IMG/VR virus record: IMGVR_UViG_3300046836_000673
Coordinates: 1-33,594 of that record
DNA length: 33,594 nucleotides
Source of the DNA: a virus
Strand: one strand, 5' to 3'
In this document: positions 1-33,594 of the stretch, one piece after another
How the letters are laid out: the number at the start of each line of letters is the position of its first letter
Numbering within the stretch: position 1 is the first letter of the stretch
Made by a program: the position numbers and the translations under genes
Notes under the pieces: model-generated
What the model was told of the DNA's origin: nothing
Database searches by the model: none
The model's input: only the letters and a program-made list of their open reading frames with translations

Positions 1-273
1 CTCACGTCGTCCGGCACATCGGCTTTCTATACGTTCCCCTCGCCGCCCATCGACGGGCGCATCGCGATCCAGTGCTCCGGAGGCGACTGCCGGCTCGCGT
101 TCGGCAGCGGCTCGGCGACGGCCGCGAGCAACGCAGGAGCTCGCGTCATCGCCGACAGCCCGCCCGAGTGCATTGACCTGATGCCGGGCGAGGACACGGT
201 CGCGATCATCCTCGACGCAAATTCGTCGGGGCCCGTGACGGTCGAGATCATGACCGCCCCGCGTCGGAGCTAA
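1..273 (+). CDS. 3' end of a phage structural-type protein (partial)
   Basis: An open frame runs from the first base of the window to TAA at 271-273, giving 90 residues with the N-terminus outside the window. The visible part is rich in Ser, Gly, Thr and Ala, with short beta-strand-like stretches and no membrane segment. It sits directly before a secreted protein and the lysis genes, where tail or appendage genes usually end, so a virion or tail-associated role is inferred from position only. The next gene starts 2 nt after the stop. No family is recognised. Confidence 0.6.
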   Translation, partial: LTSSGTSAFYTFPSPPIDGRIAIQCSGGDCRLAFGSGSATAASNAGARVIADSPPECIDLMPGEDTVAIILDANSSGPVTVEIMTAPRRS

Positions 274-275
274 CC

Positions 276-1037
276 ATGCGCGTGCCCGTCCCTGTCCTCT
301 TTGCCTGGCCCGTATTCCTCACGCTCCTGGTGTTGTCCGCGGCGTTCGGCCAATCCGGCCAGCGCGCGCAGGGCGAGCGCACGGCGGTGTCGAAGGCGCC
401 GGCCCTTTCCCTCCTGCACGGCGTTCCTTCGACGCTGGTCGGCGCAGGCACGCTCTCGACTGCCAAGGGCACAGCCGTGGTCGTGACGCGCGCGAGCACC
501 AAGGCATGCGCTCTCGCCGATGGAGGGACGGTCACCCTTGCAGCCAACACGCCGTGCGTAGAGCCGACCGGGCTCTACGTCAGCGGGACGTCCGAGACCG
601 TCAATGCCGGGGCGGTCACCTTGCCCGGCACAAAATGGTGCGTGAGTGGCGACTTTACCCCCACCGGCATCTCGGCCAGCAACGGGGACCTCGTGGCCAT
701 CTTTGGCGGCGGGGAGATCTTCTACATCCGCTTTCAGGCCGGTTCCGGGCAGATACTCGACTGCGGTTTCTGGAACGGTAGTGCCGGCTTCGACGGATAC
801 AGCGTCGCAACGTTCGCCGACGGGGTGCGCGGGCATTTCTTGTGCACCTACGACGGGACCACGGTCAACGCCTGTATCAACGGGGCGTGCCACGCGACGG
901 CTCTTTCTTATTCGCGCGCGGTCACCACCTACTCGACCGTCCTGCTCTTGAACGACTCGACGCTGACCGGTCTCCCCGTGATGCCCGGACACCTGGCGGA
1001 TCTCGTCATCGACTCGTCTTCCACGAAGTGTCACTGA
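276..1037 (+). CDS. Secreted LamG/concanavalin-like protein
   Basis: 253 residues. Residues 1-25 look like a Sec signal peptide: MRVPVPVLF then a hydrophobic run ending near AAFGQ. The C-terminal 150 residues are beta-rich, with patterns such as WCVSGDFTP, GDLVAIFGG, YIRF, HFLCTYDGTTVNAC and a closing HLADLVI. These resemble LamG/concanavalin A-like jelly-roll domains, which often bind carbohydrate. Several cysteines could form disulphides, as expected for an exported protein. The ATG is 2 nt downstream of the previous stop. Binding to the host surface or virion decoration is an inference; the fold call is by pattern only. Confidence 0.6.
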   Translation: MRVPVPVLFAWPVFLTLLVLSAAFGQSGQRAQGERTAVSKAPALSLLHGVPSTLVGAGTLSTAKGTAVVVTRASTKACALADGGTVTLAANTPCVEPTGLYVSGTSETVNAGAVTLPGTKWCVSGDFTPTGISASNGDLVAIFGGGEIFYIRFQAGSGQILDCGFWNGSAGFDGYSVATFADGVRGHFLCTYDGTTVNACINGACHATALSYSRAVTTYSTVLLLNDSTLTGLPVMPGHLADLVIDSSSTKCH

Positions 1038-1038
1038 C

Positions 1039-1275
1039 ATGCCTCCCTCTCTTGCCTCCGTCCTGAAGCTCGTAATCCCCGCGCTCGTCGCCGCCGCGAC
1101 TGCCTACGGGGCGATTGCCGTCGAGCGCGACCACAACGCCCAAGATCACGCCGACCTTGCCATCATCAAGGCCGCCGCCCCACAAGAGGCCGCCTGGCAC
1201 CAGCATGTCGAGGACCGCTTCGAGGAACAGCGGGCGGCCCTTGAGCGTATCGAGCGCGCGGTAGGTTCCAAGTGA
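1039..1275 (+). CDS. Small membrane protein, holin or lysis accessory candidate
   Basis: 78 residues with one hydrophobic segment at about residues 8-28 (LKLVIPALVAAATAYGAIAV) and a charged, probably helical C-terminus (EDRFEEQRAALERIERAV) that could form a coiled coil. It starts 1 nt after the upstream stop, and its own TGA overlaps the GTG start of the lysozyme, so the two are translationally coupled. That position and topology fit a single-span holin or antiholin. The second candidate at 1709-1912 makes the assignment ambiguous. Confidence 0.55.
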   Translation: MPPSLASVLKLVIPALVAAATAYGAIAVERDHNAQDHADLAIIKAAAPQEAAWHQHVEDRFEEQRAALERIERAVGSK

Positions 1276-1709
1276 GCCCCGCGGCCGACCTGATCGCCCG
1301 CTTCGAGGGCTGCCGCCTGACGTCTTACCAGGATCAGGCCGGCGTCTGGACCGTGGGCTACGGCTGCACCGGCCCTGGCATTGGCCCCGGCACGACCTGG
1401 CCGCAGGACCGGGCCGACGCTGAGCTCGAGGGGCGCGCTGCGCGCGTGCAGCACGTGATCCAGGCGATGTGCCCCGGCGTGCACAGCGACGCGCGGATGG
1501 CCGCGCTCTGCTCGCTGGCCTATAACATCGGCCTAGGCGCCTTCGAGCACTCGACCGTCCGGCGCGAGCTCAACCTCGGGCACGTGCTCGCCGCCGCCGA
1601 CGCCTTCCTGATGTGGGACGAGGTCGGGGGCGAGTTCAATAAAGGCTTGGCGTTTCGTCGGAAGGCCGAGCGCGCGGTCTTCCTGTCCGACTTCCCCGGG
1701 GTGTCGTGA
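1272..1709 (+). CDS. Endolysin, T4-type lysozyme (GH24)
   Basis: 145 residues covering a complete GH24 muramidase, which cleaves the MurNAc-GlcNAc bond of peptidoglycan to release progeny. The T4-type triad is visible with the right spacing: Glu12 (ARFEGC), Asp21 (YQDQAG) and Thr27 (VWTVGYG). Further family signatures are LCSLAYNIG at about 80-88 and the C-terminal AFRRKAERAVF. There is no signal peptide, so export should depend on a holin. The GTG start at 1272 gives a GTGA overlap with the previous gene; no better start exists downstream of the catalytic Glu. Confidence 0.93.
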   Translation: MSPAADLIARFEGCRLTSYQDQAGVWTVGYGCTGPGIGPGTTWPQDRADAELEGRAARVQHVIQAMCPGVHSDARMAALCSLAYNIGLGAFEHSTVRRELNLGHVLAAADAFLMWDEVGGEFNKGLAFRRKAERAVFLSDFPGVS

Positions 1710-1912
1710 TGGACGACGGATGGAAGAGCCGGAAGCTTTGGACGGCGGTCTTCGCAATGTCACTCATCGTGGCCGGCTTCGTCCTGTGCAAGGACCGGAA
1801 CGCCGTCTTCGGCGATTACGTGGCCGGCATCCTCACGGCTGCGGGGCTCTTCAAGGCCGCCAACCTCGTCGAGAAGCTCAAGGGCCCGCGCCCTCCCGTG
1901 CCGCCTACTTAG
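1709..1912 (+). CDS. Putative holin (two hydrophobic segments)
   Basis: 67 residues from the ATG at 1709, which overlaps the lysozyme stop (TGATG); an in-frame GTG lies 3 nt earlier. There are two hydrophobic stretches, LWTAVFAMSLIVAGFVLC (about 10-27) and YVAGILTAAGLFKAANLV (about 38-55), followed by a basic Pro-rich tail ending PPVPPT. The size, two-span topology and position next to the endolysin are typical of small phage holins that permeabilise the inner membrane. Stop TAG at 1910-1912 is followed 6 nt later by repeat copy R1. Confidence 0.65.
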   Translation: MDDGWKSRKLWTAVFAMSLIVAGFVLCKDRNAVFGDYVAGILTAAGLFKAANLVEKLKGPRPPVPPT

Positions 1913-1918
1913 CGGTTT

Positions 1919-1939
1919 GCCGATACCGAAAGAATCGGC
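1919..1939 (+). promoter_or_regulatory. Dispersed palindrome copy R1
   Basis: Perfect copy: GCCGAT, spacer ACCGAAAGA, ATCGGC. It sits between the holin and spanin-like genes and is read in the direction of transcription. The bases that follow (1936-1964) contain two tandem 12-bp units CGGCTAACTTTT / CCGCTAACTTTT. Confidence 0.75.
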
Positions 1940-1976
1940 TAACTTTTCCGCTAACTTTTCCGCTCGTGAGGTCGTG

Positions 1977-2609
1977 ATGCCCTTTCTTGCCCTGATTCTG
2001 CCGCTGCTCTCTTCGGCGTGGTCCTTCGTCAAGGCGCACTGGCGCCCCTTCGCGCTGGCTGGCGCCCTGGTCGTGGCGTTCATCGGAGGGCGCTGCTCGG
2101 CGCCGAAGCCCGCGCTCCCAGCTGTGACGCAGAAGGCGACCTCGGACACCCACCAGGTCGAGCAGAAGCACGCCGAGGCCGTCGAGCAGAAGACCGCGCA
2201 GAAGGACGAGCAGAAGGTGATCCGCGTCGTGCGCGACCGGGTGACCCAGAAGGACGGCACGGTAGACGACCACACCGAGACGACCGAGACCATCGGCACC
2301 GAGACGCACGAGGCCGAGGCGACGAAGACCACGAACGACGACCACACCGAGACGACCCAGCACGTCGAGACCGTGACCGTCGTAACGCCCGCCCCGCTTG
2401 CGCCGAAGTGGTTCGCGGGGCTCGACCTCGGCGTGCCTGTCTCCCTGAAGGCCCCCTTCGCGGGTACGCCCTTCCTGGTCCTGCACCTGGACCGCGCGCT
2501 TCCCAAGCCCCGCTGGCTCCCCCTGACGCCCTCCGTGGGCCTGTGGGGCAGTCTCGACGTGAAGGGGCAGAGCCCGGCCGCGGGCCTTTCCTTTGGGGTG
2601 GGCTTCTGA
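1977..2609 (+). CDS. Rz-like membrane protein (spanin candidate)
   Basis: 210 residues from ATG 1977, preceded by GTGAGG 5 nt upstream. A longer in-frame start at 1917 would translate through repeat R1 and is rejected. Residues 1-33 hold one or two hydrophobic segments (LALILPLLSSAW; LAGALVVAFIGG). The middle is very polar, rich in Gln, Glu, Lys, Asp and Thr, with DDHTETT twice. The C-terminal third is less charged (LDLGVPVSLKAPF, SVGLWGSLDV). An anchored, elongated periplasmic rod after holin and lysozyme fits an inner-membrane spanin, although the C-terminal domain is larger than in classical Rz. TGA overlaps the next ATG (TGATG). Confidence 0.5.
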   Translation: MPFLALILPLLSSAWSFVKAHWRPFALAGALVVAFIGGRCSAPKPALPAVTQKATSDTHQVEQKHAEAVEQKTAQKDEQKVIRVVRDRVTQKDGTVDDHTETTETIGTETHEAEATKTTNDDHTETTQHVETVTVVTPAPLAPKWFAGLDLGVPVSLKAPFAGTPFLVLHLDRALPKPRWLPLTPSVGLWGSLDVKGQSPAAGLSFGVGF

Positions 2610-4282
2610 TGCCGACCGTCGAGCTTCGAGACTGCACGACCTGCAACTACCCCAAGCCGTTGACGGCGTTCGCCCTCACCACCGACAAGAAACACCGGCG
2701 CCGCGTCTGCCACCGCTGCCGGGAGGGCAAGCCGCCCGCGCCGCACCCCGGCGCATCTGCGAACCAGACCCCGGCCGCGCCGCCCGTCCCGGCGCCCCCG
2801 CCGAAGTTCTGGGGCCGGGAGCTCCCGAAGGCTCGCCGGTACCTCGTGACCAGCGCGCAGAATGCGACCCCGGTGCACGGGCCCTTCCTCGAGACACTGA
2901 AGCAGGCCGCCGGCTACCTCGGCGCCGAGCTTGTGGTGATTCCGCTTCGGTACCGGAACCCCACCACCCGCGGCGAGACGAGCAAGACCCTCGGCTGTGG
3001 CGCGCGCCCGGGCCAGCCCTGCGACCCAGGATGCCGCGCCAGGGACAGAGACAAGGCCAAGCCCTGCGGCACCGACTGGTGGGCGCTCGAGGTCGAGCCC
3101 TACCTCTTCGACGGCCGCGCCGCGCTCCACCGGCACCTGACGCTCGTCGCCGACGTGAAGTCCCAGCCCACCGCGACCCGGCCGCTCTCCGGCTTCGAGG
3201 CGATGACCGGGGCTGAAAGCTGCATCATCGGGCATCCGAAGATGGAGTTCGTCGTTGTGCCGGTGCCGAGCGGCCGGTTCCCGAAGATCCTCACGACGAC
3301 GGGCGCGGTCACCGAGCGGAATTACAGCGACACCCGCGCCGGCAAGCTGGGCGAGTTTCACCACTTCCTCGGCGGCCTGGTGGTCGAGATCGACAGCAAG
3401 GCGGACCTGTTCCACATCCGGCAAATCAACGCCGACCGCGCGACCGGGGAGTTCACGGACCTGGACCGGCACTACACGCCCCACGGGTCCGCCCCGGCGC
3501 CGCGTGCCCTCGGGCTCGTGATGGGCGACACACACGTGCGCGTGACCGACCAGGCGGTCGACGCGGCCACCTTCGGCCCCGGCGGCATGGTCGAGACCCT
3601 CGACCCGCAGACGCTCGTCTTCCACGACATCCTTGACGGCGACACGGTCAACCCACACGACACCGACAACCCCTTCATGAAAGAGGCCCGGCGAAAGGCC
3701 AAGCTGCAGGACGTCGAGGAGGAGATCCGGCAGGTCGTCGAGTTCGTGAACGCCCGCGGCGCCGGCCGCGACGTGGTCATCGTCGACTCGAACCATCAGG
3801 ACTTTCTCGCCCGGTGGATCACGCGCACGGACTGGCGCTCCGACCTGAAGAACGCCGACTTCTACCTGCGCACGGCCCTTGCGACCCTGCGGTCGGCTCA
3901 GATGCTTCTCAACGGCCCCAGCTATGCCGACCCGTTCCCGGTGGCGCTGCGCGAGCTCGGCCTCGCGGGGAACGTCCGATGCTTGGGCCCCGACGAGAGC
4001 TTCACCCTGGCCGACATCGAATGCGGCCTGCACGGGCACCGGGGGCCCAACGGGGCGCGAGGCTCGCTCAAGAACCTGTCCCGGATGGGGGCAAAGACCA
4101 TCACAGGGCACAGCCACACGCCGGGCATCGAAGAGGGCGGCTATGCCGTGGGGACGTCTACCCCACGCCGGCTGCACTACGCCCACGGCCCGAGCTCGTG
4201 GCTGAACACGCACTGCGTCGTCTACGCGAACGGCAAACGGGCGCTGCTCACGGTCGTCGGGGGACGCTGGTGCGCGGCCTAG
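2609..4282 (+). CDS. Zinc-ribbon calcineurin-like metallophosphoesterase
   Basis: 557 residues. An N-terminal zinc ribbon has Cys9, Cys12, Cys34 and Cys37. After a Pro/Ala linker (about 40-75) comes a long domain whose C-terminal half carries metallophosphoesterase motifs in order: GDTHV at about 305, FHDILDGD at about 333, an NH(Q)D motif in SNHQDF at about 393 and GHSHTPG at about 500. Such dimetal enzymes cleave phosphomono- or diester bonds; phage members include nucleases and DNA-processing proteins such as those of the T5 A1 type. The substrate here is unknown. It begins on the spanin stop codon, and its TAG overlaps repeat R2. Its placement after lysis genes rather than in the replication operon is unusual. 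Confidence 0.72.
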   Translation: MPTVELRDCTTCNYPKPLTAFALTTDKKHRRRVCHRCREGKPPAPHPGASANQTPAAPPVPAPPPKFWGRELPKARRYLVTSAQNATPVHGPFLETLKQAAGYLGAELVVIPLRYRNPTTRGETSKTLGCGARPGQPCDPGCRARDRDKAKPCGTDWWALEVEPYLFDGRAALHRHLTLVADVKSQPTATRPLSGFEAMTGAESCIIGHPKMEFVVVPVPSGRFPKILTTTGAVTERNYSDTRAGKLGEFHHFLGGLVVEIDSKADLFHIRQINADRATGEFTDLDRHYTPHGSAPAPRALGLVMGDTHVRVTDQAVDAATFGPGGMVETLDPQTLVFHDILDGDTVNPHDTDNPFMKEARRKAKLQDVEEEIRQVVEFVNARGAGRDVVIVDSNHQDFLARWITRTDWRSDLKNADFYLRTALATLRSAQMLLNGPSYADPFPVALRELGLAGNVRCLGPDESFTLADIECGLHGHRGPNGARGSLKNLSRMGAKTITGHSHTPGIEEGGYAVGTSTPRRLHYAHGPSSWLNTHCVVYANGKRALLTVVGGRWCAA

Positions 4283-4302
4283 CCGATACTTATAGAATCG
4301 GC
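4282..4302 (+). promoter_or_regulatory. Dispersed palindrome copy R2, abutting a start codon
   Basis: GCCGAT, spacer ACTTATAGA, ATCGGC. Its first base is the G of the upstream TAG stop (4280-4282), and it ends 2 nt before the ATG at 4305. It therefore occupies the place of a Shine-Dalgarno sequence; the central TATAGAAT also resembles a -10 box. Confidence 0.7.
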
Positions 4303-4304
4303 TA

Positions 4305-4826
4305 ATGGTCCCTGCGCTCGTCCTCGCCCTGCTGTCAGCCGCGCCCATCTCCCTGCCGCCCGAGGCGGGCTGCACGACGACCTGCGGCCTCCGGGCGCCG
4401 CTGGAGACCGACTGCAAGGCCTTCCAGGCGCACGAGGATGCCACCCTTGAGGCGTTCGCCACCTACGTGCAGGGATGGACCCCGGACAGGACCTGCCCGC
4501 TCCTGAGGGGCTGGACGGTGCTTGTCACGCTGGGGCACCTGGACGCGCAAGGCGCCTTCAACATCGCGTGGAGCGACGGGAACCCGCTGGCCGTCTGGGG
4601 CGTCACCTACTTCGACCACCAGCTGATTGTCGTGGCGACGAACCGGTGGGGCGAGAGCGCGCTTGGCCACGAGCTCGGCCACATCTTCCGGCGGTACCTA
4701 GACAACTGGGACACCCTCGACCCGAACCCGCATGCCTCCCACGCCGGCTGGGGCCGGCTGGGGATCTGCACGGCCACGAAGGCGCTCTCGTCCCTCCGAG
4801 ACGGGTGCGCGGTCGGCGCCTACTAG
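4305..4826 (+). CDS. Secreted zinc metalloprotease (HELGH)
   Basis: 173 residues. Residues 1-16 form a short signal peptide (VPALVLALLSAA), so the product should reach the periplasm or outside. HELGH at 122-126 is a zincin HExxH motif; downstream His143 and His146 could give the third zinc ligand, but the spacing matches no family I can name. Cysteines at 23, 27, 37 and 64 suggest disulphides. There is no visible Shine-Dalgarno, because R2 ends 2 nt before the ATG; leaderless or coupled translation is possible. As the last gene before attP, it could be a lysis aid or a lysogenic-conversion gene. Both roles are inference. Confidence 0.65.
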   Translation: MVPALVLALLSAAPISLPPEAGCTTTCGLRAPLETDCKAFQAHEDATLEAFATYVQGWTPDRTCPLLRGWTVLVTLGHLDAQGAFNIAWSDGNPLAVWGVTYFDHQLIVVATNRWGESALGHELGHIFRRYLDNWDTLDPNPHASHAGWGRLGICTATKALSSLRDGCAVGAY

Positions 4827-4831
4827 CCCGT

Positions 4832-4853
4832 CCGTTCCCCCACCGTTCCCCCA
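4832..4853 (+). repeat. Paired 11-bp direct repeat, candidate integrase arm site (left)
   Basis: Two head-to-tail copies of CCGTTCCCCCA (4832-4842 and 4843-4853), one helical turn apart, about 75 bp to the left of the tRNA-like core. The same unit recurs in pairs to the right of the core. Confidence 0.6.
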
Positions 4854-4926
4854 CCTGAGCGAACGGGAACGGAACCGGGCGAACCCGAGCAAGCTCCCAA
4901 ACGACTGTTTCAACTGGAAAAAGCTG

Positions 4927-4970
4927 CGCGCCCGGAGGGACTTGAACCCCCAACTTCCGGCTTCGAAGGC
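4927..4970 (-). other. Candidate attP core: 3' half of a tRNA-Arg (UCG)
   Basis: Read on the minus strand this is the 3' part of a tRNA. It has anticodon loop CTTCGAA (anticodon TCG), stem strand GCCGG, variable loop AAGTT, T-arm GGGGG-TTCAAGT-CCCTC and acceptor strand CGGGCGC followed by G. Bases 5' of the anticodon loop no longer pair with GCCGG, and no D-arm is present, so it is a fragment and not a working tRNA. A tRNA 3' half beside an integrase gene is the classic attP layout: integration would restore the host tRNA gene. The integrase ATG is about 90 bp away. Confidence 0.72.
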
Positions 4971-5009
4971 CTTCCAGAGCTAGAGTGAAGACGGGCGGTT
5001 TTGCGGGTC

Positions 5010-5031
5010 CTTTCCCCCCACTGTTCCCCCA
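5010..5031 (+). repeat. Paired 11-bp direct repeat, candidate integrase arm site (right)
   Basis: CTTTCCCCCCA (5010-5020) followed by CTGTTCCCCCA (5021-5031). This is the same 11-bp pair as at 4832-4853, with two or three changes, on the other side of the tRNA-like core and just before the integrase start. Confidence 0.55.
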
Positions 5032-5059
5032 CCCGGGGGAATGGGCTAATCTTTAGCTC

Positions 5060-6397
5060 ATGCCCACGCCCCGCCTGAAAATCGTTCCGGTTTCCGTTCC
5101 CCCGGCCGTTCCCCCACCCTCCGAGCCCACCCGAGCAGCGTGGAAGGGTTGCGGGCGCACGAGGACCGTCGACGGAGTCACGACCTACTACATCCGGCAT
5201 CGCATGGGAGACGGGCGGCGGCTCGAGTTCGCCGTCGCTTCGGGGCCGGCGGGGAGCGCTGCCGTCGAGCGCGACGCCCTCTCAGAGTATGCGCTGTGGC
5301 GGACCAACCCGGAGGGGTACCAGACGCCCAAGGCGCGCATGGTGCAGGTCCAGCGGCGGGGAGACCGGGCCGCCGTTCGGCTGGACGAGAGCACGCTCGA
5401 GGCCTTCACGGCCTACTGCCAGGACCTGGTGAACCGGGACCAGATGTCCGCCGGGCATCTCGACTCGACGCTCGGGCCCTACCTGATCGCGTGGATGCGC
5501 GCCCTCGGGTTCCGGGACCTGCACACCCTGACCCTCGACGACCTGCAGGCGGCCCTGCGCCGTCCCGACTTCAAGACCGCCCGCCACAAGCGGATCGTCG
5601 CGCTCAAGCGCTTCACCAAGTGGGCGCGCGAGGAGAAGCCGGCGCCGAAGCTCCGGCGGCAGGACGACCCTACCCTCGACCTGAAGGTGCCCCCGGTGGT
5701 CGCCGAGAAGGCCCGGCGCCGGAAGGGCTACACCGTGAAGCAGGTGGAAGACTTCTACCCCTTCGTCGCCTCCCAGGCGGCTCGGGACATGATCCGCCTG
5801 CGCGCCTTCGGCAACGGGATGCACGACACCGAGATCGACCGCTTGGCGCGCGGGAAGGGTGTCCTCGAGCGCGTGAACGACCCCAGCGGCATCGCCGGGA
5901 CCATCACGTTCGACCAGAAAAAGAAGGGCGAGACGCACGTGATCAGCCTGGACGCTGCAGCCTTCGCTGCCGCCGAGCGGCTACAGGCGCGGGGCAAGGC
6001 GCTGAGCAATACCGCGTATCACGCCGAACTTAAGAAGGCGGCCATCCGGCAGCACGGGTGCGTCGGCGTGTCACAGCCCGTCGTGCGGAGGAAGGGCGGG
6101 GTCGACAAGCGCACCGGGCGCGACCGGACCGGGGAGGCGAACTCGAAGATCGTCCCCTGCCCCAAATGCTTCCGGATGCAGCCGAACGAGCTCCGGCACT
6201 CCTTCGCGACGTGGGCGACCACCATCGGCGAGGAGGTGAAGCCGGTCGGCCGCAAAGGCGTCGCGCTCGACAAGGTCGCCGAGCGGATGGGCCACAAGAG
6301 CAAGCGGACGACGTCGGGGTTCTACGTCGACAACCACGTGCCGGACATGATCCGGGTCCCCGTGACGCTCACCCACCCCGAGGACCCGACTCCGTAG
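5060..6397 (+). CDS. int: Tyrosine recombinase integrase
   Basis: 445 residues. It should catalyse recombination between attP and a host tRNA-Arg gene. Residues about 115-195 form the SAM-like core-binding domain. The catalytic part shows a beta-hairpin lysine in FDQKKKGETHVI (about 285-294), box II LRHSFATW with Arg379 and His380, His412 in MGHKS and the nucleophile Tyr422 in GFYVDN. The box I Arg seems to be replaced: GNGMHDTEIDRL has His255 where GTGMRxxEL is usual. A CPKC pair at 367-370 marks an insertion before box II. The start is placed by the ATG after GGCTAATCTTTAGCTC. The gene overlaps the convergent 6369-6686 gene by 29 bp. Confidence 0.87.
   Translation: MPTPRLKIVPVSVPPAVPPPSEPTRAAWKGCGRTRTVDGVTTYYIRHRMGDGRRLEFAVASGPAGSAAVERDALSEYALWRTNPEGYQTPKARMVQVQRRGDRAAVRLDESTLEAFTAYCQDLVNRDQMSAGHLDSTLGPYLIAWMRALGFRDLHTLTLDDLQAALRRPDFKTARHKRIVALKRFTKWAREEKPAPKLRRQDDPTLDLKVPPVVAEKARRRKGYTVKQVEDFYPFVASQAARDMIRLRAFGNGMHDTEIDRLARGKGVLERVNDPSGIAGTITFDQKKKGETHVISLDAAAFAAAERLQARGKALSNTAYHAELKKAAIRQHGCVGVSQPVVRRKGGVDKRTGRDRTGEANSKIVPCPKCFRMQPNELRHSFATWATTIGEEVKPVGRKGVALDKVAERMGHKSKRTTSGFYVDNHVPDMIRVPVTLTHPEDPTP
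5094..5116 (+). repeat. Further pair of arm-type repeats inside the integrase 5' end
   Basis: CCGTTCCCCCG (5094-5104) and CCGTTCCCCCA (5106-5116), 12 bp apart, within integrase codons 12-19 (coding VPP..VPP). They match the repeats on both sides of the tRNA-like core, which argues that the DNA motif and not only the peptide is conserved. Confidence 0.45.
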
Positions 6398-6686
6398 CCC
6401 TCTGGGCGGCCCGGCTCCGGCGGCGCTCGGCCCGGAACTTGGCGAGGAAGGCGTCGGCCGCGGCAGCCGCGCCTCGACGTCCCCTGCGCCTCTTGGGGGC
6501 CTCTGGCGGGTGGTACTCGGCCTCGCACGCGGCGTAGACGCTCTCGGCCAGGATGACCAGGTGGCGCCCGTAGCGCGCGCCCCGCTGGATCGTCCCATCG
6601 GCGAGAAGCTCGAAGAGGCGGGTCTTCCCGCACCGGAGCGTCGCCATGGCCTCGGCGGCGGTCATCAGCTGGGGAGGCTCAGCCAT
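6369..6686 (-). CDS. Helix-turn-helix protein, excisionase candidate
   Basis: 105 residues from the ATG at 6686. Residues 8-55 (MTAAEAMATLRCGKTRLFELLADGT..RYGRHLVI) match the MerR/Xis-type winged-helix pattern, where a helix reads DNA and the following turn carries the basic wing. The C-terminal half is very basic and Ala-rich (KRRRGRRG, FRAERRRSR). It overlaps the end of the upstream 6679-7287 gene by 8 bp and converges on the integrase with a 29-bp tail overlap. The adjacency makes a recombination directionality factor the best guess; a repressor is an alternative. Confidence 0.6.
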   Translation of the reverse strand: MAEPPQLMTAAEAMATLRCGKTRLFELLADGTIQRGARYGRHLVILAESVYAACEAEYHPPEAPKRRRGRRGAAAAADAFLAKFRAERRRSRAAQRATESGPRGG

Positions 6687-7287
6687 GGCGCTCGACCTTG
6701 TCCTTCCACGACCGATGCTCATGGTCGCTAACCAATGAGGAATTGGCTCCGATGTGCCGCCCCGTGTGGTCTCGCTTCCGTGAGCAGGCGAACTGTGGGA
6801 ACCCCGGTCGGTAGGGTTCCAGGGCGCGACACCACTCGTCCGGGGTGTGGAAGTTCTCGCAGGCCTCAACGAGGTCAGGAGCGGCAGCGGGACGGCTGAA
6901 GACGTCCACGGCCGATGCTTCCGGTATCGGCTCGGCCGGTGCGGGAGCCTTGGCGCCGCGCGCGAGGGGCGCCCCTGCGGCCTCGAGCTCTTCCTGCAGC
7001 AACGCCAGCGCGCGCCAGGCGACCTTAGCCGCGTGCCGTAGGCCGTCCGTGTCGAGCGTCCCTCGGTCCATCAGGTGGCGCACGATGCAGTCGGCGTGAT
7101 CGGTGCTCTTGCCCCGGGCATGGTGCATCGGCTGGCCGGGGTTGTGCTGCTCGTTCCCGACGCGGGACACGTCCGCCACGGCCGCGAGCGCGGCAGGGAA
7201 GTAATCGAGCAGCCCGCGCACGAGGGGGAGGTTCTTCCGCGCCTTGGGGTCTGTCGGGAGCGCGACGCTGACCGTCTCAGTTGACAT
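6679..7287 (-). CDS. dATP/dGTP diphosphohydrolase-family protein (DUF5664-like)
   Basis: 202 residues from ATG 7287; a longer start at 7320 is unlikely because 7287 gives the small overlap with the upstream gene. Residues about 10-100 carry the phage family pattern RGLLDYFPAALAAVA..SRVGNEQHNPGQP, RGKSTDHADCIVRHL and HAAKVAWRALALLQEEL. The family name is dATP/dGTP diphosphohydrolase, and relatives are the MazZ-type enzymes that hydrolyse dGTP or dATP. A Pro/Ala linker holding repeat R3 (peptide AEPIPEAS) joins a second part with possible metal ligands (CRALEPYR..CSRKRDHTGRH). Activity on nucleotides is inferred from the family; the C-terminal domain is not recognised. Confidence 0.68.
   Translation of the reverse strand: MSTETVSVALPTDPKARKNLPLVRGLLDYFPAALAAVADVSRVGNEQHNPGQPMHHARGKSTDHADCIVRHLMDRGTLDTDGLRHAAKVAWRALALLQEELEAAGAPLARGAKAPAPAEPIPEASAVDVFSRPAAAPDLVEACENFHTPDEWCRALEPYRPGFPQFACSRKRDHTGRHIGANSSLVSDHEHRSWKDKVERHG
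6911..6931 (-). promoter_or_regulatory. Dispersed palindrome copy R3 (inside a gene)
   Basis: On the minus strand: GCCGAT, spacer ACCGGAAGC, ATCGGC, preceded by GGCCGA. It lies in the linker of the 6679-7287 protein and encodes AEPIPEAS. The orientation follows transcription. Confidence 0.6.
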
Positions 7288-7525
7288 GGAGCCGCTCCCT
7301 CTGCGCCTGCTTCTCTTCACGCCCGGTGTCCGCGCCGCCGAGCACCTTGACCTCGGTCGGGTCGCAGATGCTCACGCGCCCGGTGCGCTCGAAGTAGACG
7401 TTCGGCCAGCCGTCAAGGACCGGCCCGACCACATGGCCGAGGTCCCCGGCTTTCGCGACCTGGACGTCTTCGTCTTGAATCTCTGATGTGGCCTGGACCC
7501 AGTCGCCTAGTTCAAAATTGCGCAT
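7277..7525 (-). CDS. Small SH3-like barrel protein of unknown function
   Basis: 82 residues from ATG 7525, which has a good Shine-Dalgarno (CGGGAG, 5 nt spacing). The longer frame to 7651 is rejected. The sequence FELGDWVQATSEI..AKAGDLGHVVGP..GWPNVYFERTGR..ICDPTEVKVL has the alternating pattern of a KOW/SH3-like barrel: Gly-Asp at a turn, then short strands. It is the first gene of the 7525-6369 leftward unit and overlaps the next gene by 11 bp, so it is probably the leader gene transcribed from the divergent region 7526-7705. No function can be assigned. Confidence 0.55.
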   Translation of the reverse strand: MRNFELGDWVQATSEIQDEDVQVAKAGDLGHVVGPVLDGWPNVYFERTGRVSICDPTEVKVLGGADTGREEKQAQRERLHVN

Positions 7526-7615
7526 GTGAACTCCCGGAAAACTTCCATTACCTGAAAATAGAACATCACAACCCCCTGTAAGCGCTAGGTCCCCAAAAAA
7601 CCACACGGAGGGGTC

Positions 7616-7644
7616 TTGACGCTTTGGAACAGGGCTAATATTTT
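7616..7644 (+). promoter_or_regulatory. Candidate sigma70 promoter for the 7706 gene
   Basis: -35 TTGACG (7616-7621), 17-bp spacer, -10 TATTTT (7639-7644). An overlapping TAATAT (7636-7641) is 14 bp from the -35. The predicted start near 7651 puts repeat R4 in the leader at about +10 to +30. Confidence 0.45.
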
Positions 7645-7659
7645 GGTTCACGTTTCAAG

Positions 7660-7680
7660 GCCGATTCGCCCACAATCGGC
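7660..7680. promoter_or_regulatory. Dispersed palindrome copy R4 (weak spacer match)
   Basis: GCCGAT, spacer TCGCCCACA, ATCGGC. Both half-sites are perfect but the spacer is divergent, so orientation is uncertain. It lies just downstream of the candidate promoter, a natural operator position. Confidence 0.5.
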
Positions 7681-7705
7681 GCACGGTACGGAAAAGGAGA
7701 TGTAT

Positions 7706-8128
7706 ATGGCGAATCGACTCACCTCCGAGGAACTCCTGAAGCGCGCTGCAGCGGCAAAGGCACAGGCGGCCGAGCTCGAAAGAGCGGCGCAGGAGGCAAT
7801 GGCCCAAGAGCAAAAGGCCCCTCGAGCGGCGCGCGCGGCAACCACCAAGGCTCCGGCCGCCCGACGGAAGCAGGCGCCAAGCAAACACATCACTCACGAG
7901 GACCTGCTCGCGGCGGCAGCTGCCAGCCTGAAGAAGTATGGAACGCTCGTGCCGCCCCGCGAGAAGCTCTACCCCGAGATGATGCGCGAGTGCCCCCACT
8001 GCCAGACGACCAAACCCATCATGACCGGTTTCGGGCTGCGTAAGACTGCGAGCGGAATGCGCCCGCAACCCTGGTGCAGGGAGTGCCGTAACGGGAAGGA
8101 CAGCCACCCCACCCGTTACGGTCTGTGA
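7706..8128 (+). CDS. Zinc-ribbon protein with Ala-rich coiled N-terminus
   Basis: 140 residues from ATG 7706 (AAGGAG, 6 nt spacing; the ATG at 7700 is too close). Residues 5-35 form an Ala/Glu/Lys amphipathic helix, then a basic linker (KAPAARRKQAPSK). The C-terminus carries Cys96, Cys99, Cys124 and Cys127 in ECPHC..RPQPWCREC, a zinc ribbon like those found before HNH/endonuclease VII domains; no nuclease domain follows. It is the only rightward gene between 6.4 and 27.8 kb, has its own promoter and R4 in its leader, and converges on the early operon. That context suggests a regulator or immunity protein, which is inference. Confidence 0.6.
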   Translation: MANRLTSEELLKRAAAAKAQAAELERAAQEAMAQEQKAPRAARAATTKAPAARRKQAPSKHITHEDLLAAAAASLKKYGTLVPPREKLYPEMMRECPHCQTTKPIMTGFGLRKTASGMRPQPWCRECRNGKDSHPTRYGL

Positions 8129-8139
8129 GCCCTGCTCCA

Positions 8140-8364
8140 TCAGACAGCACACCACAGCGTCGCCTTCGGCCCCCGCTTCCCGCTGGGCCCGTCGTCCTTG
8201 CCGAGCCGCTTGACCTTGCCCGCCGCCTCGAGCGTTCGAAGCCGTTCGTAGGTGGCGAACGGCGAAAGGTTGAACTCCTGCGACACTTCCGCGGCGGTCC
8301 GCTTGTACCGGAGGAACCGCTTCGTCGCGTTCAGCGCCTGCTCGTATTGCTCTGCACTCGTCAT
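8140..8364 (-). CDS. Small winged-helix DNA-binding protein
   Basis: 74 residues from ATG 8364 with GAGAGG 7 nt upstream. The core ATKRFLRYKRTAAEVSQEFNLSPFATYERLRTLEAAGKVKRLG reads as a helix-turn-helix (TAAEVSQEFNLSPFATYERLRTLE) plus a basic wing, followed by KRGPKATLW. It is the last gene of the long leftward operon and ends 11 bp from the convergent 7706-8128 gene. A transcription regulator of early or late genes is likely; the target is unknown. Confidence 0.62.
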   Translation of the reverse strand: MTSAEQYEQALNATKRFLRYKRTAAEVSQEFNLSPFATYERLRTLEAAGKVKRLGKDDGPSGKRGPKATLWCAV

Positions 8365-8375
8365 GGCCACGCCTC

Positions 8376-8924
8376 TCAACCCACTTCGTTGTGAACAACC
8401 CGCGACCGCTCCATGCGGCCGAGGTACTTCAGACAAAGCCCGACGGCGTCGACGGCGTTGTGCCGGAGCCCCGCGGGCATAACGGCGTTGACGATGGCGA
8501 GCTCGCGCGGGTCGAGCCGCTCTAGAATGCGCCCGCAGAAGACCTCACCGGGGATGGTCCCCTTCCACTCCCGCGGATAGGGCGCGAACGTTTCCGGCGT
8601 TCGGCCGTCGCGCTCGAGGTGAGCCGCCACGGCGGCGAGCACTCCCGCGAGGGGCATAAGAGACGTGTTCGGGTCCTTCTTTCGTTCGTCGGGGTAGATC
8701 TTCGGCATCTCGGCGACGAACACCGTGACGTGCTCACCCGAGGGGAGCGCGTCGAGAGCCCAGTCGGCCGCTCGTCGGGCGACGTCGAGAATACGCGGCA
8801 GGCCTACCAGGTCCTTGCGCGGACGGATGATGTCCGCTGCGACGCAGCGACGGATCAGCGGGTTGAAGAGCGCAACGCCGGCTGCGTTGCTCGTGCCGAC
8901 GGCAGGGTCGAGGCCGAAGATCAT
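8376..8924 (-). CDS. RuvC-like Holliday junction resolvase
   Basis: 182 residues from ATG 8924, overlapping the upstream stop (ATGA). The RNase H-like fold signature is present: MIFGLDPA..GVALF with Asp6, VFVAEMPKIY with Glu72 and LRHNAVDAVGL with His154 and Asp159. These correspond to the acidic metal ligands of RuvC. Such enzymes cut four-way junctions in phage recombination or before packaging. Its position at the end of a replication operon fits this role. The length is close to that of bacterial RuvC (about 170 residues). Confidence 0.75.
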   Translation of the reverse strand: MIFGLDPAVGTSNAAGVALFNPLIRRCVAADIIRPRKDLVGLPRILDVARRAADWALDALPSGEHVTVFVAEMPKIYPDERKKDPNTSLMPLAGVLAAVAAHLERDGRTPETFAPYPREWKGTIPGEVFCGRILERLDPRELAIVNAVMPAGLRHNAVDAVGLCLKYLGRMERSRVVHNEVG

Positions 8925-9115
8925 CGGAGCACCCGGCGAGCGTTCCCGCAGACACAAAGGCCGAAGGGCCCGTCGAGGGGCGACGGGCGCCAAGAGGAGA
9001 CAGGGAGCTTCGCGCCTGCGCAAAGGTCAGCGCAGTTCTGCGCCTGCTCGGCGCTGCCGTAGACGTGGCATGCCGACAACGACGCGACCGCGACCAGCAA
9101 GACGAGCGTCTTCAT
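8921..9115 (-). CDS. Small Cys-rich lipoprotein
   Basis: 64 residues from ATG 9115, with ATGA overlaps on both sides. Residues 1-16 are a lipoprotein signal peptide, MKTLVLLVAVASLSAC with lipobox LSAC. The mature part has further cysteines (NCADLCAG, GLCVCGN) and would be lipid-anchored. Early phage lipoproteins often block superinfection at the outer membrane, and lysis o-spanins are also lipoproteins. The early-operon position favours exclusion, but this is inference. Confidence 0.65.
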   Translation of the reverse strand: MKTLVLLVAVASLSACHVYGSAEQAQNCADLCAGAKLPVSSWRPSPLDGPFGLCVCGNARRVLR

Positions 9116-9732
9116 CGGCCACCCCACAGCGCCTGGAAGCGCGTCAGGAAAAACTGCTCGGCCTGACAAGGGTCCATGCCGACCACATGGACGAACGGGA
9201 GCGGGTCCGGCATGACCCCCGCGGGCGTCGTCGCGCCCCAGGCGACCCTGTCGACGTTGGGCATCAGGGCTTCGACCTCGTTGGCGAGGATCTCGTAATC
9301 GACCGCCTTGACCTCGGGCGGCTCCCCGTCCGGGGACAGGCCGAAGCGCTCGGCGATCACGCTCTGCAGGTGGGCCTCGGCGGCCCGGTACTCGTCGAAC
9401 GCGGGCAGCTGCTTCAGGGGCCGGCTCACGTCTGCGATGTAGGCCTCGGAGGCGTCGTGGAGCAGCCCCCAGCGGGCCAGGTTGCGGACCTGGCGCGCGT
9501 CGACGCTCTGCTCTACCGCGCGGCGCTCGACCTCGAGCGACACGAGCACGCTATGTTCGGCGACGCTGTAGAAGCGGCACACGTGCCCGGTGTACCGGCA
9601 GACGTTCGACAGCGCGTGAGCGATGTCCTCGAGCACGATGTCCTGATGCCGCGGGCGGAGGGGGAAGAACTTCTCCCCCGTGAACGTCTGGATCCACTCC
9701 TTTGCCGTGGAACGGCCGGCCGCGTCGCTCAT
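9112..9732 (-). CDS. HD-domain phosphohydrolase (YfbR/DatZ-like)
   Basis: 206 residues from ATG 9732, whose ATGA overlaps the clamp stop in the +1 frame. HD motifs are visible: DIAHALSNVCRYTGH (His39, Arg46), YSVAEHS (His60), GLLHDASEAY (His92-Asp93) and AVDYEILANE (distal Asp). The pattern is that of the phage YfbR-like nucleotidases, a group that includes the dATP triphosphohydrolase DatZ of Z-genome phages. It probably hydrolyses deoxynucleotides in the host cytoplasm. Because of the G7 run at 9772-9778 the present sequence also reads in frame from the clamp gene, making a 388-residue fusion (9112-10278). Confidence 0.8.
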   Translation of the reverse strand: MSDAAGRSTAKEWIQTFTGEKFFPLRPRHQDIVLEDIAHALSNVCRYTGHVCRFYSVAEHSVLVSLEVERRAVEQSVDARQVRNLARWGLLHDASEAYIADVSRPLKQLPAFDEYRAAEAHLQSVIAERFGLSPDGEPPEVKAVDYEILANEVEALMPNVDRVAWGATTPAGVMPDPLPFVHVVGMDPCQAEQFFLTRFQALWGGR

Positions 9733-10278
9733 ATCCGCACCGGCATAATGATTACCGTGGCGTCGGCGATGCCCCCCCACGATGTCGGCCCGAAGAGGCC
9801 CCAGCCCATCGGGGCTGAACTGGCAGCGGGCATTGACGGCCTTCAGGGTCTTCTGTACCGACCCGATGCGCGCGAGATATTCCCCGTTGAAGCCCTGGAT
9901 GACCGTGCCCTTCGCCTTGTCGGCACGAGCCGGGACGACTCGCGCATAGTCGGGAAAGGTCCCCTCCGACGTGGAGTCCTCCAGGTCAAAGACGGCGGAG
10001 GGGTCGTCCTTGCACGCCTTGGCGCGTAGCAAGGCGGTCTCGACCGCAATCGGGGTCAGACGAACCGGGCCCGTCCCTTCGACCGCACCGATCACGGACA
10101 CACTGCAGAGGGTGTGTCCGTCCGTGGCCGTGAGCTTGACGCCGCTCGGCACCCGCTCGACGAGCACCTGTCCCAGCTGGGTCCGCGTCGGGTCCTTCGA
10201 AACGAACGCCTGAACCGCCTTCAGCGCGGCGGTCAACGTCTTGGGCTCGGTTGTTACCTGCATCGTCTGCTCGTGCAT
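9729..10278 (-). CDS. Sliding-clamp-like protein (DnaN-like), frame-interrupted
   Basis: It starts at ATG 10278 with Shine-Dalgarno AAGGGAGAA. The sequence resembles bacterial beta clamps shortened to about half length: VKLTATDGHTL, FPDYARVVPA, FNGEYLARI and FSPDGLGPLRAD. After RADIVGG the zero frame changes to HRRRHGNHYAGAD and runs into the HD gene. Dropping one base in the G7 run (9772-9778) gives IADATVIIMPVRI and a stop, the expected clamp ending, whose TGA overlaps the HD start. Coordinates given are for that 182-residue version. A polymerase processivity role fits the adjacent polymerase gene. Sequencing error, mutation or frameshifting cannot be told apart here. Confidence 0.65.
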
Positions 10279-10307
10279 TTGTTCTCCCTTGCTACGGCTA
10301 AACGTTA

Positions 10308-10328
10308 GCCGATTCTTTCGGTATCGGC
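10308..10328 (-). promoter_or_regulatory. Dispersed palindrome copy R5
   Basis: On minus: GCCGAT, spacer ACCGAAAGA, ATCGGC, identical to R1. It is followed by the dyad GGCTAACGTTTAGCC (10296-10310, overlapping). It lies between the polymerase stop and the clamp start, about 30 bp before the clamp ATG. Confidence 0.75.
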
Positions 10329-10331
10329 AAG

Positions 10332-12707
10332 CTAAGCGCTGGCGGCCAAACCCCGCGCAACGGCTACGGGGTTCAACTTCCCCACGCCGTCGCACACCCG
10401 CTTCACTCCGTCGGCCTCGACCTTGTGGCTCAGAATGTGGCCGTCCCAGCCGACCGGCGCGAGCTTCCGGCAGTGCGGACACTTCTCGACGGGCACGACG
10501 CGGCCCGCGGCGTCCCGCTCGGTCGTGGCGTCCTTGTACCAGCGCCACGCGAGAGCCGGCTCGACCACGCACGGGATCCCCGTCGAGTTCGGCGAGACAC
10601 CCGGGCCGCAGAACTCGGCAAAGGCCTGTTCCATCAGCCGGCAGGCGCGCTCGGCCGCCGCTGGCGCGGCCTCGACCGAGAGCTCGAGGAACTGCTCGTC
10701 GTGCACGAACACGAGCAGCCGCTGCCCCCACAGCGTCGAGGTCGGGTCGCAGTAGGCCTCCTTCATGGTCAGCCACAGGGAGCGCTTGGCGATGTCCGCG
10801 GCGAGCCCCTGGAAGGTCGTGTTCGCGCCGTTCGTAAAGTTGCAGCGCCCGCGCACCCGCTCGGAGATGATTTGCGTCACGCTGCCGACGCTCATTTCCT
10901 CGGGGAAGCCGTCCTCGTCGAGGACCTCTACCACCTCGCGCCCGGTCCACTCATTCACAATGGCGAAGTAGCCGGTCTCGCTGTTCATCTCCGGCCAGGT
11001 CTCGAACCACTTGTCTTTGAGCTTCCGGGCCACGCCGAGGCAGGCCTTACAGACCGTGGTCTTCGAGCGCTTGTCGAAGACCTTCTCGACGCCGCAATCG
11101 GTCGCCTCGCCGCTCAGGAGGCAGAACCGCGCATTGTAGGACTGCCGTGCGTAGGCGACGAGCTTGACCGCGCCGAGGCCGCCGGGGAGGCCGAAGTTTG
11201 CCGCCTTGGCCATCTGCCGGAAGTCCTTCGCCCACTTCTCTTTAGCCTCGAGCGCGGCCGTGAATTCTTCATACGTGCAGCCCTTGATCTGCGCGCCGAG
11301 CATGGCGTGCAGGTCGAGCCCCGCCCGGAGCGCGTCGGCCATGTGTGACCGAAGGCCGAGGTACTCGAGCACGAAGGCCAAGGTCCGGAGCTCGAGGGTT
11401 GGGTAATCCAGTGAGGCGAAGATGCAGCCGTCGCGTGCGATGAAGCCCTCGCGCGGGTTCCCGGCGTCGTTGCCCCGCGGGAGGTTCTGCAGGTTGGGGC
11501 TCGAGGCCGACGTGCGCCCGGTGTCCTTGATCGGGTCGTATCGGGTATTGATTGGGACGACGGTCCCCTGCGCCAAAACCTTGAGGTAGGTCGAGAAAAA
11601 CTTCTCGTTATCCTGCGCCTTGGCGAACTCTTCGAGCAGCGGGTCGCCCGACTCCTTCAGGGTGTCCTTGTTCGTCCGGATGTTGCCCTTCGCCGAGGTC
11701 GGCGGGTCGCCCTGGTAGACGGCGGTTACGAGCGTCTCGAGCGCCTTTTTGTCGGTCCCGTAGCGCATGGGGCGCCCGGCGTCGACGTCGGCCAACGCCT
11801 TCCGGAGGGCCGCCGCGCGCGCTTTCGTCTCCTCTGCGGCGTTCACAGCCGCCTCGCCCTCGGCGCGCACGCACGCCTCGAGCAGGGCGTCTCGGTCGAT
11901 GTGGTCCGGCTGCTGAAGGACGCCCTTCACCTTCGTGCACCGGTTGACCTTGAGCAGCCCGGCCGCGAGGAAGTGGGCCCGGGAGCGGGAGTGCTCGGCC
12001 GTGACCTTGGCCGTGAACTCGTCAACCCACGGCTTGTCGGTCCGGATGCCCCACATCGCGGACAGGTGCAGGACCCAGTGCGCGCGGATCTGCGCGGGGA
12101 GGTCGTGCAGGTTCCGGCCGTCGGCTATCTGCGCGACGGCGACGTCGTAGGTCTCGCGCGCGTCCCGAATGGGGTAGGCGCGGGCGGCCTCGGGCCGCTG
12201 GTCGAGCGGGATGCCGTCGAGCTCGGCGTAGCGCAGGCGCCAGGCGTCCGGGCCGCTCTTCTCGGCGGCGCGGTCGCTCCCGAGGTACTTCCGGCCGAGC
12301 TCTTCCAGGGAGAACCCCGAGCCGCTCGAGGAGTGCCCGTCGCCGAGCGTGCCCTCGTGGATCTGGATCAGCTTCTCCGCGAGCATCGTGTCGAAGGCCT
12401 CGTCGCGTTCGAGCTTTGCAAAGACGAGCGGGACGAGGGTCGGGTCGTCGGCGCACATCACGCCGAGGTCGTAGGCAAGGTTATGGCCGACGAGGACGCT
12501 CGGCCCTTCGAGCACCTGGCGGAACGCCCGGCGCGTCTCGACCTTGTCCATGATGTCTTCAGTCTCGGCGCCGTGTAGGTCGTGCAGGATCGGATCGATC
12601 GCATAGGAGCCGCAGACGAGCGGCGGCGCGAGCAGGCCCGGCTGAATCAGCCAGGTTTCCGTGTCAAAGGCCCAGAGGGTTTTGCCTCTGAAGGGATTCG
12701 GCTTCAT
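10332..12707 (-). CDS. Family A DNA polymerase (PolA-like) with 3'-5' exonuclease
   Basis: 791 residues, start ATG 12707 overlapping the methyltransferase stop (ATGA). N-terminal proofreading motifs are FDTETW (about 14), GHNLAYDLG (about 79) and RDARETYD. Polymerase motif A is DYPTLELR (about 430), the O helix is RQMAKAANFGLPGG (about 504) and motif C is VHDE (about 667). Compared with Klenow, the O helix keeps Arg, Lys and Phe but the usual Tyr of YG is Gly. Cysteine pairs around 11040-11130 (CLLSG..DCG..CKAC) and a C-terminal CPHC suggest zinc-binding insertions. It lacks a 5'-3' exonuclease domain and is presumably the phage replicase, next to its clamp. Confidence 0.9.
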   Translation of the reverse strand: MKPNPFRGKTLWAFDTETWLIQPGLLAPPLVCGSYAIDPILHDLHGAETEDIMDKVETRRAFRQVLEGPSVLVGHNLAYDLGVMCADDPTLVPLVFAKLERDEAFDTMLAEKLIQIHEGTLGDGHSSSGSGFSLEELGRKYLGSDRAAEKSGPDAWRLRYAELDGIPLDQRPEAARAYPIRDARETYDVAVAQIADGRNLHDLPAQIRAHWVLHLSAMWGIRTDKPWVDEFTAKVTAEHSRSRAHFLAAGLLKVNRCTKVKGVLQQPDHIDRDALLEACVRAEGEAAVNAAEETKARAAALRKALADVDAGRPMRYGTDKKALETLVTAVYQGDPPTSAKGNIRTNKDTLKESGDPLLEEFAKAQDNEKFFSTYLKVLAQGTVVPINTRYDPIKDTGRTSASSPNLQNLPRGNDAGNPREGFIARDGCIFASLDYPTLELRTLAFVLEYLGLRSHMADALRAGLDLHAMLGAQIKGCTYEEFTAALEAKEKWAKDFRQMAKAANFGLPGGLGAVKLVAYARQSYNARFCLLSGEATDCGVEKVFDKRSKTTVCKACLGVARKLKDKWFETWPEMNSETGYFAIVNEWTGREVVEVLDEDGFPEEMSVGSVTQIISERVRGRCNFTNGANTTFQGLAADIAKRSLWLTMKEAYCDPTSTLWGQRLLVFVHDEQFLELSVEAAPAAAERACRLMEQAFAEFCGPGVSPNSTGIPCVVEPALAWRWYKDATTERDAAGRVVPVEKCPHCRKLAPVGWDGHILSHKVEADGVKRVCDGVGKLNPVAVARGLAASA

Positions 12708-14101
12708 GCCGCCCTCCTTCCGGCATCGGTCCGCAGGTTCGCGCGAACGACGGCCTCGGCGACCTCCGGGCAGACGCTGTTCCCGATCAGCCGGACCTTG
12801 TCGGCCTTGGACTTCGCGGCGCTCAGGTCGTAGGCATTTGCGAACCGCCCGAACTGCGCGCGCAGGAGCTCGTGCGGCTCCAACATCCGCATGCCGATGT
12901 CGACGATCTGGTAGTCAACGCCCTCGACCGTGACGAGCCCCAAACGGTGCTTCGCCGTGATGGTCCGCATGGGCTCGGTCAGCGCCTGCCCGGTGTCGAC
13001 GTTGTAGAACGCCGTCAGGAACGCGCGGACCTCCGCGACGTGCTCGGCCGGCTCGCCCAACTGCGCGGTCACGAGGGAATGGTGATCCCGCGCCGTGACA
13101 GTCCCTAGGGGCGCGTCGAGAACACTCCCGAGCACCTTGCCACCGCCCTGGACCCGGAGCGGGTCGCCGAAGTGTTTCGCGAGGAAGGCGCTCACGAGGG
13201 CGTGCTTCTGGCCCTGCGCTACGACTGTCCCGAGCGGCTGGTGCAGGTCCAGGTACCGCGGGCGCTGGCCCGGGCGCTCCCCGTAGGAGGTCTGAACCAT
13301 CGTTGGCGCGACGTCGCCCACGATGTAGGGCGTAGGCGACTCGAGCACGAACCGCCGGATGCCTTGCGCGATGCGCCAGAGGGTCTTGTTCGCGAGCGGC
13401 TTCTTGCGCTCGAAGATGCTCGGGCACGGCAGGGACCAGTCGATGCACTCCGCCGCGGTCCGCAGGGGCAGGCCTCCGGGCCCGTGGGTGGGCTCAGGCC
13501 AGGCGACCGGCTGCCCGTCGCACCGGGCGACCAGGAAGAGCCGGCGGCGGCGGGTGGGCACGCCAAAGCGGCTGGCGTCGAGCACCCGGTAGTCGACCGC
13601 ATAGCCGAGGGCCTCGAGCTTGGCCTTCCACTCCCGGAAGGTCTCGCCCATCCGGGACTTGTCCGGCTTGCCGTCCTCGTTCAGCGGGCCCCAGCCCTGA
13701 AACTCGCTGACATTCTCGAGGAAGATGATGCGCGGGCGGACCTGCTCCGCCCAGTGCGTCACCGCCCACGCCAGGCTCCGGATGTTCTGGCTCCGGGGCT
13801 TGCCGCCCTTTGCGACGCTGAAGTGCGTGCAGTCCGGGGAGGCCCAGAGGATGTCGACCGGTCGGCCCTTCGTGGCGTCCTTGGGCTCTACTTCCCAGAT
13901 GTCCGCCGTCAGATGCACCGTGCCGGGGTGGTTCGCCTGGTGGACAGCCAGGGCCGTCGGGCTGTGATTGATGGCGATGTCGACGGTGCGGCCGGTCGCG
14001 GCCTCAATGCCCTGAGAGGCGCCCCCGCCGCCTGCGAAAAGGTCGACGATGAGGCCCGGTCCGATTCTTTTGGCATCGGTCAGTCGGCGAATAAGGCTCA
14101 T
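12704..14101 (-). CDS. DNA (cytosine-5) methyltransferase
   Basis: 465 residues from ATG 14101; the longer frame to 14173 is rejected because it overlaps the 14104-14211 gene. Motif I is LIVDLFAGGGGASQG (about 17-31), the catalytic loop is SPDCTHFS with Cys91, motif VI is ENV (129-131), motif VIII is PTRRRRLFLVA and motif X is GNSVCPEVAEA. The central target-recognition region contains repeats of the form LGTVxAxxxHxLV. No restriction enzyme gene is adjacent, so it probably protects phage DNA or regulates it. Repeat R6 lies within codons 8-13, encoding TDAKRIG. Confidence 0.9.
   Translation of the reverse strand: MSLIRRLTDAKRIGPGLIVDLFAGGGGASQGIEAATGRTVDIAINHSPTALAVHQANHPGTVHLTADIWEVEPKDATKGRPVDILWASPDCTHFSVAKGGKPRSQNIRSLAWAVTHWAEQVRPRIIFLENVSEFQGWGPLNEDGKPDKSRMGETFREWKAKLEALGYAVDYRVLDASRFGVPTRRRRLFLVARCDGQPVAWPEPTHGPGGLPLRTAAECIDWSLPCPSIFERKKPLANKTLWRIAQGIRRFVLESPTPYIVGDVAPTMVQTSYGERPGQRPRYLDLHQPLGTVVAQGQKHALVSAFLAKHFGDPLRVQGGGKVLGSVLDAPLGTVTARDHHSLVTAQLGEPAEHVAEVRAFLTAFYNVDTGQALTEPMRTITAKHRLGLVTVEGVDYQIVDIGMRMLEPHELLRAQFGRFANAYDLSAAKSKADKVRLIGNSVCPEVAEAVVRANLRTDAGRRAA
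14061..14079 (-). promoter_or_regulatory. Dispersed palindrome copy R6 (inside a gene start)
   Basis: On minus: CCGAT, spacer GCCAAAAGA, ATCGG, beginning 22 nt inside the methyltransferase gene. The flanking G/C pair is lost (T on both sides). It encodes TDAKRIG. Confidence 0.6.
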
Positions 14102-14103
14102 TG

Positions 14104-14211
14104 TCAACCCCAACCTTCGAGAATGGCTGCACCGATCAGGCAGCCCACAGCCACAGCCATGGCGACGACCCAAGCCATGTAGACGCGCTCCGAGAACTCT
14201 TGCGAGGTCAT
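14104..14211 (-). CDS. Tiny single-span membrane protein
   Basis: 35 residues, MTSQEFSERVY followed by a hydrophobic segment AWVVAMAVAVGCLIGAAIL and EGWG. ATG 14211 overlaps the upstream stop (ATGA), and the stop is 2 nt from the next ATG, so coupling supports a real gene despite its size. Topology predicts a short cytoplasmic N-terminus and a membrane helix. Function unknown. Confidence 0.5.
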   Translation of the reverse strand: MTSQEFSERVYMAWVVAMAVAVGCLIGAAILEGWG

Positions 14212-14408
14212 CGGCGGACTCCGTGCCAAAGGGAGACGTTCCAGCGGAAGAACTGCAGCTGGACGAACGGCGCGCGCAGGCAGGGCCAGTAGCCGGCGCG
14301 CAGGCCGAACCCGAGCGCGACCCGGCCGTCGAACGCGGCCTTGTTGCGTCGGACCTGCAGGTGCCACGAGCGCCGGGCCGGGCGCCACGGGAGGACGGTC
14401 GCAGGCAT
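14208..14408 (-). CDS. Small hypothetical protein
   Basis: 66 residues, MPATVLPWRPARRSW..., basic and Trp/Phe-rich (QLQFFRWNVSLWHGVRR). ATG 14408 overlaps the ligase stop (ATGA), and its own stop overlaps the next gene. This chain of 4-nt overlaps is the main evidence that it is translated. No domain is recognised. Confidence 0.5.
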   Translation of the reverse strand: MPATVLPWRPARRSWHLQVRRNKAAFDGRVALGFGLRAGYWPCLRAPFVQLQFFRWNVSLWHGVRR

Positions 14409-15322
14409 CAAGCGCCCTCCGGTCGGAAGCCCTTAAACACCGGGAAGCGCGGGGCCTCGTCGGTCCCGACGGCCTGGTACTTGAAGCAGACCGTCGCGCC
14501 GAGCAGCGACTCGCGCCGGGCCCAGAAGTCGGCCCGCTGCGCGGCCGTGAAGCCGGAGCCGATGTTGAAGCGCCGGAAGGCGCGAGCAGGCGGACCCGCA
14601 ACATGGGCGAAGCCCTTGGGAAGCTGAACCTCAAGTTCGACCACGAGGGCCCCGAGATCACCGAGGGGCTTCAGGTTCGCCTTGTGGGTCGAGCGCTCGG
14701 TGTGCCCCAAGGCGTCGACCGAGGCTTCATTCGCGTTGTGCTGTCTTTCGACAAACCCCACGATGACCGCTTCTGCGTCGGCGAATCGCTTCACCTTGAG
14801 CAGGCCGCCCTCGCGCACGGTCGAACGGCCGTGCTTGTAGAGCCCGGCGGGGTCTCGGAGCATCACGCCCTCCCAGCCCTCGGCGACGCGGCGCGCCTCG
14901 TACCGCTCGAGTGCTACTGCGTCGCGGATCCAGGTGTGGGGGACGCATTGATAGGCGTCTAAGAACCCGGCACGTGTCGCGAGCACTACCAAGCGACTTT
15001 CGAAGTCGAGTTCGGGCCGGTCGACAACGTCGAAGGCGTAGAACGCGACCTCGGGCTCGCCGGCCTTGCTCATGACTGCCGAAGTCGTTCGCTGGAAGCA
15101 GTCCTTCGCGGTCGGATCGCCGACCACGAGCTCGCCGTCGAGGCCGTCGCAGTGCGCCTCGAGCCACGCCCGGGTGTAGTCATTGGGGATAGGCTTCAAA
15201 TTGCGAGACAGCGCCTTCCCGTTCAGGACGACGCACCGGATCCCGTCGAACTTAGGACTCGCGAGCACGGGGAACCGGAGCTTCGTCAGGTCAGCGTTGC
15301 ACGCCAGCATCGGCTTAAACAT
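14408..15322 (-). CDS. ATP-dependent DNA ligase
   Basis: 304 residues. The adenylation motif is ASPKFDGIR with Lys24, followed by motif Ia-like residues (LNGKALSRN), motif III YAFDVVDR, motif IV EGVMLRDP and motif V LLKVKRFADAEAVI. A C-terminal OB-fold part follows (GSGFTAAQRADFW..LLGATVCFKYQAVG). It seals nicks using ATP, as in replication and recombination. Size is typical of the short phage ligases. It overlaps the upstream methyltransferase gene by 8 bp. Confidence 0.9.
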   Translation of the reverse strand: MFKPMLACNADLTKLRFPVLASPKFDGIRCVVLNGKALSRNLKPIPNDYTRAWLEAHCDGLDGELVVGDPTAKDCFQRTTSAVMSKAGEPEVAFYAFDVVDRPELDFESRLVVLATRAGFLDAYQCVPHTWIRDAVALERYEARRVAEGWEGVMLRDPAGLYKHGRSTVREGGLLKVKRFADAEAVIVGFVERQHNANEASVDALGHTERSTHKANLKPLGDLGALVVELEVQLPKGFAHVAGPPARAFRRFNIGSGFTAAQRADFWARRESLLGATVCFKYQAVGTDEAPRFPVFKGFRPEGA

Positions 15323-15824
15323 GGGGCACCTTCTTCGGGCGGAAGATCACGACGGCAGAGGGGAACGGGGCCGGGTTCTTCGACTCGTTGAAGTGCAGCC
15401 GGCCGCGCAGGAAGCGGACCTCGACGTCGACCGCGCAGGTTCCCTGGACAATCCAGTCTTGCCACCAAGCCGTGTCGGTCCGGGCCGGGAGCAAACACAC
15501 GACGGGCACACCCGCCACGGCAGCACAACGCTGGGCTTTCATGACCCACTCGCCGATTCCCCGACCGTAGGGCGGGTTCATCCACAGCACGTCGCCGGGC
15601 GTAACCTCGTCAGGCCAGGTGAGCCGAAGCGCATTCACGTCCTTCGTCCAGAAGGACGGCACGACCGCGTTTTCTGCCGAGGCGCAGACGTCGTGCGTGA
15701 TCCCGAACTCCTTCACGAGCTCGGCCGCGAGCGCCCGGGGCGTCGCCCAGTCCTCTGACTTCGAGGAGAACAGGACGGGAGAGAGCTTCCGGGGCTTGGC
15801 TGCCTTCCGCTTGTCGGCCTTCAC
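15315..15824 (-). CDS. DNA N-6-adenine methyltransferase (phage Dam type)
   Basis: 169 residues from GTG 15824 (AAGGG Shine-Dalgarno; GTGA overlap with the upstream stop). Features are EDWATPRALAAELVKEFGITHDVCAS, WMNPPYGRGIGEWV with the catalytic NPPY, VVCLLPARTDTAWWQDW and FLRGRLHF, matching the phage adenine methyltransferase family (DNA_N-6-adenine MTase). It would methylate adenines in phage DNA, for protection or timing. Together with the C5 enzyme this gives the phage two modification activities. Confidence 0.87.
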   Translation of the reverse strand: MKADKRKAAKPRKLSPVLFSSKSEDWATPRALAAELVKEFGITHDVCASAENAVVPSFWTKDVNALRLTWPDEVTPGDVLWMNPPYGRGIGEWVMKAQRCAAVAGVPVVCLLPARTDTAWWQDWIVQGTCAVDVEVRFLRGRLHFNESKNPAPFPSAVVIFRPKKVPHV

Positions 15825-16420
15825 GCGGCACCCTTGATGCTCGCCGTCGCCCGGGTGTCGACGTAGGTGAACGGCGGGGCGACCCCGCTCGAGTGATGGG
15901 CCGCCGCGGACAGGGCCCAGTGCAGCCGCATGGCTGGCGCGTGCTTCGTCCCGCGGGTCATCCACAGCGACCCCAAGGCGATGTTCTGCGCGCAGCCAAT
16001 GGCCGCGTAGCCGTCGACGGGCTCGCCGACCTGATAGTCGGCCTCGATCTCGAACAGCCGCCCGGCTACGCCGACCAGGAACACGCCGCCCTGGTCGGCC
16101 TTGTCCTCACCTTCCCCGCGCCAGCCGCCGCGCGTGAAGGTCTCGCGAACAGCGTCGACGAAGTCGGTCGCGAGGTACCGGTGAACGTCCACGCCGGCAG
16201 GGAGTGCCGGAACCTGCAGCCTGTACCGGAGCAGCTGGCCCATGCGGAAAGACGTCGTGAACCCCACGACCATCGGGAGCGCTCCGAGCTTGCCGGGCAC
16301 GCTCAGCCGGAAGACCTTGTCGTCGCGGCGGGACGTTCTCCCGTGGCCCGTGTCGACGCCGACCGTGTCGCCGCCCATGTGAACGTGTCCGCCCTGCGCA
16401 ATCGCCGCGATACAGGTCAT
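15821..16420 (-). CDS. Proteasome beta / HslV-like Ntn hydrolase
   Basis: 199 residues from ATG 16420, with GGAGGG Shine-Dalgarno 6 nt upstream. It begins Met-Thr-Cys-Ile, so removing Met exposes Thr1, the nucleophile of proteasome and HslV subunits. Counting from Thr1, GGDTVGVD places Asp at 17 and DDKVFRL a Lys at 34, close to the canonical Asp17/Lys33. FTTS (about 75) and AIGCAQNIALGSLW match the conserved AxGSG..YALgA segment. It should be an N-terminal nucleophile peptidase. No HslU/Clp-type ATPase is visible in the window, so it would act alone or with a host partner. Its role in infection is unknown. Confidence 0.78.
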   Translation of the reverse strand: MTCIAAIAQGGHVHMGGDTVGVDTGHGRTSRRDDKVFRLSVPGKLGALPMVVGFTTSFRMGQLLRYRLQVPALPAGVDVHRYLATDFVDAVRETFTRGGWRGEGEDKADQGGVFLVGVAGRLFEIEADYQVGEPVDGYAAIGCAQNIALGSLWMTRGTKHAPAMRLHWALSAAAHHSSGVAPPFTYVDTRATASIKGAA

Positions 16421-16531
16421 GTGCTGCCCTCCGAAGGAGAAAAAAGGTGGCGCCGAATTGCCCGGCTCGGCACCCACACCGCTGCATTCCCCGCCGCCCC
16501 GGTGTCCGTCCAAGGGAGGGCGGCGAAGACG

Positions 16532-16552
16532 GCCGATTCTTGACGTATCGGC
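16532..16552 (-). promoter_or_regulatory. Dispersed palindrome copy R7
   Basis: On minus: GCCGAT, spacer ACGTCAAGA, ATCGGC. Its first base is the G of the TAG stop of the 16552-17115 gene, the same TAGCCGAT arrangement as R2. The remaining gap to 16421 shows only the Shine-Dalgarno of the next gene. Confidence 0.7.
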
Positions 16553-17115
16553 TACGCCGCCGAAGAAGCCGCCACGGGCTTGCCGTCGAGGAGGGCGCGG
16601 TTCGCGTCGACCTGGTCCTGATCGAGGTCCACGTGCGTCCAGCGCACGAGGGTGATCATCTTGCCGGCGTTCTTCCCCTTCTGGATCGGACGCTGAAAGG
16701 TCTCGTAAGCGATTTCAAACCCGCGCGCCGGATTGACCTCGCCGGCCTTGGGGTCCTTGTTGATGTAGGTCTCGAGCAGACCCTCGAACTCCTCGTCGCT
16801 CTCGCCCTCGCACCCGTCGAGCTTCTCGAGGAAGCCCTTCACGTTGCCCGGCGCCGACTCGAACTTCGTCAGCTGCTGGACGTAGGAGCACGACGTGCCC
16901 GCGGGGTTGGCGAGCTCGGGCTTCCCGTTCGCGTCGACCGCGTCCGGCATGCTCTCCGAGCTCTTCACCAGGAATTCGGCGATGAACGTGTCCCCGTTGT
17001 AGAGCTCTTCCAGGGAGATGCTCTTGACGATGAGCACGCCCTTCCCTTGCTTGATGTAGTTACCGCCGCCCGTCGCCCGCGCCTTCGCGATTTTCTTGAT
17101 GATTGCCTTCGACAT
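16552..17115 (-). CDS. Hypothetical early protein, ssDNA-binding role possible
   Basis: 187 residues from ATG 17115 (AAGGACGAG upstream). Pattern: MSKAIIKKIAKARATGGGNYIKQGKGVLIVKSISLEELYNGDTFIAEFLVKSSES..PAGTSCSYVQQLTKFESAPGNVKGFLEKL. Short beta strands alternate with acidic stretches and an acidic C-terminal half. This type of protein is common in phage replication operons near RecB-like nucleases and polymerases. An OB-fold single-strand binding role is only a guess from length and neighbours. It is followed immediately by R7. Confidence 0.5.
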   Translation of the reverse strand: MSKAIIKKIAKARATGGGNYIKQGKGVLIVKSISLEELYNGDTFIAEFLVKSSESMPDAVDANGKPELANPAGTSCSYVQQLTKFESAPGNVKGFLEKLDGCEGESDEEFEGLLETYINKDPKAGEVNPARGFEIAYETFQRPIQKGKNAGKMITLVRWTHVDLDQDQVDANRALLDGKPVAASSAA

Positions 17116-17140
17116 TTGGTCTCGTCCTTGCTTTTCGGTA

Positions 17141-17371
17141 CTACCCCTCGGCGGAATGCCGCTGGGATTCTTCAGGTATCGGCTCGGCCACCTTGAGCAC
17201 AGGGCGCCTGCGCCGGTGGCGCCGCTTGGCCTTGGCGGGCTTGGGCAGCCACGGGCGGAAGGTGGGCTTCCAGCCTGAGGCCTTCAGCGCGAAGGCCAAC
17301 TGTGTCGAGTCGATGTCGTGTGGAACGGTGGGCCGGAAGAGGCCGGCGAGCCAGGTTAGTAGCGCCCTCAC
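17141..17371 (-). CDS. Small basic protein of unknown function
   Basis: 76 residues from GTG 17371 (GTGA overlap with the previous stop). MRALLTWLAGLFRPTVP is hydrophobic-amphipathic, followed by DSTQLAFALKASGWKPTF and a very basic KPAKAKRRHRRRRP. The C-terminal tail AEPIPEES is encoded by repeat R8, so the end of the protein may be shaped by the DNA element. Start choice rests on the overlap only. Confidence 0.45.
   Translation of the reverse strand: MRALLTWLAGLFRPTVPHDIDSTQLAFALKASGWKPTFRPWLPKPAKAKRRHRRRRPVLKVAEPIPEESQRHSAEG
17164..17182 (-). promoter_or_regulatory. Dispersed palindrome copy R8 (one half-site degenerate)
   Basis: On minus: CCGAT, spacer ACCTGAAGA, ATCCC, so the distal half-site is altered. 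It is preceded by GGCCGAG as in R3 and R10 and encodes AEPIPEES near the end of the 17141-17371 protein. Confidence 0.5.
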
Positions 17372-17469
17372 AGGGCACCCACGTGCCCAGCAATCGCTTT
17401 GAGCAGCCCGAGCCGCCGCTTCGGGTCCATCCCGCTCAGGGCGTAGAGCAGGCGTTGAATGGCGGTCAT
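17368..17469 (-). CDS. Very short hypothetical protein
   Basis: 33 residues, MTAIQRLLYALSGMDPKRRLGLLKAIAGHVGAL, mainly helical and basic. ATG 17469 overlaps the upstream stop and its TGA overlaps the next GTG. Its existence is supported only by this overlap chain. Confidence 0.4.
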   Translation of the reverse strand: MTAIQRLLYALSGMDPKRRLGLLKAIAGHVGAL

Positions 17470-17894
17470 GATGCGTCCTCCGCGTCGAGGCCGCCGCCCA
17501 GTCGCCGCGCCTCGCGCACGGCCCGGGCAACGGCTGGGCGCTCGGCGGCGAGCTTCTGGACCTGCCGGTAAACGCCGACCTGGCTCCGGGTCGTAATCGA
17601 CCCCCACATGTCCTCAGGGGTCCACAGCCCAAAGAGGAGGTAGAGCGCGGCGTCGACCTTGATCCCATGCGTCTCGGTGCGCAGGTCCTGGATCGCGAGG
17701 TCGACGACCTCGTCGGCCAGCCGGATGACCGACTCGTCGGAGATCAGCGAGTTGACCATCGACGGGTGCAGGAAGGCCTCGCGGTCGCGCTCGGCCGCGT
17801 CCCTGTGCATCTGCTCTGTAGCCGCACGGGCGCGCACGGACCGCTCCTGTCGGGCCTGCCGCTGTTCGAGGGTGGGAATGTGGCGCGCGGTCAT
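17466..17894 (-). CDS. Hypothetical helical protein
   Basis: 142 residues with ATGA overlaps at both ends. The N-terminal 40 residues are charged and probably coiled (TLEQRQARQERSVRARAATEQMHRDAAERDREAF). The middle holds DEVVDLAIQDLRTETHGIKVDAALYLLFGLWTPEDMWG, followed by a basic C-terminus. No family is recognised; a small early operon protein. Confidence 0.5.
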   Translation of the reverse strand: MTARHIPTLEQRQARQERSVRARAATEQMHRDAAERDREAFLHPSMVNSLISDESVIRLADEVVDLAIQDLRTETHGIKVDAALYLLFGLWTPEDMWGSITTRSQVGVYRQVQKLAAERPAVARAVREARRLGGGLDAEDAS

Positions 17895-18652
17895 GGCGAC
17901 GCCTTCTTTCCCAACTTCTTAAGGGACTTCAGGGCGAGCTCACCATCGGCCAGGAACACGACCGGGGCGGGTCCGGAACGGTTCACGTGGACCGCGAGCC
18001 CCTCGACCTTGATGGCAGGAGATCCCCACCAAGAGATCACGGTCGCGCTGCCCGAGGCTCGCACGGTCGCGCTGCCCGAGGCTCGCACGGTCGCGCTGCC
18101 CCAGGCTTCCACGGTCGCGCTGCCCGAGGCTCGCACGGTCGCGCTGCCCGAGGCTTCCACGGTCGCGCTGCCCGAGGCTTCCACGGTCGCGCTGCCCGAG
18201 GCTTCCACGGTCGCGCTGTCCCAGGCTCGCACGGCCGCGCTGCCCGAGGCTCGCACGGTCGCGCTGCCCGAGGCTCGCACGGTCGCGCTGCCCGAGGCGA
18301 TGAACTGCCTTGCCTCCTTCGCGAGGTGAGTACCACTTTGGAAAACACCGGCCTCCGCGAGTTCCTGCTCGGTGGCCTCGCGCAGGAGGCGCACGCGCCG
18401 GGCAACGCACTTGCGATCCTTGTTCTCGCAGTCGCCCTCGACGCCTTCTGCCTCGACCACGTAGGCCTTGGCGCCGGGCTTCCACCAGCACGCAACCCAG
18501 TCGGTCAGGTGCAGGCCACGGTGGCAGAGATATACCTCGCCGTCGACGCTCTGCCACTCGCCAGGCTTGCCTTCCTTGGGCAGGTCCCACACGAGGGAAC
18601 CGCCGTGGAAGGACTGACCGTCCAAGAGAACCTTGAAGAGGGTCTTAGACAT
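17891..18652 (-). CDS. DUF7666-like protein with 8-residue tandem repeats
   Basis: 253 residues. The N-terminal domain (about 1-110) has CHRGLHLTDWVACWW and AKAYVVEAEGVEGDCENKDRKCVARRVRLLREATEQEL, resembling the phage/prophage domain often annotated DUF7666. Eleven copies of an 8-residue unit follow (consensus G-S-A-T-V-R/E-A-S) at about residues 118-205, then a tail LAVHVNRSGPAPVVFLADGEL. Such repeats may fold as a solenoid or beta-helix. The 24-bp DNA repeats are nearly identical, so copy number may change by slippage. Function unknown. The stop overlaps the 17894 start. Confidence 0.65.
   Translation of the reverse strand: MSKTLFKVLLDGQSFHGGSLVWDLPKEGKPGEWQSVDGEVYLCHRGLHLTDWVACWWKPGAKAYVVEAEGVEGDCENKDRKCVARRVRLLREATEQELAEAGVFQSGTHLAKEARQFIASGSATVRASGSATVRASGSAAVRAWDSATVEASGSATVEASGSATVEASGSATVRASGSATVEAWGSATVRASGSATVRASGSATVISWWGSPAIKVEGLAVHVNRSGPAPVVFLADGELALKSLKKLGKKASP
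18038..18301 (-). repeat. Eleven tandem 24-bp repeats in a coding region
   Basis: Units start at 18038 and every 24 bp up to 18278. On + each begins CACGGTCGCGCTG and ends GAGGCTCG or GAGGCTTC. Differences are confined to one or two bases and change Arg/Glu at position 6 and Ser/Trp at position 8 of the peptide unit. The array keeps frame throughout. Confidence 0.9.
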
Positions 18653-18929
18653 GGGCCGCCCCGTCGACCTGCTCGGCGCGACGAGCCTGCGCGCGGAGTT
18701 CGGTCAGCCGGCGCTCGATCTCGGCCTTGGTCAGGCCGTCCACGAACGCGAGACGCTGCTCGAAGGTAAGGGCGGCGACTGCGCTGTCGCGAGCAGCGCG
18801 GGTCGCCTGTACCGCCGCAAAATCCCTATCCGTCCACTTCGCCACGATCTTGCCTTGCAGCCTCTTCAGCTGTCGTCCGTGCTTTGCCTGCGCCTTGAAG
18901 TAAGCCACTGCCGTGTCCTTCTCGTTCAC
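18645..18929 (-). CDS. Hypothetical helical protein
   Basis: 94 residues from GTG 18929 (MNEKDTAVAYFKAQAKHGRQLKRLQGKIVAKW...). A frame-extended TTG start at 19067 has no Shine-Dalgarno and would add an Arg/Gly-rich tail, so it is less likely. The sequence is charged and helical with FEQRLAFVDGLTKAEIERRLTELRAQ at the end. It overlaps the DUF7666-like gene by 8 bp. The start is uncertain because only a weak ribosome site is visible. Confidence 0.45.
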   Translation of the reverse strand: MNEKDTAVAYFKAQAKHGRQLKRLQGKIVAKWTDRDFAAVQATRAARDSAVAALTFEQRLAFVDGLTKAEIERRLTELRAQARRAEQVDGAAHV

Positions 18930-19082
18930 CTGTGCACCCGTGCCTTTCGTGTCGTGCGTTTGCTGCTCGTCCCGTGCTCGTCCTGCTAGGTGCCCGCGTG
19001 CCCGGAGTAAGAACCCCTGGCCTCCCACCCACGCCCTTCGGCCTCGACCGCCACGCCCCGCGACCAACTGAAAAACAGAGTA

Positions 19083-19103
19083 GCCGATACCTAACGAATC
19101 GGC
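19083..19103 (+). promoter_or_regulatory. Dispersed palindrome copy R9 (inverted relative to transcription)
   Basis: On plus: GCCGAT, spacer ACCTAACGA, ATCGGC. It begins 3 nt past the helicase stop. Read leftward the stem is followed by TACTCTGTTTTT, so this copy could also work as a weak terminator. It is one of two copies that run against local transcription. The remaining intergenic sequence to 18930 shows nothing else I can support. Confidence 0.6.
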
Positions 19104-19106
19104 AAA

Positions 19107-21125
19107 TCAACCGGCGGCCTTCGACAAGCCCGCTAAAAGCTTCTGGTCAGACAGTGTGGTTCCCTTCACGTAGCCCGCCCGCCCGAGCGCGATGTCGAAA
19201 GCCGATTCGAGTTCCGTCACGTGTAGGTAAAGCTCGACCGTCACGACGCTGGCCTTCTGCAGCGACCGGTGCGTGCGCCCGATCAGCTGTTCCCAGATTC
19301 CCGCGTCGGCCGGCGGCTGCATCACGAGGTTCGCGCTGAACGCCTGCAGGTTCCGGCCGCGGTGGTGGGCCTTGATGGATGCCACGACGCTCCGGTCCCC
19401 ACGCTCGGCGCGGATGCCGATGGCTGCCTCGTCGCCGCGCCCGTAGTAGGGGCGCCCTGCGGCCTTCGCGACCAGGTGGCCGAGCGCCGGGTTCTCGACC
19501 CACACGATCCCGGGCTTCCCCTTGGCCTCCTGTTCGAGCATCCAGGCCGCCGCGTCTCGCGCGAGCCAGTCCGAGAGCCACTTCGTCTTAGTCTCGTGCG
19601 GCACGGTCTTTTCGATTGCGCTCCACGCCTCCCAAGTCTTCGACGCCCACGTCGTCTTTAGGCCCCGGTAGCCTGCGACATGGCGGCGCGCGGCCTCCTT
19701 CAGCAACCCCTCCGAATCCATGTTCGGCACGCGCGGCCCGTCGAGCGCTGCCCGGACCTCTTTGTTCCAGGCCTTCCGGGCGCGGTACCAGCGCGGGATC
19801 AGCCCATCCGGCTCGGCGAACTCCTCGGGCGGGATGCCTGGGAAGTTCCAATACATGAAGAACCCGCAAGCGACCTCGCGCGCCCACATCGCGGCCTCGA
19901 GCGCGTCGTCGGTCTTCTCGCCGTCAGGGCGCGTCTTCTTCGAGCGGACCATTGCGAGCGCGTCCTTCACCTCCTGCGGCATGGGCGGTGGTTCGCGCTC
20001 GGCGACGATGAGCTCGACCCCGGTCAGCGACCCCTCGAACGTGGCCACGACGCCGGCCGTCTCAATGAACCGCCGGGCAAAGCCCTGATAGACCGTCTCC
20101 CCGGGCTTGCAGAGCCTCAGGAGCGCCCCCGGCGGCGCCGGTTCCACCCCGGGCCTGGTCGGGTTCAGGGCCTTGCCCCAGGCGGTCACGACGCTCGGCT
20201 CGATTGGCACCGGCGAGCACTCGCGCAGCGACAAGGCGGCAAGGTGGGAGTAATCCTCAATCCCTCGCGAGGTAAGGGAGCCGGTGTGGCAAAAGAAGCG
20301 GGTATCGGGCTTGTTCAGGAAGTGATCGAGGAACCGGCCCACGCGCACCGCGGTCCGGTCCTTCAGCGCCTGCGCCTCGTCGGCGATCACGACCGTGATG
20401 TCGGGCCGCGCCTCGAACCACTGAGAGAACCGGGGCGACGAAAGCTCGCTGTACTTCAGGACGTGAAGCACAGGCCGGCCCTGCACGTATTCGCCATTCG
20501 GTCCCGCGCCGGGCTCGCCGCCGCCGAGGTTCGGAACCTGGAAATGCTGGGCCCACAGGCGGAAGTCGGCGAGGAACTGCGGCTTCAGTGTGTTGGGCAG
20601 GAGCAGGACGGCCTCGCGGCAGTCCGGGACCACCATCGCGACGAGGATGTCGATCCCGGTCTTGCCCGAGCCGACGGCGATTGGTCCGAGGCAACCCTGC
20701 ACGAGCGCGGCTTCGTAGAGGTACCAGGCCTGAATGTCTCGCAGGTCCGTGATGCAGGCCGACCCGGGCGTGCCGTCGTACATCGCCGGGTTGAGCTCGT
20801 GGCAAAGGCAGCCGTCGCCGCGCGCGCGGCCGTTGCTCAGGCGCGCGGTCATCTCCCGGCGCATCATCTCGAAGCCCTCTTCGGTCGGAACTGGCCGATA
20901 GGGCAGAGCGAGGATCCGCTCGAGGTCCTCCGAGTTCCGCACGGCGTCCTCGCCGTGTTCCTTCACGAAGCGCTCGTCGCGGTTGCGGCTCTCGGCCGCG
21001 AGGCGTGCCACTCGAGCAGCCTTGAAGCCCTCGCGGGTCGCGACCGGCCGGGCGTCGGCCGCGGCCTCGCGGATCTCTTCTGCGGTGGCGGCGCGCTGCT
21101 TTCGGAGCTTCCGGAGCAGGCTCAT
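19107..21125 (-). CDS. SF2 (SNF2/DEAD-like) DNA helicase or translocase
   Basis: 672 residues from ATG 21125 (TGATG overlap). Walker A is GPIAVGSGKTG (about 150), motif II VVIADEAQALKD (about 248) and motif III-like FFCHTGSLTSRG. C-terminally there is a helicase domain with GIVWVENPALGHLV, SANLVMQPPADAGIWEQLIGRTHR (motif VI, about 616) and the following Leu-rich segment. An N-terminal 60-residue Ala/Arg-rich region precedes the core. It should use ATP to move on or unwind DNA in replication, recombination or repair. A CLCHELN segment before Walker A could bind metal. Confidence 0.85.
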   Translation of the reverse strand: MSLLRKLRKQRAATAEEIREAAADARPVATREGFKAARVARLAAESRNRDERFVKEHGEDAVRNSEDLERILALPYRPVPTEEGFEMMRREMTARLSNGRARGDGCLCHELNPAMYDGTPGSACITDLRDIQAWYLYEAALVQGCLGPIAVGSGKTGIDILVAMVVPDCREAVLLLPNTLKPQFLADFRLWAQHFQVPNLGGGEPGAGPNGEYVQGRPVLHVLKYSELSSPRFSQWFEARPDITVVIADEAQALKDRTAVRVGRFLDHFLNKPDTRFFCHTGSLTSRGIEDYSHLAALSLRECSPVPIEPSVVTAWGKALNPTRPGVEPAPPGALLRLCKPGETVYQGFARRFIETAGVVATFEGSLTGVELIVAEREPPPMPQEVKDALAMVRSKKTRPDGEKTDDALEAAMWAREVACGFFMYWNFPGIPPEEFAEPDGLIPRWYRARKAWNKEVRAALDGPRVPNMDSEGLLKEAARRHVAGYRGLKTTWASKTWEAWSAIEKTVPHETKTKWLSDWLARDAAAWMLEQEAKGKPGIVWVENPALGHLVAKAAGRPYYGRGDEAAIGIRAERGDRSVVASIKAHHRGRNLQAFSANLVMQPPADAGIWEQLIGRTHRSLQKASVVTVELYLHVTELESAFDIALGRAGYVKGTTLSDQKLLAGLSKAAG

Positions 21126-21334
21126 CAGTCCTCGCCCATCTCTTCGAAAACGTCTCGAAGCCACTGACACAGAAACCGCCAGGCTCGCACCGGCCAGGGT
21201 GTTTCCAACACCGCGAGCCGCGCCTCGATCTCAAGGACGGCGCGTGCGAGCAGGACGTCTCCTGCTTCGGGATGACCAGGGGTCATGGACGGGGCGCAGC
21301 TAAGGGCGAATCGGAGTCGGTCTAGGTGTCTCAA
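21125..21334 (-). CDS. Small hypothetical protein
   Basis: 69 residues if it starts at TTG 21334, which overlaps the upstream stop (TTGA). An ATG at 21286 gives 53 residues, and neither has a clear Shine-Dalgarno. The C-terminus LLARAVLEIEARLAVLETPWPVRAWRFLCQWLRDVFEEMGED is amphipathic and acidic. Stop overlaps the helicase ATG. Confidence 0.4.
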   Translation of the reverse strand: MRHLDRLRFALSCAPSMTPGHPEAGDVLLARAVLEIEARLAVLETPWPVRAWRFLCQWLRDVFEEMGED

Positions 21335-21672
21335 GGCTTGAACCGTTCTAGGCCCGCGGCCTCGTGGATGGGCACGCACGCGACGTGCCGAGTCTTCGTG
21401 ACGGGGTCGACCTGCCAGACCATCGCGTGCGTTGACCAGGCCGACGACCAGTCTCGCATATGGAACCGCTCGGCAAGCTCGGCCAGGGTGAACCGGTTGA
21501 CCGCCGGGCGATTCCACCAGCGTCGACACGTCGAGCAGCGGAAGAGCGTGCACGTCCCGTGCTCGTTCACGCCCTCCCGCTCGATCCGGCCGCCGCAGTC
21601 GTTGTGCAGCGCCCGGCCGGCGATCACGTCGTCGCGCTCGAGGGGCTTTGTCGGGTAGGTCAACCTAGGCAT
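21331..21672 (-). CDS. Zinc-finger-like hypothetical protein
   Basis: 113 residues, ATG 21672. One possible metal site is DCGGRI..GTCTLFRCSTCRRWW (Cys26, Cys41, Cys46, Cys49), with Trp and Arg after it. Then LAELAERFHMRDWSSAW and a C-terminal VPIHEAAGLERFKP. It overlaps the upstream gene end by 8 bp. A nucleic-acid binding role would fit the finger but is not shown. Confidence 0.5.
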   Translation of the reverse strand: MPRLTYPTKPLERDDVIAGRALHNDCGGRIEREGVNEHGTCTLFRCSTCRRWWNRPAVNRFTLAELAERFHMRDWSSAWSTHAMVWQVDPVTKTRHVACVPIHEAAGLERFKP

Positions 21673-21877
21673 TGCCGACTCCTCGTTGCTGGTAGCCGCG
21701 CACCGTTGCGCGGACGCGCACGCCCGTACCGTCGCATCGAAAGCACCGGCTGATTTCTTCCGTGTCGAGCGCGCAGCTGCAGACGTTCACCGGGTGGTTG
21801 CAACGGGTGCAGATGTGGCCGCACCCGAAGCAGTGATCGCATTCCAGCGGCGGCCTATGTTCCGGCGGTGGGAGCAT
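21665..21877 (-). CDS. Cys-rich zinc-ribbon protein (DnaJ-like knuckles)
   Basis: 70 residues from ATG 21877 (AGGAG, 8 nt spacing). It contains CDHCFGCGHICTRC, CSC and CFRCDGTG, i.e. CxxC and CxxCxGxG knuckles similar to the DnaJ zinc domain, enough for two zinc ions. It begins inside the end of the 21855-22202 gene (23-bp overlap). Probably a small zinc protein; partner unknown. Confidence 0.55.
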   Translation of the reverse strand: MLPPPEHRPPLECDHCFGCGHICTRCNHPVNVCSCALDTEEISRCFRCDGTGVRVRATVRGYQQRGVGNA

Positions 21878-22202
21878 CGCTGGTCTCCTGCGCGTGAAGT
21901 CGTCGCCCTTCCTCGGACCAGTGCAGGATCGGTTCGGCGAAGAACAGCTGCCCGGTGGCGGGGTCCTGCTCGGTCTTCTGTGCACGCATGAAGAGGGTCA
22001 GCGCGCAGCCGCACGGGATGGTGCGAAGCGTGTTGACAGTCTTCCTGCGCCCGCTCTTCATGGGCGGCCCGAGCGGCCCGCGCTTGGAGACCCGCCGCTC
22101 CCCGCTACCGCCGCACCGGCTGCAGTGCTTGACGGCGAAGGGCGTGAGGTCCGCCACCCGGACCGGAATGCGCTTGACCATCACCTCGGCCGGCAGGGTC
22201 AT
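21855..22202 (-). CDS. Protein with CxxCxGxG knuckle
   Basis: 115 residues, ATG 22202 overlapping the upstream stop (ATGA). It starts MTLPAEVMVKRIPVRVADL, then HCSRCGGSGERR, followed by a basic loop and IPCGCALTLF, so Cys27, Cys30 and the CGC pair could bind one zinc. The C-terminus is acidic. The neighbouring 21665-21877 protein has the same kind of knuckle, suggesting duplication or a shared partner. Confidence 0.5.
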   Translation of the reverse strand: MTLPAEVMVKRIPVRVADLTPFAVKHCSRCGGSGERRVSKRGPLGPPMKSGRRKTVNTLRTIPCGCALTLFMRAQKTEQDPATGQLFFAEPILHWSEEGRRLHAQETSDAPTAGT

Positions 22203-22561
22203 GAGCGCACCGCAACCGGCTCAATCCACCCACCGTAGTAGCCGTTCGACTCGTTCCGAAAGTCGATGGTGCCGGTACCCTTCGCCGTGCGAATCGTCAC
22301 ACCGTACAGCGTCAGGCACTCGGCCTCCGGCGGACCTGGATGTGCGGCGTACCAGGTAGGAGGCAGTTCGTTCTGCACGACCTCGAAGACCTCGCCGCCC
22401 ACGAGCTCAAGGTCAACATGCTCGATCCAAGAGTGCGAGCAGCATTCGCCCTCGACCTCCCAGCGAACGAGGCCCTTATCGGTCGCAAACTCCACGCCAC
22501 CGTTGACCAGCGCGGCCGACCGCACGTTCTTCCCCACGAGCGAGGCTTCGAGGCCGTTCAT
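22199..22561 (-). CDS. DUF7448-like hypothetical phage protein
   Basis: 120 residues from ATG 22561 (ATGA overlap with the nuclease gene). The pattern LVGKNVRSAALVNGGVEFATDKGLVRWEVEGECCSHSWIEHVDLELVGGEVFEVV, ending LYGVTIRTAKGTGTIDFRNESNGYYGGW, matches the small phage family often labelled DUF7448 (CCS(E/H)SW signature). Mixed alpha/beta; function unknown. Confidence 0.6.
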   Translation of the reverse strand: MNGLEASLVGKNVRSAALVNGGVEFATDKGLVRWEVEGECCSHSWIEHVDLELVGGEVFEVVQNELPPTWYAAHPGPPEAECLTLYGVTIRTAKGTGTIDFRNESNGYYGGWIEPVAVRS

Positions 22562-24240
22562 CGGGTGTGAACCTCGAGCGCGAGCCCTTCCAGGGCGCCG
22601 ACGACGACGTCGATCCGGTCGTCGATCCCGAGGCCGAGAACGTGATAGTTGCCCGGCGGGGGCGGGTTCTCCTTCGCGATGCCTGCGAAGACGGCCTTCC
22701 ACTTCGAGAAGCCCACGTCGGGGCCCTCCGACAGCCGGATGTCATCCAGGTCGAGCGGCTTGCCCGAGGCGTCTTTCAGGTTCTCGCGGAACGCCTGAAG
22801 GGTCTGCTTCTCGAGCGCGTCGACGTAGGGCTGCAAGGACGTCGTGGTCAACTTGCGCGGCGAGCAGCCGACCCAGATGGAGAAGCCCTCACCGGCCGGG
22901 TGTGCCTCGGGCGTCGGCGCAGGCTCGACAGCCGGCGCCTGCGCGGCCTTCCGCGTCTGCGCGGCCTTCCGCGCCTCGAGTTCAGCCTTTGTGGGGCGCC
23001 CGCGGTGGGGCTTGACCGATTCTTGCGGCATCGGCTCGGCCGGGTTCGACGCTGGCGCCGCGGCGGGAGCGCTCACCTGGGGCGCCGGGGACACACCAGC
23101 GACGACCTTTTGCGGCACCGGGGCGTCCGGCGGCAGGACGGCCGCGACGGGCTTCCCGACGTTCGGATTCGCCTTCAGCACGGCGTCCGGAACCTGGCTC
23201 TCGTCGATGATCAGCGACGGCTTGGGGGTCGGCGCAGGTGCCGGCGTGGGCGTCGGCGCAGCCTGCACAGGCGCGGCAGGCGGGGGTGTGACGGCGGGGG
23301 CAGCGGTCTTCATCTTGCTCAGCATTCCCATTTCGTTTGTCTCCTCGAGCGCCACAGACGCCCTCAGGTGCTTCGGTTTGAACAACGCCTTCAGCCTGCT
23401 CGCCCGATTGGCCGTACCGTTGAAGTGTGGGCATTCAGCCTTGAACGCACACCCTCCGAACTTCCAGCACGCCGAGCCCTTCGTCGCCGGAACCGACTCC
23501 ACAGAATCGGCTTTCGCGACCTCTTTCATCCCTCGCAGGTACGGGCTAACAGTTAGCCAGATTCTTTCGGAATCGGCAAGCGACAGGTCGGTAAAGACCT
23601 CCTCGGCGTCCAGCCCCTTGATCTCCGAGGCGGGACGCTTGTCGACCTGGACGTGCCGAAGCCGGATTGTATTCGTGCCGGGGAACCAGCCCTTCTCAAC
23701 GATGAGCCGCCGCACGGCCTCGGCATAGCCGACCATCTGCAGCCCGTCGCCCTCTGGATGCTCCGGGTCGCGCAGCGCCTCCTCGGACGTGCCATAGGCG
23801 CCGATGTCCTTTTTGAACTTCCAGTCGTTGATCACGAGCAGACCCTCGCTCGCGACCCGGCGCGGGTCGATGCAGTCAACCTTGACGATGAACGGCACGC
23901 CCTCCGAGTCGAGCCCCTCGAGCTCGGCCTCGAGCATCAGGTCGTCCGCCCGCGGGTTCTTCGGCTCGTTCGGCTTGGGGAACAGCCCCCGCGCGAGCGC
24001 GCGTCGCGGGATCTCGCCGAGCACGTTCTCGCCGGTCTTCAGGTAGTGCTCGACCTCGGCGTGCATCTTGGTCGACTCGCGCGCACCCGGCCCCGACTCG
24101 TCCTTGCGCCGGAGCTTGTATCGGTAGAACCACGCCGCTGCGCACGTCCGGTATTTCTTGACCGCCGAAACCGACGTGTAGACGAGCGACCCGTCGGGGG
24201 CGATGGCTGCAGGCTTCTTCACTTCCGGGGCTTGCGCCAT
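22558..24240 (-). CDS. PD-(D/E)XK (RecB/Cas4-like) nuclease with Fe-S cysteines and C-terminal domain
   Basis: 560 residues. The nuclease half (1-280) has SAVKKYRTCAAAWFYRYKL (Cys33), a Glu/His-rich helix MHAEVEHYL, VDCIDPRR and VINDWKFKK (the D-x-K of the PD-(D/E)XK site, about 138), and ACWKFGGCAFKAECPHF (about 255-270), giving the four cysteines of a Cas4/AddB-type iron-sulphur cluster. After a long Pro/Ala linker (300-440, with repeat R10) comes a C-terminal domain (EGFSIWVGCSPRKL..GNYHVLGLGIDDRIDVVVGALEGLAL). It probably resects DNA ends for recombination. Repeat R11 lies inside the nuclease half (LADSERIWLT). Confidence 0.75.
   Translation of the reverse strand: MAQAPEVKKPAAIAPDGSLVYTSVSAVKKYRTCAAAWFYRYKLRRKDESGPGARESTKMHAEVEHYLKTGENVLGEIPRRALARGLFPKPNEPKNPRADDLMLEAELEGLDSEGVPFIVKVDCIDPRRVASEGLLVINDWKFKKDIGAYGTSEEALRDPEHPEGDGLQMVGYAEAVRRLIVEKGWFPGTNTIRLRHVQVDKRPASEIKGLDAEEVFTDLSLADSERIWLTVSPYLRGMKEVAKADSVESVPATKGSACWKFGGCAFKAECPHFNGTANRASRLKALFKPKHLRASVALEETNEMGMLSKMKTAAPAVTPPPAAPVQAAPTPTPAPAPTPKPSLIIDESQVPDAVLKANPNVGKPVAAVLPPDAPVPQKVVAGVSPAPQVSAPAAAPASNPAEPMPQESVKPHRGRPTKAELEARKAAQTRKAAQAPAVEPAPTPEAHPAGEGFSIWVGCSPRKLTTTSLQPYVDALEKQTLQAFRENLKDASGKPLDLDDIRLSEGPDVGFSKWKAVFAGIAKENPPPPGNYHVLGLGIDDRIDVVVGALEGLALEVHTR
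23015..23035 (-). promoter_or_regulatory. Dispersed palindrome copy R10 (inside a gene)
   Basis: On minus: GCCGAT, spacer GCCGCAAGA, ATCGGT, preceded by GGCCGA as in R3 and R8. It encodes AEPMPQES in the Pro/Ala linker of the nuclease. Confidence 0.6.
23558..23576 (-). promoter_or_regulatory. Dispersed palindrome copy R11 with flanking dyad (inside a gene)
   Basis: On minus: CCGAT, spacer TCCGAAAGA, ATCTG, followed by the perfect dyad GGCTAACTGTTAGCC (23544-23558 on +). Codes LADSERIWLTV in the nuclease. The same dyad type follows R5. Confidence 0.6.
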
Positions 24241-24335
24241 GACTTCGGACCCTCATCCACTCGAAAGAACCCGGCCAGGAAGATCCAGGCGAAGAAACAC
24301 AACGTGAGCGCTTTCCCGAGCGCGTCGACGTTCAC
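24219..24335 (-). CDS. Tiny membrane protein
   Basis: 38 residues from GTG 24335 (GTGA overlap): VNVDALGKALTLCFFAWIFLAGFFRVDEGPKSWRKPRK. It has one hydrophobic segment (ALTLCFFAWIFLAGFF) and a basic tail. It overlaps the nuclease start by 22 bp. Small membrane peptides like this recur in the operon; function unknown. Confidence 0.45.
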   Translation of the reverse strand: MNVDALGKALTLCFFAWIFLAGFFRVDEGPKSWRKPRK

Positions 24336-24640
24336 GCGGCGTCCTCGGGCATCTCGCGGGGCTTCAGGGCCGGCTTGAAGCCGTCGAGCGCGGCCTTCAG
24401 CATCACGCGTACACGGGTCAACGCCTCGGGCGGCGCCGTGTCGGCCCACGCCTCGATCTGCGCGAGCTCGCGCCAGAGGTAATCCCGCTCGGTCTTGAGG
24501 TCACGCGACTCCGCCTTCTCAGCGCGCCGCTCGGCGTCTGCCGCAATGGCTTCCAGGCTCCTGCAGGCCTCCTCGAGTTCCTTGACGCGCGCGTCGCGCG
24601 GGTCTGGCTTCGCCTCGGTCTTCTGCGGCTGCTGTCCCAT
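24332..24640 (-). CDS. Coiled-coil hypothetical protein
   Basis: 102 residues, ATG 24640 with GGAGGG. Residues 15-65 form a strongly predicted coiled coil (VKELEEACRSLEAIAADAERRAEKAESRDLKTERDYLWRELAQIE). The 15 bases GGAGGGCAGCACATG at its start are identical to those of the Ntn hydrolase gene at 16420. Function unknown. Confidence 0.55.
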   Translation of the reverse strand: MGQQPQKTEAKPDPRDARVKELEEACRSLEAIAADAERRAEKAESRDLKTERDYLWRELAQIEAWADTAPPEALTRVRVMLKAALDGFKPALKPREMPEDAA

Positions 24641-24670
24641 GTGCTGCCCTCCTGTGGTTTGTCCTACGGC

Positions 24671-27235
24671 CTACGCCTGCGCCGGCTCGGTCGGCTTGGC
24701 CTGCGCGATTTTCTGCGCGGGCGTGTCGCCCTCGAAGGGCGCCTCGAGCAACTCCGCAGGCGTGGCCCAGCGACGAACGACGACACCGTCGACACGCATC
24801 GTCTTGTTGACGAAGCCGAGCTTCCGAAGGGCGCCTGTGATCTTGTACTTGGGCGTTGACCCGCGCTTGTCGTCGAAGACGTGACGGGCGATGTCCACAG
24901 GCTGCACGCCCTTCGGACGCTTGGCCTTGGGCGTGCGCCGGAACCAGCTTTCAATGTGCTCGCCGAACATGTCCCCGCCGCGCAGTCGCTTCGCGGCCTC
25001 GGCCTTGGCGAGCGTCGCCTCGCCGGGCGTCAGGTGCCATTGCTCGCCGGCTCGATACGCCTCGACGGCCTCGGCCCACAGGTGGTCGCGGTCTCGCCTC
25101 AGGCGCGCGCAGTCGATGGGCCCCGCCACCCGGAAGACCCAGTGCCGCCGGTTCCCGGTCTGGTCGGTCAGGTACTCCTGCAGGTTCGTCGTGCCGGCGA
25201 AGACACAGCGCCGCGGCAGGTCGCTCCGGTACCGCTCGAACTTCCGCACCAGGGAGTCGACCCGCCGCGTAAGGAACGCCTTCTGCACGCCCTCGGCCGC
25301 CTTGTCGAAGCTCGCGTTCTCGCCGAGCTCCACAAGCCATGCCGTGGAGATCAGAACGGCCGTGTCCTTCGACTCGAAGTCCATCGTCGCTTCCAGGAAC
25401 CATTCGCCGCCGAGCACTTTCAGCGCGCTCGACTTGCCGAGGCCCTGCTCGGGGCTTTCCAACTGCAGCATGTTGTCGGCCTGGCAGCCCGGCTCGAACG
25501 CGCGCGCGACCGCGGAGATCATCCAGCGCCGGCCGATAGCGGTCAGGTACTCGCGCAGGTCGGTCCCATCCTCATCCGTGGTCCGCGCGTTCAGGTAGTC
25601 AACGAGCCAGGTGTCGAGCCGCTTCCCGTGGTCCCAGTCCTCGTGCGCTTTGCTCAGGTACTCCTGCACCGGCTCGTAAGGCGCCTGCGCTGCAGCCCAC
25701 TCTGCGGCCTGAATGACCTCCTCGCGCCCGGCCTTGACCGGATAGTCGTCGTCGAGCGCGAGCATCAGGCGCAGGGACGTGATCAGCCCGTCGCTGAACC
25801 GCTCGACCTTGTCGTTCCCGAGGCCTTCGCATGGCCAGATCTCGAACTCATTGGTCAGCATGTTGCGCCGGAACGCCCCGGCCCACGCTGGCGCCCGGGT
25901 GAACAGCGTTGCGAGGTTCTGCAGCGTGCCGAGATAGGTGGTCGATCCGGTTGCCGTGTGCTTCGCCTCGAGCGCGTCGCGGACCTCGTCCACGCTCCAC
26001 GCCTCGACCGCGGGCGTCGCCTCGGGCTCTGCATGCCCTCCGACGTCCCCATCTGCTTCGTCTTCGGCCTCGTCTGGGTTGCCCGGCGGCTCCCTCGCCT
26101 CGTCGAGCGCAGGACGGCCTCGGCGCTGCAGAACGCGGCTCAGGGCGTTGCGCGCGACCGCCCGGTGCGCGTCCCGCTCGGCTTGGTATTGCGCTCGGCG
26201 GGTGGGCGCGGTGGCGCGCTGACCGACGAACATCTCGACGACGCTGTCGCGGTCATCGTCCCAAGGCGTGAAGTCGTCGGGGCTCATCTCCCGCTCGCGC
26301 GTGTGGCTGGGCTTCAGGATGGACAGCAACGCCTCGGTGCTCATCCAGGGCTCAGCGACTATGGACAGGCGCCCGGTCAGCAACCACCAGGCGTCGTGTC
26401 GCGCGAGGTCCCCGGGCGCGCGGTCCTTGGGGAGGCTCGTCAGGAGCTCGCCCGCGATGCACCGGCGTGCCAGGTCGCGGGTCGTCGGATTCCGGGTGTC
26501 GGCGAGCTTCGCGCGGACATCGTCCAGCGGCACCGGCCGGTTCAGGTCTTCGTCTTCGCCAGGGAGCACCGGGACCGGCAGCGGCTTGGCTGGGATGAGC
26601 CCTGCAACGCCCCCGTGCGGCTCGAGGAAGGCGTGCGGGTCGAACAGCGTGCCCGGGAAGTGGACGCTCTCGCGGGTCTCGCCCTCCGGATGTCGGGGCA
26701 GGTAGTACAGCCGGCAGGGGTCGGAGCAGCTGCGGTCGCGCTCCTGCTCGACGCCGAAATGCCGCACGAGCATCGGCCAGACGCCTTTGCTCCATTGCTC
26801 GGGCGTGGAGATCTCGAGCGGCTTGGCGAACGGAATGAGCACGCGATAGCGCGCGGCGGCCTCGCCTTTGGCCGCGAGCGCGGGGGCGTGGCTGAAGGTC
26901 TCCCAGATGTAGAAGTCGGTCCCACGGGCCTGCAGCGACGCCACAACGGCCTGCCCTTGGGCTTCCGTGATGTCATCCAGGTCAGCGGCGAACGCCGTCA
27001 GGGCGGTCACGTTGTACCGGTGCCGGTGCGGCTTGCCGCCGCCACAGTCGAAGCGCTTGGGGTGTGCGTGGTTCCAGCACACATCCGGGCAGGGCTTGAA
27101 GATGGCCGGAATCAGCGCGTAGCCATCTTTCGGGCCTTCGAGCGGCGTCAGGAGGTCGGTCAGGTCCTCAGACGAATAATCGTCGAGGTCCAGGTCGCCG
27201 GGGGCGTCCTGTGACTCCGTCAAGGTGGCCAGCAT
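24671..27235 (-). CDS. VapE/D5-type primase-helicase
   Basis: 854 residues. The N-terminus (about 60-200) has primase/PrimPol-like traits: HRHRYNVTALTAFAADLDDI, ARYRVLIPFAKPL and CSDPCRLYYLPRHP. A linker around 330-400 is acidic. The C-terminal VirE/VapE (PF05272-type) ATPase has ESPEQGLGKSSALKVLG (Walker A, about 599), AWLVELGENASFDKA (Walker B region), VRKFERYRSDLPRRCVFAGTTN and LTDQTGNRRHWVF. It would prime and unwind DNA at the phage origin. It is preceded by an abutting winged-helix gene (TAG then ATG) and lies next to the candidate origin 27512-27864. Confidence 0.87.
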   Translation of the reverse strand: MLATLTESQDAPGDLDLDDYSSEDLTDLLTPLEGPKDGYALIPAIFKPCPDVCWNHAHPKRFDCGGGKPHRHRYNVTALTAFAADLDDITEAQGQAVVASLQARGTDFYIWETFSHAPALAAKGEAAARYRVLIPFAKPLEISTPEQWSKGVWPMLVRHFGVEQERDRSCSDPCRLYYLPRHPEGETRESVHFPGTLFDPHAFLEPHGGVAGLIPAKPLPVPVLPGEDEDLNRPVPLDDVRAKLADTRNPTTRDLARRCIAGELLTSLPKDRAPGDLARHDAWWLLTGRLSIVAEPWMSTEALLSILKPSHTREREMSPDDFTPWDDDRDSVVEMFVGQRATAPTRRAQYQAERDAHRAVARNALSRVLQRRGRPALDEAREPPGNPDEAEDEADGDVGGHAEPEATPAVEAWSVDEVRDALEAKHTATGSTTYLGTLQNLATLFTRAPAWAGAFRRNMLTNEFEIWPCEGLGNDKVERFSDGLITSLRLMLALDDDYPVKAGREEVIQAAEWAAAQAPYEPVQEYLSKAHEDWDHGKRLDTWLVDYLNARTTDEDGTDLREYLTAIGRRWMISAVARAFEPGCQADNMLQLESPEQGLGKSSALKVLGGEWFLEATMDFESKDTAVLISTAWLVELGENASFDKAAEGVQKAFLTRRVDSLVRKFERYRSDLPRRCVFAGTTNLQEYLTDQTGNRRHWVFRVAGPIDCARLRRDRDHLWAEAVEAYRAGEQWHLTPGEATLAKAEAAKRLRGGDMFGEHIESWFRRTPKAKRPKGVQPVDIARHVFDDKRGSTPKYKITGALRKLGFVNKTMRVDGVVVRRWATPAELLEAPFEGDTPAQKIAQAKPTEPAQA

Positions 27236-27511
27236 CTAGGCAGCCTCGCCGCTGCCTGTCGGAGCCATCGCTGGCAGCCCATAGGCGTAGCGTGCCCCTC
27301 CGGGCTTGCCCGGCTCTCGGCGCGCGTTGCTGCGCTGGATGACCCCCAAGGCAAGCAAACGCCAGATGGCCGAGTTCACGGCCCCGCGCCGGTACAGCGT
27401 GGTTGCGACGATGTCGTCGACGGTCATCACCGACCCTCGGCGCTCTTCCAGGGCGTTGAGTACCTCGACCATCGACGGGGTCATCGGGAGGATCTTCGGG
27501 TGTGGAAGCAT
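27236..27511 (-). CDS. Winged-helix DNA-binding protein, first gene of the early operon
   Basis: 91 residues from ATG 27511 (AGGG, 9 nt spacing; TTG 27532 rejected). Pattern: LPMTPSMVEVLNALEERRGSVMTVDDIVATTLYRRGAVNSAIWRLLALGVIQRS, a winged helix with a recognition helix RGAVNSAIWRLLALG and a Gly-rich basic wing. It could bind the origin region just upstream or act as an operon autoregulator. It abuts the primase gene with no gap. Confidence 0.6.
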   Translation of the reverse strand: MLPHPKILPMTPSMVEVLNALEERRGSVMTVDDIVATTLYRRGAVNSAIWRLLALGVIQRSNARREPGKPGGARYAYGLPAMAPTGSGEAA

Positions 27512-27533
27512 GGGTTCAGACCCTACGGCCAAA

Positions 27534-27554
27534 GCCGATTCTTCGCAAATCGGC
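27534..27554 (-). promoter_or_regulatory. Dispersed palindrome copy R12
   Basis: On minus: GCCGAT, spacer TTTGCGAAG with ATCGGC. The exact 9-base spacer on plus is TCTTCGCAA. It lies 22 bp upstream of the 27511 start, an operator-like place for the whole early operon. Confidence 0.7.
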
Positions 27555-27797
27555 CCTGAGCATCAAGCCGAGCGGCCGAGCGCGTGTAACCCGTGTCGGT
27601 CTTGTAGCGGAAGAAGTAACTAGGAAAAATGTAAAGGGTTCCGCGTACCTAACTGGGCTGTAACATAGTAACCCTATATATATATATTTGGGGGTTTATA
27701 GAGAGAGGCCGGATTGCAGGCGCCCGGCTACCGCTGGATGGGAACCGCGGCACGCGGGTACCCATCTACACAGGGTCCGGTGTTACAGCGTGTCGGT

Positions 27798-27827
27798 TTG
27801 CGAAAAACCTAAAGGACACCGTAGGAT
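27798..27827 (+). promoter_or_regulatory. Candidate rightward promoter
   Basis: -35 TTGCGA (27798-27803), 18-bp spacer, -10 TAGGAT (27822-27827). Each box matches the sigma70 consensus at four of six positions. The start would lie at the dyad 27833-27854. Confidence 0.3.
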
Positions 27828-27832
27828 AACCC

Positions 27833-27854
27833 CGTAACCTTGAGACAAGTTACG
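27833..27854 (+). promoter_or_regulatory. Interrupted dyad, operator candidate
   Basis: CGTAACCTTG, loop AGA, CAAGTTACG: a 9-10 bp inverted repeat with one bulged C. It lies just downstream of the candidate promoter and 10 bp before the ATG at 27865. Confidence 0.5.
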
Positions 27855-27864
27855 AGGGCAGATC

Positions 27865-28707
27865 ATGGCACTGAAGGAAAAGTTGTTGGCCCAATTGAGG
27901 TCACAAAGGGAAAAAGTGGCCGTTGTTGCAGCCGAGGCCCCCGACCCGATTAATACCCCTCTGCCCGTAATTTCAGACGCTGAAAAAGCCATTTCGGGCA
28001 CGCCGAAAAGCCCTGCGACCGACATTTCTGGCGATATTCCTGTCTCTGAGCGGAGGACGGCACCCGGAATTCCTAGCCTGACCCCAGCGCGCGCCGATCC
28101 CCCTGCGGTAGAGCAAGGTAGGTCTGGTTTGCAAGTGGACCTTACAAACGTGCCCGTGCGGCTGATCCGCGACAGAGATGGCCTCAAGTTCGGCCGCCTC
28201 GCAATCGTCGCTCCCGCGCCTTACAAGCCCGCTCGAGACTCAGAGGGCCGGCTGCTCCCGGGCCATACCGCGAACCCTCTGGGCAAGCCGCCCAGCCTCG
28301 CCCGCTACGTCTATGAAGTGACCGGCGGCGGACAGGAGATGATCGACCATGCCGTGCAAGTGATGCGCGGCTCGGCGCCGATTCATTGGCAGAACGATGA
28401 GGGGATGCTGTGCGAGCGCATGGCGCCCGCGTCCATTAAGGACCAGGCCGACGCGCGGGTATTCCTGCAGACCACCATGCAGCCGGAGCTCGATAAGGTG
28501 GCGGCTGCTACAGAGGGCGCGCGTAAGCTGGACTTCAGCCGCCTAACCTACGATGAGGTCGCAGAGTTTCGGCGCTTGTTGACGCTGGCGCAGGGCGAAC
28601 TGCCCCCACCTTCCGGCTTGATGAGCCGCCCGCGCGCAGAGGTAGAGAGCGACGCGGAACTCGTGCCTTCCCCCACCGTTCCCCCACCCTCAGGCACCAA
28701 GCACTAG
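27865..28707 (+). CDS. DUF5681-like protein, small terminase subunit candidate
   Basis: 280 residues, ATG with GAGGG 7 nt upstream. The first 90 residues are Pro/Ala/Ser-rich and likely disordered. Residues about 125-200 contain DSEGRLLPGHTANPLGKPPSLARYVYEVTGGGQEMIDHAV, close to the (F)xPGxSGNPxGRP motif of the DUF5681 family found next to terminase and plasmid genes. The C-terminal LTYDEVAEFRRLLTLAQGELPPP is helical. Position ahead of the large terminase suggests a small terminase role. The end carries the 11-bp attP-type repeats (28665-28686). Codons and base composition near the start are more AT-rich than those of its neighbours. Confidence 0.5.
   Translation: MALKEKLLAQLRSQREKVAVVAAEAPDPINTPLPVISDAEKAISGTPKSPATDISGDIPVSERRTAPGIPSLTPARADPPAVEQGRSGLQVDLTNVPVRLIRDRDGLKFGRLAIVAPAPYKPARDSEGRLLPGHTANPLGKPPSLARYVYEVTGGGQEMIDHAVQVMRGSAPIHWQNDEGMLCERMAPASIKDQADARVFLQTTMQPELDKVAAATEGARKLDFSRLTYDEVAEFRRLLTLAQGELPPPSGLMSRPRAEVESDAELVPSPTVPPPSGTKH
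28665..28686 (+). repeat. Third locus of the paired 11-bp attP-type repeat
   Basis: GCCTTCCCCCA then CCGTTCCCCCA (28665-28675, 28676-28686). This matches the candidate arm sites at 4832-4853 over 20 bases but lies about 24 kb away, at the 3' end of the 27865-28707 gene (coding VPPP). Confidence 0.55.
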
Positions 28708-28968
28708 GGGGTCGGGGCTCGCGCTCTAACCTACGAATAAAACGGACTTTCACGCAACCTATTGAATGATCGTGCGCGCCCTGAGGTTTCGGTTTCTGCA
28801 GGATTTTTAAATATTCCGTGCCCTAATTTTTATTTTTTAAAATTTTTAGGGCTATCCGTGCCCGGAATATTTGGTTTTAGGGGTTTTAGGGCCTATCCGG
28901 TGTTGGGGTTTTAGGGGCTATCCGTGCCCGGATTGCGGGCTCGGGCCGATTGCGGTCGAATCGGTTCT
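28708..28968 (+). other. AT-rich, repeat-bearing region before the terminase (cos/pac candidate)
   Basis: 260 bp without a gene. Two near-identical blocks, TTTTAGGGCTATCCGTGCCC (from 28844) and TTTTAGGGGCTATCCGTGCC (from 28909), flank a degenerate third copy (28884-28903). Upstream, CCCTAA and TTAGGG (28821-28851) bracket a run of A/T. Such repeats just before the terminase genes are typical of packaging initiation sites or terminase-binding sites; an origin is an alternative. R13 closes the region. Confidence 0.5.
28945..28965 (+). promoter_or_regulatory. Dispersed palindrome copy R13, abutting a start codon
   Basis: GCCGAT, spacer TGCGGTCGA, ATCGGT. It ends 3 nt before the ATG at 28969, as R2 does at 4305. 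The spacer is divergent. Confidence 0.55.
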
Positions 28969-29163
28969 ATGCGGATCAAGGACTTACTGAACAGCAGCGT
29001 CGAGCCGGTGGCCGTGCGCGGTCGCGCCCCGAACGGCTCAACCCCGGAAGTCACCCGGATCAGGTTCACGGCCGAGCAGCGCGAGAAGCTCGGGCGCTTG
29101 GCCGCCGCCCGCGGCGTGAGCCTGGCGCAGGTCGTGCGCGACCTCGTCGAGGCAGCGCGATGA
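28969..29163 (+). CDS. Ribbon-helix-helix protein next to the terminase
   Basis: 64 residues. TRIRFTAEQREKLGRLAAARGVSLAQVVRDLVEAA (about 29-64) is a ribbon-helix-helix or related short DNA-binding domain: one beta strand followed by two helices. It overlaps the terminase start (ATGA). A DNA-binding partner of the terminase or a regulator of packaging genes fits the position. There is no Shine-Dalgarno because R13 is immediately upstream. Confidence 0.6.
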   Translation: MRIKDLLNSSVEPVAVRGRAPNGSTPEVTRIRFTAEQREKLGRLAAARGVSLAQVVRDLVEAAR

Positions 29164-30863
29164 AACCCTATGCGGTCGCCCTCGAGCGCGGCCTCGAGCC
29201 GCCCCCGGGCAACGTCGCGTGGCTCGTTTACGACCCGGAGGAACCGCGCCCCCTGCCGGCCACGCTCTCGGAACTCGACCGGGAGTCGCTCAAGGCCTTG
29301 TGCGCGTGCTCCCTCGGGGACTTCGTGATCCAGGCCTGGCCGGCGGTCCCGGAGCTCCAAGGGACGCCCTTCAGCTGGGGCTGGCACCTGGATGTCCTCT
29401 GCGACCACGTGCAGGCCGTCCTCGAGCCCCAGCTGCGCGGCCGGCGGGTCATCGAAGGCCTGATGCCGCGCACGGGGCTCCCGCGGCCGAGGGACCCGGT
29501 CCGCGACCTCATCATTAATGTTCCACCCGGCACGATGAAGTCGCTCGTCCTCAACGTCTTCGCGCCCGCGTGGATGTGGACGCGCAACCCAAGCTGGTCG
29601 GTCACCTGCGCGAGCGGAAACGAAAAGGCCGCCCTGCGCGACTCCACCCGATGCCGCGATCTCCTGCGCAGCGAGTGGTATCAGCAACTGTTCCGGCCGA
29701 AGTGGAGCTTCAGCGCGGACAACGACGGCAAGGAAAAGTTCCAGAACACGGCCGGCGGCGTGCGCATGGTCCGCACCGTGGGCCAGGCGGTCACCGGCGA
29801 CCGCGCCGATGCCATCTTCGTCGACGACCCGAACGACGCGCAGCAAATCCGCTCGGACGCCTACCGCAAGCGCATTAACGAGGACTGGTGGGGCGCGGCA
29901 ATGTCGAACCGCGTGAACAATCCGAAGACCGCGGTCCGCGTGATCATCATGCAGCGGCTGCACGAGGAGGACCTGACCGGCTACATCCTCGAGAAGGACA
30001 AGCTCCGGAGCGAAGGCGGCACGTGGGAACAGTTGCTGATTCCCATGGAGCACGAGCAGCCGCCCGCGGGCGCCGAGGTCCCCAAGTCGTTCCTGGGATG
30101 GGTAGACCCGAGGAAGCTCGAGGGTGAGCTTCTGATGCCCCACCGGTTCCCGCCGGAGTTCGTGCAGGCCGAGAAGGTGACGAAGGGCTCGGCAGGCTAC
30201 GCGGGGCAGTATCAGCAACGCCCGGCGCCGAAGGAGGGCAACCGGTTCAAGCGGGACTGGTGGCGGTTCTGGCGCTACGACGGCGAGCCGCTCGTGCAGC
30301 CGAATCGGCCACAGGGCTGCAGCGGCGTTGCGGCCGTGCTCCTGCCGGCTCCCTACCTCTGGGAGGACAGCTGCGAAAGCTGGGACTTCACCTTTAAGGG
30401 GAAGGATTCGAACGACTGGGTCGTCGGCGTGAAGGTCGTGCGTGTGGGCGCGCAACGGTTCATCCTGGACGTGTGGCGGAAGCACACCGGCTTCGGCGGC
30501 GGGAAGGCAGGGCTCGTGGAACTGCGCTCGCGCGTGCCGCGCATCGACGGCCCGGTCCTCGTCGAGGACAAGGCGAACGGTCCCGCGATCATGGAAGAGC
30601 TCTCGAAGATCTTGAGCGGCCTTGTCGACTTCAACCCGAAGGATGGGAAGGAGCAGCGCGCGGCCGTGATGGAGCCTCAGGTAGAGGCGGGGAACTGGTT
30701 CTTGCGCGACGGGGCGCACTGGCTTGACACCTTCGTGACCGAGTTCGCCGTCTTCCCCAACGGGAAGCACGACGACCAGGTCGACGCCACGAGCCAGGCC
30801 GAGGCCCGCTTCGGGAAGGACAGTGAGCTCGAGGAGGCCCGCATCCTCTATGGGATCAGGTGA
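29160..30863 (+). CDS. terL: Terminase large subunit
   Basis: 567 residues from ATG 29160 (ATGA overlap; longer frames read through R13). The ATPase has NVPPGTMKSL as Walker A (122-128) and DAIFVDDPN as Walker B (221-223), followed by IIMQRLHEEDLTGY, typical of gp17-type terminases. The nuclease domain has SWDFTFKG (Asp, about 407), VEDKANG and HDDQVDATSQA. It packages DNA into the prohead and cuts it. The last 8 bp overlap a leftward gene. Confidence 0.93.
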   Translation: MKPYAVALERGLEPPPGNVAWLVYDPEEPRPLPATLSELDRESLKALCACSLGDFVIQAWPAVPELQGTPFSWGWHLDVLCDHVQAVLEPQLRGRRVIEGLMPRTGLPRPRDPVRDLIINVPPGTMKSLVLNVFAPAWMWTRNPSWSVTCASGNEKAALRDSTRCRDLLRSEWYQQLFRPKWSFSADNDGKEKFQNTAGGVRMVRTVGQAVTGDRADAIFVDDPNDAQQIRSDAYRKRINEDWWGAAMSNRVNNPKTAVRVIIMQRLHEEDLTGYILEKDKLRSEGGTWEQLLIPMEHEQPPAGAEVPKSFLGWVDPRKLEGELLMPHRFPPEFVQAEKVTKGSAGYAGQYQQRPAPKEGNRFKRDWWRFWRYDGEPLVQPNRPQGCSGVAAVLLPAPYLWEDSCESWDFTFKGKDSNDWVVGVKVVRVGAQRFILDVWRKHTGFGGGKAGLVELRSRVPRIDGPVLVEDKANGPAIMEELSKILSGLVDFNPKDGKEQRAAVMEPQVEAGNWFLRDGAHWLDTFVTEFAVFPNGKHDDQVDATSQAEARFGKDSELEEARILYGIR

Positions 30864-31071
30864 CCCGCCGAGCTTCGACGACCGGAAGCGCGACCGGGAC
30901 CGCTTGGGAGGCCCGCGCGGCGCGCAGTTCCGCGGTCATGGCTCGAAGCTCGGCGAGGATGTCGGTCAGCTTGAAGTACCAGCACACGATTTCCCGACAG
31001 AGCAGGAACAGCACGAGCCAGACGACGAAGCAGATGCCCAAGACAACGAGAGTGCCGGCGACGTTCGTCAA
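30856..31071 (-). CDS. Small membrane protein
   Basis: 71 residues, ATG 31071. The hydrophobic part is TLVVLGICFVVWLVLFLLCREIVCWYF (6-32), then a helical LTDILAELRAMTAELRAARAS and a basic tail. It is convergent with terL and overlaps it by 8 bp. Probably an inner-membrane protein, single span with a cytoplasmic or periplasmic helix. Possibly superinfection-related; no evidence for that beyond type and size. Confidence 0.5.
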   Translation of the reverse strand: MTNVAGTLVVLGICFVVWLVLFLLCREIVCWYFKLTDILAELRAMTAELRAARASQAVPVALPVVEARRVT

Positions 31072-31083
31072 TGGGTTTCTCCT

Positions 31084-31386
31084 TTAGGGCGAGATCGTCG
31101 CGGTTACGTAATCAGGCGGTCCGCCCGCGTCGAAGTTCGGGTCGAGCGAAATGCAGACGTAGCCGCCGTCCGCCTGGCGGGTGAACGCGCAGACGGTACC
31201 TAGCTTCGTGTCCCACAGGCCGTCGAGCGGCAGCTGCGTTCCGTCCGAGGCGGTCAGGATGCGATTCCGGAGGCGCGTGCCATCTACGTAGAAGGCCGGC
31301 GTCCCTGCCCCGCCCGTGCCGGAATCGGGCGCGGCGGGCTTGCCCGCGCAGGCACAGAGCAAGGCGGCGAGCAGGAGCAAGCGCAC
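31084..31386 (-). CDS. Putative lipoprotein
   Basis: 100 residues from GTG 31386. A lipoprotein signal MRLLLLAALLCACAGKP has a lipobox-like LLCAC; the mature part begins with a Pro/Gly linker (PAAPDSGTGGAGTP), then FYVDGTRLRNRILTASDGTQLPLDGLWDTKLGTVCAF..DGGYVCISLD. The linker style is reminiscent of myxobacterial lipoproteins. A cell-envelope role such as exclusion of other phages, or lysogenic conversion, is possible. The start is weakly supported (AAGG close to the GTG). Confidence 0.5.
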   Translation of the reverse strand: MRLLLLAALLCACAGKPAAPDSGTGGAGTPAFYVDGTRLRNRILTASDGTQLPLDGLWDTKLGTVCAFTRQADGGYVCISLDPNFDAGGPPDYVTATISP

Positions 31387-31396
31387 GCCTTCGAGT

Positions 31397-31600
31397 CTAG
31401 CTGTTCGGCTTCGGGCGTCTAATTTTCGGCAGTTCGGATGAGGGCTCCGGCGTGGGTCGCGCGAGCGCGCCGCGGCATTCGCGGCACCAGGGTTGAGGGC
31501 GGTTGCCGTGGTCAGTCTCGCGCGTGCCGAAGGCTGCCTCGGGAAGTTCCCGGCCACACTGAGGGCACCTGCGCAGGGGCTCCATAGGAGCGGGAGGCAT
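31397..31600 (-). CDS. Zinc-ribbon protein related to the 7706-8128 C-terminus
   Basis: 67 residues if it starts at ATG 31600; another ATG at 31585 and a TTG at 31624 are possible, none with a Shine-Dalgarno. The motif CPQCGRELPEAAF..NRPQPWCRECRG is nearly the same as ECPHC..RPQPWCREC of the 7706-8128 protein. Four cysteines would bind one zinc. It is followed by a Pro/Ser tail. It has no nuclease domain, so it is probably a DNA- or protein-binding module. Confidence 0.5.
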   Translation of the reverse strand: MPPAPMEPLRRCPQCGRELPEAAFGTRETDHGNRPQPWCRECRGALARPTPEPSSELPKIRRPKPNS

Positions 31601-31645
31601 AGTGCAGCGCGCACCCGTTCGCAAGAAAACGGTACCTAATAGTTA

Positions 31646-31681
31646 GCCGATCTTTTAGGTACCGATCTTTTTGGTATCGGC
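31646..31681 (-). promoter_or_regulatory. Double palindrome copy R14 (two overlapping sites)
   Basis: On plus: GCCGAT, CTTTTAGGT, ACCGAT, CTTTTTGGT, ATCGGC. Three half-sites are spaced by 9 bases, so two sites share the middle half-site. It codes the end of the 31655-31945 protein (ADTKKIGT). CTAATAGTTAG (31636-31646) flanks it, similar to the dyads by R5 and R11. Confidence 0.65.
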
Positions 31682-31945
31682 CAGCAAGCGGGCAATCGAC
31701 TCCCTGTAGAGGCTGCTTTCACTCACGCGACGCTCGGCAGCGAGGCGGCGCACGGCCTCGCGCGTCCTCCGCTCGAGGACGAACGAGACGGTTTCGCCGT
31801 TCTCGAGGGCGTCCGGCTGCCGCGCGTTCAGGGTGCCCGAACGGCGTAGGCGCATGTAGTGTTTTGAACAGAGCCCTAGGACCTTGGGGTCGGCCGTGCA
31901 GGGCCCGCTTTCGTCCTTCGCGGCGCAGACGGGTCGGGGGCTCAT
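31655..31945 (-). CDS. Zinc-finger plus ribbon-helix-helix-like protein
   Basis: 96 residues from ATG 31945 (ATGA overlap with the upstream stop). N-terminal CAAKDESGPCTADPKVLGLCSKHYMRLRRSG has a Cys3-His finger of the CxKHYxRxRRxG type, found at the start of many phage HNH proteins. The C-terminal half, ETVSFVLERRTREAVRRLAAERRVSESSLYRESIARLL, looks like a strand-helix-helix DNA-binding domain. R14 overlaps its end. A sequence-specific regulator is likely. Confidence 0.55.
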   Translation of the reverse strand: MSPRPVCAAKDESGPCTADPKVLGLCSKHYMRLRRSGTLNARQPDALENGETVSFVLERRTREAVRRLAAERRVSESSLYRESIARLLADTKKIGT

Positions 31946-32217
31946 CGCGCGCCTTCGTACCAGCACGCCCTACAGACCCTGCGGGTCGGGCATCTGGCGG
32001 GCTGGCGGAACTCCTTCCGGCAGGCTCGGCAGTATTGGTCCGGTCGAAGTGTGCGGTCAGAGATCCCAGCCGCGCGCAACGCCTCTTCAGCCTGCTCGCG
32101 TGCGCTGGCTTGGTCCTGCCACATCGCCAAGAGCGCGCGCTTCAGTTGTTCGACCTGGTTCCTTAGCCGCGTCTTTTCGAACTCCTGCCCCTCGAATGCC
32201 ACGTCGTCTTTGTTCAC
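31942..32217 (-). CDS. Coiled-coil plus zinc-knuckle protein
   Basis: 91 residues from GTG 32217 (GGAAGG, 8 nt spacing). Residues 8-50 form a coiled coil (EGQEFEKTRLRNQVEQLKRALLAMWQDQASAREQAEEALRAAG). The end YCRACRKEFRQPARCPTRRVCRACWYEG has six Cys for zinc. It is the fourth small zinc-binding gene in this window with a CRxC pair. Confidence 0.5.
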   Translation of the reverse strand: MNKDDVAFEGQEFEKTRLRNQVEQLKRALLAMWQDQASAREQAEEALRAAGISDRTLRPDQYCRACRKEFRQPARCPTRRVCRACWYEGAR

Positions 32218-32247
32218 GGCCGCGCCTTCCTTTGTTGTGTTGCACGG

Positions 32248-32273
32248 GACCGGGCCTCAGGACCGGCCCGGTC
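32248..32273. other. Strong hairpin between leftward genes
   Basis: GACCGGGCC, loop TCAGGACC, GGCCCGGTC: a perfect 9-bp stem. It lies between the 32289-32576 and 31942-32217 genes. There is no T-tract on either side, so it is not a simple intrinsic terminator; an attenuator or RNA-processing site is possible. Confidence 0.5.
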
Positions 32274-32288
32274 AAGAGCCAGGTGGGG

Positions 32289-32576
32289 CTATCGCGCCGC
32301 GTAAGCCCCGTGACGAACCCACCAGTAGGGAGCGAATTCGAGACCCGCGGCCAGCGCCTCGTGAGCGGTCCGGCAAGCCTTCGCGGCGTCGTAGACCGCC
32401 TGCGTTGCTTTGCCCCACTCGTCCGCCTTGACCTTGGCGACCTCGTGCGCCGCGCGCCACTCCGCCGAGCCGCAAGCGTCAATCGCGTCCCGCGCCCGCA
32501 TCGCCGCGGCGAAGGCGTCGTGAGCGGCCCGCTCGGCGACCTTCAGGGGGTGGGTCTTGGTCTCAGTGGCGTTCAT
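32289..32576 (-). CDS. Hypothetical Ala-rich helical protein
   Basis: 95 residues from ATG 32576 (GGAG, 7 nt spacing). MNATETKTHPLKVAERAAHDAFAAAMRARDAIDACGSAEWRAAHEVAKVKADEWGKATQAVYDAAKACRTAHEAL is almost wholly helical, perhaps a helical bundle. It is the first gene after the promoter at 32613-32640. No family recognised. Confidence 0.5.
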   Translation of the reverse strand: MNATETKTHPLKVAERAAHDAFAAAMRARDAIDACGSAEWRAAHEVAKVKADEWGKATQAVYDAAKACRTAHEALAAGLEFAPYWWVRHGAYAAR

Positions 32577-32612
32577 TTCGTTTCTCCGTGTTCGTTCTGC
32601 GTTGTTGAAACC

Positions 32613-32640
32613 AACATAACAGGCCTATTATCCGTGTCAA
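32613..32640 (-). promoter_or_regulatory. Strong sigma70-like promoter for the 32576 operon
   Basis: On minus: -35 TTGACA (32640-32635), 16-bp spacer, -10 TATGTT (32618-32613). R15 lies 5 bp upstream of the -35, and a short dyad GTTG-AAAC-CAAC overlaps the -10. It is the best-looking promoter in the window. Confidence 0.6.
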
Positions 32641-32645
32641 CGGTG

Positions 32646-32666
32646 CCCGATTCTTTCCGTATCGGC
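32646..32666 (-). promoter_or_regulatory. Dispersed palindrome copy R15
   Basis: On minus: GCCGAT, spacer ACGGAAAGA, ATCGGG. It is directly upstream of the -35 at 32640, in the 32577-32717 divergent gap. A position for an activator or repressor. Confidence 0.65.
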
Positions 32667-32717
32667 GCACATTGCCTTCCTTTTTCCCTACATGCCGATT
32701 CCCGTAGTCTCTTATCC

Positions 32718-33068
32718 ATGGACACGACCTATGCCCTCGCCGGAACCCCCTTCGCCGAGCCGGATTTCACGGACCCCGACACCGTCTTCGACCTGCAGCC
32801 GGCAGTCGAGGACCGGACCGAGCATGACGAGGCATGCGCCCGGACGCGCATCACGAACCCCCTTCGGGTCGAGCGCCGGAAGCGGCGGGTCGAGGTGACG
32901 CCGGAGCGGCTCCCGGACCGGTCCCTTTCCCGCGAGGACGTCAACGGCATGACCCTGGCCGAGATCCTCGACACCTTCGGGCTTCCGAAGCGCTACCTAC
33001 GCGGCGACGAGGATCACGAGGGAACCACAGCACGTTTGGATGCCTCCGTCCTCTCCGGCCGCGCCTAG
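32718..33068 (+). CDS. Hypothetical acidic protein upstream of the portal
   Basis: 116 residues from ATG 32718; no Shine-Dalgarno is visible (TCTCTTATCC precedes it). The N-terminal 45 residues are acidic (FTDPDTVFDLQPAVEDRTEHDEA), then a basic patch (RVERRKRRVEV) and LSREDVNGMTLAEILDTFGLPKRYLRG. The TAG stop (33066-33068) shares its G with R16. It might be a small structural or terminase-associated protein by position, but this is open. Confidence 0.5.
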   Translation: MDTTYALAGTPFAEPDFTDPDTVFDLQPAVEDRTEHDEACARTRITNPLRVERRKRRVEVTPERLPDRSLSREDVNGMTLAEILDTFGLPKRYLRGDEDHEGTTARLDASVLSGRA

Positions 33069-33088
33069 CCGATTCTTTGCGCATCGGC
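33068..33088 (-). promoter_or_regulatory. Dispersed palindrome copy R16 (against transcription)
   Basis: On plus: GCCGAT, spacer TCTTTGCGC, ATCGGC, starting at the G of a TAG stop. It is 13 bp before the portal ATG. The second of two copies whose asymmetric spacer runs against the local genes. Confidence 0.65.
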
Positions 33089-33101
33089 TACTCTGCCGGG
33101 T

Positions 33102-33594
33102 ATGCGCTTCCCCTGGTCCAAGCAAAAGGCCCCCGCGCCTGTCCGGCGCTCCCAGCGCGAAGACGGCTGGGGAAACCCCGCAACCCGTCTCGGAATCTAC
33201 GGCAAGGACAAGACCCTCGGGGCGTTCTTCGAGGCCGAGCTAGTCGACCAGGAAACCGCCCTCGAGATCTGGCGCGGCGACGACCTCGGCGGCCGGCTCG
33301 TCGAGACCATTCCTCAGGAGATGACCCGCGAGGGCTGGGACGTCAACATCGAAGAGGACAAGGACAAGTCCGAGGCCGTTGACGCCGCCGGCCGCGACTT
33401 CGAGGTCGCCCAGAAGGTTCAGCTTGGCCTCTGCTACGGCAAGGCGCTGGGCGGGGGCGGCGCCCTTCTGCTCGTGGACGACGGGGTCAGTGACCTCGCC
33501 GTCCCGCTGCGCGAGGACCGGATCCGCTCGTTCCTCGGGATGAACCTGCTTACGCCCCGTGAGCTCATCCCGGCGCGGTGGTACGGGGACATTA
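33102..33594 (+). CDS. Phage portal protein, N-terminal part (DUF1073-like)
   Basis: The frame is open from ATG 33102 to the window end, 164 residues visible. RFPWSKQKAPAP is followed by ATRLGIYGKDKTLGAFFEAELVDQETALEIWRGDDLGGRLVETIPQEMTREGWDV and LGLCYGKALGGGGALLLVDDG. These match the family of phage portal proteins labelled DUF1073 (Phage_portal_3), where YGR(A/L)xGGGxLLxxxDDG is a signature. The portal forms the dodecameric DNA gate at the capsid vertex. Its place after terL is the expected order, although here a leftward gene block lies between them. Confidence 0.75.
   Translation, partial: MRFPWSKQKAPAPVRRSQREDGWGNPATRLGIYGKDKTLGAFFEAELVDQETALEIWRGDDLGGRLVETIPQEMTREGWDVNIEEDKDKSEAVDAAGRDFEVAQKVQLGLCYGKALGGGGALLLVDDGVSDLAVPLREDRIRSFLGMNLLTPRELIPARWYGDI

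Follow-up and report, generated by a model that had tools for sequence, protein, structure and literature searches.

A tRNA-Arg(UCG) 3′ half beside a divergent tyrosine integrase gene very probably forms the attP core of a temperate myxobacterial phage

The DNA analysed, referred to here as the window, is the whole of a linear virus contig of 33,594 bases. On its minus strand, at a position placed by script, lies the 3′ half of a tRNA-Arg(UCG) gene (Table 1), for which an earlier note on this DNA had given the right coordinates. The half gene consists, in order, of the anticodon loop CTTCGAA with its UCG, the 3′ anticodon strand GCCGG, a five-nucleotide variable loop AAGTT, the T arm GGGGG-TTCAAGT-CCCTC with one G-U pair, the 3′ acceptor strand CGGGCGC and the final G73; the two loops, the T arm and the acceptor strand are intact, as the note had described, and the D arm and the 5′ acceptor strand are missing. 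The further statement that the 5′ side of the anticodon stem does not pair holds for bases 27-28 but not for bases 29-31: this strand reads AAGGC, and its last three bases pair with 39-41. They possibly mark where identity with attB ends on the 5′ side, or form the other core-type half-site of the integrase, and the repeat of an unrelated element at tRNA-Arg(TCG) in the myxobacterium G091 takes in the same three bases. ARAGORN called no whole tRNA gene in the window, and the Rfam tRNA model aligned positions 4927-4970 of the minus strand as a fragment only, at 14.8 bits against a cut-off of 29, a low score that is expected because only half of a tRNA gene is present; both results agree with the partial status proposed earlier.

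The half gene is adjoined by a tyrosine integrase gene (int). To the left of the core lie the genes of a phage lysozyme and a DNA transfer protein, and to the right are int and replication genes. The product of the gene nearest the core on the left had no match in Pfam or PHROG; the corresponding position holds cargo in a related prophage.

Table 1. Positions of the attP core, putative integrase sites and neighbouring genes in the window.
Position	Strand	Feature	Evidence or remark
2018..4282	+	DNA transfer protein (phrog_1745)	Marks the DNA left of the core as phage rather than host
4305..4826	+	Putative secreted lipoprotein, 173 aa, with HELGH metallopeptidase-like motif	attL side of the core
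4832..4853	+	Candidate P-arm Int sites: the 11-bp motif CCGTTCCCCCA twice in tandem, at 4832 and 4843	73 bp from core
4927..4968	-	Probable attP core, tRNA-Arg(UCG) 3′ half, C32 to discriminator G73	Sequence, Rfam, homologous position in relatives
4969..4971	-	Bases 29-31 (GGC), pairing with 39-41	Sequence
5009..5031	+	Imperfect tandem pair, copies at 5009 (2 mismatches) and 5021 (1 mismatch); candidate P′-arm Int sites	40 bp from core
5060..6397	+	Tyrosine integrase, 445 aa, starting 91 bp from core	Profile, alignment, predicted structure
5094..5116	+	Another pair of the motif, of uncertain role, within the first part of int	
10332..12707	-	Family A DNA polymerase	Matches myxobacterial prophages in order and orientation with respect to int

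The resemblance to a tRNA gene is not a matter of chance, because the core and the 3′ half of the tRNA-Arg(TCG) gene of an Archangium MAG (L011) are identical at 38 of 42 bases, while 200 dinucleotide shuffles of the window gave best matches to the same half with a mean of 24.8 and a maximum of 29. When 84,980 genomes were searched with a relaxed pattern, 20 stretches came up, 18 of them with an intact tRNA-Arg(TCG) gene. The earlier note had expected a search of bacterial genomes to recover the core; the exact core was absent, but real tRNA-Arg(UCG) genes agree with it at 36-39 of 42 bases, so that the outcome named there as fatal to the attP reading, that no bacterial tRNA-Arg shares the core, was not what we found. 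The phage half is, moreover, able to restore a gene: when joined to the 5′ halves of seven real tRNA-Arg(TCG) genes, it gave a chimera called as tRNA-Arg(tcg) by ARAGORN in all seven cases. Viral contigs that matched the T arm and acceptor alone were set aside, as they mostly contained other, whole tRNA genes.

Tandem pairs of an 11-bp motif lie on both sides of the core, and the number of such pairs seen was reached in none of 1000 shuffles of positions 4781-5130. Most integrase relatives have an 11-bp tandem pair between core and int, and in each of four delimited prophages (see below) an 11-bp motif peculiar to that prophage recurs at the two att ends, always in the same orientation: as a pair next to int, once or twice at the opposite end, and hardly anywhere else in the element. 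Repeats on both sides of a core are what would be expected of arm-type integrase sites, and binding of the integrase to them is predicted. The motif may also bind a regulator or have some other second role, because copies occur inside int and at positions 28665-28686. The tandem pair at the latter site is far from att, at the end of an ORF (27865-28707) and upstream of the terminase gene, and could be either a regulator site or a coding coincidence (a VPPP-type peptide). Separately, the sequence TTCACTCTA is present on the minus strand at window positions 4981-4989, 12 bases before the core start, at a spot shared with two tRNA-Glu relatives, L040 (as CACTCTA) and L117; it is possibly an accessory or promoter element.

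The integrase is a divergent tyrosine integrase with an N-terminal beta-beta-beta-alpha domain, a core-binding domain and a catalytic domain. The model predicted for it is of modest confidence (mean pLDDT 66.7); residues 32-82 form three strands and a helix, and the top fold matches were those of full-length lambda Int (PDB 1z1b and 1z1g), covering the arm-binding domain, the core-binding domain and part of the catalytic domain, at 11-15% identity. A sequence profile of the integrase found no match in the PDB, and tblastn none in the phage record collection. The modelled N-terminal arm-binding domain, together with the repeats on both sides of the core, is consistent with the heterobivalent architecture of lambda-type integrases. 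The catalytic set is not the canonical one and departs from that of lambda integrase, with His255 in place of the box I Arg, followed by Arg379, His380, His412 and Tyr422. Assignment of His255 to the box I position was made by motif alignment and is weakly supported by hhalign; the histidine lies in a GMHxTE motif and is invariant in alignments A1 and A2; the relatives L033-L044 and L114-L118 have it throughout. The family with the box I His nonetheless has exact att junctions in the relatives.

Relatives of the integrase in prophages of Myxococcota are 41-48% identical to it (44-50% in the best segments). In most of those read, a tRNA 3′ half lies just upstream of int, on the opposite strand, and starts at or near the anticodon loop; the tRNAs concerned are tRNA-Sec (selC), tRNA-Glu(UUC) and tRNA-Met. 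Four prophages of about 13 to 43 kb could be delimited from this fragment to an intact copy of the same tRNA, either tRNA-Sec or tRNA-Glu, at the far end, with direct repeats of 66 bp (G091), 63 bp (G134), 63 bp (G123) and 93 bp (G129) that are exact or nearly so and start at C32 or one base before it. The window fragment corresponds to those of the four prophages in position, orientation and starting base. The sequence at the break is CTTCRAA-like or CTTTCAA in several targets (Sec, Glu, Arg and a comF-like gene in L033 and L039), and the Met and Thr targets are without it. The relatives L033 and L039 have no tRNA fragment upstream of int, and by eye a comF-like phosphoribosyltransferase gene can be read after CTTCAA, which suggests integration in a protein gene.

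The likeness extends beyond the att region, the window being collinear with myxobacterial prophages from att and int as far as the helicase gene; in integrase family, gene order and att layout it belongs with the G091, G134 and G129 prophages. The structural genes of the window had no tblastn match in these prophages. In viral contigs, queries with the single integrase and polymerase sequences brought up no close relatives, and a search with an alignment brought up five prophages. A 687-aa protein encoded at window positions 19107-21170 (minus strand) is conserved in the prophages; it has no PHROG, and its one match among phage records is MW202816, annotated as chromatin-remodelling-like.

A sequence comparison with the integrase relatives strongly supports reading the half gene as attP, as the earlier note had proposed, since fragments of the same kind lie at the same place in these relatives and in the four delimited prophages. 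In collinear prophages the fragment marks the end of the element; in the window it is interior, and it would be attP, rather than attL or attR, because phage genes flank it on both sides. For the window phage we infer a crossover in the anticodon loop, in which the anticodon arm would provide the core-type sites and the flanking 11-bp repeats the arm-type sites bound by the integrase, and the CTTCGAA of the phage would recombine with the same sequence in a host tRNA-Arg(UCG) gene. The replacement 3′ half carried by the phage (C32 to G73) would rebuild the split host gene at the attL end, and the host's own 3′ half would be displaced to the attR end, beside int. As judged from the core alone, tRNA-Arg(UCG) would be the target of the phage's own integrase, and tRNA-Arg(UCG) is accordingly the predicted class of attB. 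No lysogen of the window phage was found in the 84,980 genomes, the viral contigs or the 195 Myxococcota genomes, and none of the integrase family members examined uses tRNA-Arg(UCG).

The local layout could also arise if the contig were a fragment of an integrated prophage and the tRNA half at 4927-4968 were its displaced attR copy, adjoined on the left by host DNA or a second, tandem prophage; in the prophages, the displaced attR copy is likewise a tRNA 3′ half beside int. We consider this very unlikely, as the DNA to the left encodes two phage proteins, a lysozyme and a DNA transfer protein, and contains the arm-type repeat pair at 4832-4853, which in the prophages is a feature of the attL end. 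Almost no credence can be given to a decayed tRNA gene once carried for translation and with no tie to integration. In its favour, tRNA genes are common in phages, and most of the viral contigs that share the T arm and acceptor have whole ones; against it, the break falls exactly at the anticodon loop, the half that is kept still folds with real 5′ halves, it lies beside int between arm-like repeats, and the relatives carry different tRNAs cut at the same point, with attL and attR there.

A question of another kind is whether the site is an attP whose host is an acidobacterium, or a member of some other phylum with a similar tRNA-Arg(UCG). By count, the best match to the core is indeed a tRNA-Arg of Acidobacteriota, at 39 of 42 bases (L021). 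However, the tRNA-Arg genes of acidobacteria encode CCA, and the phage core, like the tRNA-Arg of Archangium, is without it; 199 Acidobacteriota genomes searched with an integrase profile, without a positive control, yielded nothing at E<=1e-10; and the integrase and the collinear early genes are widespread in Myxococcota. A host outside the myxobacteria thus appears unlikely, and we regard it as very probable that positions 4927-4968 serve a temperate myxobacterial phage as its attP core.

The most likely host is a myxobacterium with tRNA-Arg(UCG), Myxococcota being indicated as the phylum because the integrase family and the gene order occur there. The exact 40-nt core is absent from the 84,980 genomes and from the viral contigs, a search with a 41-nt core and up to three mismatches gave no match in 195 Myxococcota genomes, and the closest myxobacterial tRNA-Arg(UCG) genes, none of them identical, differ at no fewer than 4 of 42 bases, mainly at positions 42-45. 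The host species is probably unsequenced. That tRNA-Arg(UCG) is a usable site in myxobacteria follows from G091, because another, unrelated element of 64.7 kb inserted there, using tRNA-Arg(TCG) as attB and leaving the displaced 3′ half 64.7 kb away; the integrase of that element (L106:8453-9847) has the canonical box I motif TGLRRGEL. Displaced tRNA-Arg(TCG) 3′ halves were seen in two Myxococcota genomes (L107 around 7929; L105 10004-10077 and L106 at about 10000). Those in G091 and G003 were rejected as lysogen ends of the present phage: they belong to other elements, and the window integrase had no match there.

An attP that carries tDNA and is broken at the anticodon loop belongs to a standard class, class A of Islander (PMC4383910), and the window phage shares with that class both the 3′ tDNA fragment in attP and the position of the break. 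On integration in class A the tRNA gene is restored and a fragment of it displaced, both of which we infer here; the difference lies in the predicted target, tRNA-Arg(UCG), which is not seen in the other members of this integrase family that were examined. The site is thus of a well-known kind, and tRNA-Arg(UCG) would be a newly seen target for the prophage family. Among temperate phages of Myxococcus, Mx8 and Mx9 integrate by means of a phage int with attP close to it (PMC6070905). The attP of Mx8 lies within the int coding sequence, and integration alters the 3′ end of int (PMC6070905), whereas the window core is upstream of int, not inside it. The Mx-alpha elements of M. xanthus are widespread multi-copy prophages in units of 80-100 kb, often in tandem (PMC5562445); compared by description only, the present elements, at about 13 to 43 kb, are smaller. 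The related G091 prophage has a likeness to them in the genes near its attL, where, at L047:1856-3714, the gene of a SitA-like protein whose C-terminal part has a WHH-type nuclease motif overlaps that of a DUF2019/HEAT protein, a pair resembling the toxin-immunity cassettes of Mx-alpha.

As far as alignment can tell, the unusual part of the case is the box I His of the integrase. The first catalytic Arg is missing or shifted in the tyrosine recombinases IntDOT and IntDes (PMC8138268); in the members of the window-integrase family that were read, His takes this position. It is conceivable, though somewhat less than probable, that the lambda-type integrases of a myxobacterial prophage family, all with a box I His, form exact att junctions in the genes for tRNA-Sec and tRNA-Glu, probably in that for tRNA-Arg, and in others, and that the family changes target by exchanging the att core and the arm repeats; if true, some other residue would do the work of Arg I in the active site.

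The attP thus allows the host of an orphan metagenomic phage to be predicted in concrete terms, as a myxobacterium with tRNA-Arg(UCG), and brings to light a prophage family that is common in myxobacterial genomes, with att sites that vary in sequence and are constant in layout. The integrase of this family departs from the usual catalytic set, and both target switching and the missing arginine become testable.
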